DNA from: an uncultured Clostridia bacterium
GTDB taxonomy: Bacteria; Bacillota; Clostridia; Oscillospirales; Acutalibacteraceae
Length of the DNA: 64,000 bases
Reading direction: 5' to 3'
NCBI GenBank assembly: GCA_947598155.1
Contig: CANQFC010000007.1
Span: forward strand, 1-64,000
Below, piece after piece: positions 1 to 64,000 of this stretch (position 1 is its first letter; each line of letters opens with the position of its first letter). The translations under genes were made by a program, and so were the position numbers. A model generated the notes under the pieces. That model had not been told where the DNA came from. It was given only the letters and a program-made list of their open reading frames with translations, and searched no databases.

Positions 1-184
1 CTCAGAGGAGCGATCACCAGGACTTTGCGGATGAGGAAGCTGTCCAGGCAGAGGTCGAAAATGGCGGTCAGCGTGATAGCGGTTTTGCTGGACCTAAGCC
101 CATATCAAGGAATATCGCGGCTATTGGATGACTCTCAAGGTAGTCAATGCAGAACTGCTGATAATCGTGTGGTATGAACTTCAT
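1..184 (-). pseudogene. SNF2/DEAD-type helicase, N-terminal part, frameshifted at Walker A, cut by window edge
   Basis: Reading leftward from an ATG at 184-182, the first 31 codons give MKFIPHDYQQF and later FLDMGLG, the usual start of phage SNF2-like helicases just before motif I (GLGKT). The frame then ends at a TGA at 70-68. If the five bases at 91-87 (CCAGC) are skipped, the reading continues as GLGKTAITLTAIF and then LVIAPL to the window edge, which is the expected motif I/Ia region. So a 5-nt insertion breaks the frame exactly in the ATP-binding loop. The start overlaps the stop of the HNH gene as ATGA and has a GGAGGTG ribosome site at about 198-192. Whether this is a true pseudogene or an assembly error cannot be told here. 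The rest of the gene lies outside the window. Confidence 0.7.
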
Positions 185-663
185 TGGGCATCACCTCCCA
201 TCATAAAGAAGTCGTGCAGTTTTTTATGAAGCGCTGCGTGTGCCGACTGCGATGGAAGAACCATCAAATTGTCGGGTGTGTTGTTGCGTTTATCGCCGTC
301 TACATGGTGAACGACTTCTTCCTGCGTCAAATGTCTGCCGAGCATTTTCTCTGCGGCGACTCGGTGTTCATGTCTGCCGTACAGTTTCCTGTAGGAAACG
401 CCCTTGCCGGAATCCAGCTTTGTCATACGCAGTTTTTCACGGGTGGATGCGCTCATTCTATCGGGATTCATTTCAAGATTCAGCTTCGTCATGTGTTTAG
501 AGATATTTGTGAAATCCTTAAGTCCGCTGTATCCTTCTGGATTCTTGCTTTTACTGCTGAATGAGGCGAGACAACTTCGACAGCAGAAATTATGTCTTTT
601 AATTTGCGATGGAGAGCGGCTGATGGGTTTTCCGCACCAGTCACAGGTGATTTGCAATTTCAT
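181..663 (-). CDS. HNH endonuclease with N-terminal zinc-binding motif (phage type)
   Basis: A 160-residue protein. The N-terminus has a CDWC pair and a CCRSC cluster that look like a small zinc ribbon. The C-terminal third carries an HNH core: VVHHVDGDKRNN followed by TPDNLMVL and a late His (SAHAALH). Such proteins are metal-dependent DNA nickases or nucleases common in phage replication and packaging modules. The start at 663 is chosen over an in-frame ATG at 696 because GGAGGG lies just upstream (about 675-670), although that site is inside the preceding VRR-NUC gene, which it overlaps by 23 bp. It ends in an ATGA overlap with the helicase start. The role in this element (replication or homing) is inferred. 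Confidence 0.85.
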   Translation of the reverse strand: MKLQITCDWCGKPISRSPSQIKRHNFCCRSCLASFSSKSKNPEGYSGLKDFTNISKHMTKLNLEMNPDRMSASTREKLRMTKLDSGKGVSYRKLYGRHEHRVAAEKMLGRHLTQEEVVHHVDGDKRNNTPDNLMVLPSQSAHAALHKKLHDFFMMGGDAQ

Positions 664-925
664 CGAGTATCCCTCCAATCTGCTCCGGGCCGTCAATGCG
701 GTACACCGAAAAGCCGAGTGCTTCTAACTGCCTTTTTCGCCTTACCTGCAGAGGGCGCAGCGGTTTTCCCTGGGCCTTCAACTCAATGAAGGCGATTCTG
801 CCTCCTGGCAGGAGTACCAGACGGTCTGGTACTCCATCAAGGCCAGGGCTTACAAACTTTGGCGCCAGTCCTCCGATCTCCCGGACGGCCTTCACCAGTT
901 TTGACTCTATGGTTTTCTCACGCAT
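641..925 (-). CDS. VRR-NUC domain nuclease
   Basis: A 94-residue single-domain protein. It has the PD-(D/E)XK signature of the VRR-NUC family: GVPDRLVL at about residue 31, then AFIELKA at about 45, matching the D...ExK metal-binding set. Stand-alone VRR-NUC proteins are frequent in phage replication modules next to SNF2-type helicases, as here, and are thought to be structure-specific nucleases or Holliday junction resolvases. AGGAGGTCCTT precedes the ATG. It overlaps the HNH gene downstream and the tail of a possible small ORF upstream, so the set is translationally coupled. Confidence 0.88.
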   Translation of the reverse strand: MREKTIESKLVKAVREIGGLAPKFVSPGLDGVPDRLVLLPGGRIAFIELKAQGKPLRPLQVRRKRQLEALGFSVYRIDGPEQIGGILDEIANHL

Positions 926-1178
926 AAGGACCTCCTGTGTTCTTGGAACTCCAAAAGCCCTTTACGCGCGTATATGCGTGTTGCGAGTGCTTTCTGTCCT
1001 TTATTCCTATTTCTTTCGATTTATAAGAAAGGTTAGGAACACAGGAACAAGGGAGCCGATTTTCTTTACTACCAAAGGGGCTGCCGCCGTACCGTTGGGG
1101 TGTTCTCGCCGGAGTTCCAACAAGCGCGGCTGTCCCTCGGAACTTGTTCCGATGTTGGGTGCGGATGCGTTTTGTCAT
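918..1178 (-). CDS. Possible small basic protein (86 aa) between VirE and VRR-NUC genes
   Basis: An 86-residue frame that starts in an ATGA overlap with the stop of the VirE-like gene. AAGGAG lies 9 nt upstream, inside that gene's last codons, and the frame ends 8 bp inside the VRR-NUC start. The product begins MTKRIRTQH, is rich in Arg, Lys, Ser and Gly, and has two Cys (LPCSCV). I see no known domain. The coupling at both ends argues for a real gene; the low-complexity composition argues against. The alternative is a non-coding spacer of about 250 bp. Confidence 0.35.
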   Translation of the reverse strand: MTKRIRTQHRNKFRGTAALVGTPARTPQRYGGSPFGSKENRLPCSCVPNLSYKSKEIGIKDRKHSQHAYTRVKGFWSSKNTGGPYA

Positions 1179-3526
1179 TGGGAACACTCCTTCGGAACGA
1201 AAACATACTGCGGCCCATAGAGCGGGATACGCACCTTGTTGTCGGCGCGCTTCCAGCCGAGCCGGGAGAGGATGCTCGTCAGTTCGTTGCTGTCGGCGCG
1301 GCGGAGATTGGCGCGCTCCTTGCCGAAGCACTCGCACCAGATCTCCATATTGGACACGGAGGTGCGCTTGACCGTCCCCGTGCGCTGCTGTTCGCCGAAC
1401 TCGGTGCCGTTCAGGAAGTTCCGGCGCTCGAAGGTGTCCATGCTGTCCCAATCTGCCGGGAGCAGCGTGTCCAGATACACGCGCACCAGTCCCTCGCGCT
1501 CGTCGGACTCCATAGCCTCGCGCTGTTCGGTCTTTGCCAGCGTCTCCATGTCGGCGTCGAGATAGAGTTTCTCCCCGCGCTTCACATACACGAGAGCCTC
1601 CGCCCATATCTGCTGGATCTCCTCGTTGGTCAGCTGCCAGGAGTGCTTGGCCGCGCCGCCCGGCGTCTTGACCGGCCAGAAGCGGCGGTTGCCCGTGGTG
1701 TCACGGAGATAGCCGGACTCCGCGTTGGTCGTGCCGAAGAACACGCACTGCCGCAGGTGCGGCGTAGCGCGCTTGCCGAAGGACGCCCGGTAGATGTCGT
1801 TCTGCCGGGAGAGGAAGGAGCGCAGCGTCTCCACCTCGGCCTTCTTGAGTCCCGCCAGTTCGCCGATCTCCAGAATCCAGTATCCCTGCAGTTTCTCGGC
1901 GGCGGTCTTGTCCTTGGTGTCGCCCAGGTTCAAACTGTCGGAGAACCACTCGCCGGCAAGTTTGGCGATGAGGGTGCTTTTGCCCACACCCTGGGGACCA
2001 TTCAGCACCAGCATGGAGTCGAACTTGCAGCCCGGCCGCAGTACACGGCTGATGGCGGCGCAGAGGGTCTTTCTCGTGACGGCTCGGACATAGGAGGTGT
2101 CGGATGCGCCCAAGTAGTCGATGAGCAGCGTGTCCACGCGCTCGACGCCGTCCCATTCCGGCAGATCCTCGATGAAGGCGCGGATGGGATGGTACGAGCG
2201 GTCGTCGGTCACCTTCATGACCGCGATGTCATAGTTCCTCGCGGAGAAGGTGCCGTAGTGGGTGTCCACATAGCTGATAAGCTGGGCGTCGTCCGCGTCC
2301 CGCCAGAACTTGGAGGGGTGCTTCCACGGCACCTCGCCCTTGATCTCCATGCCGTCCAGCAGCTGATTGAACACCAGCGGTTTCAGCATGGGGTCGTTCT
2401 CCAGAATGAGGGTGAGGTTGCGGAGCGTGTTTTTGATGTTGCCGGCCTTGTCCAGTTCCAGCCGGGTCTGCCAGTCCTCGTCGGCGAACTCGGAACTTGC
2501 CTGGGCCTGCCGCTCCTCGGCAAAGACCGTCTTGACCTTCTCGTCGGCGAGGGCGAAATCGGTCATCGCCTTGAACGAGGGCAGCTTGCCCACGGGTGTG
2601 TCCAGAGGGCTGTTCTCGTCCAGGTCGCGGAAGCGGTGCAGCCGCACCAGGTCAAAGGCGTTCAGCAGCCGTCCGCAGACGGGATCGGTGGCGTGGTGGC
2701 TGTATGCGAACTTGCCGTCGTAGATCACGACGCCCGCGCTGCTGTCGGCGGGGATATAGTCGTAGCGGCCGTTCATGGCGGACGGCGCGTACACATCGGT
2801 GAGGAAGGTGTCGATGGCTTCCTCAATGGTATAGGCGCGGCAGAAAGCCCCAACGACGCCCGGCTTGGTGAGCGGGTCTGCCTGCTGGGAGATGCTGCGC
2901 CGGACAGCTTCGGACTGCCGGGAAGATACCGGCCAGGTGGATGCGTCCGTCCAGTCATCGTAAAGGGACAGATAGGCGTCCGGGTCCAGTTCGGGGCCGT
3001 CCTTGCTGTCGAAGAAGAAGTCGCCGTTGACCGAAGTCGAAGGCCAGTACATCAGACGGCAGGCTTCATAGGTGGTATCGTCAAAGAGGTCGATGCCGAT
3101 CTCCTTTGCCACCATCCTGGCGACCGCCGGGTATTCCTCCTCGGTGACCTCGCGGGAGAGCGGGATGATGAGCCGCAGGCGCGGGGCTTCCGGGGTATGC
3201 TTGTGGGTGGAATACACGCAGCACTTGAAATCGTGGAGCATGGCGATCTCGTCCCAAATGTCCGGCTTGCCGTAGTCCATGTCCAGGGTGAGCATGGAGC
3301 GGCACAGCACCATGCCGTTCTTGCGGCGGCCCTGTCTGAGATGACCGCCCACGAAACCGCCCACATCCTTGATGGAGTCCTGCATCCCTTTCTTCAGCTT
3401 GCGGTATTCCTCCACGGTCTCGGTGGTGCGCTGGGTGACGCTGACCTTCTTGCAGAGGTCCTCCCAGGTGATGTCTCGATTGATCCATTTCTTGTCCATG
3501 CGGCTGTTGCCGACAGCGATTTTCAT
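1175..3526 (-). CDS. VirE-like phage primase/helicase
   Basis: A 783-residue protein of the virulence-associated E (VirE/VapE) family, the replicative primase-helicase of many phages and islands. The N-terminal half (residues 60-170) has the archaeo-eukaryotic primase-like stretch LTLDMDYG followed by CVYSTHKHTPEAPRLRL. The C-terminal half has a P-loop ATPase: Walker A NGPQGVGKST, Walker B-like WILEIGEL, and a sensor region VFFGTTNAESGYL then TGNRRFWP. AAGGAGGT sits 7 nt before the ATG, which overlaps the upstream DUF4406 stop (ATGA). It probably primes and unwinds DNA for the adjacent polymerase. A long open frame on the opposite strand is only a reflection of its GC-rich codons. Confidence 0.93.
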   Translation of the reverse strand: MKIAVGNSRMDKKWINRDITWEDLCKKVSVTQRTTETVEEYRKLKKGMQDSIKDVGGFVGGHLRQGRRKNGMVLCRSMLTLDMDYGKPDIWDEIAMLHDFKCCVYSTHKHTPEAPRLRLIIPLSREVTEEEYPAVARMVAKEIGIDLFDDTTYEACRLMYWPSTSVNGDFFFDSKDGPELDPDAYLSLYDDWTDASTWPVSSRQSEAVRRSISQQADPLTKPGVVGAFCRAYTIEEAIDTFLTDVYAPSAMNGRYDYIPADSSAGVVIYDGKFAYSHHATDPVCGRLLNAFDLVRLHRFRDLDENSPLDTPVGKLPSFKAMTDFALADEKVKTVFAEERQAQASSEFADEDWQTRLELDKAGNIKNTLRNLTLILENDPMLKPLVFNQLLDGMEIKGEVPWKHPSKFWRDADDAQLISYVDTHYGTFSARNYDIAVMKVTDDRSYHPIRAFIEDLPEWDGVERVDTLLIDYLGASDTSYVRAVTRKTLCAAISRVLRPGCKFDSMLVLNGPQGVGKSTLIAKLAGEWFSDSLNLGDTKDKTAAEKLQGYWILEIGELAGLKKAEVETLRSFLSRQNDIYRASFGKRATPHLRQCVFFGTTNAESGYLRDTTGNRRFWPVKTPGGAAKHSWQLTNEEIQQIWAEALVYVKRGEKLYLDADMETLAKTEQREAMESDEREGLVRVYLDTLLPADWDSMDTFERRNFLNGTEFGEQQRTGTVKRTSVSNMEIWCECFGKERANLRRADSNELTSILSRLGWKRADNKVRIPLYGPQYVFVPKECSQ

Positions 3527-3948
3527 TTGGATACCTCCTTACAGTCAGCGGTGAACCAGCGGATCGGCTGTCCTTTCCGCTTGGCCTTTTCGATCTCAAT
3601 GCTCATGCCCTTGGAGATGGTTTCTCCGAATACCCACAGTTCGGCGCATTTCGACAGCAGGACGATGTCCATGAAAAGCGCCAGATTCCGCTCGGCGGGA
3701 GCGGCGTCGTTCATGAACTGCGGAAAGTACAGATGCGGCGCCAGCGGAATGGCTCCGTTCTCGACGGCGTAACGGCAGTAGTGCCGGGCCTCCGCCTGGT
3801 TGCGCTCCACATCGCCGGACAGCGGGGAGCAGATGTAAACGAGAGGACGAAAGCCGCATGACTGCTTCGCTTCCTTCTCGATCATGGTGAGGGCGGCGTA
3901 TGCCGTCGGGTCATAGTAGCCCTCGGAGTTGAATTTGTTTATTCCCAT
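3523..3948 (-). CDS. DUF4406 / nucleoside deoxyribosyltransferase-like protein
   Basis: A 141-residue protein with YICSPLSGDVERN at about residue 38, the P-loop-like start of DUF4406 proteins, a Rossmann-like family related to nucleoside 2-deoxyribosyltransferases. Later motifs AEARHYCRYA, APHLYFPQF and ELWVFGETISKGM fit the same fold, with the final Glu/Ser-rich helix near a sugar-binding site in relatives. It sits between the polymerase and VirE genes, so a nucleotide-metabolism role in phage replication is plausible but not shown. It overlaps the VirE start by 4 bp. Confidence 0.8.
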   Translation of the reverse strand: MGINKFNSEGYYDPTAYAALTMIEKEAKQSCGFRPLVYICSPLSGDVERNQAEARHYCRYAVENGAIPLAPHLYFPQFMNDAAPAERNLALFMDIVLLSKCAELWVFGETISKGMSIEIEKAKRKGQPIRWFTADCKEVSK

Positions 3949-3959
3949 AGGTTTCTACC

Positions 3960-5900
3960 TCAGTCTTTCTTGTAAAAGTCGCAGACATAGCCGTCCGCTC
4001 GGAGCAGCAGTCCATTTGCCCAGGCAGGCGTCTCGCCCATGACGGAGCAGATATCCTCCAGCGAGGTATCCGCCGGAGCCTCGATGACCGCCTCGTCGTG
4101 GACGTGCATCACGATCTTGTAGCCCTTGGCGTCCAGCCTCTGCATGGCTTCCACGAGGATGTCCCTGGCGGTCGCCTGGACGATGTTCTCGACGAATTTG
4201 GGTCCGTAGCTTTCCAGCCGGAGCCACTTCTTCTGTGTGCCGACGCCTTCGTAGGTGACCGTCTCGCTGCCGTAGCGGTTGATCCCCATGCGGGGTTTGA
4301 CATACACCAGCCGCCGCCCGGAATGCAGGACGATGAAGAGCATCCCGCTCTGATAGAGGAAGCGGATGCCGTGTGTCTCGGTGGGGACTTTCTCCCGGAC
4401 GCAGGTGGATGCCGCCCGGTCTACGTCCCACCAGAGTTTCACGATGTTTGGGTTCGAGCCGCGCCAGGCGTCCACCAGCGGCTTGAGTTCCTCCTCCGGC
4501 ACACCCATGCTCAAAGCGCCCATCGCCTTCAGAGCGCCGACCGAACCGCCGTAGCCGAGGGCGAGTTCGGCGATTTTGCCTTTTTGCCGCAGATGTCCGT
4601 TGACTCCGTGCTTTTCCACGGGAACATGGAACATCTGGCTTGCGCTGGCGCAGTAGATGTCGCCGCCTTTGGCGAATACCTCCTGCCGCCACTGTTCTCC
4701 GGCGATCCACGCGATGACACGCGCCTCGATTGCCGCGAAGTCCGCCACGAAGAAGCGGCAGCCCGGTTTCGGCACGAAGGCGGTGCGGATCAGTTCCGAC
4801 AGCACCAGCGGCACGGAGTCGTATAGCATCTCAATGGCGTCAAATTGGCGGCATTTCAGGAGCCGGCGCACCTCGTCCAGATCGGGCAGATGGTTCTGCG
4901 GAAGGTTCTGGACTTGGATCAAACGCCCGGCAAATCGGCCTGTTCGGTTGGCTCCGTAGAACTGGATCAGACCTCTGGCGCGGCTGTCCGAGCCGACCGC
5001 CATCTCCATCGCCGTGTATTTCTTTACGCTGCTCTTGGCGAGTTCCTGCCGCAGAGACAGGGCGAGTTCCACCTCGCCGTCCGCCTCTTCCAGCAGGGAG
5101 AGGACGGCCGCTTTGGAGAGGGACTCGGCTTCCACGCCGCGCTCGGAGAGCCACGCCTTCAGCTGCGCCGGGGAGTTGGGGTTGTCCAGTCCCGTCACCG
5201 ACCGCGCCATATCGAGGTGTGTCCGCTTGAACTGCTCGTCGCAGTCTATCGCCTGACGCACCATCTCCATGTCGAGCATGATGCCCCGGTCGTTGATGCG
5301 CTGGTCAAGCTGGTAGTTCCGCCACTCGGATTCCGGCACCGGGAACTTGGCGAGTTTTTGCTGGATGCCCATTTCGGTTTCCACATCGCGTCGGTTATAC
5401 GCTTTGAAAACCGCCCACTTTTCCGGGTTATCTGTCGAATAATGTCGAAAAACGCCGCCGTCCCTGGCTTTCGCCGGGGTGCAGAAGTAGCGGATGAGGT
5501 CTTTGCCTTCCTTCAGCTTTTGCTTTTCCAGCCCCAGCACCGCGCCGACGCCTTCCAGCGAGAGCGGCAGTCCAAGCGTCGCCGCCCAAACCATCGTGCA
5601 GCGCCAAGAGACAGGGTCCAGATAGGTTCCGACAGGGTACCCCAGGAACCTCGACAGACACACACGCTCGAACTGCGCGTTGAATGCCCATTTGGTAACG
5701 GCGGGATCTGTAAGAGCCGACATCACCTCGTCCGGCAGCTTCTCGCCGGCCGTAAAATCGATGACCTGCACCGGCCCGCCGTCTGCGGAATAGCCGAAAA
5801 GCAGTATCTCAAAGTCGGGAGATTCGCAGTAGCGGTAGACGCCGCATTTTGTCAGCGGTTCGGGCGAATAGGTTTCGATGTCGATAGATAAAGTCTGCAT
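3960..5900 (-). CDS. Phage family A DNA polymerase with 3'-5' exonuclease
   Basis: A 646-residue DNA polymerase I-type enzyme without a 5' nuclease domain. The N-terminal exonuclease has DIETYS (motif I), a divergent motif II AFNAQFERVC where Asp is usual, and YNRRDVETE (motif III). The polymerase part has motif A DFAAIEARVIAW, a motif B region RQKGKIAELALGYGG, and motif C HVHDEAVIE. An ATG at 5900 is preferred to an in-frame one at 5954 because AAAGGAGGCGTC precedes it and the protein then begins directly with the exonuclease strand MQTLSIDIET. It would copy the element's DNA together with the VirE-type primase. Confidence 0.95.
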   Translation of the reverse strand: MQTLSIDIETYSPEPLTKCGVYRYCESPDFEILLFGYSADGGPVQVIDFTAGEKLPDEVMSALTDPAVTKWAFNAQFERVCLSRFLGYPVGTYLDPVSWRCTMVWAATLGLPLSLEGVGAVLGLEKQKLKEGKDLIRYFCTPAKARDGGVFRHYSTDNPEKWAVFKAYNRRDVETEMGIQQKLAKFPVPESEWRNYQLDQRINDRGIMLDMEMVRQAIDCDEQFKRTHLDMARSVTGLDNPNSPAQLKAWLSERGVEAESLSKAAVLSLLEEADGEVELALSLRQELAKSSVKKYTAMEMAVGSDSRARGLIQFYGANRTGRFAGRLIQVQNLPQNHLPDLDEVRRLLKCRQFDAIEMLYDSVPLVLSELIRTAFVPKPGCRFFVADFAAIEARVIAWIAGEQWRQEVFAKGGDIYCASASQMFHVPVEKHGVNGHLRQKGKIAELALGYGGSVGALKAMGALSMGVPEEELKPLVDAWRGSNPNIVKLWWDVDRAASTCVREKVPTETHGIRFLYQSGMLFIVLHSGRRLVYVKPRMGINRYGSETVTYEGVGTQKKWLRLESYGPKFVENIVQATARDILVEAMQRLDAKGYKIVMHVHDEAVIEAPADTSLEDICSVMGETPAWANGLLLRADGYVCDFYKKD

Positions 5901-6011
5901 GACGCCTCCTTTCCGAATTTTCCAGTCGCTGTGTGGAAAATTCGAATATTCCAATCAAGGGGAAGAGCCTACCAGAGTGGAGGCTCTGGTAGGTCTCGCC
6001 CTTTTCCGCAT

Positions 6012-6557
6012 TTAGGAGAGGAAATCGTCATCCAGATCGGTGGCGAAGTCTTCAGCCGCGGAAGAACGACCGCCGAGAGGCTCGCCGTCACGAACCTTCT
6101 GAATGTTGCCAAGACCGCAGGCGATGCCGCGATTGCCGTTGGAGTTGAAGGCGTAGAAGTTGATGGATACTCTCGCATAGCAGCCGGAATACACCTCGGC
6201 ACGGTCAAGGATCGGCTGAACCGAGCGGTCGACAATCTGCGGAGCGGTGGTGCTGTTGGCGTTGACGAAGTAGGAATCCTTGTACGCCTCGTCCTCGCGC
6301 TCGGTGTCGCCGTCGCGGAGCGGGAGCTTCAGAGCGGCCTTGTTGGGAATCTTGCCGCCGAACTTGGAAGCGCCGTCTTTGATAGCGGCGTCCACAGCCG
6401 CATTGATGGCGTCGATGGTCTTTTTGTCGCTCTTCGGAATGATGAGCGAAACGGAATACTTCGGGGTGCCGCCGTTGATAGAGGTCGGCTCCCACACATT
6501 GGCATAGGACAGGCGGACAACGCCGGTGACGACTTTGGTGTTATTGGTAGTAGACAT
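6012..6557 (-). CDS. DUF2815 family protein, likely phage ssDNA-binding protein
   Basis: A 181-residue protein matching the DUF2815 family: VVRLSYANVWEP near the start, YSVSLIIPKSDKKT, and YSGCYARVSINFYAF toward the end. The family is structurally related to phage T7 gp2.5-type single-stranded DNA-binding proteins. The C-terminus is strongly acidic (ATDLDDDFLS), as in many ssDNA-binding proteins that use such a tail to contact partner enzymes. It lies 3 bp after the DUF2800 gene and before the polymerase. ACGGAGGAAT precedes the start. Confidence 0.88.
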   Translation of the reverse strand: MSTTNNTKVVTGVVRLSYANVWEPTSINGGTPKYSVSLIIPKSDKKTIDAINAAVDAAIKDGASKFGGKIPNKAALKLPLRDGDTEREDEAYKDSYFVNANSTTAPQIVDRSVQPILDRAEVYSGCYARVSINFYAFNSNGNRGIACGLGNIQKVRDGEPLGGRSSAAEDFATDLDDDFLS

Positions 6558-6560
6558 TTT

Positions 6561-7703
6561 TTATTCCTCCGTAATTTCTGTAAAATCTTGATTTGCACCC
6601 GTGATGCTGATTGCCGGACGCTTGTCGGATGCGGGAACCAGCGTCGGTTTGCCTTTGGGCTTTTCGACCAGAGCGCCGAGGACTTCGGCAAAGGTCTTTT
6701 TGCCCATGAGCCGTTCCATCTCGGTGATGGGGATCAGGCTCTTTTTGTAGATATCGTGGTACCCGGCTGCATTCGCTGCCTGGGCGACCGCTTCTTCATC
6801 GGTATAGCGGCGGTTCGTCCGGCTCTCCACCAGCTTGAAACCTCGCCACACCTTTCCGTGATTGACCGCTGCGTCCTGGGCGTAGGCGGTGATCTCGTTT
6901 GCCCACTTGGTGAGGTCGTCCAGTTTCAGAAGGATGTCCTCGATTTCCTCATCGGAGAGGAGCGGCGGCATGGCGAACTCGTACCGGGCAAGCTGGAGCT
7001 TCGCCTCGGCTCTGGCGCGGCACTTGACCGCCGCCTTGCAGAACTGGCACCAGGAGCCGGGCGTGTATTCGCCTTCGCCCTTGAAGGCGAGTTCCGCTTT
7101 CGGCTTGAGGGTGTTCTCCGCCCAATCGAGAAGGTCATCCACGGAGATCGTCCAGGTGGACACGTTTTCCCGGCGCGGCTGGAAGATGGACATCGACACC
7201 TCGGTGATGTCGTAAAGAGAATCGAACAGCCGGAGCGCGCCCAAGGCGTAGAGCATCATCTGCGGATTCTGCTCGGCGTCCACCAGAACGCCCTGCCCAT
7301 ACTTGAAGTCGATGATGTGGAGCAGCTTGTCCGCCACGATGAGGCAGTCCCCGGTTCCGAAGCCGTCCGGCACATAGCAGGAGAAGTCCAGCTTCTGCTC
7401 GATCAGCACCAGCGGGTCCTTGCATTCCTGCTTTGCCTCGGCGAGAGCCTCCATGACGAACTCCACATAGGCGTCGGTGCAGGCGTCCATCTCGTCGCAG
7501 TCGTAGGGGCTGATGGGTTTCTTGGAGCGCATCTTCAGAGCGCGGCGCAGCTTGTGTTCGCAGAGCGCGTGGGCGGCTGTGCCTTCCGCCGCGGCGTCCG
7601 TTTCCCGGTCGGCAAATTCCTGCTCCAGCCTTGCGGACGGATTGCAGTTCAGCCAGCGGTGGGAAGAGGAGGCGGAGAGGATCGCGTGTGTGTTAGGTGG
7701 CAT
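6561..7703 (-). CDS. DUF2800 family PD-(D/E)XK nuclease (Cas4/RecB-like)
   Basis: A 380-residue protein of the DUF2800 family. AEGTAAHALCEHKL supplies the N-terminal His, HIIDFKYGQG (about residue 130) the D...E/D-x-K core, and QNPQMMLYALG the Q-x(6)-Y motif typical of RecB/Cas4-like exonucleases. Near residue 225 a WCQFCKAAVKC cluster could hold an iron-sulfur cluster as in Cas4/AddB, though a fourth Cys is not obvious. With the DUF2815 protein it forms the usual phage exonuclease/ssDNA-binding pair for recombination. Its start overlaps the preceding small gene by 11 bp. Confidence 0.87.
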   Translation of the reverse strand: MPPNTHAILSASSSHRWLNCNPSARLEQEFADRETDAAAEGTAAHALCEHKLRRALKMRSKKPISPYDCDEMDACTDAYVEFVMEALAEAKQECKDPLVLIEQKLDFSCYVPDGFGTGDCLIVADKLLHIIDFKYGQGVLVDAEQNPQMMLYALGALRLFDSLYDITEVSMSIFQPRRENVSTWTISVDDLLDWAENTLKPKAELAFKGEGEYTPGSWCQFCKAAVKCRARAEAKLQLARYEFAMPPLLSDEEIEDILLKLDDLTKWANEITAYAQDAAVNHGKVWRGFKLVESRTNRRYTDEEAVAQAANAAGYHDIYKKSLIPITEMERLMGKKTFAEVLGALVEKPKGKPTLVPASDKRPAISITGANQDFTEITEE

Positions 7704-8028
7704 TTTTCAGTCCCTCCGCATCTTTCAGCAGCGAAGCATAGTGTGTCGGATCGACGCCGCTGAGTTTCTGTGCGCCGTACTTCTGGAGAAGTTCCCGAAC
7801 CTCGGCTGTCAGCCCATCGTGGCTTTTCTCTGCCAGAACCGCTCTGACCTGTTCCAGAGTGATCTCCTTCTTGGGCGCTGCCGTGGGTTTGGGCGACTCC
7901 TGGGGCTTCGGCGCGACGGGAGCGTCCGGCTCCTCGTTTCGGAGCATGGCGTTGGCCACAGCCTGGACGCTGTCTGCCAGGGAGCGCAGGTCCTCGACCA
8001 CATCGAGGAGGAGTTTTACCTTACTCAA
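7693..8028 (-). CDS. Small phage protein of unknown function (111 aa)
   Basis: The protein begins with a helical segment (LSKVKLLLDVVEDLRSLADSVQ), then a Pro/Ala-rich linker, then a helical tail (TLEQVRAVLAEKSHDG to LLKDAEGLKNAT). Related phage proteins are often labelled 'rRNA biogenesis protein rrp5' without functional support. A GTG at 8037 is possible, but the GGAGGGAGG site would then touch the start codon; a TTG at 8028 has proper spacing and is preferred. The gene overlaps both the upstream 66-aa and the downstream DUF2800 gene. Function unknown. Confidence 0.65.
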   Translation of the reverse strand: MSKVKLLLDVVEDLRSLADSVQAVANAMLRNEEPDAPVAPKPQESPKPTAAPKKEITLEQVRAVLAEKSHDGLTAEVRELLQKYGAQKLSGVDPTHYASLLKDAEGLKNAT

Positions 8029-8221
8029 CTCTTGCACCTCCCTCCGGGATCTCGGAGATGGAAACCATCTCCACGCTGTTGCCGGGGACGAGGATCATGA
8101 CCTTTTCCTTCCTGCCGAACAGCCTGGTGAGCAGCTTCTCACGCATGGACACGCTGCGGCACTGCACGATCCCGCCCTCCAGCGGCTTTTTGGAAACGCT
8201 GATCTTGAGGTTGTGTTTCAT
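8021..8221 (-). CDS. Small phage protein of unknown function (66 aa)
   Basis: A 66-residue frame starting MKHNLKISVSKKP, with AAAGGA 7-8 nt upstream. It includes REKLLTRLFGRKEKVMILVPG and ends acidic. An in-frame ATG 45 nt upstream exists but lacks a good ribosome site. It overlaps the next gene and belongs to the same leftward operon. I recognise no family; the position between a sigma-like regulator and recombination genes suggests an accessory early phage protein. Confidence 0.6.
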   Translation of the reverse strand: MKHNLKISVSKKPLEGGIVQCRSVSMREKLLTRLFGRKEKVMILVPGNSVEMVSISEIPEGGARVE

Positions 8222-8300
8222 ATCAACCGTCCTTTCTGAAAGGCGAATTGTTTTTGTGCCTTTCACAGGTAGGCCATGAAAATGGCAAAATCGAACCCCC

Positions 8301-8693
8301 TCAATTCAAAAATTTTTTCAGCGCCGCCATAATTTTTTTAAGACGGTTGCGGATCGCGGCCTCGCTAACTCCGGCTTCAGCGGCGATATCCACGATTTTC
8401 TCCCGATTAAAATAGACGCGCCGCACCAGTTCCTGCTGTTGGGGCTGGAGCCGCGCAATGGCGGCATATAGCCGTTTTCTTTCATCCGCTCTCTCAAAAT
8501 CTCTGGCGACATCCACATCGGAAGGGAGCAGCGAATCGTCAAGGTTATAAGCGTCGAGCGAACAATGTCGGCGCGTTTCCTTGTGGTCGATGTTGTACTC
8601 CTGTCGGTCGAGGTCTATAATTACGGCACCGATCTCCTCGGAGACCTCGACTTCCGTGACCTCGCCCGTTGCGAATTTGTACTTGATAAGCAT
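8301..8693 (-). CDS. Sigma-70 region 4-like phage regulator
   Basis: A 130-residue protein. Residues 70-130 (ERKRLYAAIARLQPQQQELVRRVYF, then KIVDIAAEAGVSEAAIRNRLKK) have the pattern of sigma-70 region 4: a helix-turn-helix in which GVSEAAIRNRL is the recognition helix. The N-terminal part is a small strand-rich domain (MLIKYKFATGEVTEVEVSEE). Such proteins are common upstream of Clostridia phage replication modules and probably act as transcriptional activators. ATGGAGGTTTTTTC places the start at 8693 rather than at an in-frame ATG further upstream. It is the first gene of the leftward module. Confidence 0.78.
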   Translation of the reverse strand: MLIKYKFATGEVTEVEVSEEIGAVIIDLDRQEYNIDHKETRRHCSLDAYNLDDSLLPSDVDVARDFERADERKRLYAAIARLQPQQQELVRRVYFNREKIVDIAAEAGVSEAAIRNRLKKIMAALKKFLN

Positions 8694-9060
8694 GAAAAAA
8701 CCTCCATTCTGTTGGGAATGGAGGCTCTCATGGACAGCGAAAAGGCAATGCGAAACCGACCGCAGTTCAGATGGAGTTGACTCCATTCCAAATTGCAGCT
8801 CTCTTGCTCATCAGATCGCTGTTGCTATTAAGTTATCCGCCACGCGGTGTGAGCCGTCGTGATCAAGTGACGCGCCAAGTGGCGGCGAAAACGGTGAATC
8901 TGTGTTCGCAAAAAAAGTTCCGCGAACAAAAACAGAAATTCGGTGAAAAGGGTAGAAAAGTTTACATTTATGTGCTATACTAAAATATAAGTGTGTTTTT
9001 AATGCTTGTCCTCCGGCTGGTCTCCTGCATTCACCGCTTTCCTGCTGACATTATATAAAA
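8694..9060. other. Intergenic region between phage module and defence operon
   Basis: About 370 bp without a supported gene. It holds a short inverted repeat near 8775-8790 (GGAGTTGACTCC). AT-rich sequence around 8961-8990 (TTTACA, TATACT, TAAAAT) could contain a promoter, but no pair has good spacing. On the minus strand a stop-free stretch of some 46 codons (about 8985 to 8845) contains PFSPPLGASLDHDGSHR but has no start codon, so it may be a gene remnant. Confidence 0.4.
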
Positions 9061-9066
9061 TCATGC

Positions 9067-9116
9067 GGGTAGGCGTGGGTAGGTTTGGATTGGATTCGGT
9101 AGGTTTGGGTAGGGAG
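9067..9116 (+). repeat. Five 10-bp direct repeats upstream of the defence operon
   Basis: Five consecutive 10-bp units. Four contain GGTAGG (at 9068, 9078, 9098 and 9108) and the middle one has GGATTGG in the same phase. The period is one DNA helical turn, so the motifs face the same side. The last unit merges into the GGTAGGGAG ribosome site of the first gene, whose ATG is at 9125. It could be an operator array or a G-rich RNA/DNA structure. Confidence 0.75.
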
Positions 9117-9124
9117 ATGGAAAA

Positions 9125-9814
9125 ATGAAGTTTGATGAGTTTGCTCAGTTGCTTCACCCAATTATTGGAGGGGCCAGCAGCACCCATGTATTTGTGAAGA
9201 CGCTTTTTGACGCTATCGTTACAGAGGAAGGCCAAAGCGTTTTGGATGAGACTCAAGAGGAAACCTATAAGGCGTATTACAATGGAAATACAGGCATCAC
9301 ACGTATTGCCAAAAAAATAAATCCCTTTGTTGAACCAGAGGAATTCGTAGAATATTGCAGCCAGTTTTCGGACGCAACAGCCATTAGCCTTTGCGACAGC
9401 TTTCGACCACACCTTCCCGAAATAAATCCGCATAATGCTGGTGAACTGCTGGCTGATTTGTTTACAAAAATTATCAAAGAGGCAGCTTCGTTTCGAAGAA
9501 AAAGCACTACCAAAAGCGCACGGCAAGCAGAAAAAGAACGAAAAGAGAAAATAAGGAGAGCAATGGAAAATACCGGCGGAGTCGTTGTGGAAAACTTCAC
9601 TTCACAGGTTGAAAAACTGTTAGACGAGACCAGAGATAATAAAACTCCAGAGACGGAGGTCGTGGATGACGAAATGCCATCAGGTGCCGCTTCGGAGGAT
9701 AAAAAAATAACCGTTATCCATCAGCAGACCAATGTTGTTCAAAACGGAGAAAACAACTTTAATCTGACGAATAACGGTACGATGAATTTTGATCTTAAAG
9801 GCGGTGGAGTATGA
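9125..9814 (+). CDS. Unknown protein with C-terminal Asn/Phe beta motif; first gene of defence operon
   Basis: A 229-residue protein I do not recognise. Residues 1-120 appear helical (MKFDEFAQLLHP, NAGELLADLFTKIIKEA). Residues 120-150 are very basic (RRKSTTKSARQAEKERKEK), followed by a charged linker. The last 28 residues contain NNFNLTNNGTMNFD, two short Asn/Phe strands separated by a turn, which is repeated near the N-terminus of the next protein. AGGGAG precedes the ATG. The stop overlaps the next start (ATGA). By position, just before another small gene and a RloC-like ATPase, it could be a component of an ABC three-component type (ABC-3C) system; this is inference. Confidence 0.75.
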   Translation: MKFDEFAQLLHPIIGGASSTHVFVKTLFDAIVTEEGQSVLDETQEETYKAYYNGNTGITRIAKKINPFVEPEEFVEYCSQFSDATAISLCDSFRPHLPEINPHNAGELLADLFTKIIKEAASFRRKSTTKSARQAEKERKEKIRRAMENTGGVVVENFTSQVEKLLDETRDNKTPETEVVDDEMPSGAASEDKKITVIHQQTNVVQNGENNFNLTNNGTMNFDLKGGGV

Positions 9815-10458
9815 GCGACAAACTTTCAGTAATGAAAAACAGCCTCCCCGCGGTTCCTTCCATGCAGCAAACAGGAACAAACAATTTTAATGTTACGAAC
9901 CAGGAAGGCGGCACTGTTAATTTTAATATAACTTATCAGCAAGGAACGCCGGCCAACAGTGCTGAGATGATGATGGCAATCCAGTCCTTCAGCACGAAAT
10001 ACTATCAGCTTATTGTTACCTGTGAAGAAGATGTTTTTACTAACAACATCGTTACGGTTCCGGCAAGCCGAGCGCTAACAAAATATTACGTTCCGGCAGA
10101 GATTTTTGAAAGATGCTCCACTCTGTCAGATGAGGGCATTGAGGAATTGAAGCGTATTCCCGCCATTATCTGCCGAGAGAATACGGAGTTAAATGGCGTA
10201 ACAGATCCGAACCAGTGGGCGATGTATGCCTACATAAAAAAAGTCCGTGTGGCTGGGAAAAACATACAGATTGTTTTTAATCCTATCGCTCCGGTTCAGC
10301 AACAGAAATTGTGCGATAAGCGCAATGCTGTATTCTTTGATCTGAATATGGACTGTGCGATAACTGACCTCAACCACAGCGCTTGGTCAGTGCATAAGAC
10401 GAATTTGTTTGAAGCTTTTGACGAGGCAGGCATTCCGGGTATGCCGAGGCCGATGTAA
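9811..10458 (+). CDS. Unknown protein with N-terminal Asn/Phe beta motif; second gene of defence operon
   Basis: A 215-residue protein without a family I can name. Residues 22-45 carry NNFNVTN followed by GGTVNFNITY, nearly the same two-strand motif found at the C-terminus of the preceding protein. The rest is an apparently globular alpha/beta domain with PASRALTKYYVP, a Trp-rich segment WAMYAYIKKVRV, and LNHSAWSVHKTNLFEAF near the end. No catalytic motif is obvious. It is coupled to its neighbour by ATGA, and a strong AAGGAGGTG follows it for the ATPase gene. A shared motif at facing ends of neighbouring proteins suggests they bind each other. Confidence 0.75.
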   Translation: MSDKLSVMKNSLPAVPSMQQTGTNNFNVTNQEGGTVNFNITYQQGTPANSAEMMMAIQSFSTKYYQLIVTCEEDVFTNNIVTVPASRALTKYYVPAEIFERCSTLSDEGIEELKRIPAIICRENTELNGVTDPNQWAMYAYIKKVRVAGKNIQIVFNPIAPVQQQKLCDKRNAVFFDLNMDCAITDLNHSAWSVHKTNLFEAFDEAGIPGMPRPM

Positions 10459-10470
10459 GGAGGTGTCCTA

Positions 10471-12753
10471 ATGACAGCAAAAATTCCGTCTGAAATTGTC
10501 CGCATTGACTTATCAGATGCAAGCTACAAGGACACTCATGCTCATATTGAACCTACCTATGTCAACTTCTTTTTTGGGAACAATGGAACCGGGAAGTCAA
10601 CTGTAGCAAGGGCGATAAAAAGCGGTATAGGGGTAACCTATACTGCAGGACGAACATCTGCAGATTATCTGCCGCTGGTTTACGACCAGGAATTTATTGA
10701 CGGGCATTTTCACAGTTATCGGAACATGAAGGGTGTTTTTACTCTCAATGCGAAGAATGCCGCTATCCAACAGCAAATTGACGAGAAAACGGAAGAACGG
10801 ACGACGGCTCAAAAGTCATTGACCGTTGCGACTGGACAGCGCGAAGAGAAAATGCAGGCCCGCACAAAACTTCAAAAGGATTTTTATAGAGAATGCTGGG
10901 ATCGGGGAAAAACAATTCGAGAGGAGTTCGCCAAAACCCAGGGTGGAAAAGGAAAGTCAGAGCCATTCACCAGAGAAATTCTGAAACACACTCCGCAGGA
11001 TGTAGATATTGAAGAACTACGCAGACTTTATGATTCTGCGTATTCGGACACAGCACAACGCTATCCTCGTTTTGCAACTATCGCTGATGCATCTGCATTG
11101 GACGTTCTTGAAGGCCGTGATATTTTATCCACCGCAATCGTGAACAGTGCCGACACAGAACTTGCGGGATTTCTTCGTGGAATTGGGGCTACTGAATGGA
11201 TGCATCAAGGCCACGAGGAATACTCTCATAAAGCGGGAGAAAAATGTCCATATTGCGGACAAGGTCTCCCTGCTAATTTTGAGCAGCTTTTCATTGACAG
11301 CTTCGACACTCGGTACCAAGATAATCTTCGCCGACTGGAGGCATTCCTTGTTCTCTATAAGCAGAAAGCTAACGAACTGTATGTGCCGCTCCAAAATCTT
11401 CCAAGCGAGATATATCCTCTGATTGACACAAAACCTTACATGGACAAATTGGCAGTTCTAAAAGCCGCTATCCAGTCCAATATTGAGACAATCAAAGCAA
11501 AGACCGAAGAACCGGCGACAGCGGCAGCACTTTCCGATATTTCTCCTACATTGGAAGAACTGGACGGTATAATTAAAGGATTCAATGCGCTTATTGACGC
11601 CAATAATGCTGTTGTCGATGCCGGCCCAAAGAAACGAAGCGAATGCACCGATCTTGTCTTTTCGCTTTTGGCTTTCCGGCTCAAAGATGTTATTTCCGCA
11701 TACCAACAAAGCGATGCAGAACTTCAAAAAGAAATTGATAGCTTGGAAGGAGAAATCAAAAAGCATACTGAAACCCTGGAGAATATCACAGCGGAGTTGA
11801 AATCTCTACGCAAAAATACTGTAGAAACTGAAACCGCCAAAGACAGCATCAACAATATGCTCCGAGATTCTGGTATGCAGGGTTTCAGTCTTCAGCCAAA
11901 GCGCGGCGTTGATCACGTCTATGAAGTGCGTCGCCCAGATGGAACGATTGCGGATAATTTGAGTGAGGGCGAAAAGAACTTTATAGCATTTCTGTATTTC
12001 TACCACTTGGTGTATGGCAGCGATTCAGCTGATGGAGATGCAAGGGAGAAGATTGTTGTAATTGATGACCCGGTTTCCAGCATGGACAGCGGTTCACTGT
12101 TCATAGTGAGTACGCTTGTCCGCCAGATGATAGAAGTCTGCCGGAACAACGCTGATAATCGCAATAGAACAGCCGATGGTAATTTCATCAAGCAGATTTT
12201 TATTCTGACTCACAATGCTTACTTTCATCGGGAAATATCATACAGTTATGTTTCCAAATACGAATATGCGTCTTTCTATCTGATTCGTAAACTGAACATG
12301 AAATCAACCGTCAAGCTGTGTGATGATGTTAATCCCAATATCCCAACGGAGAGGATAAACGTAAATCCCGTAAAGAACTCCTATGCGGCTCTGTGGGATG
12401 AGTACAAAGAGGTAAAATCTGCCGTTCCTCTTATGAATGTTATCCGCCGGATTTTGGAGCATTACTTCCTGCAACTCTGTGGATATGAAGGTGCTACCCT
12501 TCGCCATGTTATTCTCGTTAAGGGAAAAGCAGATGGTCGTTTCAAAGACGCAGACGGTAATGATGATGAAGAGAAGTTCCAGTTGGCGTCGGCGATGCTT
12601 GCCTATATTAACGCAAACACTATCGGGATGAATGATGGCATGGATTTTGTAGATGAGTCTTTAAATGCCGAGGAGTGCAGACAAATATTTGAAATGATAT
12701 TCGACTGTATGAACCAAAGGCAACATTACGATATGATGATCAGAAACCAATAG
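10471..12753 (+). CDS. RloC/PrrC-like AAA_13 ATPase with zinc hook
   Basis: A 760-residue ABC/SMC-type ATPase. Walker A GNNGTGKST lies at 36-44, a zinc-hook CPYC at 259-262 between two coiled-coil arms, the signature LSEGEKNF at 497-504, Walker B KIVVIDDP at 527-534 and the H-loop THN at about 580. The layout matches RloC and the Pfam AAA_13 group. The C-terminal region has RRILE at 659-663, like the R-x3-E pair of the PrrC/RloC anticodon nucleases. However, I see Ile (YINANTI) where the partner His usually stands, so tRNA cleavage is doubtful. It is probably the sensor or motor of the three-gene cassette. It is followed after 12 bp by the Xre gene. Confidence 0.88.
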   Translation: MTAKIPSEIVRIDLSDASYKDTHAHIEPTYVNFFFGNNGTGKSTVARAIKSGIGVTYTAGRTSADYLPLVYDQEFIDGHFHSYRNMKGVFTLNAKNAAIQQQIDEKTEERTTAQKSLTVATGQREEKMQARTKLQKDFYRECWDRGKTIREEFAKTQGGKGKSEPFTREILKHTPQDVDIEELRRLYDSAYSDTAQRYPRFATIADASALDVLEGRDILSTAIVNSADTELAGFLRGIGATEWMHQGHEEYSHKAGEKCPYCGQGLPANFEQLFIDSFDTRYQDNLRRLEAFLVLYKQKANELYVPLQNLPSEIYPLIDTKPYMDKLAVLKAAIQSNIETIKAKTEEPATAAALSDISPTLEELDGIIKGFNALIDANNAVVDAGPKKRSECTDLVFSLLAFRLKDVISAYQQSDAELQKEIDSLEGEIKKHTETLENITAELKSLRKNTVETETAKDSINNMLRDSGMQGFSLQPKRGVDHVYEVRRPDGTIADNLSEGEKNFIAFLYFYHLVYGSDSADGDAREKIVVIDDPVSSMDSGSLFIVSTLVRQMIEVCRNNADNRNRTADGNFIKQIFILTHNAYFHREISYSYVSKYEYASFYLIRKLNMKSTVKLCDDVNPNIPTERINVNPVKNSYAALWDEYKEVKSAVPLMNVIRRILEHYFLQLCGYEGATLRHVILVKGKADGRFKDADGNDDEEKFQLASAMLAYINANTIGMNDGMDFVDESLNAEECRQIFEMIFDCMNQRQHYDMMIRNQ

Positions 12754-12765
12754 GAGGATTTTGGG

Positions 12766-12969
12766 ATGCGTATCAGCTACAACAAACTGTGGAAGATGCT
12801 AATTGACAAGAATATGAAGAAAAGTGACTTAAAAGAACAAGCAGGTATAAGTTCTGCATCTATTGCCAAACTTGGTAAAGGCGATAATATAACGACAGAT
12901 GTTCTCCTGCGAATCTGTAAGGCAATGAATTGTCATTTGGATGATATTATGGAGACCGTAGATGAGTAA
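12766..12969 (+). CDS. Xre-family controller protein
   Basis: A 67-residue Cro/C1-type helix-turn-helix protein: KKSDLKEQAGISSASIAKLGKG with a recognition helix around SASIAKL, then TTDVLLRICKAMNCHLDDIM, typical of the small YozG-like Xre group. Proteins of this size next to restriction-modification genes often act as controller (C) proteins that delay restriction. TAGGAGGATTTTGGG precedes the start. It lies exactly between the ATPase cassette and the methylase genes, so it could regulate both; its operator is unknown. Confidence 0.88.
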   Translation: MRISYNKLWKMLIDKNMKKSDLKEQAGISSASIAKLGKGDNITTDVLLRICKAMNCHLDDIMETVDE

Positions 12970-12982
12970 GGAGAGTTTTGAA

Positions 12983-14284
12983 ATGCTAAATAATATTAGA
13001 GAGGCACTGCAAAGTGGAAAAAAGTCAATTGATTTCAGGCCATACAGCAAAGAATTGACTATAGCCGTACAAGAATCACTAAAAAAGTTTCGGCCAATTG
13101 ATAGTACATCCTACATGAACAATCCTATCCAGTTAATCGATTTTTTCTCTGGAGCAGGTGGAACATCTCTGGGATTTGCCGCGCTTAACTTTGTAGTGCC
13201 TGCATTTAAAATGCTCGGTGGTTGTGATATTGATGAGATGTCAGCAAGTACCTACAGCCATAACTTTGGGACTCCTCTCATTCAAGATGATATCACTCGT
13301 TTAGCTTTTGAGGAAGGTAAGCTCGACTCTTTCTTAGAAAGGATCGGATATGATAGTAGTAAACTTACAGTAATGATTGGGTGTGCGCCCTGCCAAGGCT
13401 TTTCGTCGCACAGAAAAAAGCATTGGAACGAGGAGGATGATGTACGCAATAGTTTAGTCATGGCATTTGCGGAAATAGTAAAAAAGGTTCAGCCTGACGT
13501 CATTATTATGGAAAATGTCCCAGAATTTTTATCTGCTCGTTATTGGAGATACTTTTCAGCTGCAAAAAAAAGCTATAAAGAAAACGGCTATGTCGTTAAA
13601 GAAACGATTTATAATGCAGCTGCTTTTGGAGTGCCTCAAGAGAGATTTCGATCGATTGTTATTGGAATGAAAAGTAATTTCGTATTGCCGGAAGGGTATC
13701 TACAGCCTTCACAGTATAAAACTGTACGAGATGCAATTTCACATTTGCCTGCTGTTGCTGCGGGTGTAGCCTCGCCAGACGATGAAATGCATAAAAGTGC
13801 AGCGCATAAGCAAAGCACCATTGATGTTATAAAACAGGTTCCTCACGATGGAGGAAACAGACCGACTGGCGTTGGTCCAAAATGTTTAGATAAAACGAAA
13901 GGTTTTTCTGACGTTTACGGCAGGCTCTCGTGGGACAAACCATCAATAACAATTACTCACTATGCCAGAAATCCTGCCAGCGGGAGATATACTCATCCAG
14001 AGCAGGATCGTGGTCTTACAGCACGAGAAGCAGCGATTCTGCAGAGTTTTCCTGACGGGTTTGAATTCTGCGGTAAGTCAGATGATATTTATAGACAAAT
14101 TGGAGAGGCTGTTCCACCGATGCTGTCTTCGGCAATTGCATCCAGCATTTTGATTGAACTGCTGTCTGCTCCACCCACTGATTTTGAGATTAAAAATAGC
14201 CCAAAATCAATCGAAGAACCGGTAAGTAGTTCGTATTCCAGCGTTATAGCTGGAATAAAGACCCACGGGAGGTTAAAAGAATGA
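12983..14284 (+). CDS. DNA cytosine-5 methyltransferase (first of two)
   Basis: A 433-residue m5C methylase. Motif I is LIDFFSGAGGTSLGF, motif IV GCAPCQGFSSHRK (catalytic Cys in PCQ), motif VI IIMENVPEF, motif VIII QERFRSIVIG and motif X GEAVPPMLSSAIA. Residues 1-40 are an extra N-terminal extension. An ATG at 12962 inside the Xre stop region is possible, but AAGGAG at 12968-12973 favours 12983. The target-recognition region lies between motifs VIII and IX. It ends in an ATGA overlap with a second methylase, as in systems that recognise asymmetric sites and need one m5C enzyme per strand. Confidence 0.94.
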   Translation: MLNNIREALQSGKKSIDFRPYSKELTIAVQESLKKFRPIDSTSYMNNPIQLIDFFSGAGGTSLGFAALNFVVPAFKMLGGCDIDEMSASTYSHNFGTPLIQDDITRLAFEEGKLDSFLERIGYDSSKLTVMIGCAPCQGFSSHRKKHWNEEDDVRNSLVMAFAEIVKKVQPDVIIMENVPEFLSARYWRYFSAAKKSYKENGYVVKETIYNAAAFGVPQERFRSIVIGMKSNFVLPEGYLQPSQYKTVRDAISHLPAVAAGVASPDDEMHKSAAHKQSTIDVIKQVPHDGGNRPTGVGPKCLDKTKGFSDVYGRLSWDKPSITITHYARNPASGRYTHPEQDRGLTAREAAILQSFPDGFEFCGKSDDIYRQIGEAVPPMLSSAIASSILIELLSAPPTDFEIKNSPKSIEEPVSSSYSSVIAGIKTHGRLKE

Positions 14285-15336
14285 CGCGATACACTTGTAT
14301 TGACAGCTTTTGTGGTGCAGGAGGACTTGGCTTTGGCCTGCAGCAAGCAGGGTTTGAAATCCTGTTAAGTTTTGATATAGATCCTTTATGCATCGAAACG
14401 ATTAACAAAAATAAAAAATATTTCGATCATCCCGCGATTACTGCCGACATCGCAGATATGCTTAATGGAGAATTGCTGAATCGTTGTAACTTGAAACGCG
14501 GCGAATTGTTCCTATTAGCTGGCGGGCCTCCTTGCCAAGGATTTTCGATTCAACGTAGAGGAAGTGACATCGATGCCAGAAACGAATTGGTGTTGAAGTA
14601 CGGAAAATTGATTGACGAAGTCTTTCCTAAGTATTTCGTTATGGAGAATGTTACTGGAATTGCAGGCAAAAGAGGTAAGACAATATTACAGCAACTCATC
14701 GAAGATGTAGAACAGATAGGCTATAATGTTCATGTCAAACTACTGGATGCACAGGACTTTGGCGTCCCACAAAGGCGCAGAAGGTATATCGTTATTGGTC
14801 AAAGGAATGATATCGGTGACAACTATGAATATCCAAAATCAACTGGAATGCATCGCACTGTCCGTGAAGTAATAGGATACCTTCCCGAGCCTCCACAAGA
14901 TGGGACTGACCATCCTGATTATTCTCTCCATCGTCGAGACCTTTTGTCTGCGCGTAATTTAGAGCGAATTCGTGCAATTAAAGAAGGTCAGGGACGCGAT
15001 GACCTTCCTGATGAATTGTTGGCAAACTGCCATAAGATTGACAGTTCGGTGATTGGCTTTCGGAGTGTATATGGGCGCATGGCCTGGGATGATGTTTCGC
15101 CAACAATAACTGCCAGATTTGACAGCTTCACAAGAGGCAAGTTTGGGCATCCAACTCAAGATCGCAGTATTTCATTGAGAGAAGGTGCCCTGCTACAAAC
15201 ATTTCCGATTGATTTTCAATTCGTTGGGAATAAAGTAGATGTTGCAAGGCAGATCGGGAATGCAGTTCCTCCAATGATGGCAGAACATATAGGCAGAAGT
15301 ATCATTGAAAGTTATGAAAGGACGGGCGAAGAATAA
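14281..15336 (+). CDS. DNA cytosine-5 methyltransferase (second of two)
   Basis: A 351-residue m5C methylase with all core motifs: CIDSFCGAGGLGFGL (I), AGGPPCQGFSIQRRG (IV), FVMENVTGI (VI), PQRRRRYIVIG (VIII) and QIGNAVPPMMAEHIG (X). It is clearly distinct from its upstream neighbour, being shorter and with a different target-recognition stretch, so the two presumably methylate different strands or sequences. The stop overlaps the start of the nuclease-methylase gene by one base (TAATG), showing tight coupling of modification and restriction. Confidence 0.95.
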   Translation: MTRYTCIDSFCGAGGLGFGLQQAGFEILLSFDIDPLCIETINKNKKYFDHPAITADIADMLNGELLNRCNLKRGELFLLAGGPPCQGFSIQRRGSDIDARNELVLKYGKLIDEVFPKYFVMENVTGIAGKRGKTILQQLIEDVEQIGYNVHVKLLDAQDFGVPQRRRRYIVIGQRNDIGDNYEYPKSTGMHRTVREVIGYLPEPPQDGTDHPDYSLHRRDLLSARNLERIRAIKEGQGRDDLPDELLANCHKIDSSVIGFRSVYGRMAWDDVSPTITARFDSFTRGKFGHPTQDRSISLREGALLQTFPIDFQFVGNKVDVARQIGNAVPPMMAEHIGRSIIESYERTGEE

Positions 15337-18300
15337 TGGCATTTGAAGCAGATGTGAAAAACTATTTACGAGCATATCAAAGAGAATTTGACGCTGCTGT
15401 TCGCGGAGGACAGCACACGGCAGAACTTTCTTTTAGAGTTCCCATGCATACATTATTTACCCGCCTTGCTCAAGATTTGAATCCTGCCGGGAATTTCGAT
15501 GTTATTTTGGAACCCAAGAACCAGGGGCGAATGGGAAGACCCGACTGGAGAATTCAAGATTCAGTTTCTCTTGGGGTTTATGGTTATATTGAAGGAAAGG
15601 GTCCTTCGGCTGAACCGTTTGATACTGCGCCTTATCAAAATCAAATTAACAGATATTTGACGCTTGGACATAAACTAATTATTACCGATGGGATAGATTT
15701 TGTTTTTTGCTTTACCGATACACCAGTCGTAGTTTCAATAATCGATAAAGGGAGAATGAATGTTGCCGACTGGTCCCGACTTCCAGTGAATCCGCTGTTC
15801 CGTTTCTATATGGAACAATTCTATTCCAACCCTGCTCCTCAAAGGGTTGATGAAGAGAAACTGGTAGAATTAGTAGCAATTCGAACACGAAATCTTGCCA
15901 ACGAGATACTGGAGCAAGCGGATTTAACGGTTGAAGAAGCAATTAATGACGATGAGCGAAATGTTATTACGTTGCTTGATGGATTGAAAGAGTTGGTATA
16001 TAACCATAATGATCCGGCGTTGCGCACAGGGAGCGTTTTTTCCGACTTTACGGCGCAAGTGATTATGTTTTGTTTGCTATATGCTCACCGTGTACTTTGT
16101 TCAAGCGATGATTCGCCTGCGGAAAAAGCGGCTAAGATACGCGCTTATGCATTTAATGATATTATTGAGGGCGAGGCGCTACTCCCTTTCCGCAATCTCA
16201 TGGTGTATTTACGCGATAATGCCGGCAATGGCACTTTTATAGGTCAGTGGGTAGATGAATGCATAGCATTTCTTTCGTTTGTTCAGATGACCGATCATCA
16301 ATTGATGAATCCAGACTATCATCGCCTTTTTGAACTATTCCTGACAAAGTTTGACGAACAATCACGGTTTGATTATGGGGCCTATTATACACCTAAGGTT
16401 CTTGCTGATTTCATTGTTAGGCTTACAAATGAAGTGGTACATGAAAAATTTGATGGTGCAACAATCTATGATGATGGTAACACCATTGTTGATCCATGTT
16501 GTGGGACGGGTTCATTTTTGGAACGTGTAATAGCACATGATCCAAACGATGGAGCCTATAATCTGTGCGGGTTTGAAATTTTGCCAGCACCGTATATGCT
16601 TGCGAACTACCGTATGGCTATCATTGAACGTCAGTATGGAAGAAGAAATCTAAACATAAATATTCTTCTTGCTAATACATTAAGTAACTGCCTCCTTGGA
16701 GAAGCGGCAAATCCAGATTCGATTGAAGGACAAGAACTTATCCGAGCTAACGAAGTGTCCTCGCGTCCAATTAAATTGATTATCGGAAACCCGCCCTGCT
16801 CTGACTCGTTGAGGAATAATGTTTCAGTTGAGTTTTCTCGCATTTCAGAATTAATGGATGATTTTCGCCCGCCAATTGAAAATCGTCGCAATCGGCAAAA
16901 CACGCAGAAGCAGGTTAATAACCCTTTTATGCAATTTATACGTTGGAGTTGTTCGAAACTTCTTAACTCAGAGTGCCACTCGGTTCTGGCGCTTATTGTT
17001 CCGTTGTCGTTTTTAGAGGCCGAATCATATAAATATGCCAGAAAGTATCTGGTAGAGAACTTTTCAAATATCTGGGCTATTGCCATCGATACCGATGCGC
17101 GGACTGGAATACGTGGGGACAGTTTATTTTACACTATGCAAGGACGAGCAGTGATTTTACTCACTCGGAAATATGGCGAAGATACACAAATTCATGAAGT
17201 CAATTATGTTGATATGTCAAGGGGCCGCCGTGCGGAAAAAGTAGCGGCTCTTGAAACGGACATTCAAACTATTATGGGTTCGTTTGAAACATTCCCTGTT
17301 TCGACTACAATGTATTCGTTTATGCCGTCAAGACCTTTCAATCAAGAACTCTATAACCGTTTTTGGCCGATAAGTAATGACCACGGCAACGCAGTATTTC
17401 TCAATCAATGTTCCGGCTCAAAAATGGCGCCCACCGCACTTTTAACTCATGTTAAACAGCCCATGCTTAAAAGACGTAGTCGAGAAATTGCTGCTGGAGG
17501 TGTCGAAAAAGCCAAAGAATGGATTGGGGGACAGGATAAGACCGTTGTAGATGAGAAAATTGTTGCCTTTCAGAATGCATTAAACACTTGTGCCAATCGC
17601 CAAGAGTTAGAATTGACATTGAATTCCAATATTCGCCCTTGCTCATTTAGACCCTTTGTTAATTCGAACGCACTATTGTGGGATACGATATTTGACTATC
17701 AAGCGGGTGTCGGCGGTGGTGGCGCAAGAATCCGGCCGGAAATAAAAGCCGTATATGAGCGAGACGATACGGTTGGATTTTCGTTGGCACACGCACCGAA
17801 AGATCTCGATGAATCCCTTGGCCAGTTTACTTCGTTCTGCTGGTATTTCCCTGACAATGATCTTAGCAGGAGAGGAAATGGACATATTTACTTGAACCAG
17901 TATATTTCGAATACTCGGACAAACGAAGTGATAAATAATGTGAATGAGACAGTCATTGCTCATCTGGTTTCTTTGACGGGATTGAGTGAAAATGAATGTG
18001 CCAGAAAAATGGTATTCTATTCCTATGCTGTATTTTGCTCACAGGTATACTTGGAAGAATTTTATGGTGCGCTTTTTGTTGTAAATCAATCTGAGAGTCG
18101 AGCCCGCATTCCCATTGTTGCAGACGCGGAAAGCTTCATGACCTTAGCCTCGCTTGGAGAAGACTTGGCAAATCTTGAAAAAAACGGTGCTGTGGTGGAT
18201 AATGTTTTGGGAATTGATTATGGGGCTCTGATAAACCAGCTTCCTGCTGGATTCAAGTTGGAGCATAGTCGATCAGCTTCTCGCAGTCCATTTGATGAGG

Positions 18301-18584
18301 AACATGAACAATTCATACTGCGAGGCGAAAATACAGATACGGAAATAAGGATGTATTGTCCTATATCAATTCAAAAATTTACTGTCGCAGGATATAACGT
18401 AATCAAAGATTGCTGGTTAAAATTCCACTCATATAGATTTACGCACTGCGATTTTACTCAAGAGGACTTCAGAGAACTCCTTGATCTTTTCAACAAAATT
18501 GCAAAGCAAATGCAGTATGTTTCCGATATTGACGAAGTTATTCACGGCATTGTAAATGAAGAAATACCTCTTTTGAATTTTTAA
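15336..18584 (+). CDS. Type ISP-like fusion of PD-(D/E)XK nuclease and N6-adenine methylase domain, without helicase
   Basis: A 1,082-residue protein. The N-terminus has a nuclease core: GRPDWRI (PD at 69-70) and YIEGKG (E86-x-K88). A helical linker leads to a gamma-class methylase: FDYGAYYTPKVLADFIV, SAM motif DPCCGTGSF at 386-394, and a catalytic motif that reads NPPC (485-488) where NPPY, NPPF or NPPW is usual. The C-terminal VAGYNVIKDCWLKF and DIDEVIHGI stretches resemble the specificity domain of type ISP and BREX-like enzymes. No helicase motifs are present, unlike LlaGI/LlaBIII. It is probably the restriction component; whether the methylase domain still works is open. Confidence 0.86.
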   Translation: MAFEADVKNYLRAYQREFDAAVRGGQHTAELSFRVPMHTLFTRLAQDLNPAGNFDVILEPKNQGRMGRPDWRIQDSVSLGVYGYIEGKGPSAEPFDTAPYQNQINRYLTLGHKLIITDGIDFVFCFTDTPVVVSIIDKGRMNVADWSRLPVNPLFRFYMEQFYSNPAPQRVDEEKLVELVAIRTRNLANEILEQADLTVEEAINDDERNVITLLDGLKELVYNHNDPALRTGSVFSDFTAQVIMFCLLYAHRVLCSSDDSPAEKAAKIRAYAFNDIIEGEALLPFRNLMVYLRDNAGNGTFIGQWVDECIAFLSFVQMTDHQLMNPDYHRLFELFLTKFDEQSRFDYGAYYTPKVLADFIVRLTNEVVHEKFDGATIYDDGNTIVDPCCGTGSFLERVIAHDPNDGAYNLCGFEILPAPYMLANYRMAIIERQYGRRNLNINILLANTLSNCLLGEAANPDSIEGQELIRANEVSSRPIKLIIGNPPCSDSLRNNVSVEFSRISELMDDFRPPIENRRNRQNTQKQVNNPFMQFIRWSCSKLLNSECHSVLALIVPLSFLEAESYKYARKYLVENFSNIWAIAIDTDARTGIRGDSLFYTMQGRAVILLTRKYGEDTQIHEVNYVDMSRGRRAEKVAALETDIQTIMGSFETFPVSTTMYSFMPSRPFNQELYNRFWPISNDHGNAVFLNQCSGSKMAPTALLTHVKQPMLKRRSREIAAGGVEKAKEWIGGQDKTVVDEKIVAFQNALNTCANRQELELTLNSNIRPCSFRPFVNSNALLWDTIFDYQAGVGGGGARIRPEIKAVYERDDTVGFSLAHAPKDLDESLGQFTSFCWYFPDNDLSRRGNGHIYLNQYISNTRTNEVINNVNETVIAHLVSLTGLSENECARKMVFYSYAVFCSQVYLEEFYGALFVVNQSESRARIPIVADAESFMTLASLGEDLANLEKNGAVVDNVLGIDYGALINQLPAGFKLEHSRSASRSPFDEEHEQFILRGENTDTEIRMYCPISIQKFTVAGYNVIKDCWLKFHSYRFTHCDFTQEDFRELLDLFNKIAKQMQYVSDIDEVIHGIVNEEIPLLNF

Positions 18585-18660
18585 GATGGTCAAATCACAA
18601 ATTTGTAATAAGCGCAGTTGTATTCAAATGAGCAGAATCTTTTGCGAGGGAGGTGGATCG

Positions 18661-19107
18661 ATGGCAGATGTTTTTTCCAAAGAAAAACGTTCGCAGATTA
18701 TGAAACAAGTTAAATCTTCAGGGAATAAAAGCACTGAAGAAAAGCTAATCAAATATTTCAATGAGCGTCATATTATCGGTTGGAGGCGTCATTATAAGGT
18801 TAAAGGACATCCAGACTTCGTTTTTCTTGATAAGCGCATAGCTGTTTTTGTGGATGGATGCTTTTGGCATGGACACGATTGCAGAAATACCCGTCCTGCG
18901 GAGAATGTTGATTACTGGAATCTGAAACGTCAAAAGAACATCGAACACGATGCTGCAGTCACTGCGTCTTTTCAGAAACGTGGATGGCTTGTCATTAGAA
19001 TATGGGAGTGCGAACTAAAAAAGAAGAACAGAGAAAAACTACAGGAAAAGCTCTCTCCCATACTTTTGCAATCTGACGAGGATATGGTTGCACGCCCAGA
19101 TGAGTAG
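18661..19107 (+). CDS. vsr: Very short patch repair endonuclease
   Basis: A 148-residue Vsr protein. Family features include the start MADVFSKEKRSQIM, GHPDFVFLDKRIAVFVDGCFWHGH (shown here as two blocks: GHPDFVFLDK and VFVDGCFWHGHDC with the catalytic Asp and zinc Cys/His), and VIRIWECEL. It nicks next to T:G mismatches that arise when m5C deaminates, so it protects the host from the two cytosine methylases upstream. The start at 18661 is chosen because the family starts there and GGGAGGTGG precedes it; in-frame ATGs from 18586 lack support. It is the last gene of the operon. Confidence 0.95.
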   Translation: MADVFSKEKRSQIMKQVKSSGNKSTEEKLIKYFNERHIIGWRRHYKVKGHPDFVFLDKRIAVFVDGCFWHGHDCRNTRPAENVDYWNLKRQKNIEHDAAVTASFQKRGWLVIRIWECELKKKNREKLQEKLSPILLQSDEDMVARPDE

Positions 19108-19121
19108 GTTTACCCACCTAC
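19104..19121. repeat. Inverted repeat GTAGGT/ACCTAC at the right end of the defence operon
   Basis: Two 6-bp arms with a 6-bp spacer (19104-19109 and 19116-19121) overlap the Vsr stop. The arms contain GTAGG, the core of the 10-bp repeats at the left end of the operon (9067-9116). It may be a second protein-binding site, or chance. Confidence 0.45.
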
Positions 19122-19230
19122 ACATTTCAATTTTTCCTGCACCTTTTAATTATTCCTTTTACCTTACACCCCAAGGCTCTGGCAGCGGTTTACATCCGCC
19201 TGTCAGCACCGCGATGACCGCATAATAGTA

Positions 19231-19270
19231 AGGGCTTCCGAAGTCGGCGATGGACCTCGGAAGCCCTTTA
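19231..19270 (+). terminator. Rho-independent terminator after the defence operon
   Basis: An 11-bp perfect stem, AGGGCTTCCGA at 19231-19241 with TCGGAAGCCCT at 19257-19267, followed by TTTATTTC. The 120 bp between the Vsr stop and this hairpin contain nothing I recognise. Confidence 0.75.
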
Positions 19271-19274
19271 TTTC

Positions 19275-19314
19275 AAGCCTTTTTCGGCACTTCTGCGCCG
19301 GAGAAGGCTTTTTC
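19275..19314 (+). terminator. Second terminator-like hairpin
   Basis: AAGCCTTTTTCGGC pairs imperfectly with GCCGGAGAAGGCTT and is followed by TTTT. It stands in tandem with the preceding terminator. A third, shorter stem (CCCGCC/GGCGGG) lies near 19350-19372. Confidence 0.6.
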
Positions 19315-19427
19315 TGTTTGTATCAAAACCAGCAGGAACATAGAACCCGCCTACAATAGCGGCGGGGGATATTTCTTGTCTAAGTATATATAATGCGAAA
19401 ATATTTTTATTTTTTTTACAAAAATGT

Positions 19428-19456
19428 TTGATTATTTATTAAAAGTATGATATTAT
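19428..19456 (+). promoter_or_regulatory. Promoter for tRNA-Ala
   Basis: TTGATT at 19428-19433 and TATTAT at 19451-19456 with 17 bp between. It sits about 95 bp upstream of the mature tRNA, in a very AT-rich stretch. Confidence 0.65.
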
Positions 19457-19552
19457 ATTCAGGCAGTCGGTTTTTAATGAAGAGTTAAAGCTGATTTCCT
19501 TGGCTTTTTTGCAGCGGAACGGGCTGTATCGGCATAACGCGTAAACATTTAC

Positions 19553-19628
19553 GGGCGATTAGCTCAGTTGGGAGAGCGCTGCGTTCGCAACGCAGAGGTC
19601 GAGGGTTCGAATCCCTTATCGTCCACCA
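19553..19628 (+). tRNA. tRNA-Ala (anticodon CGC)
   Basis: A complete 76-nt cloverleaf with encoded CCA. The acceptor arm GGGCGAT pairs with ATCGTCC and includes the G3:U70 wobble pair that identifies alanine tRNAs. The anticodon stem CTGCG/CGCAG encloses loop TTCGCAA, so the anticodon is CGC, reading GCG. The T arm is GAGGGTTCGAATCCCTT. Minus-strand open frames across it, with peptides like RDSNPRPLRC, are well-known artefacts of tRNA genes. Confidence 0.95.
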
Positions 19629-20252
19629 AGCAGAGACTGAACGCAATTTGCGTTCAGTCTCTTTTTCTTGAATTTTGAGGGATTCGAACCCGTGAGGGTC
19701 TGAGCGTAAAAAACAGTTCAGCGAACTGTTTTTAGCGAAGAGCGGGAGGCGAGTACCGAAATTTAAGAATTTCGGTCGCCGAGCGAAAGGATTTTGCGGG
19801 CAAAATCTGTCGAATCCCTTATCGTCCACCAAGCAGAGACTGAACGCAAATTGCGTTCAGTCTCTTTTTCTTGAATTTTGAGGGATTCGAACCCGTGAGG
19901 GTCTGAGCGTAAAAAACAGTTCAGCGAACTGTTTTTAGCGAAGAGCGGGAGGCGAGTACCGAAATTTAAGAATTTCGGTCGCCGAGCGAAAGGATTTTGC
20001 GGGCAAAATCTGTCGAATCCCTTATCGTCCACCAAGCAGAGACTGAACGCAAATTGCGTTCAGTCTCTTTTTCTTGAATTTTGAGGGATTCGAACCCGTG
20101 AGGGTCTGAGCGTAAAAAACAGTTCAGCGAACTGTTTTTAGCGAAGAGCGGGAGGCAGGTACCGAAATTTTCAGAATTTCGGTCGCCGAGCGAAAGGATT
20201 TTGCCTGCAAAATCTGTCGAATCCCTTATCGTCCACCAAGCAGAGACTGAAC
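19608..20252 (+). repeat. Tandem array of a ~203-bp unit that includes the tRNA-Ala 3' end
   Basis: Three near-identical units start at 19608, 19811 and 20014 (periods 203, 203 and 204 bp), and a fourth begins at 20218 and breaks off near 20252. Each unit carries about 20 nt of the tRNA 3' end with CCA, the terminator hairpin, an inverted copy of the T arm (GAGGGATTCGAACCC), and three more hairpins (AACAGTTC/GAACTGTT, CCGAAATT/AATTTCGG, GATTTTGC/GCAAAATC). Differences between copies fall mostly in loops. Minus-strand frames through it are not treated as genes. Confidence 0.9.
19632..19668 (+). terminator. tRNA terminator, part of the repeat unit
   Basis: A perfect 15-bp stem (AGAGACTGAACGCAA at 19632-19646 with its complement at 19648-19662) followed by a T run. 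The same hairpin recurs in each downstream repeat copy. Confidence 0.85.
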
Positions 20253-20438
20253 GCCTACCTTGTCGATCTGAACGAGGAAGCCGAGGCTATGCTTTTCCGG
20301 CTGGTAAAGGAACTTGCCGAAAAAGAGGGTGTGACGGAAAAACTCAAAGCCGATGACGGTATGAAGTGGGTGCAGGCTATGAACAATATCCGCAACCGAG
20401 CCGCAGAGGTCGTTTACAACGACTTGATTTACAACTGA
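20253..20438 (+). pseudogene. TnpV-like transposon protein, C-terminal remnant
   Basis: An open frame with no start of its own, reading AYLVDLNEEAEAMLFRL and later MNNIRNRAAEVVYNDLIYN before TGA at 20436. This matches the C-terminal half of TnpV, a small protein of Tn4451-type mobile elements. The upstream half is missing; the frame emerges directly from the interrupted fourth tRNA repeat. It marks the left edge of a decayed element that carries the cadmium genes and ends near 25243 in a serine recombinase remnant. Confidence 0.8.
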
Positions 20439-20593
20439 TACCCGCCCACAGGGAATTGCCGCTGTCAACCGATGGCGGCTTTTCCTTTTCAGCAGGTGTT
20501 CAAGAAGTCATAATGTCGGCAGTATAGTCGAAGGTGACCAAGCACATTCGACATTTGAGTATGTAAAAAGGCTGTGACATTTTCCGAAATCTA

Positions 20594-20648
20594 TTGACAA
20601 AGGGTGATGAAGTGAGTATAATAGTAATTGAATAATTGTTCAACTACT
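20594..20648 (+). promoter_or_regulatory. Promoter and operator of the arsR/cadC-cadA operon
   Basis: A perfect consensus promoter: TTGACA at 20594-20599, 17 bp, TATAAT at 20617-20622. A palindrome follows immediately: AGTA and TTGAA at 20623-20632, a 6-bp spacer, then TTCAA and TACT to 20648. Its position over the transcription start fits repression by the ArsR/SmtB-type protein encoded next, relieved by metal. Confidence 0.88.
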
Positions 20649-20666
20649 AACAAAGGAGGTGGCCTT

Positions 20667-21026
20667 ATGACCGAACAATCTTATTCCTGCGATTGTGACG
20701 TGATACACGAAGAAGTCGTAAATGGGGCAAAAGCTAAGATGCAGTCGAAGGAAGATTACATTCGACTGGCATCTTTGTTTAAGCTGTTTGGTGATGGCAC
20801 CAGAGTGCAGATTTTACACGCTTTGGAGCAGAGTGAGATGTGCGTATGCGATCTTGCAGTATTGCTTGGGGTGACAAAATCTGCGGTTTCACACCAGCTT
20901 AAGGCGCTGCGCCTTGCAAATCTGGTAAAGTTTCGCAGAGAAGCGCAGATAGTCTACTACTCTCTGGCTGATGACCATGTGAAAGAGATTATTGATAAGG
21001 GCTTTGAGCATTTATGGGAGAAGTAA
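20667..21026 (+). CDS. cadC: ArsR/SmtB-family metal-responsive repressor (CadC-like)
   Basis: A 119-residue winged-helix repressor. The N-terminus has CDCDVIHEE, and helix alpha-3 has MCVCDLAVLLGVTKSAVSHQLKALR; the CxC pairs match the thiolate site of CadC-type sensors of Cd, Pb and Zn. The recognition helix is TKSAVSHQLKAL. AAAGGAGG precedes the ATG at 20667. It lies under a consensus promoter with an overlapping palindrome and precedes cadA, so autoregulation and metal induction are likely. The exact metal is inferred. Confidence 0.92.
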   Translation: MTEQSYSCDCDVIHEEVVNGAKAKMQSKEDYIRLASLFKLFGDGTRVQILHALEQSEMCVCDLAVLLGVTKSAVSHQLKALRLANLVKFRREAQIVYYSLADDHVKEIIDKGFEHLWEK

Positions 21027-21040
21027 TTTTTTTGACTTTA

Positions 21041-21059
21041 TTGTTGAGCGATTGAACAA
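21041..21059 (+). promoter_or_regulatory. Second ArsR-type operator-like palindrome
   Basis: TTGTT at 21041-21045 and AACAA at 21055-21059 lie in the arsR-cadA gap. The sequence TTGAACAA resembles a half of the operator upstream of arsR. It could be a secondary binding site. Confidence 0.45.
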
Positions 21060-21083
21060 TTAACAAACTGCATGGAGGTCATT

Positions 21084-23216
21084 ATGGAACGCATATTTTT
21101 GTTAAAAGGCTTGGACTGCCCGAACTGCTCCGCAAAGATTGAAAAGGAAGTTGGGGAACTGAACGGGGTTACTTCCTCTACGGTCAATCTGATGAAGCAA
21201 ACTTTAACCATTCAGGTAACGCCTGACGCTGCGAATACGATAGCAGACAAAGTTGAAACCATCGTTCACAGCCATGAGCCGGATGTTCCCGTTTCTGAAT
21301 ATGCGGCCGAAGCTGCCGCATCCCGTAAAGCTGCTGTTGATTCAGATGATGACGACGATGAGGATGGCAACATCAAGACGAGAATTGCCCGCCTGATTAC
21401 CGGCGCTGTCCTTTATGCTCTTGGTATAGCTCTTTCAGCCTTTGCCCATGTTTCTCTGCCGGTTGAACTCGGCTTTCTGATTGTATCTTACATCATCCTT
21501 GGCGGTGATGTCGTGCTGAGAGCCGTGAAGAACATTCTCAAAGGACAGGTGTTTGACGAACACTTCCTCATGAGCCTTTCAACGATCGGCGCCTTTGTTA
21601 TTGGCGAATATCCCGAAGCGGTTGCCGTCATGCTGTTCTATCAAATTGGAGAACTGTTTCAGGATATGGCTGTTAAGCATTCCAGAAAATCTATCGCTGA
21701 TTTAATGGATATTCGCCCTGACGAAGCTACGGTAAAAAGAAATGGCGAACTGCTTACGGTTGCGCCGGAAACCGTTGCGGTCGGAGAAGTCATTGTTGTA
21801 AAACCCGGAGAGAAAATCCCTCTGGACGGCGTTGTTCTTGAAGGGGAATCCATGCTCGATACCAAGGCGCTTACCGGCGAATCGGTTCCGAGGGATGTTC
21901 GCAAAGGTGATGATGCACTCTCCGGCTGCATCAATCAGAGCGGTGTACTGACGATTCAAGTCACTAAGGCTTTTGAAGAATCCACCGTGTCCAAGATCAT
22001 TGATCTGGTAGAGAATGCGTCGAGCAGGAAAGCACCTACTGAAAACTTCATTACAACTTTTGCCCGCTACTATACCCCTGTGGTCGTTATTATGGCTGCG
22101 ATCCTTGCCATTGTTCCCCCTCTGGCATTTGGCGGCGAATGGTTTGACTGGATTCACAGAGGCTTTGTATTCCTCGTTATCTCCTGCCCGTGTGCATTGG
22201 TGATCTCGATTCCGCTGACATTCTTCGGCGGCATTGGGTCTGCTTCTAAGCACGGTGTTTTGGTAAAGGGTAGCAACTATCTGGAAGCATTGAATAATGT
22301 CAGTGTAGTCGTGTTTGACAAGACGGGAACGCTTACAAAAGGCGTTTTCAACGTGACCGATATTTTCCCGGCGAATGGATTTACTTCAGATCAGGTGTTG
22401 GAGTACGCCGCAAAAGCAGAGAGCTTTTCTACCCATCCGATTGCCAAGTCCATCCTTACTGCCTATGACAAGGAGATCGATCAGAACACCATATCTGATT
22501 ATAAAGAAATGTCCGGGCACGGTATCAGCGTAAACGATGGCGGCAGGAATGTCCTCGCCGGAAACAGCAAGCTGATGGAGGCGGAGGGAATATCCTATAC
22601 TCCGTGTGATAAAGCCGGGACAAAGGCTTATGTCGCTGTTGATGGTAAATTTGTCGGTTGTATTCTGATTGCCGACGAAGTAAAGCCTGACAGCAAAAAA
22701 GCCATTTCCGATTTGAAGAAAATCGGCGTGGAAAAGACTGTCATGCTCACCGGTGACGATGAAAAGATCGGCAAAGCGGTGGCTGGCGAATTGGGACTTG
22801 ACGAATACTATGCCCAGCTTCTGCCCGACCAGAAGGTAGAAAAGGTTGAGCTTTTGGATAGGCAAAAACGGAAGGGCGGCAAACTGGCCTTTGTTGGTGA
22901 CGGCATCAATGACGCTCCTGTCCTTGCCCGTGCAGATGTCGGCATTGCAATGGGCGGACTTGGCTCTGACGCCGCTATTGAAGCCGCTGATGTGGTACTG
23001 ATGACAGACGAACCGGGAAAACTGGTGGAGGCCATAGGTGTAGCAAAGGAAACAAAAAAGATCGTCATGCAGAATATTACGATTGCCCTTGGAATTAAAG
23101 GCATATTCCTGATTCTCGGAGCTTTTGGAATAGCCGGGATGTGGGAAGCGGTATTTGGCGATATGGGCGTTGCCATGATAGCCATCTTGAACGCACTGAG
23201 GATTTTGAAAAAGTAA
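21084..23216 (+). CDS. cadA: P1B-type Cd/Zn/Pb-exporting ATPase
   Basis: A 710-residue heavy-metal pump. It has one N-terminal HMA domain with GLDCPNCSAKIE, an acidic linker (DSDDDDDEDG) that may bind metal, the A-domain TGES, the membrane metal site SCPCALVIS, the phosphorylation motif DKTGTLTKG, the SHPIAKS-like site (STHPIAKS), and the hinge GDGINDAPVLA. The CPC motif and the CadC-like partner point to export of Cd(II), Zn(II) or Pb(II). GGAGGTCATT precedes the ATG at 21084, so the ATG 12 bp upstream is probably not used. It ends before a strong bidirectional hairpin. Confidence 0.95.
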   Translation: MERIFLLKGLDCPNCSAKIEKEVGELNGVTSSTVNLMKQTLTIQVTPDAANTIADKVETIVHSHEPDVPVSEYAAEAAASRKAAVDSDDDDDEDGNIKTRIARLITGAVLYALGIALSAFAHVSLPVELGFLIVSYIILGGDVVLRAVKNILKGQVFDEHFLMSLSTIGAFVIGEYPEAVAVMLFYQIGELFQDMAVKHSRKSIADLMDIRPDEATVKRNGELLTVAPETVAVGEVIVVKPGEKIPLDGVVLEGESMLDTKALTGESVPRDVRKGDDALSGCINQSGVLTIQVTKAFEESTVSKIIDLVENASSRKAPTENFITTFARYYTPVVVIMAAILAIVPPLAFGGEWFDWIHRGFVFLVISCPCALVISIPLTFFGGIGSASKHGVLVKGSNYLEALNNVSVVVFDKTGTLTKGVFNVTDIFPANGFTSDQVLEYAAKAESFSTHPIAKSILTAYDKEIDQNTISDYKEMSGHGISVNDGGRNVLAGNSKLMEAEGISYTPCDKAGTKAYVAVDGKFVGCILIADEVKPDSKKAISDLKKIGVEKTVMLTGDDEKIGKAVAGELGLDEYYAQLLPDQKVEKVELLDRQKRKGGKLAFVGDGINDAPVLARADVGIAMGGLGSDAAIEAADVVLMTDEPGKLVEAIGVAKETKKIVMQNITIALGIKGIFLILGAFGIAGMWEAVFGDMGVAMIAILNALRILKK

Positions 23217-23290
23217 AATTTTGAGACGTTAAGTCTGGTCAAAAAAGCACCGTCCGAAAGTCGCAAAACCGTTTTTGTAGTTTCTGACCA

Positions 23291-23325
23291 AAAATCGGCA
23301 GAGCACCAGCCCTGCCGATTTTTAC
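23291..23325. terminator. Bidirectional terminator between cadA and cstA
   Basis: AAAATCGGCAG at 23291-23301 pairs with CTGCCGATTTT at 23312-23322, with T runs in both orientations. It serves the convergent cadA and cstA genes. Confidence 0.85.
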
Positions 23326-23367
23326 TGTTATTTCACAAGCTGCACAAGGATGTTGATGTTTGCGCCT

Positions 23368-24813
23368 CTATGCTTTCAGTTTCTTTGCGCTTTTTTGTCC
23401 GTATAACACGACCGCTGTGCCGTAGGCGACCGTCAGAACTCCAGATAGAATATAGCTTACCGTCCACGGCAGATGAAAGCCGATTGCAGCGTTTAAGATA
23501 AAGCTCGAAATGATAAACATATAAAACATACCCGGCACCAAAGCCATGGCATACGGCTGCTTATTTTGCATCATATAAACTGCGATCATGGCAAAGGCAA
23601 ATACCGCAATAGTCTGGTTTGCCCAAGCGAAGTACCGCCACAGCACATTAAATCCGCCGGCATTCATCTTGGAAAAAAGCAGGAGCGCTGCGACAAGGGC
23701 AAAGATGACCAGCGACACAGTAAGGCGGTTTTTCTTTTTCGCTTGGTCAATGTGTAACGCGTCCGCCACCATCAGCCGCAGGGAACGGAGCGCCGTGTCT
23801 CCCGATGTGATTGGCAACACAATGACGCCGATAATCGCTATGATTCCTCCCACCGTGCCGAGCAGGTTCTTTGCAACGATTCCGACCACTTCCGTAGCCG
23901 AGGTGTCCGCATTTGCAAGTCCCAGATTTATCACGCCCATGGCGGCAGCCGCCCAGATCATAGCGATAAAGCCCTCAGCGATCATCATGTTGTAGAAGGT
24001 CATCCGCCCTTCCTTTTCATGCTCCATTGTACGTGCAATCAGTGTGGACTGTGTGGAATGAAAGCCCGAAACAATACCGCACGCAACCGTCACAAAGAAC
24101 ACAGGAATAAAGTGCAGTCCCTGAGGATGAACACCCCGGACGCCGATGCTCCACAGTTCGTCCAGCGGGTAACCCTTTATAAACAATCCGATGAACACCC
24201 CGATAGCCGACAGCACCAGCACTGCGCCGAAAATCGGATATACCTTGCCTATGATTTTATCAATCGGGAACAGCGTTGCAACAATATAATACAGGAAGAT
24301 TGCGCCATATACAATCCACACCACGGGATTTGTTACTCCGTTGTCTGCGCCCAAAATCTGCACAACAAACAAATCGCCTGGCGTATAGATGAACACGGCT
24401 CCGACCAGTAGCATTAAGAGCCCTACGAAGATGTTGTAGACCGCATAAATGTGCTTTCCCAGAAACTGCCGAATCAACTGCGGCATCTGTGCTCCGTCGT
24501 TTCTTACGGAGATCATACCGCTCATATAGTCGTGGAACGCACCGCCGATCACACAGCCAATCGGAATGGTGATAAATGCGATTGGACCGAATAAAATTCC
24601 CTGTATCGGGCCAAGAATAGGACCTGTTCCAGCAATGTTCAAAAGCTGAATCAGACTGTTTTTCCATTTTTTCATAGGGATAAAATCTACATCGTCTCGC
24701 AAACGTACCGCAGGTGTTTGCCTGTCGTCCGGACGGAATATCCGGCTGCACAGTGTACCGTATGCTACGCCGCCGCTCACAAGCAACAATAAACCGATAA
24801 TAAATGTAACCAT
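23368..24813 (-). CDS. cstA: CstA-family carbon starvation protein / peptide or pyruvate transporter
   Basis: A 481-residue polytopic membrane protein with about 12 hydrophobic helices. It begins FIIGLLLLVSGGVAYG and contains NIAGTGPILGPIQG and GGAFHDYMSGM, hallmarks of the CstA family. These carry pyruvate or peptides under starvation. At about 480 residues it is the short form (the E. coli protein is about 700). GAAGGAT precedes the start, and a good promoter lies upstream. It is the only transporter of this kind on the small element and points opposite to cadA. Confidence 0.92.
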   Translation of the reverse strand: MVTFIIGLLLLVSGGVAYGTLCSRIFRPDDRQTPAVRLRDDVDFIPMKKWKNSLIQLLNIAGTGPILGPIQGILFGPIAFITIPIGCVIGGAFHDYMSGMISVRNDGAQMPQLIRQFLGKHIYAVYNIFVGLLMLLVGAVFIYTPGDLFVVQILGADNGVTNPVVWIVYGAIFLYYIVATLFPIDKIIGKVYPIFGAVLVLSAIGVFIGLFIKGYPLDELWSIGVRGVHPQGLHFIPVFFVTVACGIVSGFHSTQSTLIARTMEHEKEGRMTFYNMMIAEGFIAMIWAAAAMGVINLGLANADTSATEVVGIVAKNLLGTVGGIIAIIGVIVLPITSGDTALRSLRLMVADALHIDQAKKKNRLTVSLVIFALVAALLLFSKMNAGGFNVLWRYFAWANQTIAVFAFAMIAVYMMQNKQPYAMALVPGMFYMFIISSFILNAAIGFHLPWTVSYILSGVLTVAYGTAVVLYGQKSAKKLKA

Positions 24814-24876
24814 ACAAAAATCCTTCTTTTCACATCCTCTTGGATACTTGCGCAGGTAGCCTGCCGTGATAGAATT

Positions 24877-24905
24877 ATTTTATCACAGTAGACGTATCAT
24901 TGCAA
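24877..24905 (-). promoter_or_regulatory. Promoter of cstA
   Basis: On the minus strand TTGCAA (24905-24900) is followed after 17 bp by TAAAAT (24882-24877), about 65 bp before the cstA start. Confidence 0.65.
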
Positions 24906-24934
24906 GTATTTGCTTGTAGGAATAGAATGGATGA

Positions 24935-25207
24935 GTTACGGTAAGTGAAAAAAGAATTGCCAAAACGAAGAACCTGTGTTACAGTAAAGCAATACCCCGT
25001 AAGCAAAGCGAACACCGCATCGATGAAATTTTTACGGTATTCGGGGCTTTGAAAAATCACCCGATTGAGTGTGATAATCAAGAAGTGCGTCAGATTATTA
25101 AATGTATCAAGGTAATATCGGCCGAAAAGATACTCCTCATCTTCAAGGACGGACTTGAAAGAACGGTGCAGTTAGTGAATAATAAGGTAGTGATTTTTTG
25201 GCTTTGA
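24935..25207 (+). pseudogene. Large serine recombinase, C-terminal remnant
   Basis: An open stretch of about 90 codons with no start, containing RKQSEHRIDEIFTVF, ALKNHPIECDNQEVRQII and KVISAEKILLIFKDGLE before TGA at 25205. This is the characteristic C-terminal tail of large serine recombinases of Tn4451/TnpX and related integrative elements. The catalytic and zinc-ribbon parts are gone, so the element can no longer move by itself. Together with the tnpV remnant at 20253 it defines a roughly 5-kb decayed element. Confidence 0.78.
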
Positions 25208-25242
25208 ATTGTCAGTCACCTTGAAACCTGTGCATATTTTCG

Positions 25243-25290
25243 CAGTCTCTTTTATGTAGAATTTTGAGGGATTCGAACCCGTGAGGGTCT
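25243..25290 (+). repeat. Separated right half of the interrupted tRNA-array repeat
   Basis: CAGTCTCTTT at 25243 and a 32-nt exact match at 25259-25290 reproduce the middle of the tRNA-array unit (compare 19656-19703). This is what would follow the break at 20252, so the element between 20253 and 25242 was inserted into, or recombined at, the fourth unit. Confidence 0.8.
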
Positions 25291-25307
25291 TATTGTTACG
25301 GTTGGAC

Positions 25308-25337
25308 TTGAAAAAAATATCGTATATATGTTATAAT
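25308..25337 (+). promoter_or_regulatory. Promoter of the aquaporin gene
   Basis: TTGAAA at 25308-25313, 18 bp, TATAAT at 25332-25337. The leader then contains a 7-codon mini-ORF at 25363-25386 (MTGQDTF) whose first half is repeated upstream of yabP. Confidence 0.65.
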
Positions 25338-25427
25338 AAATACGCAAAGTTTACGTCATATAATGACGGGGCAAGACACTTTTTGAAGATATTTTCGGCT
25401 TATTTTTGATATGTCAGGAGGTAAATT

Positions 25428-26123
25428 ATGAAAAAATACATTGCGGAATTTATCGGAACTGCTGTTCTTGTAATTATGGGCTGCGGTACGGCTATGTTAG
25501 TGGGCTGTGACGCGGCGGCAGGCGGCGGTTACATTCTTACAGCGTTTGCGTTTGGCCTTGTAATTGTCGGAATGGCGTACTGCATAGGAAATATTTCAGG
25601 TTGCCATATAAATCCGGCTGTAAGCCTCGGAGTGCTTATTTCCGGCGGAATGAGCGTTACGGATTTTATCGGATACGTTATCTCACAATGCCTCGGCGCT
25701 TTTGCTGGCGCGGGAGTACTTGCGGCCATTTTCGGCCTTGGCAATGTCAAAGATATGACCGGAGGTTTCGGCTCAAACGGGCTTGCCGGAGTGCACGGAA
25801 ATATCGCGGCCGGACTTTTGGTTGAGATTATTTTGACCTGCATTTTCGTCTTGACGGTCATAGGCGTTACGGATAAGGACGCCGGACACGGATCATTCGG
25901 CGGAATAGTGATAGGCTTTACTCTTACGCTTGTACATATTTTGGGAATCGGTTTGACGGGAACCTCGGTAAACCCTGCCAGGAGCATAGGCCCGGCGATT
26001 GCGGCGGCTATAAGCGGAAACACTGAACCGCTTGCTCAGGTTTGGGTGTTTATTGTAGGCCCGTTGATAGGAGCGGCTGTTGCCGCGTTGCTGTATAAAG
26101 CATTGCGCCCCAAAAAGGCATAA
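25428..26123 (+). CDS. Aquaporin (MIP family)
   Basis: A 231-residue membrane protein with six helices and the two hallmark half-helices GCHINPAVSLG and GTSVNPARSIGPA. The start MKKYIAEFIGTAVLVIMGCG is typical of AqpZ-type water channels. The spacing between the NPA boxes and the short loops favour AqpZ over glycerol facilitators, though substrate cannot be fixed from sequence. TCAGGAGGTAAATT precedes the ATG. It stands alone with its own promoter and is followed by two terminator-like hairpins. Confidence 0.93.
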   Translation: MKKYIAEFIGTAVLVIMGCGTAMLVGCDAAAGGGYILTAFAFGLVIVGMAYCIGNISGCHINPAVSLGVLISGGMSVTDFIGYVISQCLGAFAGAGVLAAIFGLGNVKDMTGGFGSNGLAGVHGNIAAGLLVEIILTCIFVLTVIGVTDKDAGHGSFGGIVIGFTLTLVHILGIGLTGTSVNPARSIGPAIAAAISGNTEPLAQVWVFIVGPLIGAAVAALLYKALRPKKA

Positions 26124-26221
26124 TCTTTGAGGAGAATGTCTGCTCTCAATCATGGGGAATGCGCAAAGGCCGAAAATATCTTTTACAGACTTTTTAATTT
26201 TTAATTTTAGGTGTGCGAATA

Positions 26222-26262
26222 GGCAGGGTTTACTTTGAAATCAAGGTAAACCCGCCTTTTCG
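26222..26262 (+). terminator. Terminator after the aquaporin gene
   Basis: GGCAGGGTTTAC pairs with GTAAACCCGCC around a short loop and is followed by TTTT (26257-26260). Downstream, 26308-26345 holds another 8-bp hairpin (CAAACCCC/GGGGTTTG) of unknown role. Confidence 0.75.
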
Positions 26263-26396
26263 TATTCAAATGTAAAAAGCCTGCGCTAATGCGTCGGTAT
26301 TCGGAAACAAACCCCACCCGTTTGGCGGTTCCATATAGGGGTTTGCAGAAACAAGTGGATTTAAACTGACGGCCTTTCAGCGGCAAAAACAAAATG

Positions 26397-26436
26397 ACCA
26401 TACAAGGTAAAACGCTCTTGTATGGTTATTTTTTGA
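26397..26436 (+). terminator. Second terminator in the aquaporin-proS gap
   Basis: A 10-bp stem, ACCATACAAG at 26397-26406 with CTTGTATGGT at 26417-26426, followed by a T-rich run. No gene lies between the two terminators. Confidence 0.7.
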
Positions 26437-26484
26437 TTTATTTTATACCGTCACGCGCGCCGGGAGCATCGGCCTGCGTTCTTC

Positions 26485-26661
26485 CTACGCCTCGTGGAGT
26501 TTATAATCTGTATCCTCTTCAATCATTTCCAGCGTTATTTTTGCGAAAACGGGGTCAAATTGAGTTCCTATTCCATTTTCGATTTCTTTTTTTACAACAT
26601 CCTGGGGCAGCACCGCGCGGTAGCTGCGCTTGGAGGTCATGGCGTCATAGGCGTCTGCCAC
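26485..26661 (-). pseudogene. HD-GYP / HD domain phosphohydrolase, C-terminal remnant
   Basis: The last 58 codons of a longer frame read VADAYDAMTSKRSYRAV, then GIGTQFDPVFAKITLEMIEED, the well-known end of HD-GYP domains, which hydrolyse cyclic di-GMP. The metal-binding HD and GYP motifs are missing and the sequence upstream (to 26853) has no recognisable domain, so this is a broken gene. Confidence 0.7.
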
Positions 26662-26947
26662 GCCGAAATGACCGCGGAAAACAGCGCGGTCAATGTGTAA
26701 ATCAATTTGATTCGCTTTTTCATCTGCAACCTCCACAGTCGGTTTTAACTCGCATTTGACAGAGAGTTGGTCGGGATTGATTCCGTTTTCTGAAAGGGAG
26801 CGGGCAGAATTTTTACAGGGACAGTATTTTGCTGTCCATTTTATAAGTGTCAAGCTGATATTTTGAATAATAGCGGAAAACGGCTATGTTTTCAATCCAT
26901 ATTCGTCAAAAGCCGCATTTTGAATTTGCTTTTAAAAAGCGTAAAAA

Positions 26948-28384
26948 TCAATACGCTTTGCCCCAATACAGCATTTTATCCGCTTTTTTGCCGCAGCAAA
27001 CGCATACGTCCGAAATTGTCTCCTGCTCAAATGGGATACAACGCGATGTTACGCCGATTTCCTCTTTAAGTTTATCCTCGCACGCTCTGTCGCCGCACCA
27101 CATAGCTTTAATAAAACCGGGTTTGTTGTCTGCGATGTCTTTCATCTCTTCAAAATTATGGGCGGTATAGGTCATTTCCGTGCGGCGCGCAAGGGCCTTT
27201 TCATACATTCCGTTGTGAACGGCGTCAAGAAGTTCGGGAACCTTTGCCTCTAATTCGTCAAGTGAGACAAAATATTTCTCTCTCGTGTCGCGGCGGACTA
27301 TTACGCACTGATTATTCTCAATATCACGGGGGCCTATCTCCAGACGGAGCGGAACTCCCTTCATTTCGTATTCGGCGTATTTCCAGCCTGGCGAATTGTC
27401 GCTGTTGTCAATTTTAGCGCGGCAGATTTTATTGAGCCTCGCGTAAATTGCCTGAGCCGTTTCGGTAACGCCTGCCTTATGAGACGCAACGGGGATAACA
27501 ACAAGCTGAATAGGCGCTACTTTTGGCGGGAGAACGAGCCCGTTGTCGTCGCCGTGGGTCATAATAATGGCGCCTATAAGGCGGGTAGTTGTGCCCCAAG
27601 AGGTTTGGTAGGGGTATTTAAGCTGATTGTCTTTATCCTGAAATTGAATTCCAAAGGCTTTTGCAAAGCCGTCGCCGAAATAGTGCGACGTACCTGACTG
27701 CAACGCCTTGCCGTCATGCATTAAAGCCTCAATAGTGTATGTGTCTTCAGCGCCCGCAAAACGCTCTTTTTCGGTCTTAACGCCCTTAACAACGGGAATG
27801 GCAAGAACATTTTCGCAAAAGTCTGCGTAAACGTTCAGCATTCTGATTGTCTCTTCCCGCGCCTCTTCGGCCGTTGCGTGAATAGTGTGCCCTTCCTGCC
27901 ACCAAAATTCTCTTGTGCGAAGAAACGGTCTTGTCGTCTTTTCCCAGCGGACAACCGATACCCATTGATTGTACAGCTTAGGCAAATCACGGTAAGAATG
28001 GACTATTGACTTGTAATGCTCGCAAAAAAGAGTTTCTGAAGTCGGCCTTACGCAAAGCCTTTCTTCAAGCTCCTCATTTCCGCCGTGCGTTACCCACGCT
28101 ACTTCGGGAGCGAATCCCTCAACGTGGTCTTTCTCTTTCTGGAGCAGACTTTCGGGGATAAACATAGGCATACACACGTTTTCATGCCCTGTTTCTTTAA
28201 ACATATTGTCCATTATGCGTTGAATATTTTCCCAAATGGCGTAGCCGTAGGGGCGCAGTACCATACAGCCCTTTACGCTTGTGTATTCGCAAAGTTCCGC
28301 TTTTTTAACTACGTCCGTGTACCATTTGGCAAAGTCAACGTCCATTGAGGTAATTTCCTCAACCATCTTTTTTTGTTCAGCCAT
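26948..28384 (-). CDS. proS: Prolyl-tRNA synthetase, short archaeal/eukaryotic type
   Basis: A 478-residue class II aminoacyl-tRNA synthetase. Motif 2 is in [12 protein letters not shown], the motif 3 region is around [13 protein letters not shown], and the anticodon-binding domain follows (PIQLVVIPV). The C-terminal zinc-like cysteines are [11 protein letters not shown]. It lacks the large editing insertion of the E. coli type and is of the length found in archaeal-type ProRS of Firmicutes. GAGGAAC precedes the ATG. It charges tRNA-Pro in the cytosol. The next gene on the same strand is acpP, 48 bp upstream. Confidence 0.95.
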
Positions 28385-28431
28385 AATTTATAAAGTTCCT
28401 CAAACGTTATATAATGAATGTAAAAATTAAA

Positions 28432-28656
28432 TCAGTGCTCTTCAATAAAGCGAACAATGTCACCGACAGTTTTAATATTTTCAAGTTCCTCGTCGGGAAT
28501 TTCCATATCAAATTCGTCTTCAAAAGTCATTACAAGATCAACAAGGTCAAGGCTGTCTGCGCCAAGGTCCTCAAGAAGAACGGAATCAAGCGTAACCTCG
28601 CTTTCCTCAAGTTCAAGCTGATTGCAAATTATTTCGCGGATTTTTTCAAAAATCAT
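28432..28656 (-). CDS. acpP: Acyl carrier protein
   Basis: A 74-residue acidic protein with LGADSLDLVDLVMTFE, where the Ser of DSLD takes the 4'-phosphopantetheine arm. It carries growing acyl chains in fatty acid synthesis. AAAGAGGCGATA precedes the start, and a promoter lies upstream at 28715-28687. It is unusual only in standing apart from other fab genes, next to proS. Confidence 0.95.
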   Translation of the reverse strand: MIFEKIREIICNQLELEESEVTLDSVLLEDLGADSLDLVDLVMTFEDEFDMEIPDEELENIKTVGDIVRFIEEH

Positions 28657-28686
28657 ATTATCGCCTCTTTTCTTTTTAATAATATA

Positions 28687-28715
28687 ATACTAAGTTTTTT
28701 TACTTATTTTGTCAA
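28687..28715 (-). promoter_or_regulatory. Promoter of acpP(-proS)
   Basis: On the minus strand TTGACA (28715-28710), 17 bp, TAGTAT (28692-28687), about 30 bp before the acpP start. Confidence 0.65.
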
Positions 28716-28720
28716 TAGTT

Positions 28721-30244
28721 TTATTCATTTATATATTCTTTAAGCGGTGTAAAATCTATTGAGGCTACATCTTTGACCGCCTCGTAGAACGCCTTGCAGA
28801 TTTCTTTGCATCCGCCTTTTGCGTCGCTTTCGGCGTTAAACGGCATTACTGGGTCGTGAACCGACATACGAAGCAGGAACCAGCCATTGAGGGCGGGGTC
28901 AGGGAAATTTACTCTCACTCCCTCGTAATTATCGGGCGCCAAGCAGGCGATTTCATCGTCGATATAGTTTACGGTTTTGACAATATCGTCTATGAGCTTT
29001 TGCCCGACTTTTTTAAATTCCGGAGTCAAAATATTGAACCGAAGCTCTTTTTCCTCAAGCGGTTTGCGAAGCGAGGAAATGCAGTCCCCGATTTTTTTGT
29101 TTTCTTTTCGCAGGAGAGCCGCCTTAATAATGATTTTAGTTATAAGGTAAGCGCCGTCGTCAAGATAATAATTCTCACGGAATGCCGCGTGGCCGCTCGT
29201 TTCAATGGCAAGGGGGACTGATTCGCCCGCTTTTTCACGCCGCACAGCCTCATCTATAACATTTTTGTAACCGCGCTTAAAGCGAATCTGCTTTCCGCCG
29301 AGAGTGTTCTCAATAAAATCACGCAGTCCGTCGCTTGTAACGGAGTCTGTGACTATGCTGCCGCCGCTGTTGCCCTCAAGCGCTATGACTGCGGCGAGCG
29401 CTACAATGGAATTTCGGTTTATTTCGTCGCCCTTTTCGTCAACGCAGGATGCTCTGTCAACATCGGTGTCAAAGATAACGCCCAGGTCGCAGCCGTTCTC
29501 AACCGTCGCTTTGCGGATAAATTCCATAGCCGTTTTGTTTTCGGGATTCGGAATATGGTTTGGAAACGTTCCGTCAATATCCAAAAACCTACTTGCGGAA
29601 ACGTCCGCACCCAAAGGCGCCAGCACTTTTGACGCGTAAAATCCGCCGACTCCGTTGCCTGCGTCCACCGCGATTTTAAATCCTTTTAACGGATGTTCAA
29701 AATCCTCGCCGCTTATGCCGTCTTTAATCATATTGCGAAGAAATTCGGCGTATTTGGAAATGTAATCAATTTCACGGATACTGCCGCCGCCGCGTTCCGT
29801 AATTGTTACAGTATCGGCGGAATTTAAAATTTCGGTCAAGTCTTCTCCCGAAATTCCGCCGCTTTTGAGAAAAAATTTGAGACCGTTACGGTCATACGGG
29901 TGGTGGCTTGCGGTTATCTGAATTGAGCCGTCGCAGTTTTCCGTGACCGTTGTCATAAACATTGCGGGTGTTGAGGAGTATGAGCAATAAATTACGCTGA
30001 CGCCCATTTTAACAAGAGTTTTCGCAACGGCGTCTTTTATTCTTATTGCTGAAACGCGTGAATCGTGACCGAGCGAAACTGTAAGTTCGTCTGTGCTTTT
30101 CCCCGTTTTGTTTGATAAAAACAGGATAAAAGCCGCCGCAATATCCGAAACAGCCTTATCTGTCAGCTCAAATTCGGGGCTGGAGGCGGTCGCTACCGCC
30201 GTTCCCCTGACGTCGGTTCCGCTTTTAAGTGAAATATAGCTCAT
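28721..30244 (-). CDS. Phosphomannomutase/phosphoglucomutase family protein
   Basis: A 507-residue alpha-D-phosphohexomutase with the four-domain layout. The phosphoserine loop is TASHHPYDRNG (usually TASHNP), the metal loop is DTDVDRA (usually DGDGDR), and the sugar-binding loop region is ETSGHAAF. These changes to His and to Thr/Val are seen in some Clostridia paralogues. It probably interconverts hexose 1- and 6-phosphates for sugar nucleotide supply. It may be part of a leftward group with the following lyase and galactokinase-like genes, though a 50-bp gap separates it. Confidence 0.87.
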   Translation of the reverse strand: MSYISLKSGTDVRGTAVATASSPEFELTDKAVSDIAAAFILFLSNKTGKSTDELTVSLGHDSRVSAIRIKDAVAKTLVKMGVSVIYCSYSSTPAMFMTTVTENCDGSIQITASHHPYDRNGLKFFLKSGGISGEDLTEILNSADTVTITERGGGSIREIDYISKYAEFLRNMIKDGISGEDFEHPLKGFKIAVDAGNGVGGFYASKVLAPLGADVSASRFLDIDGTFPNHIPNPENKTAMEFIRKATVENGCDLGVIFDTDVDRASCVDEKGDEINRNSIVALAAVIALEGNSGGSIVTDSVTSDGLRDFIENTLGGKQIRFKRGYKNVIDEAVRREKAGESVPLAIETSGHAAFRENYYLDDGAYLITKIIIKAALLRKENKKIGDCISSLRKPLEEKELRFNILTPEFKKVGQKLIDDIVKTVNYIDDEIACLAPDNYEGVRVNFPDPALNGWFLLRMSVHDPVMPFNAESDAKGGCKEICKAFYEAVKDVASIDFTPLKEYINE

Positions 30245-30295
30245 AAATTACAGCGCCTTTCTGCATATCTGATTTTTCAATAAGTGGATTGCCCG

Positions 30296-31573
30296 TCATT
30301 CAATAAGTTCTCTTTTAAACATTTCTTCCGCCGCGAGCATAACGCCTAATTTGCCGCTGTGAAAATTGAGAGAACCCTGCATCCATACGGCAAACGGTTC
30401 GCGAAGCGGGGCGTCAGCGGAAAGCTCGATTGACGAGCCGCTTGTAAACGCGCCCGCGGACATTATAACCTGATTGTCATAGCCGGGCATATCCCACGGC
30501 TCGGGCACAACGTACGAATCTACGGGAGCGCCTTTTTGAAGCCCTCGGCAAAACGCCGTAAGATTATCTTTATTTTTAAGGCATATTGCTTGAATAATAT
30601 CGTGACGTGTCTCATCAAACCTCGGAGTTACGTTAAATCCGAGAAGGTCAAACAGCGACGCGGCAAATACTGCCGTTTTCAACGCCTCGCCGACAATGTG
30701 CGGAGAATTAAATATGCCCATAAATATATTTCTGTTCTGCCCTAATGTGGCGCCAAGCTCCGTGCCGAGCCCCGGAGTCGTCAAGCGGTAGCCGATAAGT
30801 TTTACCAAGTCGGCACGCCCCGCAATGTAGCCCCCGGACGGCGCGATTCCGCCGCCCATATTTTTTATCAGAGAGCCTGCGACCAAATCCGCGCCGACTT
30901 CAGTCGGTTCTTTTGTTTCCGTAAAAACGCCGTAGCAGTTGTCAACCATTACAACGGCGCGTTTGTTGACTCTGTGGACTATTTCACAGACCTTTTCTAT
31001 CTCGTCAACGGAAATGCTATGCCTAAGCTCATACCCTCGGGAGCGCTGAATGTAAACCATACGCACGGCCTTGTCTTTTGCCGCCTCTTCAATGGATTCA
31101 TAATCAAACTCATCGTTTTCCGTCAAATCAATCTGACTGTATGTTATGCCGAAATCTGCAAGCGTGCCGTCGCCCATATTTTTTCCGCCGAGCCCTATAA
31201 CGGAGTGTATCGTGTCATAAGGCGTGCCCGAAACGCAGAGCATTTCATCACCCGGGCGTAAAATTCCGAAAAGGCAAACGCCGAGCGTGTGTGTGCCGCT
31301 TGCAAGAGCGCCCGCTCTTATAATCGCGCTGTCCGTCTTAAAAATATCCGCCAAAAGCGCGTCAAGCTTTTCCCTGCCTCTGTCGGAATAGCCGTATCCG
31401 GTCGACGTGTTGAAATCGGTTTCGTCAACTCTGTTTTTTATAAAGGCCGACAGCACCTTTTGCTGATTGTATTCGGTTATTTTATCAATTTTTGCGAACT
31501 GCTTTTCGGCTCTTTCCAGAGCTTTTTCGGACAGCTCTTCAATTCTGTTGCTGATTTCAAAGAATTTTGACAT
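30296..31573 (-). CDS. Methionine gamma-lyase family protein (YnbB, 'aluminum resistance')
   Basis: A 425-residue PLP-dependent fold-type I enzyme. The cofactor lysine is in GSLIKNMGGGIAPSGGY and the PLP-binding Asp in VMVDNCYGVF. The N-terminal NTSTGYGYSDRGREKL and the TPGLGTELG stretch are typical of the YnbB/aluminum-resistance group, a relative of Cys/Met gamma-lyases of unclear substrate. It lies 12 bp downstream of the GNAT gene on the same strand. Confidence 0.88.
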   Translation of the reverse strand: MSKFFEISNRIEELSEKALERAEKQFAKIDKITEYNQQKVLSAFIKNRVDETDFNTSTGYGYSDRGREKLDALLADIFKTDSAIIRAGALASGTHTLGVCLFGILRPGDEMLCVSGTPYDTIHSVIGLGGKNMGDGTLADFGITYSQIDLTENDEFDYESIEEAAKDKAVRMVYIQRSRGYELRHSISVDEIEKVCEIVHRVNKRAVVMVDNCYGVFTETKEPTEVGADLVAGSLIKNMGGGIAPSGGYIAGRADLVKLIGYRLTTPGLGTELGATLGQNRNIFMGIFNSPHIVGEALKTAVFAASLFDLLGFNVTPRFDETRHDIIQAICLKNKDNLTAFCRGLQKGAPVDSYVVPEPWDMPGYDNQVIMSAGAFTSGSSIELSADAPLREPFAVWMQGSLNFHSGKLGVMLAAEEMFKRELIE

Positions 31574-31585
31574 AATGTTCTTCCT

Positions 31586-32284
31586 TTACACATCCGAGCG
31601 GTATTTGTTCACGGTTAAAACGGGTGAAAACCCGAGCTTTCCGTAAAAATCAAGATTTATTTTTTCACTTATAAGGTATATGCTTTGCGTGTCTGCGAGA
31701 GATAGAAGATTATTAACTATCGCTGTCCCGGCGCCTTTTCCTCTGTACCGCTCTTTTACGAAAATATGCGAAATGACCGAATATTCATCGGAATTTACGA
31801 TAAGTCCGCCTCCCGCAATTTCTCCGCCGCGGGAGAGTACGGCGGGCAGGGCGCGCCCTTTTTTGAAAAGATACTGCAAGTTTATTGTTTCGGTTCCGTA
31901 TGAAAGGTCTATTACAGCTTTAAAATCGCCGTAAACTTGTTGAGCCTGAGGCGCGGCGGCAGAATTTTTACAAATGACCTTTTTAAGAAGAAAATATTCG
32001 CCGACTTTTAGGAACGGCAATTCATTTGGCGAGTGAATTTCACTTTTAAGCGCTTTCAAAAGCTCGTCAAGGTCAGCTTTACAGGATGAAAAGAGCAGTG
32101 AAAACGAGCCGCCGAAGGCGCTCAGACTTACAGGTAAACCGTCGATATACTGCATTGCGAAAACTCCGCTTTCCAAAAAAGAATCCGGGTAGTATTCCGT
32201 AACGCAGGAGAGGAGAGCCGATAAATCCTTATCTAAATAGTTAAAAATTAACTCACTGTCTTTCCCGCATAAAAATTTTACCAT
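31586..32284 (-). CDS. GNAT-family N-acetyltransferase
   Basis: A 232-residue protein with a GNAT fold in the C-terminal half: SHIFVKERYRGKGAGTAIV is the acetyl-CoA pyrophosphate loop (R/Q-x-x-G-x-G), followed by YLISEKINLDFYGKLGF. The N-terminal half is an unassigned domain. The substrate cannot be predicted. It precedes the YnbB-like gene and follows a hairpin at 32313-32338. Confidence 0.8.
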   Translation of the reverse strand: MVKFLCGKDSELIFNYLDKDLSALLSCVTEYYPDSFLESGVFAMQYIDGLPVSLSAFGGSFSLLFSSCKADLDELLKALKSEIHSPNELPFLKVGEYFLLKKVICKNSAAAPQAQQVYGDFKAVIDLSYGTETINLQYLFKKGRALPAVLSRGGEIAGGGLIVNSDEYSVISHIFVKERYRGKGAGTAIVNNLLSLADTQSIYLISEKINLDFYGKLGFSPVLTVNKYRSDV

Positions 32285-32312
32285 ATCGAAAAACTCCCGC
32301 AGAGGCGAATTA

Positions 32313-32338
32313 AACTGCCGTCTTTACGGACGGCAGTT
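32313..32338 (-). terminator. Hairpin between galactokinase-family and GNAT genes
   Basis: A 10-bp stem, AACTGCCGTC at 32313-32322 with GACGGCAGTT at 32329-32338. The T tract on the minus strand is weak, so it may be a leaky terminator or mRNA stabiliser. Confidence 0.5.
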
Positions 32339-32356
32339 CGTGTGTCGTAGCTTTTA

Positions 32357-33637
32357 TTAAACTTCCGTTCCGCCTAACGGACGAATTAGAAGTACATAGC
32401 AGGAGTCTTTTCCGAAAACGCTTTCAACCGTATTTTTATATACGGAAAGCATATCGTTGGGAACAAACGCCTGAATAGTTCCGGCAAAGCCTCCGCCGTG
32501 AACACGGTAAGCGCCTTTCCCTTTAAGCACCTGCTCTGAAAGAGCAAGTCCGAGGGCAAGGGGCTGTTCGGACGGCTTTTTAACCGAGTAAACGTTTTGA
32601 TTGTACATATAAGATGAAGCGCCGCTTTCGCAGATAAGACGCTTGAATTCATCAAAATTGCCTACGCGCAGCGCCTCAACCTCAGAAACTACTCTTTTAT
32701 TGTCGCAGAAGAAGTGAATTGCCCGAAGCACCGCCCTGTCGCCGAATTGTTTGCGGATTTCGGGAATGTTTTTGTAGAACTCTTCTTCGTCCGTATCCCT
32801 TAAAACGCTTTTTCCAAAATATGACGCAACCGACTCCATTTCCGTTCGGATATCGGCGTATTCATCGGTTAAATCGGAGTGATTGCCTTTTGTGTCGACA
32901 ATGCAAAGCGAGTGCCCGCAGGCGGCAAAGTCATAATCGACTTTTTCGATGAGGGGATTTTGCGGGTCTTTGAAATCTATGGTGATAAATCCGCCGACGG
33001 ACGAGGCCATTTGGTCCATAAGCCCGCAGGGCTTGCCGAAATGAACGTTCTCAGCGTACTGCGCTATCTGCGCTATTGTAACGGCGTCAACCTTGCCGTC
33101 ATTGTAAAGATAGTTTATGCAAGTGCCGACAAGCACTTCAAACGCGGCTGACGACGAGAGCCCGGAACCCGAAAGCACGTTTGATACCGTGCAGGCGTCA
33201 AATCCGCCGATTTTATAGCCCCGTTTAACGAATCCGTCGCACATTCCGCGCACAAGGGCGTTTGAATGGCCTGCGTCGCCGACATTTACGGCGAGGTCGG
33301 AGAGGTCAACCGTGTCCATTTTATACCCGCGGGATTTAACTCTAACAATGTTTTCGCTGTTTTTTGACGCAATCGCGACGGCGTCAAGGTTAATGCCGGC
33401 GGCTAAAACTCTGCCGTGATTATGGTCGGTGTGGTTGCCGCCGACTTCCGTTCTGCCGGGGGCCGAGAAAAAGCGGATATTCTCTCTGTTACCGAAAATT
33501 TCTTCAAAATCTTTTGCCAAAGATATGTAGCGCGCCGCCTGCGCTTTGGCGGCGCCATCGGTCATATAAACTTTTTTTAAGCGCTCGTAAAACCCGCCGC
33601 GTTCAATTTCCTCAACGGTTTTATATAGATTCGGCAT
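32357..33637 (-). CDS. Galactokinase-family (GHMP) sugar kinase
   Basis: A 426-residue GHMP kinase. The galactokinase signature is present but altered: GRTEVGGNHTDHNHG, where typical GalK has GRVNLIGEHTDYNGG. The ATP loop is SGSGLSSSAAFEV and the third motif HGGGFAGTIQAF. The changed first motif, which contacts the sugar, makes the exact substrate uncertain. The start at 33637 is preferred because AAAGGA lies before it; the frame is open to 33664. It overlaps the end of the VTT gene by 17 bp, so the two are co-translated. No other Leloir genes are nearby. Confidence 0.85.
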   Translation of the reverse strand: MPNLYKTVEEIERGGFYERLKKVYMTDGAAKAQAARYISLAKDFEEIFGNRENIRFFSAPGRTEVGGNHTDHNHGRVLAAGINLDAVAIASKNSENIVRVKSRGYKMDTVDLSDLAVNVGDAGHSNALVRGMCDGFVKRGYKIGGFDACTVSNVLSGSGLSSSAAFEVLVGTCINYLYNDGKVDAVTIAQIAQYAENVHFGKPCGLMDQMASSVGGFITIDFKDPQNPLIEKVDYDFAACGHSLCIVDTKGNHSDLTDEYADIRTEMESVASYFGKSVLRDTDEEEFYKNIPEIRKQFGDRAVLRAIHFFCDNKRVVSEVEALRVGNFDEFKRLICESGASSYMYNQNVYSVKKPSEQPLALGLALSEQVLKGKGAYRVHGGGFAGTIQAFVPNDMLSVYKNTVESVFGKDSCYVLLIRPLGGTEV

Positions 33638-34355
33638 CTTTTTTTGTTCCTTTCGTTTTTTCAAGAATGATATTTACAATAAAGGTTACGGTACCCGACA
33701 AAACAAACAGCGCGACAATAGGCCCCATAAAGTGCCACGTAAACGGCTGTGAAACGTTTCCGCCGACTACCGAATAAGTCCAAATTTTCGGGAAAAATCC
33801 TATGAGCGAGGCTATGAGAAAGCGGATTGCCGGAAATTTCATTCCGCCATAAATTTTACTTACCATATTAACGGGAACAGACGGAATAAGCCTAAGAGCT
33901 ACAAGCGCGCCGAGCTTTGCGTTGCCCGGGCGGTACATCATTTCACGTACATTGTCATATTTCTGAAGCTGTTTTAACGCTGTGCCGCCGCCGAATTTTC
34001 TGCCCCATAAATATTTGGTAATAAGCACCAGTGAAAATCCGATTACGTTTATTACGACCGCCTTGTATGAGTCGAAAATAACGCCTGACATTACGAAAAT
34101 AAACGGAAACGGTATGGGTATAAAATTTTTAAGCAGGAAAACAAGCAAAATTGCCAAAAGCATCAGCCACTTATTCGGAAGCGACCGGATAAGCTCAAGC
34201 ATTTCGTCAAGCTTATTCATAAATTCCGCCCAGCCGCCCTCGCCGATTTTTGAACTCATAATTATTGTAATCGCGGAAAGAATCAACGCGCCTGCAAAAA
34301 GACAAACGGCGCTGAAATTGAGAGCGCCTTTGCGATCAAGGTTTTTTTGTTCCAT
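33621..34355 (-). CDS. VTT-domain membrane protein (TVP38/TMEM64 family)
   Basis: A 244-residue polytopic membrane protein with about six helices. The VTT core includes PIPFPFIFVMSGVIFDSYKAV, seen here as IPFPFIFVMSG and GFSLVLITKYLWGRKFGG, then a conserved LGALVALRLIPSVPVNMVS region. The family (DedA-related) is linked to lipid scrambling and membrane homeostasis. The start at 34355 follows GGGTGA; an upstream in-frame TTG at 34367 is an alternative. It leads the galactokinase-family gene. Confidence 0.85.
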   Translation of the reverse strand: MEQKNLDRKGALNFSAVCLFAGALILSAITIIMSSKIGEGGWAEFMNKLDEMLELIRSLPNKWLMLLAILLVFLLKNFIPIPFPFIFVMSGVIFDSYKAVVINVIGFSLVLITKYLWGRKFGGGTALKQLQKYDNVREMMYRPGNAKLGALVALRLIPSVPVNMVSKIYGGMKFPAIRFLIASLIGFFPKIWTYSVVGGNVSQPFTWHFMGPIVALFVLSGTVTFIVNIILEKTKGTKKDAESI

Positions 34356-34446
34356 AAATTCACCCAAGTAAGTTAATTGCTGTTCATAATGAATAACAGT
34401 AATAAAATAATTTTATAATATTTCCCGCAAAAGGTCAATATTTTTG

Positions 34447-34475
34447 TTGTTATATTATGGATTTTTTGCTATACT
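34447..34475 (+). promoter_or_regulatory. Promoter of the 2-hydroxyacid dehydrogenase gene
   Basis: TTGTTA at 34447-34452, 17 bp, TATACT at 34470-34475; the start codon follows 36 bp later. Confidence 0.6.
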
Positions 34476-34510
34476 TATTCTAAAAATACAGTAAATGAGA
34501 GGCACTGCTA

Positions 34511-35470
34511 ATGAAAATTGTTATTTTGGATTCTTTTGCGCTGAATCCCGGGGATTTGAGCTGGGACTGGATAAAACGCTTGGGCGAATGTGAAATTTAC
34601 GACAGAACTCCGGCAGATAAGGTTATTTCACGATGCGGGGACGCGGAAATTATAATTACAAATAAAACTCCTCTTCCTAAGTCCGTACTTGAAAAACTGC
34701 CGTCGGTAAAATTTATAGCGCTTGAGTCAACGGGCTATAATGTTGTGGATACCGAATACTGCAAAGAGAGAGGGATTCCCGTCAGCAATATTCCCTCATA
34801 CTCAACCGACGCTGTGGCTCAGCTTACATTCAGCCTCATTTTAGAAATTACAAACGCGGTCGCACTGCACAGCGAGAGCGTAAAAAGCGGCGAGTGGAGC
34901 GCTTGCCCCGATTTTTGCTACTGGAAAATACCCCTGTCGGAGCTTTCGGGCAAAACATTGGGCATTGTGGGTTTCGGGCAGATAGGTATGCGTGTAGCGG
35001 ATATTGCGGAGGCGTTCCATATGAACGTTATTGCCGTTTCGGGACACGAAACGGACCAAACGCGGCGTAAAAATTTCCGCTGGGTTAATATGGAAAATCT
35101 TAAAAAAGAAGCAGATATTATCAGTTTTCACTGTCCGCTTAATAAAAATACGGAAGGGCTTTGCAACGAGGAATTTTTAAACGGATGCAAAGACGGCGTT
35201 ATTATAATCAACACTTCAAGAGGGCCGGTTGTCGATGAAAAAGCGCTCGCCGCCGCCCTAAATAGCGGAAAAGTAAAAGGCGCCGGCGTTGACGTTCTGT
35301 CATGCGAGCCTCCGAAAAAAGACAATCCGCTGCTGACGGCCGCGAACTGCTTTATAACCCCGCACATAGCGTGGGCGGGCTTTGAAACAAGAGAACGGCT
35401 TATGAACATTCTTGAAAGCAACGTAAAAGCGTATTTAAATTCAAGCCCCGTAAATGTAGTAAACAAATAA
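34511..35470 (+). CDS. D-2-hydroxyacid dehydrogenase (glycerate dehydrogenase-like)
   Basis: A 319-residue NAD-dependent oxidoreductase. The Rossmann motif is GIVGFGQIGMRVA, the substrate Arg is in NTSRGPVVDE, a Glu in VLSCEPP, and the catalytic His is in TPHIAWAGFETR. The overall pattern is closest to glycerate/hydroxypyruvate dehydrogenases (HprA), but phenyllactate or lactate activity cannot be excluded. It is monocistronic between a promoter and a terminator. Confidence 0.9.
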   Translation: MKIVILDSFALNPGDLSWDWIKRLGECEIYDRTPADKVISRCGDAEIIITNKTPLPKSVLEKLPSVKFIALESTGYNVVDTEYCKERGIPVSNIPSYSTDAVAQLTFSLILEITNAVALHSESVKSGEWSACPDFCYWKIPLSELSGKTLGIVGFGQIGMRVADIAEAFHMNVIAVSGHETDQTRRKNFRWVNMENLKKEADIISFHCPLNKNTEGLCNEEFLNGCKDGVIIINTSRGPVVDEKALAAALNSGKVKGAGVDVLSCEPPKKDNPLLTAANCFITPHIAWAGFETRERLMNILESNVKAYLNSSPVNVVNK

Positions 35471-35483
35471 AAAAAGCATAAAC

Positions 35484-35530
35484 TCCTCCTTGTACTCATA
35501 TTCTTTAAAAGGACAAGGAGGTTATTTTTT
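35484..35530 (+). terminator. Terminator after the dehydrogenase gene
   Basis: CCTCCTTGT at 35484-35492 pairs with ACAAGGAGG at 35512-35520, followed by TTATTTTTTT. The 3' arm also resembles a ribosome site for a 7-codon frame that starts at 35532. Confidence 0.8.
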
Positions 35531-35587
35531 TAATGACGGGGCAAGGCTCTTATTGAATTAAAATATTAAAGAAAGGAAAGAGATACC

Positions 35588-35875
35588 GTGCAAGAAGACA
35601 ATAAAAATAAAATAATGAATATGCCGCACAACTTAATTTTAGAGGAGAGAAAAAAGCTGTCTGTTTCGGGCGTTACGGATGTTGATTCCTTCGATGAGCA
35701 AACAGTTGTAGCCTACACTGTTAAAGGCGAAATAACTGTAAGAGGGTGGGATCTGCACGTCAGCAAGCTGAACTTAGAGCAGGGCGAGCTTACCATTGAC
35801 GGGGAAATTTCGTCTTTGACTTATACCGACGTCAAAACTAAATCGACAGGCTTTTTCTCAAAAATTATGCGATGA
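35588..35875 (+). CDS. yabP: Sporulation protein YabP
   Basis: A 95-residue protein of the YabP/YqfC family: MPHNLILEERKKLSVSGV, then VRGWDLHVSKLNLEQGELTIDGEI split by family strands. YabP is needed for forespore cortex formation in spore-formers. GTG is the start, with AAAGGAAAG upstream. It overlaps yabQ as ATGA, the standard order in Bacillus and Clostridium. No sigma-E-type promoter stands out; the region upstream holds the mini-ORF motif described separately. Confidence 0.92.
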   Translation: MQEDNKNKIMNMPHNLILEERKKLSVSGVTDVDSFDEQTVVAYTVKGEITVRGWDLHVSKLNLEQGELTIDGEISSLTYTDVKTKSTGFFSKIMR

Positions 35876-36414
35876 CCGATTACCTTTATTCAGTCAGTCT
35901 TGCACAGCAGACGCGTCTTTTTTTGCTTTCTCTCGGATTCGGCTTTTTCGCGGGCGTGATTTACGATTTGTTTAAGGCTGTCCGCATTTGTCTGGGCGGC
36001 AAAAAAGCGGTTTACATAGCGACCGACGTTTTGTACCTTACCGTTCTCGGCTTTTTGAATTTTCTCTTTTTTTTGAGCGCCAACGAGGGTGAAATCCGCT
36101 TTTTCGCGTTTTTCGGCGAGGCGCTCGGACTTACCGTATATTTGTGCACAGTGGGATTTACTTTTGCCGACTATTTTGAAAAATTCATAAATTTTATTAA
36201 GCGGATTTTTTCGGCTGTTTTTAAAATTTTAGCTTTTCCTTTTAAGAAAATATGGATGAAATTTAATAATTTTATAAAAAAACACAGAAAAAAGACGCAA
36301 AAAAGTGAAAATAAATCAAAATACCCCTTGAAAGTAATAAAAGGTTTGTTGTATAATTTTACCGATAAAAAGAAAAATTCGGAAAATTCGGAAAGTCACA
36401 GCGAAGGGAGCTGA
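35872..36414 (+). CDS. yabQ: Spore cortex biosynthesis protein YabQ
   Basis: A 180-residue membrane protein. Three or four N-terminal helices include FLLSLGFGFFAGVIYDLFKAVR, seen here as LSLGFGFFAGVIYDLFK, the conserved YabQ block. A Lys-rich cytosolic tail follows. YabQ localises to the outer forespore membrane and is required for cortex synthesis. It is coupled to yabP by ATGA and to divIC by a 5-bp gap. Confidence 0.9.
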   Translation: MTDYLYSVSLAQQTRLFLLSLGFGFFAGVIYDLFKAVRICLGGKKAVYIATDVLYLTVLGFLNFLFFLSANEGEIRFFAFFGEALGLTVYLCTVGFTFADYFEKFINFIKRIFSAVFKILAFPFKKIWMKFNNFIKKHRKKTQKSENKSKYPLKVIKGLLYNFTDKKKNSENSESHSEGS

Positions 36415-36419
36415 ACAAA

Positions 36420-36728
36420 GTGCAGACTAAAAAATCCCGTTCGGAAAGCAAAAGGCCGAAAAGAAGTTTTATCCTTATTTTAGGACTTATTTTAATTATC
36501 GGCTCTTTTATGATTACCATTGTCAGCAAACAGCTTGAAATTCGTGAAAAAAAGCAGGAAAAGGCTCAAAAAGAACAGGCACTTGAACAACAGCTTAATG
36601 AAAACGAATATATTAAATCTGTTCTTGACAGTGACGACAAGAGCGCTTTTTTGGAGCAGGAGGCCCGCAAACAGGGGTACGGCTATCCGAATGAAAAAGT
36701 TTTCTATGATATTACTCCGGGCGAATAA
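36420..36728 (+). CDS. divIC: Septum formation initiator DivIC/FtsB-like
   Basis: A 102-residue bitopic protein with a basic cytosolic start, one membrane helix (FILILGLILIIGSFMITIV) and a coiled coil (EKKQEKAQKEQALEQQL), then the C-terminal block ARKQGYGYPNEKVFYD typical of DivIC. It works with FtsL and DivIB in the divisome. The start is GTG with GGGAG upstream. The yabPQ-divIC-yabR order is conserved in spore-formers. Confidence 0.9.
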   Translation: MQTKKSRSESKRPKRSFILILGLILIIGSFMITIVSKQLEIREKKQEKAQKEQALEQQLNENEYIKSVLDSDDKSAFLEQEARKQGYGYPNEKVFYDITPGE

Positions 36729-36767
36729 GGTATATTAACCTTTCAAGGAAGGATTTAGGTATTTTAT

Positions 36768-37193
36768 ATGGCAGTTGAAATCGGTTCTGTTTATGAGGGA
36801 TCGGTAACAGGTATTACGAATTTCGGCGCGTTTGTTAAGCTTGAAGACGGAACAGCCGGGTTGGTACATATTTCCGAGGTGTCAAACGAGTTTGTAAATG
36901 ATATTTCCGAAAAATTAGCTGTCGGAGACAGCGTAAAAGTCAAGGTTATCGAAATAAGCGATAAAGGCAAAATAAGCTTTTCGATTAAAAAGGCACTTCC
37001 GAAAGAAAAACAGAATAACCAAAAGCCGAAAGGTTATGACGGCGCGCAGAAAAACCGTAAGAACGCTGATTTCAAAAAAGCGGACGCGCCGATGTCTTTT
37101 GAGGATATGATGGCGCGTTTTAAAGCGCAGAGCGACGACAAAATAAGCGATTTAAAGCGCGGAACAGATAAGCGCGGAAACAGGCGCAGATAA
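36768..37193 (+). CDS. yabR: S1-domain RNA-binding protein (YabR-like)
   Basis: A 141-residue protein with one N-terminal S1 domain (GSVYEGSVTGITNFGAFVKL, VHISEVSNEFV, VKVKVIEI) and a basic, disordered C-terminal tail ending in KRGNRRR. Homologues are found next to divIC in many Firmicutes and bind RNA or ribosomes. AAGGAAGGATTTAGG precedes the ATG. Confidence 0.88.
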   Translation: MAVEIGSVYEGSVTGITNFGAFVKLEDGTAGLVHISEVSNEFVNDISEKLAVGDSVKVKVIEISDKGKISFSIKKALPKEKQNNQKPKGYDGAQKNRKNADFKKADAPMSFEDMMARFKAQSDDKISDLKRGTDKRGNRRR

Positions 37194-37203
37194 TAATAAA
37201 TAA

Positions 37204-37230
37204 GGGCAGTTTTTCTGCCCTTTTGTTTTG
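37204..37230 (+). terminator. Terminator after yabR
   Basis: GGGCAG at 37204-37209 and CTGCCC at 37215-37220 with a T5 loop, followed by TTTTGTTTT. The fumarase gene starts 22 bp after the stem, so termination is probably partial. Confidence 0.65.
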
Positions 37231-37241
37231 AGGAAAATGAA

Positions 37242-38084
37242 ATGAGAGAAATTAAAGCAAGCGAAATAACTAAAGCAGTGCGTGAAATGTGCATTACCGC
37301 GAATAAAATTCTGCCGCGGGATCTTTGCGCCGAAATTGAAAAAAGCCTTGAGACGGAAACTGACGAGCTCCCGAAAAGCATAATGAAAACAATATCGGAC
37401 AATCTTTTGTGCGCTAAGGAGCTTGACATTCCCATTTGCCAGGATACGGGTATGGCGGTAATATTCGCCGAGATAGGTCAGGACGTACACATCGTCGGCA
37501 AAGGCTTTGAAGACGCGGTCAACGAGGGCGTGCGGCAGGGCTACGGGGACGGGCTGTTAAGAAAATCCGTTGTAGGCGACCCCATTAAACGCGTTAACAC
37601 AAACGACAATACTCCTGCGGTTATCCATACGAGAATTGTTCCCGGCGCCGAAATAAAGCTTACGGTTGCGCCAAAGGGCTTTGGCAGTGAGAATATGAGC
37701 AAAATTAAGATGTTTACTCCGTCCGCGACAGTAGACGATATTGTTGCATTTGTAACGGACGTTGTCAGAACGGCAGGCGGAAATCCCTGCCCGCCTATGG
37801 TTTTGGGAATAGGCATAGGCGGCGACTTTGAGCAGTGCGCCCTCCTCGCGAAAAAGGCGCTTTGCAGAAGAGTCTCCGAGCGCAATCCCGACCCTTTTTA
37901 TGCCGACTTGGAGGAACGTATCCTAAAAGCAGTAAATGAGACGAACATAGGCCCTCAGGGTTTCGGCGGGAAGACGACTGCTCTTGCCGTAAACATTGAA
38001 AAGAGCGCAACTCACATAGCCGGACTGCCCGTTGCGGTCAATGTAGGCTGTCACGTGACGCGGCATATCGTTAAAATTTTATGA
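37242..38084 (+). CDS. fumA: Class I fumarate hydratase, alpha subunit
   Basis: A 280-residue protein of the Fe-S hydrolyase alpha family. Iron-sulfur ligands are expected from the Cys in IPICQDTGMA, GGNPCPPMVLG and GGDFEQCALLAKKAL. The two-subunit enzyme interconverts fumarate and malate; closely related subunits form L(+)-tartrate dehydratase. The beta subunit usually follows directly, but here the next gene is hpf, 108 bp away and with its own promoter. GAGGAAAATGAA precedes the ATG. Confidence 0.88.
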   Translation: MREIKASEITKAVREMCITANKILPRDLCAEIEKSLETETDELPKSIMKTISDNLLCAKELDIPICQDTGMAVIFAEIGQDVHIVGKGFEDAVNEGVRQGYGDGLLRKSVVGDPIKRVNTNDNTPAVIHTRIVPGAEIKLTVAPKGFGSENMSKIKMFTPSATVDDIVAFVTDVVRTAGGNPCPPMVLGIGIGGDFEQCALLAKKALCRRVSERNPDPFYADLEERILKAVNETNIGPQGFGGKTTALAVNIEKSATHIAGLPVAVNVGCHVTRHIVKIL

Positions 38085-38111
38085 ATTTTATATAAAAATT
38101 TAAAAAAATCC

Positions 38112-38140
38112 TTTATTTTACTGTATAAATGTGATATAAT
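38112..38140 (+). promoter_or_regulatory. Promoter of hpf
   Basis: TTTATT at 38112-38117, 17 bp, TATAAT at 38135-38140; the GTG start follows about 50 bp later. Confidence 0.65.
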
Positions 38141-38192
38141 ACAGTTGAGCGAAAAAACTTAACGCTCGATTATAATTAAAGGAGATGTCGTT

Positions 38193-38723
38193 GTGAATAT
38201 TACGATTACAGGGCGCAAATGCACGCCGAGAGAAAGCTTTAAAAAGAGGGCGGAAGAAAAGCTCTTAAAAGTTGAAAAATTCTTCGGGCCCAATGCAACG
38301 GCTAAGGTAACGGCCTCCGCTGAGAAAAATTCAAAATCCTGTGAAATTACGCTCATTAAAAACAGTATGATTTTCAGAGCGCAGGAGAGAAGCGACGATC
38401 TTGAAGAGGCGCTTGACAAATGCGTCGATTCGCTTATCCGTCAGATAAGGAAGAATAAAACGCGTCTTTCAAAAAGACTTCGCGACGTATCTTTTGACGA
38501 TGTGTTTATCGGTGCGCCGGACGAGGAAGAGGAAACCGATTTTGAACTTGTCCGCTCAAAAAAGGTTGTCCTCAAGCCCGAAACGGCCGACGAGGCCATT
38601 CTGCAAATGAATATGCTGGGCCATCAGTTCTATTTGTTCTTAAATGCCGAGACGGATTCTGTCTGCGTTGTTTACAAACGCGCGGACGGCGGATACGGTA
38701 TGATTGAGCCTACGGATGATTAA
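38193..38723 (+). CDS. hpf: Ribosome hibernation promoting factor, long form
   Basis: A 176-residue protein. The N-terminal S30AE domain starts MNITITGRKCTPRESF, and the C-terminal dimerisation domain has EAILQMNMLGHQFYLFLNAE and YGMIEP. The long form makes 100S ribosome dimers in stationary phase. The start is GTG with AAAGGAGATG upstream. A strong terminator follows. Confidence 0.93.
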   Translation: MNITITGRKCTPRESFKKRAEEKLLKVEKFFGPNATAKVTASAEKNSKSCEITLIKNSMIFRAQERSDDLEEALDKCVDSLIRQIRKNKTRLSKRLRDVSFDDVFIGAPDEEEETDFELVRSKKVVLKPETADEAILQMNMLGHQFYLFLNAETDSVCVVYKRADGGYGMIEPTDD

Positions 38724-38741
38724 ATTTTAATTAAGCTTGTT

Positions 38742-38773
38742 TTCGGCAGGGGCTTGCTCCTGCCGATTTTTTA
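38742..38773 (+). terminator. Terminator of hpf
   Basis: TCGGCAGG and CCTGCCGA arms around a short loop (38743-38766), followed by TTTTTTA. Confidence 0.88.
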
Positions 38774-38821
38774 TGATTAACCATTATTGAAATTAACCTC
38801 AGCTAAAAATATATGTAATTA

Positions 38822-38850
38822 TTGCAATAAATGAAATTATATGGTAAAAT
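38822..38850 (+). promoter_or_regulatory. Promoter of the membrane-anchored protein gene
   Basis: TTGCAA at 38822-38827, 17 bp, TAAAAT at 38845-38850. Confidence 0.6.
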
Positions 38851-38891
38851 GACTTAGTATGACTGTAACATTTTGGAAGTGAGGGCTTTAA

Positions 38892-39704
38892 ATGGCGGGC
38901 GAATCAGTAAAAAAGCATAACGGCACGCACAGGGCGGCTTTTCCGATAGGACTTGCAATATCTTTGTTGGCGCTGATAGGGCTTGCGGCTTTAATTGTGC
39001 TTTTAAGCGCGGGAATTAAAAATATAGCTGAAAAGAACAAGGATTTTTCCGAATACAATAAAATGCTGACCCCCGTTGTGCTCATTGACCCCAGCGGTTT
39101 TGACGATATTACAAAGGCGGATATGTCCGAGCTTATTGAAATGTCCGTTTGGGCTATACTTAAAAGCGATATTTCGCCTGATACATACACTATCGGCGAG
39201 GGAGGAATAATTATTCCCGAAAACGATGTCGGCGAGCAGTTCAAAAAGCTGTTCGGTACGGAGGTAACGCCGGTTCACGCCACGGTTGAGGGTTATGAAT
39301 ATGAGTTTACATATGACGCCGACGCAAAGACATATACTATACCCATTACGGGCATTGTGCCGATTTACACTCCGAAAGTTATTGAAAAAAAGGAGAGCGC
39401 CGACAAAATCATTCTCACGGTAGCTCTCATATCCGGCGAGGCGTGGCAACAGGGGCCGGACGGCGCAATGGTTGAGCCGGAGCCCGACAAGTACATACGT
39501 GTTACTCTTCGCGTTAAGGACGGCCAACAGTTTATATCGGCTATTCAGGCTACGACCACTCCTGAAACGGCGTCTTCCGCGAGCACTTCCGAGAACACAA
39601 CAGAAAATCAGGATTTAATTGATAAGGCGGACGTTGTGGCAAAGGAGTCGACTGAGTCGGAAACGCAGAATGAGACCGATGAAAAAGGGGAAAGTATAAC
39701 TTAG
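38892..39704 (+). CDS. Membrane-anchored extracellular protein of unknown function
   Basis: A 270-residue protein. A short basic cytosolic start is followed by one membrane helix (about residues 17-40, FPIGLAISLLALIGLAALIV, without a signal-peptidase site). An extracytoplasmic domain follows (DPSGFDDITKADMSEL, ATVEGYEYEFTYD), then a Thr/Ser/Glu-rich disordered tail. I do not recognise the family. The gene has its own promoter and terminator, so it is independently expressed. A cell-envelope role is likely from topology alone. Confidence 0.7.
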   Translation: MAGESVKKHNGTHRAAFPIGLAISLLALIGLAALIVLLSAGIKNIAEKNKDFSEYNKMLTPVVLIDPSGFDDITKADMSELIEMSVWAILKSDISPDTYTIGEGGIIIPENDVGEQFKKLFGTEVTPVHATVEGYEYEFTYDADAKTYTIPITGIVPIYTPKVIEKKESADKIILTVALISGEAWQQGPDGAMVEPEPDKYIRVTLRVKDGQQFISAIQATTTPETASSASTSENTTENQDLIDKADVVAKESTESETQNETDEKGESIT

Positions 39705-39802
39705 GCAAGAGATGTCCCCTGCCTCTATTGTCGGCGGGTTCCATTTTCGGAATCAGTGGGGTATATACCCTATGATTTCTCCGCGGAGCAGTAGCGCAGG
39801 GC

Positions 39803-39834
39803 AAAAAGAGCCGAACGGATATTCGACTCTTTTC
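39803..39834 (+). terminator. Terminator upstream of prfB
   Basis: AAAAGAG and CCGAA arms pair with TTCG and CTCTTTT (one mismatch) around 39804-39833. The surrounding 250-bp gap holds no gene that I can support. Confidence 0.65.
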
Positions 39835-39957
39835 TCCGTATATCTTAAAACCGTCAGCGAAAAATTCGTTAAACGGTACTGATACATATTACGCAAAAAT
39901 ATGCGGACAAGTGAACACTTTTTCGGTTTGGATTTTTATATTCAGAAAGGATTTTTT

Positions 39958-41076
39958 ATGCTTCAGTATGAAGAATTGAGATTAAGGCTTTTGGGTCACA
40001 AGGAGGCGCTCAGCGACCTTGCCGACGCCTTAGGCCTTGAAAAAATGAAAAAAGAAATAGCCGAGCTTGAAGAAAAAACGGCGGAAAACGGCTTTTGGGA
40101 CGACATTAAAGCGTCTCAGGTCGTGCTAAAAAGGCAGAGCACGCTTAAAAACAGGGTTGCGGCTTATGAAAAGCTTTGCTCCGATTTTGACGACACGCTC
40201 GTTATGATTGAGCTTGCAAATGAGGAAGAGGACGAATCTTTAATAGATGAATGCACGGAAGGCGTTGTCAAATTTGAGCGTGACATTGAAACAATGACGC
40301 TTTCAACTCTTCTTTCGGGCGAATATGACGCTAAAAACGCAATTCTCACATTCCACGCGGGCGCAGGCGGAACGGAGGCTCAGGACTGGGCTCAAATGCT
40401 GTTCAGAATGTACTGCCGCTGGGGCGAGCGCCACGGGTATAAGGTTACAACGCTTGACTACCTTGACGGGGACGAGGCCGGGATTAAATCGGCGAGTATT
40501 TTAATTGAGGGAGAAAACGCTTACGGATATATGAAGAGCGAAACGGGTATTCACCGCCTTGTGCGCGTTTCTCCGTTCGACTCCGAGGGCAGGAGGCACA
40601 CGTCGTTTGCTTCAGTTGAGGTTATGCCCGAAATCGACGACACCATTGAGGTCGAAATTGCTCCCGAAGACATTAAAATGGACGTTTACCGCTCCTCGGG
40701 CGCAGGCGGGCAAAAGGTTAACAAAACTTCGTCTGCCGTAAGGCTTACGCACATTCCCACGGGTATTGTCGTTTCGTGTCAGGTTGAGCGCAGTCAGCAC
40801 CAAAACAGAGAGGTTTGTATGACGATGCTTAAGTCAAAGCTCATTGAAATAAAAGAGCGCGAGCATCTTGACAAAATTTCCGACATTAAAGGGGACCAAA
40901 AGGAAATCGGCTGGGGAAGCCAGATACGTTCATATGTGTTTATGCCGTATCAGCTTGTCAAGGATAACCGCACAAACTTTGAAACGGGCAACATTTCAAA
41001 CGTGATGGACGGCGACATTGACGGATTTATCAATGCTTATCTCAAAGCGGAGTCACAGAAAAAGCTTGAGCAGTAA
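39958..41076 (+). CDS. prfB: Peptide chain release factor 2
   Basis: A 372-residue class I release factor that ends translation at UGA and UAA. RF2 hallmarks are the tripeptide SPF in RVSPFDSEGRRH and the catalytic GGQ in SSGAGGQKVNKTSS. AGAAAGGATTTTTT precedes the ATG at 39958; the frame is open 57 bp further upstream without support. The usual in-frame UGA and +1 frameshift near codon 26 are absent: the N-terminal coding runs straight through. A strong terminator follows. Confidence 0.95.
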   Translation: MLQYEELRLRLLGHKEALSDLADALGLEKMKKEIAELEEKTAENGFWDDIKASQVVLKRQSTLKNRVAAYEKLCSDFDDTLVMIELANEEEDESLIDECTEGVVKFERDIETMTLSTLLSGEYDAKNAILTFHAGAGGTEAQDWAQMLFRMYCRWGERHGYKVTTLDYLDGDEAGIKSASILIEGENAYGYMKSETGIHRLVRVSPFDSEGRRHTSFASVEVMPEIDDTIEVEIAPEDIKMDVYRSSGAGGQKVNKTSSAVRLTHIPTGIVVSCQVERSQHQNREVCMTMLKSKLIEIKEREHLDKISDIKGDQKEIGWGSQIRSYVFMPYQLVKDNRTNFETGNISNVMDGDIDGFINAYLKAESQKKLEQ

Positions 41077-41091
41077 TTGCATAAAAATACA

Positions 41092-41127
41092 GCCCGTTCG
41101 GCGATTTGCGCTGAACGGGCCTTTTTG
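41092..41127. terminator. Terminator between prfB and the EF-G-like gene
   Basis: GCCCGTTC at 41092-41099 pairs with GAACGGGC at 41113-41120, followed by TTTTT. The minus strand has a T run too, so it may serve both convergent genes. Confidence 0.85.
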
Positions 41128-41184
41128 TCTTTATTAAAATATATTATGACGCGTTAATCCGCTTATTGAATTTTCCGTCTCGGA

Positions 41185-43260
41185 TTATTCTTCATCCTTA
41201 ATGCGCGCTTGGTAATCCGCGATTACTTTGTCGGCAATATTTTTAGGCGCCTCTTCATAGCGAACAAATTCAAAGGTGTAATGCCCTCTGCCTGCCGTAA
41301 CCGAGCGAAGTACCGTTGAGAAATTGCCCATTTCCGCCATGGGAACTTCCGCTGTAAGCTCCTGCATTTTCGGCTCATCTGCGGCGCCCATTCCGAGAAC
41401 TCTGCCGCGGCGTTTGGTAACGTCGCTCATAATATCGCCTAAATTGTCGTCGGGCATATAGGCTTTCAGCGTGCCGACGGGCTCTAAGATTGCGGGGTCG
41501 GCCAACGGAACGGCATTTTTAAACGCTATTGATGCGGCGGTTTTGAAAGCCATTTCGGAAGAGTCAACGGGGTGGTACGAGCCGTCGTAAAGCGTAGCCT
41601 TAATATTAACCATGGGGTAACCTGCGACAGCGCCTTTAGCCACGGATTCGCGAAGTCCTTTTTCAACGGCGGGGAAGAAATTCTTGGGAACGGAACCGCC
41701 GAACACCTCCTCGGCGAAAACAAGCTCCTCGCTGTCGCACGGCTCAAAACGAATCCAAACATCGCCGAATTGGCCGTGACCTCCCGACTGCTTTTTGTGC
41801 CTGCCCTGAACCTCAACTTTTTTGCGGATTGTTTCTCTGTAAGCAACCTTCGGAACGGTAAGGTCAACCTCAACGCCGAATTTTGTTTTAAGCTTTGTCA
41901 CTACAACGTCAAGGTGCTGTTCGCCTAAACCTGAAAGAATTTGCTCTCTTGTCTCTTTGTTTATATGGAAAGAGAGGGTGGGATCCTCCTCTATAAGCCT
42001 GTTAAGACCCTGTGCAACCTTTTCCTCATCGCCCTTCTTGCGGACTTTAACCGCCATTTGAATACAGGGTTGCGGGAAATTTACGCCTTTCAGCGCGACG
42101 GGTCTTTTAGCGGAAGAGAGCGTGTCGCCCGTTTTAACGCCGGAGAGCTTTGTAACAACGCCTATGTCGCCCGCCGAGATAAACGGAACGTCAATCTGCT
42201 TTGAGCCGATGACCGAAATGATTTTGCCCATTCTCTCCGTTTCACCCGTGCGTATGTTGTACCCTTGCGTTTCGGGAGTGATTTTACCGCTTATAACTTT
42301 GAAAAATGACATCTTGCCTACAAACGGATCGGCAACCGTCTTAAAACAAATCGCGGCGAGAGGGCCGTTTTCGTCACATTCAACGCGGATTTCATTGCCG
42401 TCAGGGTCGGTACCCGTTTCACCTGCCACGTCGATTGCGGACGGAGCAAGCTTTGAAAGAACGTCCATAACCTGTTCAACGGCCGAAAGAGTCAGCGCAC
42501 TGCACGCGAGAACGGGGTAAACGTCGCCGGCGTGAATGCCCGCCGTAAGGCCTTTAACGATTTCATCGTGCGTAAATTCCTCACCCGAGAAGAACTTTTC
42601 CATTAACTCGTCGTCGCCCATAGCGACCGCCTCAATAAAAGAGTCGTGCATTTTTTGAATTATTGCGTCCTGCGGAATGGGAACTTCCGTTTTCTTTCCG
42701 TTTTCATATTTAAACGCCTTGTTCTTAATAAAGTTTACAAAGCAGTCAACTTTATTGTCTATATAATATGGAACGAGAGTCGGGCAAAGCGGCGCGCCGT
42801 ACTCTGCCTCAAGCGCGTCAAGAGTTTTATAAAAGCTTTTATCCTCTGCGTCCGTACCGGTGATTGCGAAAAACTTTGCTATTCCGCGCTTTGACGCCGC
42901 CTTAAACGCTTTTTCGGCGCCTACGTCGAGATTTGAGCCCGCGCTCGTCACAATAAGCGCGGAACCGCCTGCGCGTACAGCCTCCGCTACGCCGCCCTCA
43001 AAGTCAAAAAGCCCCGGAGCGTCAATAATATTTATCTTTCTGCCGTTCCACTCAAACGTTGCCATTGCCGATGAAACGGAGGTTCTGCGCCTTTTTTCCT
43101 CAGGGTCAAAGTCAAGAACGGTATTTCCCTCGGAAACCTTTCCGAACCTTTCCGTTACGCCTGCCGTGTAAAGCATAGCCTCGCAAAGCGTTGTTTTACC
43201 TTTTCCGCCGTGGCCTATGACGGCGATGTTTTTAATGTTGCCAGCTGAATAAGGTTTCAT
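41185..43260 (-). CDS. Elongation factor G-like GTPase (paralogue, not canonical EF-G)
   Basis: A 691-residue protein with the EF-G domain order (GTPase, II, III, IV, V). The P-loop is GHGGKGKTT where EF-G has GHIDAGKTT. The G3 motif is DAPGLFDF rather than DTPGHVDF. The guanine-specificity motif NKxD is replaced by TGTD (FFAITGTDAED). Domain IV (VDLTVPKVAYRETIRKKV, GGHGQFGDV) is well kept. Such paralogues are common in Clostridia and their role is not settled. It is transcribed leftward from its own promoter. Confidence 0.88.
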   Translation of the reverse strand: MKPYSAGNIKNIAVIGHGGKGKTTLCEAMLYTAGVTERFGKVSEGNTVLDFDPEEKRRRTSVSSAMATFEWNGRKINIIDAPGLFDFEGGVAEAVRAGGSALIVTSAGSNLDVGAEKAFKAASKRGIAKFFAITGTDAEDKSFYKTLDALEAEYGAPLCPTLVPYYIDNKVDCFVNFIKNKAFKYENGKKTEVPIPQDAIIQKMHDSFIEAVAMGDDELMEKFFSGEEFTHDEIVKGLTAGIHAGDVYPVLACSALTLSAVEQVMDVLSKLAPSAIDVAGETGTDPDGNEIRVECDENGPLAAICFKTVADPFVGKMSFFKVISGKITPETQGYNIRTGETERMGKIISVIGSKQIDVPFISAGDIGVVTKLSGVKTGDTLSSAKRPVALKGVNFPQPCIQMAVKVRKKGDEEKVAQGLNRLIEEDPTLSFHINKETREQILSGLGEQHLDVVVTKLKTKFGVEVDLTVPKVAYRETIRKKVEVQGRHKKQSGGHGQFGDVWIRFEPCDSEELVFAEEVFGGSVPKNFFPAVEKGLRESVAKGAVAGYPMVNIKATLYDGSYHPVDSSEMAFKTAASIAFKNAVPLADPAILEPVGTLKAYMPDDNLGDIMSDVTKRRGRVLGMGAADEPKMQELTAEVPMAEMGNFSTVLRSVTAGRGHYTFEFVRYEEAPKNIADKVIADYQARIKDEE

Positions 43261-43377
43261 AAAAAAATCCCCTTTATATATAAGCTCTCTGTCAAAGGTG
43301 AAGAACCGTTTTTTGAATTTCCGAATTGGCTTTCTTCACAAATAATTTTTAACAAAAATTATTAACAGTACTAAAAA

Positions 43378-43406
43378 ATTATAGCATAATTGCACAAATA
43401 ATGCAA
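43378..43406 (-). promoter_or_regulatory. Promoter of the EF-G-like gene
   Basis: On the minus strand TTGCAT (43406-43401), 17 bp, TATAAT (43383-43378). It lies in an AT-rich divergent region of about 290 bp that also holds the murL promoter. Confidence 0.6.
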
Positions 43407-43490
43407 ATAAATTTAATTTATATATTTTACAATATTTATATTCCGTTTTTGTGCAATATACTATTTATATCTTAGGTAATTACTGTATTA

Positions 43491-43519
43491 TTGATTTTTT
43501 GCGCCCGCGACTGTATAAT
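43491..43519 (+). promoter_or_regulatory. Promoter of the murL-murD operon
   Basis: TTGATT at 43491-43496, 17 bp, TATAAT at 43514-43519, then a GGAGG-type ribosome site and the ATG at 43552. Confidence 0.7.
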
Positions 43520-43551
43520 AATATTATATAAAAGGATTTTCGGAGGAAAAT

Positions 43552-44925
43552 ATGGAGCTTACGAAATATGAACAGCTTAGGGAAAATCACCCGTCTTTTG
43601 TCTATAAAAATTACAGCCTTTCAATGGACGGCGGCGAAATCTTAATAAGATACGATTTTTATATGGAAAACGGGCCGGAGTTTCACCCCGAAATAAGGAT
43701 TCCCACGGAAAAACTTGATATTGTAAACGATTATGATTCGGAATGCGCTGAAAAAATAATTTTTTCGCTCGGTATGGTGGAGCTTGTTTCCTATTGGAAA
43801 TGCGCATGTCCGCCGAAGGTATATGTTGACTGCGGTTATCTTGACTCGTTTGACATACGCTGGTGGAAACGGCTGTACTTCGGGGGATTGGGCGAATTTC
43901 ACTATATAAACGGCATATGCGCCGACGAAGAAAAATTTATGGATATTATCTGCCGGTTTGAGCATAAGCCTTACCCGGCGTTTGAATACAAAAAATCGGG
44001 TAAAAATTTAATTCCGGTAGGCGGAGGAAAGGATTCAGCCGTTACGGCGGTCTTGCTCAGAGAGTTTAAAAACAACAATCTCTTTTTTACGGTAAACGAC
44101 CAAGAGGCGAGAACGCAGACCGTTCTTAAGGCGGGGTATGACGCGGACAGAATAGTCAGAACTTACAGGACTATTGACAAAAACCTTTTGGAGCTGAACG
44201 AAAAAGGCTACCTAAACGGGCATACGCCGTTTTCTGCCGTTGTGGCGTTCCTTTCGCTTTACTGCGCTTACCTTACAGGGGCGGAGAATATTGTGCTGTC
44301 CAATGAGAGCAGTGCAAATGAATCAAATATTAAAAGCTCGAAGGTCAATCATCAGTACTCAAAATCGTTTGAGTTTGAAGAGGATTTCAGAAAATACGTC
44401 GAAAAAAATATAATGAACGAGATAAGCTATTTTTCTATTCTGCGGCCGTTCAACGAGTTGCAGATAGCCAAATATTTCGCAAAATGCGAGGAGTTTTTAC
44501 CGGTGTTCAGGAGCTGTAACAGGGGCAGTAAGAATAATGTTTGGTGCGGAAAATGCGCCAAGTGCCTTTTTGTGTTCATAATGCTCTCGCCGTTTGTCGA
44601 GTACACAAAGCTCACAAAGATTTTCGGGAACGATATGCTGAACGACCCCGAAATGACGGAGTATTTTGACGGGCTTGCAGGTATAAGCGGAATAAAGCCG
44701 TTTGAGTGCGTCGGAACGCCGGAGGAAATTAAGCTTGCTCTTTACCTGCTTGACGGAAAAACGGAGGGTGAAAAGCCGCTGTTGCTCAAAAGATTCAACG
44801 AAAAATCGGATAAAAGCGGGGTCGATTTGTCTCTTCTCAAAAACTATAACGCCTCGCACAATATACCCGATAAATTTTTACCGCAGATGATGGAGATGTA
44901 TTCTTATGTTGCCGGAGATAATTGA
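43552..44925 (+). CDS. murL: UDP-MurNAc-L-Ala-L-Glu epimerase (MurL)
   Basis: A 457-residue protein similar to MurL of Xanthomonas. Key stretches are SGKNLIPVGGGKDSAVT (a PP-loop-like nucleotide site), ENIVLSNESSANESN, FNELQIAKYFAKCEEF and WCGKCAKCLFVF with a Cys cluster. MurL inverts the terminal L-Glu of UDP-MurNAc-L-Ala-L-Glu to D-Glu, replacing glutamate racemase. Overlap by 20 bp with a following murD whose ligase motifs look MurD2-like supports this assignment. It works in the cytosolic phase of peptidoglycan synthesis. Confidence 0.85.
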   Translation: MELTKYEQLRENHPSFVYKNYSLSMDGGEILIRYDFYMENGPEFHPEIRIPTEKLDIVNDYDSECAEKIIFSLGMVELVSYWKCACPPKVYVDCGYLDSFDIRWWKRLYFGGLGEFHYINGICADEEKFMDIICRFEHKPYPAFEYKKSGKNLIPVGGGKDSAVTAVLLREFKNNNLFFTVNDQEARTQTVLKAGYDADRIVRTYRTIDKNLLELNEKGYLNGHTPFSAVVAFLSLYCAYLTGAENIVLSNESSANESNIKSSKVNHQYSKSFEFEEDFRKYVEKNIMNEISYFSILRPFNELQIAKYFAKCEEFLPVFRSCNRGSKNNVWCGKCAKCLFVFIMLSPFVEYTKLTKIFGNDMLNDPEMTEYFDGLAGISGIKPFECVGTPEEIKLALYLLDGKTEGEKPLLLKRFNEKSDKSGVDLSLLKNYNASHNIPDKFLPQMMEMYSYVAGDN

Positions 44926-46192
44926 ATTTTTAAAGGATAAAAAAATACTGATTTTGGGATTCGGCAGAGAGGGCAGATCAAGCTTTAGATATATCCGCAA
45001 ATACCTGCCGGAAAAGGAGATAACGGTAGCCGACGGCAGTGAACAGGAGTTACCCGACAGTTTTACGAAAGGAATTTTCGGCGGGGGATACCTTTCAAAC
45101 CTTTCGGATTTTGACGTAGTGTTGAAATCCCCCGGAATCTCTTTTCGCGATGTGACTGTTCCCCAAAATGTGCTTATTACATGCCAGCTTGACCTGTTTT
45201 TAAAGTACGCGCCCTGCAAAAAGCTCGGCGTTACAGGCTCTAAGGGCAAAACTACCACGTCAACGCTTTGCTATAAAATGCTTGAAAAATCGGGTGTGGA
45301 CGCGGTTTTAATGGGCAATATGGGGCTCCCCGTGCTCGATTTTATAGATGAGGTCTGCGGTAAGACGGCGGTTATTGAGATGTCCAGCCATCAGCTTGAG
45401 TTTACGGGCGCCTCTCCCGATGTTGCCGTTATCACCAATATTTATGAGGAACATCTTGAGCATTACAAGGGCGGTATGAGCGGTTACGTCGGCGCAAAGC
45501 TCAATATAGTAAGACACCAAACGGAAAACGATACTTTCGTATATAACGGAACTCAGGGGCTTGCGGAATACTTAGACGTAAATTCGCTTAAATCCAATGT
45601 TATCGCCGTAAAAGAGGACGGTGAAATTCCGTTTAAAGCCGAAAATCCCCATTTGATAGGCAGGCATAACAGGCACGATATTTTGCTCGCTTTTGCCGCT
45701 TCAAGCGTTTTGGGAGCCACAAAAGAGGGTGCGCAAAGAGCGGTAGAAGACTTTGAGGGAATAGAGCACAGAATGGAGCGCGTAGGCACATATAAAGGCA
45801 TTACATTTTACAACGACTGCATAGCGACCATTCCGCACGCCGTAATGTGCGCCGTGTCGGCGCTCGGCGCGAATACGCTGATTTTCGGCGGTATGGACAG
45901 GGGCATTGATTACACTGATTTTGCGCGGGATTTGGAGAACAGCTCGCTTACCGTTTTGATAGGCACTAAGACTACGGGGCATAAAATAATTGATATGATG
46001 AGGGCGAACGGAACGCGCAAAAAACTGCTTAAAGCAGAAAATATTGAGAGCGCCGTGCGCCTCGCGTTTGAAAATACCGAAGAGGGCGGAATATGTATTC
46101 TTTCGCCTGCCGCGCCCAGCTATAACGAGTATAAGAATTTTGAGGAAAAGGGCAGATTTTATAAAGAATGCGTAAGAAGGTTTGGTGAATAA
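44906..46192 (+). CDS. murD: MurD ligase, probably the L-Glu-adding MurD2 type
   Basis: A 428-residue Mur ligase. The N-terminal UDP-binding part has LILGFGREGRSS, the P-loop is GVTGSKGKTTT, and the ATP/Mg region is EMSSHQLEF and TNIYEEHLEH. At the C-terminal domain the canonical MurD motif NDSKATN is replaced by NDCIATIPHAV, which lacks the Lys that contacts D-Glu. With MurL next door, this suggests it adds L-Glu to UDP-MurNAc-L-Ala. GGAG precedes the ATG inside murL. Confidence 0.88.
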   Translation: MLPEIIEFLKDKKILILGFGREGRSSFRYIRKYLPEKEITVADGSEQELPDSFTKGIFGGGYLSNLSDFDVVLKSPGISFRDVTVPQNVLITCQLDLFLKYAPCKKLGVTGSKGKTTTSTLCYKMLEKSGVDAVLMGNMGLPVLDFIDEVCGKTAVIEMSSHQLEFTGASPDVAVITNIYEEHLEHYKGGMSGYVGAKLNIVRHQTENDTFVYNGTQGLAEYLDVNSLKSNVIAVKEDGEIPFKAENPHLIGRHNRHDILLAFAASSVLGATKEGAQRAVEDFEGIEHRMERVGTYKGITFYNDCIATIPHAVMCAVSALGANTLIFGGMDRGIDYTDFARDLENSSLTVLIGTKTTGHKIIDMMRANGTRKKLLKAENIESAVRLAFENTEEGGICILSPAAPSYNEYKNFEEKGRFYKECVRRFGE

Positions 46193-46193
46193 A

Positions 46194-46739
46194 ATGGATT
46201 TAACGGAAAAGCAGTTAAAGGCGGAATATGTTTTTAGGGGCAGAATTTTTAATATCCGCGTTGACAAAGCGCTGTTGCCTGACGGCAAAACGGTCGAAAG
46301 GGAGGTTCTTGAGCACAACGGAGGGGTTATGGTGGCGCCTTTAGACGAAGACGGAAATCTGTATTTTGTAGAGCAGTTCCGCTATCCTTATTCGGAAATC
46401 GTTACCGAGCTGCCCGCGGGAAAGCTTGAAAAAGGCGAGGACCCATATGAGGCAGGAATTCGCGAGCTTAGGGAAGAAACAGGCGCGTCGGCGGAAAAAA
46501 TCCTGAGTTTGGGCACGCTTTACCCCTCGCCCGGATACTGCGGAGAAATTATTCACCTTTATTTGGCCACGGGGCTTTCATTCGGTAAGCAGGACCCGGA
46601 CGACGATGAATTTTTGGAAATTAAAAAAATCCACATTTCAAAAGCGGTTGAAATGGTGATGAACGGCGAACTGCCCGACAGCAAAACCCAGGTCGGGGTA
46701 CTTAAAATCGCAAGGCTGATGGATGAAGGTAAAATATGA
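46194..46739 (+). CDS. NUDIX hydrolase, ADP-ribose pyrophosphatase type
   Basis: A 181-residue protein with the NUDIX box GEDPYEAGIRELREETG and preceding ELPAGKLEKG, typical of ADP-ribose pyrophosphatases (NudF/YqkG). FVEQFRYPY and YPSPGYCGEIIHLYLA support this subgroup. It probably clears ADP-ribose or similar nucleotide sugars. An in-frame GTG at 46182 overlapping murD is an alternative start. It ends in an ATGA overlap with maf. Confidence 0.88.
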   Translation: MDLTEKQLKAEYVFRGRIFNIRVDKALLPDGKTVEREVLEHNGGVMVAPLDEDGNLYFVEQFRYPYSEIVTELPAGKLEKGEDPYEAGIRELREETGASAEKILSLGTLYPSPGYCGEIIHLYLATGLSFGKQDPDDDEFLEIKKIHISKAVEMVMNGELPDSKTQVGVLKIARLMDEGKI

Positions 46740-47308
46740 GAGATAAAATCAAAATAGTATTGGCGTCTAAATCGCCGAGAAGAAAGGAAATTCTTGAAAA
46801 TGCCGGCTATGACGTTGAAATCAGACAGCAGGACGCCGATGAAACGCTTGAAGACGGAATTTCTCCCAAAATGGCAGTGGAAAAGCTTGCCGAAATCAAA
46901 TCTTCGGCGGTAAAACGGGCAAAAGGCGAAACGGTAGTGGGCGCGGATACGGTCGTCAGCGTAGACGGCGAAATCCTCGGCAAGCCGAAAGACGAAAACG
47001 AGGCTTTTTTAATGCTCAAAAGGCTTTCGGGAAGAGAACACGAAGTCTTTACCGGGGTTTGCGTTATAACCGACAGCGGGAAAACCGTGTTTTCGGAACG
47101 CTCGGCGGTAAGGTTTGACATATTAAGCGATGAAGAAATATTCGCTTACATTAAAAGCGGGGAGCCGATGGACAAGGCCGGCGCGTATGCAATTCAAGGG
47201 CTCGCGGGCAAATTTGCAAGCGTTATTTACGGCAGTTTTTACAATGTAATGGGCTTTCCTATTGAAAAATTTAATAAAAAGTTTTTGGAAATTTTAAAAA
47301 AATATTGA
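46736..47308 (+). CDS. maf: Maf-family nucleotide pyrophosphatase
   Basis: A 190-residue protein with the Maf signature LASKSPRRKEIL, later VVGADTVVSVDGEILGKP and GAYAIQGLAGKF. Maf proteins hydrolyse non-canonical or pyrimidine dNTPs (dTTP/UTP) and influence septation. It is translationally coupled to the NUDIX gene, forming a small housecleaning pair behind the murein genes. Confidence 0.93.
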   Translation: MRDKIKIVLASKSPRRKEILENAGYDVEIRQQDADETLEDGISPKMAVEKLAEIKSSAVKRAKGETVVGADTVVSVDGEILGKPKDENEAFLMLKRLSGREHEVFTGVCVITDSGKTVFSERSAVRFDILSDEEIFAYIKSGEPMDKAGAYAIQGLAGKFASVIYGSFYNVMGFPIEKFNKKFLEILKKY

Positions 47309-47333
47309 CATTTTGTTAATTTTATTGTAAATT
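47305..47333 (+). promoter_or_regulatory. Promoter of the tandem paralogue genes
   Basis: TTGACA at 47305-47310 (overlapping the maf stop), 17 bp, TAAATT at 47328-47333. Confidence 0.65.
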
Positions 47334-47410
47334 TAGTTTGTATATGTTAGGTAATTGTGCATGATGAAGATTACATCACATTATCTTAAAAGCGAAAGGG
47401 GAGCCACAAT

Positions 47411-48409
47411 ATGGCAAAAAAGGTTAAAACACCTGAAGAAGTACAGGCCGCTTTAGAAAAAAAGGTCGCCAAAAGAACTATTTTCTTCAGTACATTCAGA
47501 AAAGCGCTTGCATTGTTCTTGGGGATAGCTTTTACCTTTGCAATGGTTCAAATCGCCTTTACTAAGAATTCAGGCGTCGTAACGACCGGCAGTTCCGATT
47601 CATCACAGCAGCAACAGCAGCAACAGGCGACGGACACGGACGAACCGACGACTATTGAACTTTTGGGCGAAGACGAGTCAACGGTAAAAGAGGGAGAATC
47701 GGTTACCGATAAACAAGGTAATGTTACAGTAGGTCTTTCAAAGGCAGACGCAGTTAAGCTTCTTAACGACGCTACCGCAAAGGCCGCAAAAGCAGGCTAT
47801 AACTGGTCAAGAAAGTGCTACTATACAGATGACGGCGCTCTGCAGGTTAAACTTAAGAGCGGTTTGGACGCCACAAGCATTCTCAACAAAGCAATAAGCA
47901 AGGTTTCGGATTCGGACCTTAACAAGGTTGTCGGCAACTTCCTTGATATAACGGGAAAAGACGAGCCTTTGTCGGCTAAAAAGGCTAAAGGCAGCGCGGC
48001 GGCTCCCGAAGGTATGAAGGATAAGTTCTTACTTAAAGGATTTTCGCTTACAGAAGGCGATGTTGTAAAATTCGTTCAGAACGGAAACACTTATAAGTTC
48101 CAGATTAAAACCTGCAGCAACCCGCAAAAGGACGGCGGAAACGCTCTTCACCGTGTTACAGACGATTTCGTTACTCACGAAGAGGTAAGAGACAGTGTTG
48201 CTAAGGAAATCAGCGCTATCAAAGTTGAATCAACTGATGTTGAATATTCAAATATTGTTGTAGTAGCTGAAATTAAGGACGGCACTCTCTCTTCCATTTC
48301 AATAAATTATTTGATGGATGTTAAGAGCCTTACCCTTAAGGTCGGAGTGCAGGTAATCGGTACGGGCAAAGGCCAGGTTGAAGAAAGTTACAATAATTTC
48401 GTTTACTAA
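47411..48409 (+). CDS. Membrane-anchored protein of unknown function, paralogue 1
   Basis: A 332-residue protein. It has a Lys-rich cytosolic start, one membrane helix (about 31-51, ALALFLGIAFTFAMVQI) and an extracytoplasmic linker with a run of seven Gln. A folded domain follows (AGYNWSRKCYY, NKVVGNFLDITG, TYKFQIKTCSNP, VTHEEVRDSVAKEI). The next gene encodes a clear paralogue. I do not know the family. AAAGGGGAGCC precedes the ATG. Confidence 0.72.
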   Translation: MAKKVKTPEEVQAALEKKVAKRTIFFSTFRKALALFLGIAFTFAMVQIAFTKNSGVVTTGSSDSSQQQQQQQATDTDEPTTIELLGEDESTVKEGESVTDKQGNVTVGLSKADAVKLLNDATAKAAKAGYNWSRKCYYTDDGALQVKLKSGLDATSILNKAISKVSDSDLNKVVGNFLDITGKDEPLSAKKAKGSAAAPEGMKDKFLLKGFSLTEGDVVKFVQNGNTYKFQIKTCSNPQKDGGNALHRVTDDFVTHEEVRDSVAKEISAIKVESTDVEYSNIVVVAEIKDGTLSSISINYLMDVKSLTLKVGVQVIGTGKGQVEESYNNFVY

Positions 48410-48443
48410 TTTTTAATATAAAATAACCGAAAGGGGTTTCATT

Positions 48444-49469
48444 ATGGCAAAGAAAGTACTTACTCCTGAACAGCAGGAAATTAAATCAATTAAAAAAGAA
48501 AAAAGAAGTCAAAATTGGACAAAATTCTGGGCCATTGTTCTTGCTCTTGCGCTTACGGTAGGCGTTGCGGTCTTGGGTAAATCACAGGGCGAGAAGAATG
48601 TTCCCACTGTAAATCAGGCGGGCTCAGCCCAAACGGGAAATGATAACAACAGCAACAGCAACTACAGCGGCGATAATAATGATTCGACGCCCGCGAACGG
48701 CGATGACGCCGACACACCCGACGACGCACCTACAACTCCTTCTTCTCCTGAAGACAAAAAGCCCGCCGCCGAAGACGCTGCTAAGAGCGAAGCCGACGTT
48801 GCAGCTCTTATCAACAAGGTAACAGGCGAAGCTGTTGCTCAGAAAGTCGGCTATGACTGGAAAAGAGACTGCACGGTTAAAGACATTGACGTAGGTAGGC
48901 TTACAAGCGGTCTTAACAAGCTTATCCCAAGAATTTCGAAAAATCCCGATGACAACCTTAATACCGTTGTAGGCGGATTCCTCGGCAACGGCAGCAAGAA
49001 AGAAACCGTCAAAAAAGGCGAAACGCTTGACACAAAAGTAGTTACCAAGGACGACGGCTCCACAGAGAACATTTACCACGGCGCAAACTACACGCTCAAG
49101 GCGACAAGCCTTAAAGCTGAAGATATTCAGCACCTTAAGGTTACGGGAAACAAATATTCATTCGATCTTCCCAACTGCCAGAATCCTGCCAGAAACGGCA
49201 ACACAGCCCTTTCAAGATTTACAAACGACATTGTTGTACGCGAAGAAGTTGAATCCGAAATCAAAGGTTTCACCGATGAGGTTACCGTTCCTACACTTCA
49301 GGCAAATTATAAGAACATCAAGGTATCTGTTACGATTAAAGACAACAAGCTTGTTGAGCTCACCTACTCTTTCTACGCTGACGCTCAGCTTGACGTTAAG
49401 ATGATAATCACAGTTAAGGGCACAGGCAACCTCACAACATCAGCTACATATTCAAACTTTAAGTACTGA
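48444..49469 (+). CDS. Membrane-anchored protein of unknown function, paralogue 2
   Basis: A 341-residue protein with the same plan as its neighbour: basic start, one membrane helix (about 27-44), an Asn/Asp/Pro/Thr-rich linker instead of poly-Gln, then a domain with VGYDWKRDCTV, NTVVGGFLGNG, YSFDLPNCQNP and VVREEVESEIKGF that aligns with paralogue 1. Both domains keep one Cys near the start and one in the CxNP motif, possibly a disulfide. A strong terminator follows, so the two genes form a unit. Confidence 0.72.
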   Translation: MAKKVLTPEQQEIKSIKKEKRSQNWTKFWAIVLALALTVGVAVLGKSQGEKNVPTVNQAGSAQTGNDNNSNSNYSGDNNDSTPANGDDADTPDDAPTTPSSPEDKKPAAEDAAKSEADVAALINKVTGEAVAQKVGYDWKRDCTVKDIDVGRLTSGLNKLIPRISKNPDDNLNTVVGGFLGNGSKKETVKKGETLDTKVVTKDDGSTENIYHGANYTLKATSLKAEDIQHLKVTGNKYSFDLPNCQNPARNGNTALSRFTNDIVVREEVESEIKGFTDEVTVPTLQANYKNIKVSVTIKDNKLVELTYSFYADAQLDVKMIITVKGTGNLTTSATYSNFKY

Positions 49470-49501
49470 TAACAGTTGCTTGTTTGTAAAAAAAAGTGAG
49501 A

Positions 49502-49537
49502 AAACTCCCACCGACTCGGTGGGAGTTTTTATTTTTT
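49502..49537 (+). terminator. Terminator after the tandem paralogues
   Basis: AAACTCCCACCG at 49502-49513 pairs with CGGTGGGAGTTT at 49517-49528, followed by TTTATTTTTTT. Confidence 0.92.
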
Positions 49538-49596
49538 TCACAAAAAAAATCCCAAATTTTATACATAAGAATTTTAGAAAATATTATGGTCTTATA

Positions 49597-49625
49597 TTGA
49601 TTTTTGTCTAAATAGAGTATATAAT
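49597..49625 (+). promoter_or_regulatory. Promoter of the type IV pilus operon
   Basis: TTGATT at 49597-49602, 17 bp, TATAAT at 49620-49625. A leader of about 125 nt follows before the first start codon at 49759; I see no clear riboswitch in it. Confidence 0.7.
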
Positions 49626-49758
49626 ATAACGGTGGGTAAAGCACCCTCATTTAAAACTTGCAGAATATGTTTACGCGCATTTTCGCACAGGCGGCGCGTA
49701 ACGGTACACCCCTTTTTAAGCCGAATTCACTCGGAATATTTCAGGAGGCCGCTGATAT

Positions 49759-50268
49759 ATGAATATGGACATTAAGGAGCTTTTCGCTAAGCTAAAATCG
49801 AAAAAAGGAAATTCAAGAAACAACGGAGGAATAGCCGGATTTTTTGAAAAAAATCCAAAGATGAAAATTATAATACCGGCAATTTTCCTTGTAATTTCAA
49901 TAATGGTCGCGATTGTAATTGTAGTTAAAACAAACACCGATAAGGTGCCTGAATTAAAGGCGTCTTCGGGGGAGGCAGCGACAAATAATGTTGAAATTCT
50001 TCCGGAGGACGTCCGTGAATCGGAAAAGCTTGAGGGAATAACAGACTCTGAAATGTTTAACGAGGCGGTACTTGCACACCCGAAGGTTACCGCAATCATT
50101 TATAACGGCGAGGGATATTACACTGCAACGGTTGTAACCGACAACGCGCATTATCCTAACCTTACGGTCGGCCAGTATGTAGCGGGTTCTGATTGGATGG
50201 TTGACAGCATTACGGCGGATCAGGTTGTATTTTCCTGCAACGGTCAAAAAGTTACTGTTAAATATTGA
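49759..50268 (+). CDS. Membrane-anchored pilus operon protein, possibly PilP/GspC-like
   Basis: A 169-residue protein with a basic cytosolic start, one membrane helix (about 36-56, IIIPAIFLVISIMVAIVIVV), and a small outer domain ending DSITADQVVFSCNGQKVTVKY. This ending is similar to the HR domain of PilP/GspC, where the last strands read as a 'sense and use' pattern. As first gene of the pilus operon it probably links inner-membrane and wall components. The assignment is tentative. Confidence 0.65.
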   Translation: MNMDIKELFAKLKSKKGNSRNNGGIAGFFEKNPKMKIIIPAIFLVISIMVAIVIVVKTNTDKVPELKASSGEAATNNVEILPEDVRESEKLEGITDSEMFNEAVLAHPKVTAIIYNGEGYYTATVVTDNAHYPNLTVGQYVAGSDWMVDSITADQVVFSCNGQKVTVKY

Positions 50269-50312
50269 TTAAGCAAACTAATCCACTTTACATAAAAACA
50301 GGGGGACAAAAA

Positions 50313-52058
50313 ATGAAAAGCTTTAAGAAATTCGGCAAGCCGGTAATTGCGCTTGTGCTTTCGCTTATGCTTATGGTAAGCGTTCTTGCACCGATCACTG
50401 TCATAGGCAGTGAAAATTACGGCGGAGGCAGCAAGGGCACGGCGCTCGGCCAGTACCGCTATTATTCCGTTCAGGCAGGCGACACGACGGCGTCTATCGC
50501 TTCCAAAAACGGAATAACCGTCAGCGATATTATGACTTATAACGGTTTAACGGCTGACTCTGTACTTTACAAGGGACAAATTATTAAGATTCCGCTTACA
50601 TCAAAGAATTATTCAACGGGGCTTACATCGTCTACAATTACAATAAAGGCAAAGGACGCTTCCGTTAAAGACCTTGTTTCGGCAATAGCTTCAAACGCGG
50701 GTTACACGGTAATTTATAAGGGCTCGGAACAGAACATTTCCATTGACCTTGAAAAGGTTACGCCGCTGCGCGCTATTGACTATATTACAAGAATGGTTAA
50801 CCTGTCATATATTAAGGACGGCAATACAATTCTCGTATCGACAACGTCGGATCTTAATTCGACATTTGTTGACAGCCTTGTCCTTTCAAAATTTACATTT
50901 AAGTACATAACGTACAGCGAGCTTATTGAACAGGCAAACGCGTTGGGACTCAGCGATATGAAGATAGTATCGCAGACAAACAACGGCAGAAACGTTTGGA
51001 TTAGCGCGTATCCGAAAGAAATGGCCAAGCTTCACGAGCTTACCGAAATACTTGACGTAGAAGGAAATGTCATGACGGGCAGTTCCGCTTCCGTATCAAA
51101 TTTCACCCCCATTAAAATGAATCATATATCTCCGGATGAATTTTCATCGCTTCTTCAAAATCTTGGCCTTCATTCAGGAATTACAATGGCCTCGCATCCG
51201 TCAACGCTTTACGTTTACGCAAGCGGCCAGCAGCTTGCCGAGATTATGAAAATCAAAGCTATTGTTGACACCGCTGAGGCTAAAGCGCCTAACAGCGAAA
51301 ATACCGACAGTAAAGATAAACCCGACAGCTCCGCAGGAACGGAAGGCAGCACTACTATTGTTTCGGGCAGCAGTACAATAGTTAAGCTTGACCTTGTCAA
51401 CATTTCAAGGGCAGACGCGGAGGCGTTTATCGCGACCACGGATTATGCCTCAAAGGTTAAGACTTACGGTCATAACAGAATGAATAAGTCAATTTGGATT
51501 ATGGGCGCGTCCACCGATGTCAACGCCGTTAAATCGTCAGTTGAAAGCTATGACTCGGCAATAGTTTCGGTTGCAAGCACAATTCACACATACGAGGCTA
51601 AGAACTGCACGGTAGCGGAACTTATGAACAGAATAGGACAGCTTGAGCTTCAGGGCGTTTCGTTCTATGAGTATGACCATCCGGAGCTTACGAGCACGAT
51701 TATCTGCTACTGCGACGATATTACGTGGAATAACGAAGTGCTTGACGCGCTTGTAGCGGCAGACACTGTTGACACAGGCTCAAAAATGTGGATTCCCATA
51801 GGGGCAAAAACGGGCACAAATTCCGACAATAATAAGGCTTATCTTCAGAACACCATCACTTTAATGAACGAGCTTTATCCCGACCTGTTCGGCGGAGTCA
51901 GCATCAGATACGAATCATTCGTAACCGATGAACCCCAGACCGATCCTGAAACAGGCGAGCAGTTAGGCGGTTCTTACAAGACGGTAATTTACGCATATAC
52001 GACATCCGACGCCGCCACGCGTATGAGCAATTATATGAAAGCTATTGAAAATATATAG
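50313..52058 (+). CDS. LysM protein with secretin-like N-domains but no barrel (PilQ-like)
   Basis: A 581-residue exported protein. A signal peptide (LVLSLMLMVSVLAPIT) is followed by a LysM domain (YYSVQAGDTTASIASKNGI, LYKGQIIKIPL). An STN/N0-like domain follows (ASVKDLVSAIASNAGYTVIY, VTPLRAIDYITRM), then three or four N1-like repeats (FTPIKMNHISPDEFSSLLQ, VKLDLVNISRADAEAF, AKNCTVAELMNRIGQL). The C-terminal secretin pore domain is missing. In a cell with no outer membrane it may form a pilus guide held in peptidoglycan. The start at 50313 follows CAGGGGGAC. Confidence 0.78.
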   Translation: MKSFKKFGKPVIALVLSLMLMVSVLAPITVIGSENYGGGSKGTALGQYRYYSVQAGDTTASIASKNGITVSDIMTYNGLTADSVLYKGQIIKIPLTSKNYSTGLTSSTITIKAKDASVKDLVSAIASNAGYTVIYKGSEQNISIDLEKVTPLRAIDYITRMVNLSYIKDGNTILVSTTSDLNSTFVDSLVLSKFTFKYITYSELIEQANALGLSDMKIVSQTNNGRNVWISAYPKEMAKLHELTEILDVEGNVMTGSSASVSNFTPIKMNHISPDEFSSLLQNLGLHSGITMASHPSTLYVYASGQQLAEIMKIKAIVDTAEAKAPNSENTDSKDKPDSSAGTEGSTTIVSGSSTIVKLDLVNISRADAEAFIATTDYASKVKTYGHNRMNKSIWIMGASTDVNAVKSSVESYDSAIVSVASTIHTYEAKNCTVAELMNRIGQLELQGVSFYEYDHPELTSTIICYCDDITWNNEVLDALVAADTVDTGSKMWIPIGAKTGTNSDNNKAYLQNTITLMNELYPDLFGGVSIRYESFVTDEPQTDPETGEQLGGSYKTVIYAYTTSDAATRMSNYMKAIENI

Positions 52059-52072
52059 TTTTACATTGCTGA

Positions 52073-52093
52073 GGGGTACGAAATTCGTACCCC
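52073..52093 (+). other. Intercistronic hairpin before pilT
   Basis: GGGGTACG at 52073-52080 and CGTACCCC at 52086-52093 form a perfect 8-bp stem without a T run. It may stabilise or process the operon mRNA. Confidence 0.55.
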
Positions 52094-52145
52094 GTTAGCC
52101 CGTTATAAATAACTTTTAAATTTTGCGAAAAAAGGACTGTATATT

Positions 52146-53246
52146 TTGCATTTTTCAGGTAAATTCAGCAATTATCCCGTGAGGCTTGAAGATTTACTTA
52201 GGCTCACAGTTGAAAAAAAGGGTTCCGACCTCCATATTGTCAGCGGCATTGAACCCTGTATCAGAATAAACGGCGACTTATGCCGTCAGACGGACCTTCC
52301 AAAGCTTGTTCCCGAGGACGTTGAGCAGCTTTTGCTTCAGGTTATAACAGACCGTCAGCGCCGTTTATTTGAGGAAGAATGGGAGCTTGACCTTGCGGTT
52401 TCTGTTCCGAAGTGCGCGCGTTTCAGAGGAAACGTTATAGTGCAGAGAGGCACTATTGCCGCCGTTTTCAGGGCGATTCCATTTTCCGTTCCGGAGCTTG
52501 ACAATTTGGGCCTTCCAAAGGACGTAAAGCGTCTTTGCAATCTTCCGAGAGGTCTTGTTCTTGTTACGGGGCCGACAGGCTCGGGTAAATCGACCACGCT
52601 TGCCGCGATGATAAACTACATAAACGAAAACTTTGAGACAAATATCGTTACGGTTGAAGACCCTATTGAGTTCCTTCACGTTCATAAGAAATCCACAGTT
52701 CGTCAGCGTGAAATAGGCACCGATACAAAGAGCTTTGCAAACGCTCTTAGAACTGTTCTTCGTCACGACCCTGACACGATTATGATAGGCGAAATGCGTG
52801 ATCCGGAAAGTATTCAGGTCGCGGTTACCGCCGCCGAAACGGGCCACTTGGTCTTTTCTACGCTCCACACGCAGACCGCTCCGCTGACGATTTCCCGTAT
52901 TATCGACAGTTTCCCGACAGAGCAGAAGGGGCAAATACGTTCCCAGCTTGCAAACTCGCTTAAAGCGGTTATTTCACAGCAGCTTATACCGACAATCAAC
53001 GGTAGGGGACGCGTTGCCGCTGTTGAATATATGATAGATACTCCCGCTATAAAAAACCTTATTCGTGAAGAAAAGGAACATCAGCTTTACGCCACAATGC
53101 AAACAGGCACTCTTCAGGGAATGCAGACAATGGATCAGGCGCTTTTAAATCTTCTTAAACAGCAAAAAATCTCAAAAGAATCTGTTTTGGAATTTTGTGT
53201 TGACCAAAAAGAAGTTTTACGCCTTATGGCAACTATGGGTTATTGA
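52146..53246 (+). CDS. pilT: Type IV pilus retraction ATPase
   Basis: A 366-residue hexameric motor. Walker A is GPTGSGKST, the Asp box VTVEDPIE, Walker B region TIMIGEMRD, His box GHLVFSTLHT, and the retraction-specific AIRNLIRE motif appears as AIKNLIREEKEHQL. It powers pilus retraction (twitching, DNA uptake). The start is TTG with AAAGGA upstream. The presence of PilT shows that the pili are meant to retract. Confidence 0.94.
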   Translation: MHFSGKFSNYPVRLEDLLRLTVEKKGSDLHIVSGIEPCIRINGDLCRQTDLPKLVPEDVEQLLLQVITDRQRRLFEEEWELDLAVSVPKCARFRGNVIVQRGTIAAVFRAIPFSVPELDNLGLPKDVKRLCNLPRGLVLVTGPTGSGKSTTLAAMINYINENFETNIVTVEDPIEFLHVHKKSTVRQREIGTDTKSFANALRTVLRHDPDTIMIGEMRDPESIQVAVTAAETGHLVFSTLHTQTAPLTISRIIDSFPTEQKGQIRSQLANSLKAVISQQLIPTINGRGRVAAVEYMIDTPAIKNLIREEKEHQLYATMQTGTLQGMQTMDQALLNLLKQQKISKESVLEFCVDQKEVLRLMATMGY

Positions 53247-53284
53247 TATTTAATCAACCTGCATAAAAAAAGGGGGAAAAATCT

Positions 53285-54487
53285 TTGGCAGCTTTTACAT
53301 ATGACGGCCTTAACAGAACAGGACAGGCGGTTCACGGTGAAGTTATTGCGGATTCAACGTCGCTTGCAATCGAAAAGCTTCGCGAAGCCGGAGTTATGGT
53401 CACCAATATGACCGAAATAAAGACAAAAGAAAAGAAGAAGAAAGGCGGCAAAAAGGTTACCACTACTCAAGTCGCGGTTTTCTGCAAACAGCTTGCGGCC
53501 ATGCTTTCGGCAGGCGTTCCCGTAACAAGAGCGCTGACTACGCTTTCAAGGCAGACCGAAAATCCGCGCTTTGCGGGAATTATTGAAGAGGTCGCGCAGG
53601 ATATTGAAGGCGGTACGCCGATGTCACAGGCTTTTGCAAAATATCCAAAGGTCTTTTCCGAACTTTTTATAGCAATGATTGCGGCAGGCGAGACGGGCGG
53701 TATTATGGAACAGGCGCTTCGTTCGCTTGCAGACCAGCTTCAAAAAGAAAAAAATCTTCAAAAGAATATAAAATCGGCATATTCATACCCGAGAACGGTA
53801 GCTATTATGGCTATTTTAATTCTTATTGCGATGCTTGTTTTTATGGTTCCGATTTTTAAAGGAATGATGAATACAAGCGTTGAGCTTAACGCGCTCTCCG
53901 CGTTTATATTTGGAGTTTCGGACAGCATAAGAGGCGAACCTATTAAATGGATAATTCCGACGGTCTTGATAGTCGGCGGAATATTCGGGTTTACGAAAAC
54001 GCCGGTAGCTCACAAAATTTGGGAAAACACAAAGCTTACAATGCCGATGTTCGGCAGTTTTATAACAAAAATGGTTGTCGCAAGATTTTGCCGGACACTC
54101 GCAACGCTGCTTGCGGGCGGCGTTACTGCCGTTGACGCTATGAAGAGCGCTGGGCCGACGGCCGGCAGCGATAAAATAAGAGACGCAGTTTTTGAAGCTA
54201 TTGAAGAAATTGAAGAGGGCAAGAGCATAGCCGATTCGCTTGAAAAAAGCGGATATTTCCCCGCGATGGTTACAGGTATGGTCGCCATAGGAGAGGAATC
54301 GGGCGCACTTCCCGAAATGCTTGACAAGGTTGCGGAATTTTTCGAGGAGGACGTTGAAATTACTTCCAGAAACCTCAGAGCCATGATTGAACCTTTGGCG
54401 CTCGTTTTCGTCGGCATAATTGTCGGCGGTATGCTTATAGCTCTTTATGTTCCGATGCTTACTGCCTCTACATCAATAGGTTCTTAA
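53285..54487 (+). CDS. pilC: Type IV pilus platform protein
   Basis: A 400-residue inner-membrane protein with two GspF domains (AVFCKQLAAMLSAGVPVTRAL and VARFCRTLATLLAGGVTAVDAM) and three membrane helices. It couples the PilB and PilT motors to the pilin shaft. The start is TTG with AAAAGGGGGAA upstream. It is followed by a 160-bp gap with a candidate RNA structure. Confidence 0.93.
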   Translation: MAAFTYDGLNRTGQAVHGEVIADSTSLAIEKLREAGVMVTNMTEIKTKEKKKKGGKKVTTTQVAVFCKQLAAMLSAGVPVTRALTTLSRQTENPRFAGIIEEVAQDIEGGTPMSQAFAKYPKVFSELFIAMIAAGETGGIMEQALRSLADQLQKEKNLQKNIKSAYSYPRTVAIMAILILIAMLVFMVPIFKGMMNTSVELNALSAFIFGVSDSIRGEPIKWIIPTVLIVGGIFGFTKTPVAHKIWENTKLTMPMFGSFITKMVVARFCRTLATLLAGGVTAVDAMKSAGPTAGSDKIRDAVFEAIEEIEEGKSIADSLEKSGYFPAMVTGMVAIGEESGALPEMLDKVAEFFEEDVEITSRNLRAMIEPLALVFVGIIVGGMLIALYVPMLTASTSIGS

Positions 54488-54566
54488 ATCAGATTTAACG
54501 CAGTGTGGAAATACGCTGTTAAAGTTTAATATATAATTAAAGCAAATTTTGATATGGTTTAATTCA

Positions 54567-54635
54567 AATCACGCCTTGTACGGCTACAACAGGGGATGAC
54601 CGTGATTTTAAATCGCAATTTGTAGCCGGAAAGGC
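54567..54635 (+). promoter_or_regulatory. Candidate pseudoknot RNA in the pilM leader
   Basis: Two helices interleave. AATCACG at 54567-54573 pairs with CGTGATT at 54601-54607, and CGGCTACAA at 54581-54589 pairs with TTGTAGCCG at 54620-54628. A third pairing, GCCTT 54573-54577 with AAGGC 54631-54635, would cover the GGAAAGG that could serve as ribosome site for pilM (ATG 54649). It does not match c-di-GMP riboswitch consensuses that I know. Confidence 0.55.
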
Positions 54636-54648
54636 TATGTGAATTGTT

Positions 54649-55629
54649 ATGGCTAAAATTAAAAGTATTATAGGCTGTGAATTTTCTACAAATGAAATTC
54701 GAGCAGTTGAAATTGCCCCGAACGAAGGCGGCTATCAAATTCTTGCGATGGGCTACATTCCCCTCGAAAAAGGCATAATTGAAGAAGGCTTTATCAGAGA
54801 CCCTGAACGTTTTCAGGCCGCTTTCAGCGAGCTTATGAGCTCCGGCGGTTTCCGCTCAAACAGCGTTGCAATCGGAGTAAACAATGAAAATGTTATGATG
54901 CGCTATGCCGCGTTCCCGAAAATTGAAAGCGACAAGCTCCGCAATATGGTTTTACTTCAGGCTCAGGAGTTTATCCCCATTCCGATTAACGAAATGGAAA
55001 TCGACTACATTATTGCCGGTGAAAGCAAAAATGAGGATAATATGGAGCAATACAATATTATGCTTGTCGCCGCGCGCCGTCAGATGCTTGAAAGCTATAT
55101 CAATTATTTAACCGCGATGAAATATACGGTTGTGGATATTGATTCCTCTCTTCTTTCACTTTGCAGGGGCATTAAGGCCGCAAACGCCGAGGGAAAATAC
55201 TGCCTTGTGAATTTTACCGACGATATTCTCAATTTTATCGTCGTAAAGGGCGATGAAATTTCAATGGTTCGTTCAATAACAATTCCCGACAGAAACGCCG
55301 ACTCAGTCGCGCGGCTTTTCGGAATTACAGCAAACGAAGAGGATGAACCTGACGACCAAGACGCAGTCGGCAACGCAATCAATTTTATTATATCGGAGAC
55401 GTCTTCGACCGTCAGCTATTATTCAATGCAAAACTCAGAGCCGATAGAAAAAATATTTTTAGCCGCTAACACTTCATATATAGACGATGTAGTTAAGGAA
55501 TTGCAGGAAAATATGCCGATTCCCGTTGAGGCACCGCAGATGAATACAAATATTCAAATGCAGGATATAACTAAGGCTAACGATTACGCCGCCTGCATCG
55601 GCGTCGCAATTTCAGGATTGGAGGGCTAA
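54649..55629 (+). CDS. pilM: Pilus assembly protein PilM (actin-like)
   Basis: A 326-residue FtsA/actin-like ATPase. It begins IIGCEFSTNEIRAVEI (phosphate-1 region) and contains VDIDSSLLSLCRGI and FTDDILNFIVVKGDEI (phosphate-2 region). PilM is cytosolic and binds the N-terminal peptide of PilN. The ribosome site is unusual, being 14 nt from the ATG within a possible RNA fold. It overlaps pilN. Confidence 0.88.
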   Translation: MAKIKSIIGCEFSTNEIRAVEIAPNEGGYQILAMGYIPLEKGIIEEGFIRDPERFQAAFSELMSSGGFRSNSVAIGVNNENVMMRYAAFPKIESDKLRNMVLLQAQEFIPIPINEMEIDYIIAGESKNEDNMEQYNIMLVAARRQMLESYINYLTAMKYTVVDIDSSLLSLCRGIKAANAEGKYCLVNFTDDILNFIVVKGDEISMVRSITIPDRNADSVARLFGITANEEDEPDDQDAVGNAINFIISETSSTVSYYSMQNSEPIEKIFLAANTSYIDDVVKELQENMPIPVEAPQMNTNIQMQDITKANDYAACIGVAISGLEG

Positions 55630-56357
55630 TGATGTTTAAGGTAAGTTTGCTGCCGGAGAGTTACCGTAAACAGCTCATCGGTAAAAAAAATAAAGATATG
55701 ATTATTTCCATTGCGGTTATTGTTTTATTGTGTATGCTTATTATTTATGCGGGTTTGGCAATAAGACTTTTAATTCTTAAAAATCACGGAAAAGAAATCA
55801 AAAAGCAAAACGCACAGTTAATGTCGAAAATTGAAGAGCTGAATCCTTACGTTGATGATTATAACGCCCTTGCGATAGCGGAGGCAAATTTTGAAAATAT
55901 CAAACCCGTAGATATTACCGCTCTTGAAATGGTAAATATTCTTCAGGGCATCACACCGCATTACGTACAGGTTACGGCTATTTACGCCCCGGAGTGGCAG
56001 AAAAAACAGGTCTGCGTAATTGAAGGAAATCTTTCTTCGGCGAATACTCTGAGTTCAGCGGTATCAATGCTTGAGGATTACAAAAAACTCGTTTCGGAAA
56101 ACGCGGAGCTTAAAGACGCAATCAGAGAAATAAAGATTGTTAATGACGGGCCGCTTGTTGACGTTAATAACGATACCGGCACAAAAGCTTATTCGTTCAG
56201 GATGATAGTTTCGCTCTCAGGTATTATAAATATTGACGAGCAGACCGGAACGCTTGTTACTACCACCACAACTACGGAAACGACAGAATCCACGACAACT
56301 TCGACTACACAAACGGAAACCGAATCCTCGATTGCCGAAGCGAGCACCATAGCTTAA
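55629..56357 (+). CDS. pilN: Pilus assembly protein PilN
   Basis: A 242-residue bitopic protein. The cytosolic peptide VSLLPESYRKQ corresponds to the PilM-binding N-terminus (NLLP motif), followed by one membrane helix (about 23-45), a coiled segment and a ferredoxin-like domain. The last 30 residues are almost all Thr, Ser and Glu, an odd flexible tail. Two adjacent ATGs (55629, 55632) follow GGAGGG; either may be used. Confidence 0.85.
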   Translation: MMFKVSLLPESYRKQLIGKKNKDMIISIAVIVLLCMLIIYAGLAIRLLILKNHGKEIKKQNAQLMSKIEELNPYVDDYNALAIAEANFENIKPVDITALEMVNILQGITPHYVQVTAIYAPEWQKKQVCVIEGNLSSANTLSSAVSMLEDYKKLVSENAELKDAIREIKIVNDGPLVDVNNDTGTKAYSFRMIVSLSGIINIDEQTGTLVTTTTTTETTESTTTSTTQTETESSIAEASTIA

Positions 56358-56372
56358 AAGGAGGTAAACATA

Positions 56373-56915
56373 ATGAAAAAGAAAATAGATTTATCTTCGA
56401 TTAAAGCAAATGAGTCAATATTGGTTGCTATCGCGATGGTTTTTCTTGCGATTATTTTGGGAGTAGCTATTTACTTTACATATCAATCCACGGTTCAGGC
56501 GAAAGAGTCAAATGATACGGAAATTAAAAGCGCAAACGAGCATATTGAGCACATCAAAGAGCTTGAGGCCATTAAAGCGAATAAAGAAAAGTACGTTTTC
56601 AGGGTTGACAAATATAACGAAGTAATAGCAGACGCAGGCACATACACAAGGCTCGGCAAGCAGGCCGAACTTGAAAATTTACTGGAAAAATACAGCCTTA
56701 CAGGCGAGGTTCAGGCCGGCGTTCTTTCACCGTTTGCCTCGGTTCAGATGGCTGAAAGCACAGTTAGTGTTGTAGGCAAGGAAAGCGATGTAAAGGCTAT
56801 GTGCAACGAAATTCTTTCGACCGAATACATTGTAAGAATAGACAGCTTTGCAATGGCGGATAACGGTGACGGCACGGTTACGGCCGCATTTACTGTTGTA
56901 GATTTTACAAAATAA
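56373..56915 (+). CDS. pilO: PilO-like pilus alignment protein
   Basis: A 180-residue bitopic protein with one membrane helix (about 16-36, LVAIAMVFLAIILGVAIYF), a coiled coil and a small C-terminal domain (QMAESTVSVVGKESDVKAM). Position after pilN and the fold pattern identify it as PilO-like, the partner of PilN in the alignment complex. AAAAGGAGGTAAAC precedes the ATG. Confidence 0.78.
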   Translation: MKKKIDLSSIKANESILVAIAMVFLAIILGVAIYFTYQSTVQAKESNDTEIKSANEHIEHIKELEAIKANKEKYVFRVDKYNEVIADAGTYTRLGKQAELENLLEKYSLTGEVQAGVLSPFASVQMAESTVSVVGKESDVKAMCNEILSTEYIVRIDSFAMADNGDGTVTAAFTVVDFTK

Positions 56916-56944
56916 GTTTTTTATTTATGAAAGCTGGAAAATAA

Positions 56945-58633
56945 ATGGCAGATTTAAATATTATACCGGGCAGTTTGGCGGCCAGGCTTATTAAAGCGGG
57001 CATTATCACTCCAGAAAATTTAGCCGAGGCACTTGAAATTCAGAAAAGCAATAAGTCCCAGCTTATTGGCTCGATTCTTGTTCGGCTCGGTTACTGTACT
57101 GAAGAAGATATAGCAAGGGCGCTTTCCGAAAAGACGGGAATAAAATTTGTTTCCATAGATGAAATTGGGGTTAACATTGCGGTTGCGAACTTGATTACAC
57201 CGGAATTGGCGATGAGAGAGAACGTTCTTCCTTTGTATGAGGAGGACGGTGTGATTTATGTCGCAATGAAGAATCCTAACAACATTCTTGTTATAGATAA
57301 TCTTCGTATGATAACGGGACACGATATTTGCCCTGTTATCGCCGCAGATATGGAACTTGCGGCAGCTATTGAAAACTTTGCGAATATGAACACGGGCGTG
57401 AACGATTATTCCGACGATGACGAAGCAGACGAAGAGGTTGTCGAAAACCTTGATATTGACGACAAGCCCGCAGTTCAGCTCGTCAACCAGATAATAAATA
57501 ACGCAATTAAAGCGGGAGCATCCGATATTCATATTGAGGCGCTTGAAAAGAATATGCGTGTACGTTTCCGTATAGACGGCGTTTTGCAGGAAATCCTGCA
57601 AAATCCCATAAAAATGTTCGGAGCAGTTGTTTCCCGCGTTAAGGTTATCGGGGGTATGGATATTGCCGAAAGGCGAATCCCGCAGGACGGCCGCGCGACT
57701 GTTAAATATGAAGACAGAACGCTTGATATACGTATTGCGACAATGCCTACCGTTTTCGGCGAAAAGATAGTTATGCGTCTTTTGGAGCGGGATTCCGGTC
57801 AGGTTGCAACGCTGAAGGATTTGAACTTCAGCGAAAGGCAGTTTGAAAGATTTTACCGTGCCATCAATATGCCATACGGCTTTCTGCTCGTTACGGGGCC
57901 GACTGGTTCGGGTAAATCTACTACGCTTTACGCGTGTCTTGCTGAAATCAGCTCTATTGATAAAAACACAATTACGCTTGAAGACCCCGTTGAAAGGCGT
58001 ATGCCCGGCATAAATCAGTGCCAGATGAATAACCGTGCGGGTATGACGTTTGCGGCGGCTTTGCGTTCTGTTCTGCGTTCCGACCCCGATATTGTTCTTG
58101 TAGGTGAGATTCGCGACGCCGAAACAGCTAAGATTGCCATTGAGGCCGCGCTTACGGGGCATATGGTTCTTTCAACTCTTCATACAAACGACTCGGCAGG
58201 CGCGGTTACGCGTCTTGACGAAATGGGAGTTGAGCCGTTCCTTACCGCCTCATCGCTTGTAGGCGTTTTGGCGCAGAGACTTGTGCGTAAGCTCTGCCCC
58301 AAGTGCAAGGAGAAATACACAATATCCCGTTCTGAAATCTATAAAATAATTCCGGATTTTGACGATTACGGTTATGAGGGCGACTCATTTGAATTATACC
58401 GCGCAACGGGGTGCCTTACCTGCAACAATACGGGTTACAAGGGTCGTGAAGCAGTATTTGAGTTTCTTACCGTTACTGATGAAATGAAACAGCTCATTCT
58501 TGACCGCGCCAATGTTGCGCAGGTTAAGGAGCTTGCAATCAAACAAGGTATGCACACAATGAAAGACGAAGGTCTTAATAAGGTTATAAGCGGCAAAACC
58601 TCGCTTGAAGAGCTTCTTCGCGTTATAGCGTAA
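56945..58633 (+). CDS. pilB: Type IV pilus extension ATPase
   Basis: A 562-residue GspE/PilB motor. The N-terminal MshEN-like domain has RLIKAGIITPENLAEAL and LVRLGYCTEEDIARAL; the ATPase has GPTGSGKSTT, TLEDPVERR, IVLVGEIRD and GHMVLSTLHTND. A zinc site is formed by CPKCKEKY and CLTCNNTGYKG. MshEN domains of some PilB proteins bind cyclic di-GMP; whether this one does is unknown. It drives pilin addition. Confidence 0.94.
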   Translation: MADLNIIPGSLAARLIKAGIITPENLAEALEIQKSNKSQLIGSILVRLGYCTEEDIARALSEKTGIKFVSIDEIGVNIAVANLITPELAMRENVLPLYEEDGVIYVAMKNPNNILVIDNLRMITGHDICPVIAADMELAAAIENFANMNTGVNDYSDDDEADEEVVENLDIDDKPAVQLVNQIINNAIKAGASDIHIEALEKNMRVRFRIDGVLQEILQNPIKMFGAVVSRVKVIGGMDIAERRIPQDGRATVKYEDRTLDIRIATMPTVFGEKIVMRLLERDSGQVATLKDLNFSERQFERFYRAINMPYGFLLVTGPTGSGKSTTLYACLAEISSIDKNTITLEDPVERRMPGINQCQMNNRAGMTFAAALRSVLRSDPDIVLVGEIRDAETAKIAIEAALTGHMVLSTLHTNDSAGAVTRLDEMGVEPFLTASSLVGVLAQRLVRKLCPKCKEKYTISRSEIYKIIPDFDDYGYEGDSFELYRATGCLTCNNTGYKGREAVFEFLTVTDEMKQLILDRANVAQVKELAIKQGMHTMKDEGLNKVISGKTSLEELLRVIA

Positions 58634-58675
58634 GAAGTTAACGGTTAATTTGGCTGTGCAGGGGAGTTGACGAAA

Positions 58676-60514
58676 ATGGAAAAAATGAAATCAACACTGA
58701 AAAATAAAGACGGAGCGGCGCTTCCGATAGTTCTTGTAGCTATGCTGATCCTTACAATGTTCGGTACGGTTCTTTATATGCTTGCATGGAACTCTTATAT
58801 GACGGTTAGGCATATGAGCGCTCAAAAGAAGGCGTATTTCTTTTCCCGCGCGGGCGTTGAATTTGCGGCTTACGCGTACCAGATGGCAGACGGACAAGCG
58901 GCAGATTCAAGTTCCGAGGCAAGTCAGATTATCACATTTTCCAATACGGAGAACGCCATTGTAAAAACCAATAAATTATATGTAATTCCCGACAGCAATG
59001 CAGGAACAGGCAAATGGGAGGGGCTTTCTTTCTCGCCCACGCCCACATCTACCGCAATAGGAGAAATTGAGGTTGAAATCGGCAACGGTATAGATTATGT
59101 CGACATTACAGACGCTGAAGGCGTGACGACCAAAACGCCAAATAAGGTAAAATCATTCCGCGCGTGCGGTAAAAGTTATACGGCTACCCCTATTATCGAC
59201 TCAAACGGCATTATGAGTAATGCGGATACAATAGAGTCTGTTGTGCAATATACCAGCGCGTATCTTTCAACAACTGAAACGGCAACGCCTTTAAGCTTTT
59301 ACGACGCAAACGGTGTGCTCGGTACAGACAGCTATACGTCGGCGGACGTTGACGCCGGAACAGTTTCGCCGGCAGATAAAAAAGCCAAATTTCTTAAAGT
59401 CACAAAAACCGTCGACATTAACGGCACAAGTATTACGCCGTCAAGCGACAGCAGGTTTTTCCTTTTCCGGTTTTTTGAGATTTTGCGTAAAAGCATAATT
59501 AAGAGTATTTTTGAAGCTTTTTACGGTTCATCCGTAACGGTGGATATGTATATAAAAACAGCCGACGGTAATTTAATTTTGTCAAAACCGGAAAATTCAT
59601 CTATGATAAAAACGAGGGATAACGCTCACAACTATTACATTTTTGCAACTCCGGAGGATTTGTTCGTTCAGAACAGCGGTATTAACGTTACCCCCACAAA
59701 AGGTTATTACAATTCGGTTGGCCTTTTTGGCGATGAAATCGTTATAGACGGCGACATTATTATGGGCGTCTATTACGTTAAAACAGGCGGGTTCGGCTCA
59801 GGATTAAATTCTGTTGTCCAAACTCTCGGCAACCGTTACAGAGTGGGTACTGTAATGCTGGGCGAGGGGTCTAATAATCTGACTACCCGCACAGACCCGC
59901 TGCCTGTAAGCCAGGGCGGCATCAAGTCCGGCGGTGTAACAGTGCCGGCAAATAAGGTTTATTTCAACGGCAATGTGTACGTTAAAATATTCAATCAGGG
60001 CGGCGCTACGGAAACTTACCGTGTGTTCAGCGCAGGCGATATGGCATATTTTTACGGCGGTTACAGCGAAAACGGCCAGGTTGACGGCGCCGAGGTTACG
60101 GCAAAGGGCATAGACCTTCTGAAATACTTCCTTGACGCAGTTATAGACGGAAAAGGCGGTTTTAATTACGGTTCCGCTCTTGTTGATAAGGCAAAGGCCA
60201 TTAACGAGCTTTATTATACGGGCACTGTAAGCGACGCGGCTTATAATGCAAACAGCAACAGCTACGTTGAAACAGGCTCGGAAACCGATTACACATTCAG
60301 AAGCGGCGACCCGACACCTTACTTTAACGATGACACGGTTCTGATAAGAAAAATAGAATTACAATACGGAAATAAAGGCGAAATAACGGTTGACGGCGGG
60401 TACGGCTCGGTTCTTGACTTAGTTCAGCCGAGCAATATCGGCGCAACAAATATTAAATGGGGAACTCCGGAAGGCGGCTCGGTATTCAACCCCAAAGACG
60501 GTAATACGTATTGA
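58676..60514 (+). CDS. PilX-like minor pilin/pilus assembly protein, large
   Basis: A 612-residue protein with a prepilin-like start: KNKDGAALPIVLVAMLILTM, cleavage expected after Gly, with Pro rather than Glu at the fifth mature position. The rest is a long extracellular region rich in Thr, Ser, Asp, Gly and Tyr. The N-terminal YFFSRAGVEFAAYAY fits PilX_N. It would sit near the pilus tip as a minor pilin. The start at 58676 follows AGGGGAG; an in-frame TTG at 58667 is less likely. Confidence 0.78.
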   Translation: MEKMKSTLKNKDGAALPIVLVAMLILTMFGTVLYMLAWNSYMTVRHMSAQKKAYFFSRAGVEFAAYAYQMADGQAADSSSEASQIITFSNTENAIVKTNKLYVIPDSNAGTGKWEGLSFSPTPTSTAIGEIEVEIGNGIDYVDITDAEGVTTKTPNKVKSFRACGKSYTATPIIDSNGIMSNADTIESVVQYTSAYLSTTETATPLSFYDANGVLGTDSYTSADVDAGTVSPADKKAKFLKVTKTVDINGTSITPSSDSRFFLFRFFEILRKSIIKSIFEAFYGSSVTVDMYIKTADGNLILSKPENSSMIKTRDNAHNYYIFATPEDLFVQNSGINVTPTKGYYNSVGLFGDEIVIDGDIIMGVYYVKTGGFGSGLNSVVQTLGNRYRVGTVMLGEGSNNLTTRTDPLPVSQGGIKSGGVTVPANKVYFNGNVYVKIFNQGGATETYRVFSAGDMAYFYGGYSENGQVDGAEVTAKGIDLLKYFLDAVIDGKGGFNYGSALVDKAKAINELYYTGTVSDAAYNANSNSYVETGSETDYTFRSGDPTPYFNDDTVLIRKIELQYGNKGEITVDGGYGSVLDLVQPSNIGATNIKWGTPEGGSVFNPKDGNTY

Positions 60515-60532
60515 TGGAAAGGAGGAGTTTAT

Positions 60533-63500
60533 ATGTTTAAACGTATAAAAGCGCTCATAGAGAATAAAAAGGGTTTAACACTTGTTGAAACCCTTGTCGC
60601 GTTAACAATTCTCGCGCTTTTGGTTTTCTGCATCGCTCCGCTTTTCCTTGTCAATCTTGATACAATTAGGGTTTCAGGTGATAAAGCGGTTACAGTTCAC
60701 CGAAACGCGGGCTTAATGCAAAAAATTCTCGGTAATTTTGAAACCGGCGACGACACGTCCAATGAAGGATACGATATAGACGTCGCCAGCGCGGACGTTA
60801 CCCTTTCCGGCAATGAAATTTCATATACGGTAAAGGCGCAGGGCGATTTGCTTGTTACAAACCCAAACAATATTTCGGAGGGGTTTGCGACCGTTAAGGC
60901 CGATTCTCCCGACTCAACGTTTCAGGTATTTCCAAAATCACTGACAGACGACTTCAAAGAGGCATACCTTACCGTAGCGGCAATAGGATTTAGTTTTGTT
61001 GACGAGCCGGGCTCTTCGATTTATGAACTTTATTGCAATAAAGGCGGTACGCTGACAAAGCTTACTTACGGTGACGATTATATAATGCAGCGCGTTGTTT
61101 CAAGCGACCCGACGGTACAAAACCGCGTTATGCAAATTATTCTTTACGGCGGAACGGACGTTAATTTCAGCAATTCTCCTTTAACATTTAAATATAAAGG
61201 ATATACAAAGACAATTCAGGTTGACGCTCCGTCAATGATTATGGTCGGCGAAAAGTCGGCGGACGGCTACCGTTATTATGTTACGCGCGGTGAGACTGAA
61301 AAAGACGAAAGCGGTAACGACAGACTTATTGTTCTTGAAAAGTATATGGATGATGTTCCGCTTACCTCTGCAATGAACGACGTTGCGTGGGTTTCGGCAG
61401 AAGACGCAGACAAGTACGCAGTAGGCGCGGACGGCGAAAAGTACGGTTACTATGTAATGTGCGGCGACAACGGGCAAATAAGGCGTTTTTGGCAGAACCC
61501 CACAACGGGCAATTACTATTGGGGCGGCGACCATACCTATTATACCGACATAAATCTTAACCGTGTTGAGGGTAACAGCTATGTAAATGCGGTAGATACG
61601 CTCAGCACATCGGTTTCATATAAATTCCTTGCAAGAAGAGGCGCCCCGACGCACGAGGGTACGGACGGTTATCAGCTTGTTCACGGTACAACCGGTTCGG
61701 CTTCAAAGGACCCGAGGAAAGATAACGCTATGGCGTCCACCGCGAATATGTGGACTGTCACCGCGCTTGACGGCGGCGCGTCCTCGCAAAACGCGTATTT
61801 TTACGCTTCCGACGGTAAAATACTTTACTATTATATGGACGAAGGCCTTAAAAGCGGAGATCATTCAGGCGGTCTTTTGGCTGAACAGGTAGGCGACGGT
61901 TCATTCACCGCGCTGAGAGACAATGTTTTCGGTAAAACCAGTTATAATGGCAGAAAATTCAGAGGTACAGGCTATTATAACGAATGGAATTTTGAGGCTC
62001 TTTCCTGGCTTAGGGCAGACCAAGATTCTTATTATACCATTCAGGGTATTGACCCCTCGTCGGTAAACAGGAACGCTTATCCTATAACCTTAACCTCGGT
62101 CGGCGCGATTGTTCTTCAGGGAAGCAGCAGTATAGGCGATGACCAGCCGTATGCCGGAAGCACTTCTTACGCAAACTACGACGTATCGGACGGCGGAGCT
62201 GTTATTCAGAGCTCAGTTGCAAATTATCCCACATCTACTTATACGCTTTACTGCGGTTATATTCCGTCAGCTTACGACGTTTGGTCAAGAAAAGCGCACG
62301 ACGGCTGTTCATTGGACATCGCCAGTGTAAATACTACCGCTAACCAGCTTGTCGCAAAAGAAACATATAAAGATTTCCACCAGGAATACGACGTTGACTC
62401 TTATCTTCAAAGAAGAAGCAGTAACATTTTGCAAGGCTCCACCGAGAAAAACCCGATTTGGAGAGGCACCTTCGGAATAACGCCGTACTTTACATCAGGC
62501 GATACGATTAATTTAAGAACCGCGGCGACCCGTGTTTACGAGGGTAGAAAAAAAGCCTATGATGCTGCTGCCGTGGGTCAAAGGTATTGGCTTGACTATA
62601 TGTATTACTGGCCTTATACAAACTTAGGATATGCCGTAACGGGCAAATTCTTTGACGCGCACACTGACACCTCGGTACTCAGCGATGATTACAGATTGCC
62701 TATAAACTCCGCGTTCCAAGAAAACACAATTTATTCGACGCGCGGTGAGAATAGCAGTACAAAGCGTCAGCAATACCTTACGGGCGGTAAGGTCATAGAC
62801 ATTACCTGCTCATATTACTCACAGCCGTTTGCGCTTCACATTGCGGCTAACCCGTCAATAGACACTAAGGCATATATGCTTGACAATGAAACGGGTGAAA
62901 AGCATTTCACATATTATTACGCAAACCGTCGTGAAACTGTCACTATTCTAAAAATTGCGAGCGCAAAGATTCCTAACGCGGGTGAAAACGATATTAACGT
63001 TTCCCTTGCGGTTGGTTACGCGCAGGGCGGTTCAATAACATTCCGCGAATCAGGCTCATCTTACCCCGCTTTTGTTAATAACATTATGCCTATCGGTATA
63101 GTTTATCTTCGCGCGGGAACAGCCAACATCGGCAAACAGGCGGCGAACGGTAACTCCACGGGCGAATATCAGGCAATAGACAAAACGGGATATATGCTTA
63201 AGGACGAATCAAACTATTTCCATCAGTTTTATTATCTTAACTCAAAGCTTGACGAGGGATATTCCAATCCTAACGGCCCCGGTTCGGATAAAACAGCCGA
63301 CGAGTACAACTTCTTAGGAATGGGATTAGTGGCGCATATCGGTAATATGTACGGCGCGAAATATTGGCAGAATAACCGTCATATAATTTTCCGTTCCTCA
63401 GACGGCGGCGAGCCCGACACAAACGATCACAATGCGACGCCGAACGGCAACTATAACTATATACGCTGCCATCCGCTTGTTGATACTAAAGTAACCTGCG

Positions 63501-64000
63501 TTGCTTGGGGCACTACTTGGGATAACAACCCCGAGGCTATGTGGGGAACAGATAACGGCACTGTTCTTTCCTGGTGGGTTCAGCTTAACGCCAAAGACTT
63601 TGATTCTAATTCGTCGAAGTACAACGACAAGAGCGTTTCTGCCGAGTTCCAGTCTCACCAGTGGATTGACAATGTTGAGGGTAAAGGCTTTAAGACAAAA
63701 TCATATTCTTGGAAAGGTACGGTAGGCGTTCATCAGTCAGACAGTGAAAGTAATCCTAACCCCGCCACCTTTAACTATTCTTTGTCAGGTAAAACTTTTG
63801 CAAGCCAGTTCCGCACATTCTTTGACAAGTCCACGCAGGAAAACCGGTATTATGAACAAGGTTACGGCTTTATTTCAACGCTTTCCTCAATAAATGATAT
63901 TGCTTATGCAAACGACTATTGGGTTGCGGTAGGCAATCAGTCAACAGGCAAAACAAACCTCAGAGGTTCGGTTATCTGTCCCGCTCTTTACTGCGGAAAC
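60533..64000 (+). CDS. Giant prepilin-like protein, partial (at least 1,156 aa)
   Basis: The frame opens at ATG 60533 after AAAGGAGGAG and stays open to the window edge, 1,156 codons without a stop. The N-terminus is a textbook class III signal: KKGLTLVETLVALTIL with cleavage after Gly and Glu at mature position 5, then a hydrophobic helix. The remainder is extracellular, rich in Tyr, Asn, Gly, Asp and Ser, with strand-like repeats, for example TYYYANRRETVTIL and ANDYWVAVGNQS near the edge. Ordinary pilins have 130-250 residues. It may be a tip adhesin carried on a pilin stem. Confidence 0.85.
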   Translation, partial: MFKRIKALIENKKGLTLVETLVALTILALLVFCIAPLFLVNLDTIRVSGDKAVTVHRNAGLMQKILGNFETGDDTSNEGYDIDVASADVTLSGNEISYTVKAQGDLLVTNPNNISEGFATVKADSPDSTFQVFPKSLTDDFKEAYLTVAAIGFSFVDEPGSSIYELYCNKGGTLTKLTYGDDYIMQRVVSSDPTVQNRVMQIILYGGTDVNFSNSPLTFKYKGYTKTIQVDAPSMIMVGEKSADGYRYYVTRGETEKDESGNDRLIVLEKYMDDVPLTSAMNDVAWVSAEDADKYAVGADGEKYGYYVMCGDNGQIRRFWQNPTTGNYYWGGDHTYYTDINLNRVEGNSYVNAVDTLSTSVSYKFLARRGAPTHEGTDGYQLVHGTTGSASKDPRKDNAMASTANMWTVTALDGGASSQNAYFYASDGKILYYYMDEGLKSGDHSGGLLAEQVGDGSFTALRDNVFGKTSYNGRKFRGTGYYNEWNFEALSWLRADQDSYYTIQGIDPSSVNRNAYPITLTSVGAIVLQGSSSIGDDQPYAGSTSYANYDVSDGGAVIQSSVANYPTSTYTLYCGYIPSAYDVWSRKAHDGCSLDIASVNTTANQLVAKETYKDFHQEYDVDSYLQRRSSNILQGSTEKNPIWRGTFGITPYFTSGDTINLRTAATRVYEGRKKAYDAAAVGQRYWLDYMYYWPYTNLGYAVTGKFFDAHTDTSVLSDDYRLPINSAFQENTIYSTRGENSSTKRQQYLTGGKVIDITCSYYSQPFALHIAANPSIDTKAYMLDNETGEKHFTYYYANRRETVTILKIASAKIPNAGENDINVSLAVGYAQGGSITFRESGSSYPAFVNNIMPIGIVYLRAGTANIGKQAANGNSTGEYQAIDKTGYMLKDESNYFHQFYYLNSKLDEGYSNPNGPGSDKTADEYNFLGMGLVAHIGNMYGAKYWQNNRHIIFRSSDGGEPDTNDHNATPNGNYNYIRCHPLVDTKVTCVAWGTTWDNNPEAMWGTDNGTVLSWWVQLNAKDFDSNSSKYNDKSVSAEFQSHQWIDNVEGKGFKTKSYSWKGTVGVHQSDSESNPNPATFNYSLSGKTFASQFRTFFDKSTQENRYYEQGYGFISTLSSINDIAYANDYWVAVGNQSTGKTNLRGSVICPALYCGN

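Follow-up and report, generated by a model that had tools for sequence, protein, structure and literature searches.

The window, a 64,000-nucleotide stretch, carries a cassette of three plus-strand genes, P1, P2, and P3. P1 (9125..9814; 229 aa) consists of an N-terminal domain (aa 1 to about 146), a linker, and a C-terminal motif, NVVQNGENNFNLTNNGTMNFDL (9731..9796; aa 203-224), which is followed by KGGGV at the end of the protein. P2 (9811..10458; 215 aa) is the candidate middle component and combines an N-terminal motif, MQQTGTNNFNVTNQEGGTVNFNITY (9862..9936; aa 18-42), with a core of about 150 residues. The start of P2 lies inside the stop of P1 in an ATGA overlap (9811-9814), and a gap of 12 bases separates P2 from P3. 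P3 (10471..12753; 760 aa) is an RloC-like, Rad50-type ABC ATPase of the AAA_13/PADLOC PDC-S06 kind. It contains a CPYC zinc hook (11245..11256; aa 259-262), the candidate anticodon-nuclease (HEPN) residues R659-x3-E663 (12445..12459), and, with 88 residues between it and E663, H752 (12724..12726) as the candidate third residue of the triad.

P3 matches AAA_13 in Pfam (1e-115) and the PDC-S06 model PDLC04890 of PADLOC (1.3e-203), the latter over residues 11-759 of 760; its match to the PADLOC LmuB model is far below this (2.1e-22). Residues 1-146 of P1 match the PADLOC LmuA model (2.9e-19) and, more weakly, the HamA model (9e-7), and scans of Pfam, PADLOC, and NCBIfam recognised no catalytic or toxic domain in P1. 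Neither P1 nor P2 has a significant match in Pfam or NCBIfam. For P2, no Pfam model reaches E≤1 apart from a weak Ig_7 match, and PADLOC returns none. No PDC-S06 model of PADLOC matched P1 or P2, though both are members of the cassette, and none of the three proteins has a credible sequence relative in the PDB.

The minus-strand genes upstream of the cassette encode a phage DNA polymerase, an exonuclease, and a ssDNA-binding protein. PV036413, a record filed under Ca. Heliusvirales, is the nearest phage match, with 79% identity across 29% of the first 25 kb. Three other Heliusvirales records contain the cassette, which lies behind annotated polymerase and exonuclease genes in L004, behind unnamed minus-strand genes in L003, and close to the record start in L005; a fourth (L179) has P1 at the record end. 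The window P2 turned up in one of 391 sampled genomes of the class, namely the window’s own. We infer that the window holds a prophage-like element bearing variable defence cargo. The P1-P2-P3 cluster appears to be phage-borne and looks like an anti-phage system. After the cassette (12962-18584) stand two adjacent C5-cytosine methylases and a 1082-aa N6_Mtase/Type_ISP_C restriction-methylation protein (type ISP-like). Like the window, L003 has two DNA methyltransferases after P3.

Scans with an ATPase profile recovered 79 genome loci and 72 viral loci. By record titles, the genome loci are mostly Bacillota (an impression, not a count), in addition to phages. Profiles find both P1 and P2 in 123 of the 151 fetched ATPase loci, a figure that holds partly by construction because the profiles were built from these loci. 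The typical order is P1, P2, a small helix-turn-helix (HTH) gene in some loci, and P3; the HTH signature W[VI][NTS]L[ED]DIA occurs between P2 and P3 in 20 of 70 loci. The gene walk found no ATPase ORF in 14 of the 151 loci and failed to find a P1/P2 candidate in another 16; the other 121 pairs together with the window, L003, and L004 made 124. Seven were dropped, three for unrelated ORFs (L048, L082, L083) and four lost to the core pattern (L051, L063, L067, L111), and removal of P2 cores with at least 90% identity reduced the resulting 117 to a non-redundant set of 72 loci. Genes of L132, L133, L140, L053, and L154 were picked by hand after viewing the gene lists, and the tails of L008, L031, and L094 were taken from short ORFs (66-98 aa).

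The three-gene order, with a Rad50/SMC-like ATPase and a small middle component, is also that of the ABC-three-component (ABC-3C) and Lamassu systems. ABC-3C systems were reportedly described by Krishnan et al. in 2020. In Lamassu (LmuA-LmuC-LmuB), the common order is a putative effector, a small middle protein, and a Rad50-like ATPase (PMC10586767), and it is the LmuA model that the N-domain of the window P1 matches. However, the window ATPase fits PDC-S06 far better than LmuB. Furthermore, LmuA is believed to dock through C-terminal domains that vary (PMC10586767), whereas the link in the window is a matched motif. The preliminary description had taken the cassette for an undescribed three-component module. 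This stands for the recurrence of the three genes in 123 of 151 loci, but not for the ATPase, which is a clear member of the defence candidate PDC-S06, nor for a layout that resembles ABC-3C and Lamassu.

The same description had placed an RloC-like protein next to the two partners. The RloC paper defines a triad R-x3-E-x36-52-H, proven by mutation, and a CXXC hook (PMC2610378), and the RloC nuclease domains have been assigned to the HEPN RNases (PMC3710099). P3 shares with RloC and PrrC the AAA_13 ABC motifs, the CxxC zinc hook, R-x3-E, and a near-invariant C-terminal His. Across 139 aligned ATPase rows, some of them redundant, both hook cysteines are present in all 139, as is the ABC signature. 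The R, E, and H residues are complete in 116 rows, with 71-90 residues between E and H; the triad is not intact in 23, or in 15 if Asp is allowed for Glu, and two of those 15 lack the last column. The likeness thus extends to the ABC motifs, the zinc hook, and R-x3-E, but not to the last His, which follows after 71-90 rather than the published 36-52 residues. On these grounds, P3 is named RloC-like and not RloC. It also differs in having two upstream partner genes, and tRNase activity here is putative. Depositors have annotated the cassette of a Streptococcus prophage as RloC. In four loci (L042, L043, L044, L056), the triad Glu of P3 is replaced by Gln while the hook cysteines and the ABC signature are kept; these P3 proteins are possibly nuclease-dead.

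One type of cassette island encloses restriction genes, a setting shared with RloC and PrrC. In L183 and L184, P1-P2-HTH and P3 flank about 11 kb, with P1/P2 upstream of P3. Pfam recognises a SNF2-type helicase, a Schlafen AlbA_2 protein, a DNA methylase, a ResIII/RE_endonuc protein, and DUF2130 among the enclosed genes of L183, the one island scanned, and those of L184 resemble them by sizes and sequence starts. An absence of P1/P2 beside restriction-linked ATPases is partly rejected, as L183 and L184 do have them and L177 probably does; flanks of 5 kb do not reach across the roughly 11 kb in L183 and L184. The restriction-linked follow-up left out L020, L061, L096, and L142. Such islands bear on the idea that P1 and P2 are silencers that keep an RloC-type nuclease latent, as EcoprrI does for PrrC, with the motif pair as an inhibitory joint. 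Toxins need restraint, the type III-like restriction genes of L183 (by Pfam) and their likely counterparts in L184 would suit such a role, and the RloC authors raise cognate silencing partners as a possibility (PMC2610378). Nevertheless, we regard silencing as unlikely. The Lactococcus plasmid locus L181 has P1 and P2 with no ATPase match in a 9.6-kb stretch, and no observation separates an inhibitor from an activator. In L181 (pUCCL628C), P1 and P2, whose motifs match, are accompanied by a small third gene; further downstream come a recombinase gene and an IS30 transposase.

The motif shared by the facing ends of P1 and P2, noticed in the preliminary description, is confirmed in both proteins as an Asn/Gln/Gly motif of about 22 residues. 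Its consensus reads hydrophobic, N, Q, x, G, two polar residues, N, x, N/Q, I, x, N/H, then G/D, T, L/V, N, I; Asn makes up 20%, Gly 10%, and Gln 7% of its residues. Polar and hydrophobic residues alternate weakly in it (mean z 0.35; 19% above 1). By local alignment, the window P1/P2 pair scores 61. For comparison, 278 further pairs of neighbouring same-strand ORFs, called mechanically in the same loci including the window, have a mean of 21.4 and a 99th percentile of 39.2; the one pair that scores as high as the window’s is itself a motif pair (P1/X of L053, below). Scores of 64 of the 72 P1/P2 pairs exceed that 99th percentile and those of eight do not, the lowest belonging to L065, L008, L154, L087, and L129. 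Shuffling of the tails gives a median z of 6.8, with z above 3 in 66 of 72. The shuffles and the background gene pairs reject chance or composition as the source of the match.

Tails and heads vary widely between loci and agree inside each locus. Examples are L042 (NGDNNTQIGYIANQ in P1 and TGSGNTQIGYIGQQ in P2), L032 (HYGTGDIYSDIETLTI and HTGSGDIYSNIGSVTV), and L060 (NYGNGTIIGTLNAG and NNGNGTLIGSLNAQ). Over the 72 non-redundant loci, the mean score is 57.3 for matched and 30.6 for mismatched tails and heads, and none of 20,000 permutations reaches the matched value. The true partner ranks first in 24 of the 72 and among the top five in 56; first ranks are this few because related loci share motif types. 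Similarity among tails follows similarity among heads (Mantel r 0.788; 0.484 in a partial test on the P2 core; 0 of 5,000 permutations). By column, agreement within loci exceeds that between loci at all 21 columns examined from 72 to 97 (permutation p 0.0000-0.0215) and at column 107 (p 0.0015), and among 13 flank columns from 35 to 67 p falls below 0.05 in column 43 alone. Coupling runs position by position between like residues and hardly extends beyond the motif. An outside test fetched seven loci, of which L177 is a near-repeat of L176 and two (L178, L179) stop at a contig or record end with one partner missing; in the four others, the true partner ranks 14, 5, 3, and 2 of 73, which modestly backs the pairing pattern.

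A match between ends that are adjacent in the DNA could also be functionless, left by local duplication or gene conversion. Codons agree at 49% of 816 identical aligned residues, slightly over the 41% expected, as copying would predict. However, codons are nearly independent, and DNA identity across the aligned motif is just 57%. This near-expected codon agreement indicates that the similarity is kept at the protein level and does not stem from recent DNA copying. In addition, the coupling sits at the motif rather than the flanks, and it persists in L053 and L140, where another gene lies between the two. A functionless match is therefore very improbable.

Motif changes in the two partners also coincide on a tree of P2 cores built with the motif left out. 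Motif types were defined as clusters built jointly from tails and heads at a cut of 0.65, and they change 25 times for tails and 28 times for heads. Summed over types, about 20 tree contrasts run in the same direction, none in the opposite direction, and about eight show no difference; these are not 20 separate events, since types are interdependent and one switch is both the loss of one type and the gain of another. A quicker tree agrees in the portion of its output listed. Tail and head fall in the same cluster in 24, 28, 36, 58, and 61 of 72 pairs at cuts from 0.5 to 0.7 (58 at 0.65 and 61 at 0.7), against permuted means of 1.7 to 11.4 over the same cuts, and 14 of 72 pairs disagree at 0.65. 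About two dozen types exist (26 clusters at one cut). The P2 cores of L134 and L099 are 62% identical, yet their motifs differ in both partners. Phylogeny alone is countered as an explanation, since the signal survives both the partial Mantel test on the P2 core and the tree contrasts.

The domains attached to the motif are exchanged as well. Twelve of the 72 P1 proteins carry the N-domain class of the window, 57 carry the ‘CGG’ class, and three are assigned to neither. No relationship between the two classes was detected: profile comparison aligned just the end of the window domain through the linker to the motif, and no sequence matches both class profiles, which were made from those same sequences. 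Both classes carry motif types 13 and 21; with L054 included, whose P1 is just 19% identical to that of the window, the same holds for type 8. In L006, L007, L009, L010, and L086, P1 has additional domains between the N-domain and the tail. In L053, that inserted domain is a separate protein, X, encoded between P1 and P2 with its own motif copy at its N-terminus, and P1, X, and P2 are all of one motif type. X and the fused domain of L009 share 36% identity over 137 aa, and the extra domain of L017 is weakly similar to X (4e-5). Fusion and a shared motif appear to be alternative routes to joining the same parts. Tandem P2-like gene pairs are present in L132 (3703-4975), L133, L145, and L154, and both heads carry a motif-like stretch in L132 (P2a, P2b), L133, and L154. 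A sample of 397 other genomes across the phylum yielded the window N-domain in five; the ORFs there measure 332-408 aa, and the short stretch covered around them contains no P2. By eye, the N-domain proteins of L165 and L169 adjoin a different predicted P-loop ATPase, and those of L165, L166, and L169 have a Cys-rich, CxxC-containing, HNH-like part; these loci are perhaps another ABC-3C-like system.

The arrangement of the motifs, at the P1 C-terminus and the P2 N-terminus of adjacent genes, bears out the likeness to amyloid signalling proposed at the outset. Bacterial amyloid signalling sequences (BASS) were reportedly described by Dyrka et al. in 2020. P1 and P2 share the layout of facing ends and similarity within pairs with BASS 1-10 of NLR/Bell pairs and with the fungal HET-s, PP, and sigma motifs. 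BASS pairs consist of short and varied motifs, one ending a protein and the other opening the protein encoded next to it, and the two members of a pair resemble each other (PMC8086366, PMC12261475, PMC7889193). The C-terminus is that of the effector and the N-terminus that of the receptor, so P1 occupies the effector side. Unlike BASS systems, the cassette has a small protein, P2, beside an ABC ATPase in place of an NLR. No NLR (NACHT/NB-ARC) match appears in Pfam, PADLOC, or NCBIfam rows for P1, P2, and P3 (for P3 in PADLOC, among the best 25 of 44). The P1 proteins of the window and eight other loci have no significant match in Pfam, where Bell, CHAT, and TIR were sought and the presence of a Bell model is uncertain. 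HET-s, PP/Ses_B, sigma, and RHIM are likewise absent at E≤1 from Pfam scans at filtered sensitivity, with the presence of these models in the Pfam copy uncertain. In addition, PMC7889193 stresses filamentous bacteria, whereas the cassette loci are mostly Bacillota by titles, plus phages. No paper that combines ‘ABC-3C’ with ‘amyloid’ was found in the open-licence library searched.

Judged from sequence, these patterns suggest that the motif is a pairing code that couples P1 to P2 and P3 through like-on-like recognition, in the manner of known immune amyloid switches. We think it slightly more probable than its opposite that the motifs are a matched, homotypic beta-arch adhesive for an amyloid-like P1-P2-P3 assembly. 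Each motif copy would form a strand-turn-strand fold, with equal residues from P1 and P2 stacked in register. P1 would thereby join P2, and through P2 reach P3, in a higher-order amyloid-like signalling assembly. Physical contact, the beta-arch fold, and fibre-like templating of the motifs are all presumed in this scheme. The weak polar/hydrophobic alternation, the eight pairs that stay within the background, the few first ranks of true partners, the dependence of cluster agreement on the cut, and the modest ranks of the four outside loci weigh against it. Alternatively, the motifs may be a static heterodimer tag, in which a small mixed beta-sheet or strand exchange docks P1 on P2 with neither polymerisation nor templating. 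Such a tag accounts for all the coupling data, the motifs are short and look single-copy, and X and P2b could dock likewise. We rank static docking second and consider it doubtful. Docking needs complementarity, but here the same residue stands at the same position on both sides, and the at least three partners with one motif in L053 fit an open-ended stack better. Homotypic beta-arch assembly is favoured because in-register beta stacking needs likeness at equal positions rather than complementarity, because the layout matches BASS pairs, and because several partners can share one motif, as in L053.

How a signal might pass through this homotypic assembly is a less certain matter. P3 may sense DNA ends or damage, as proposed for RloC, and P2 may relay the signal. 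Assembly with P1 would then license or trigger a toxic output, namely tRNA cleavage by P3, action of the swappable P1 domain, or both, and the outcome would be abortive infection that protects the host of the prophage. The direction could instead be the reverse, with P1 as the terminal effector, P3 and P2 as the sensor as in NLR/Bell pairs, and the RNase residues of P3 secondary. P1 takes the effector position in the BASS layout, its domains vary (12, 57, and 3 of 72), and 23 of 139 P3 rows lack an intact triad. However, no toxic domain is recognised in the window P1, its N-domain recurs ahead of other domains, and 116 of 139 P3 rows have all three candidate RNase residues. We consider the reverse direction possible but, on balance, improbable. 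The confidences given to these alternatives overlap because the direction of the signal and the type of contact are separate questions.

A review of amyloid signalling asks explicitly if bacterial signalling amyloids exist in NLR-independent pathways (PMC7889193). The cassette is a concrete and testable candidate for such a pathway, and its roughly two dozen motif types are natural mismatched controls. Tentatively, and with somewhat less than even confidence, it may represent a widespread NLR-independent amyloid-type signalosome of prokaryotes and phages. A rapidly diversifying homotypic cross-beta code would plug interchangeable domains into an RloC-like DNA-sensing ATPase/anticodon nuclease, with locus-specific types insulating coexisting systems. 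RloC-like ATPases would also gain a candidate control module, and the pairing code would show how defence domains get exchanged.
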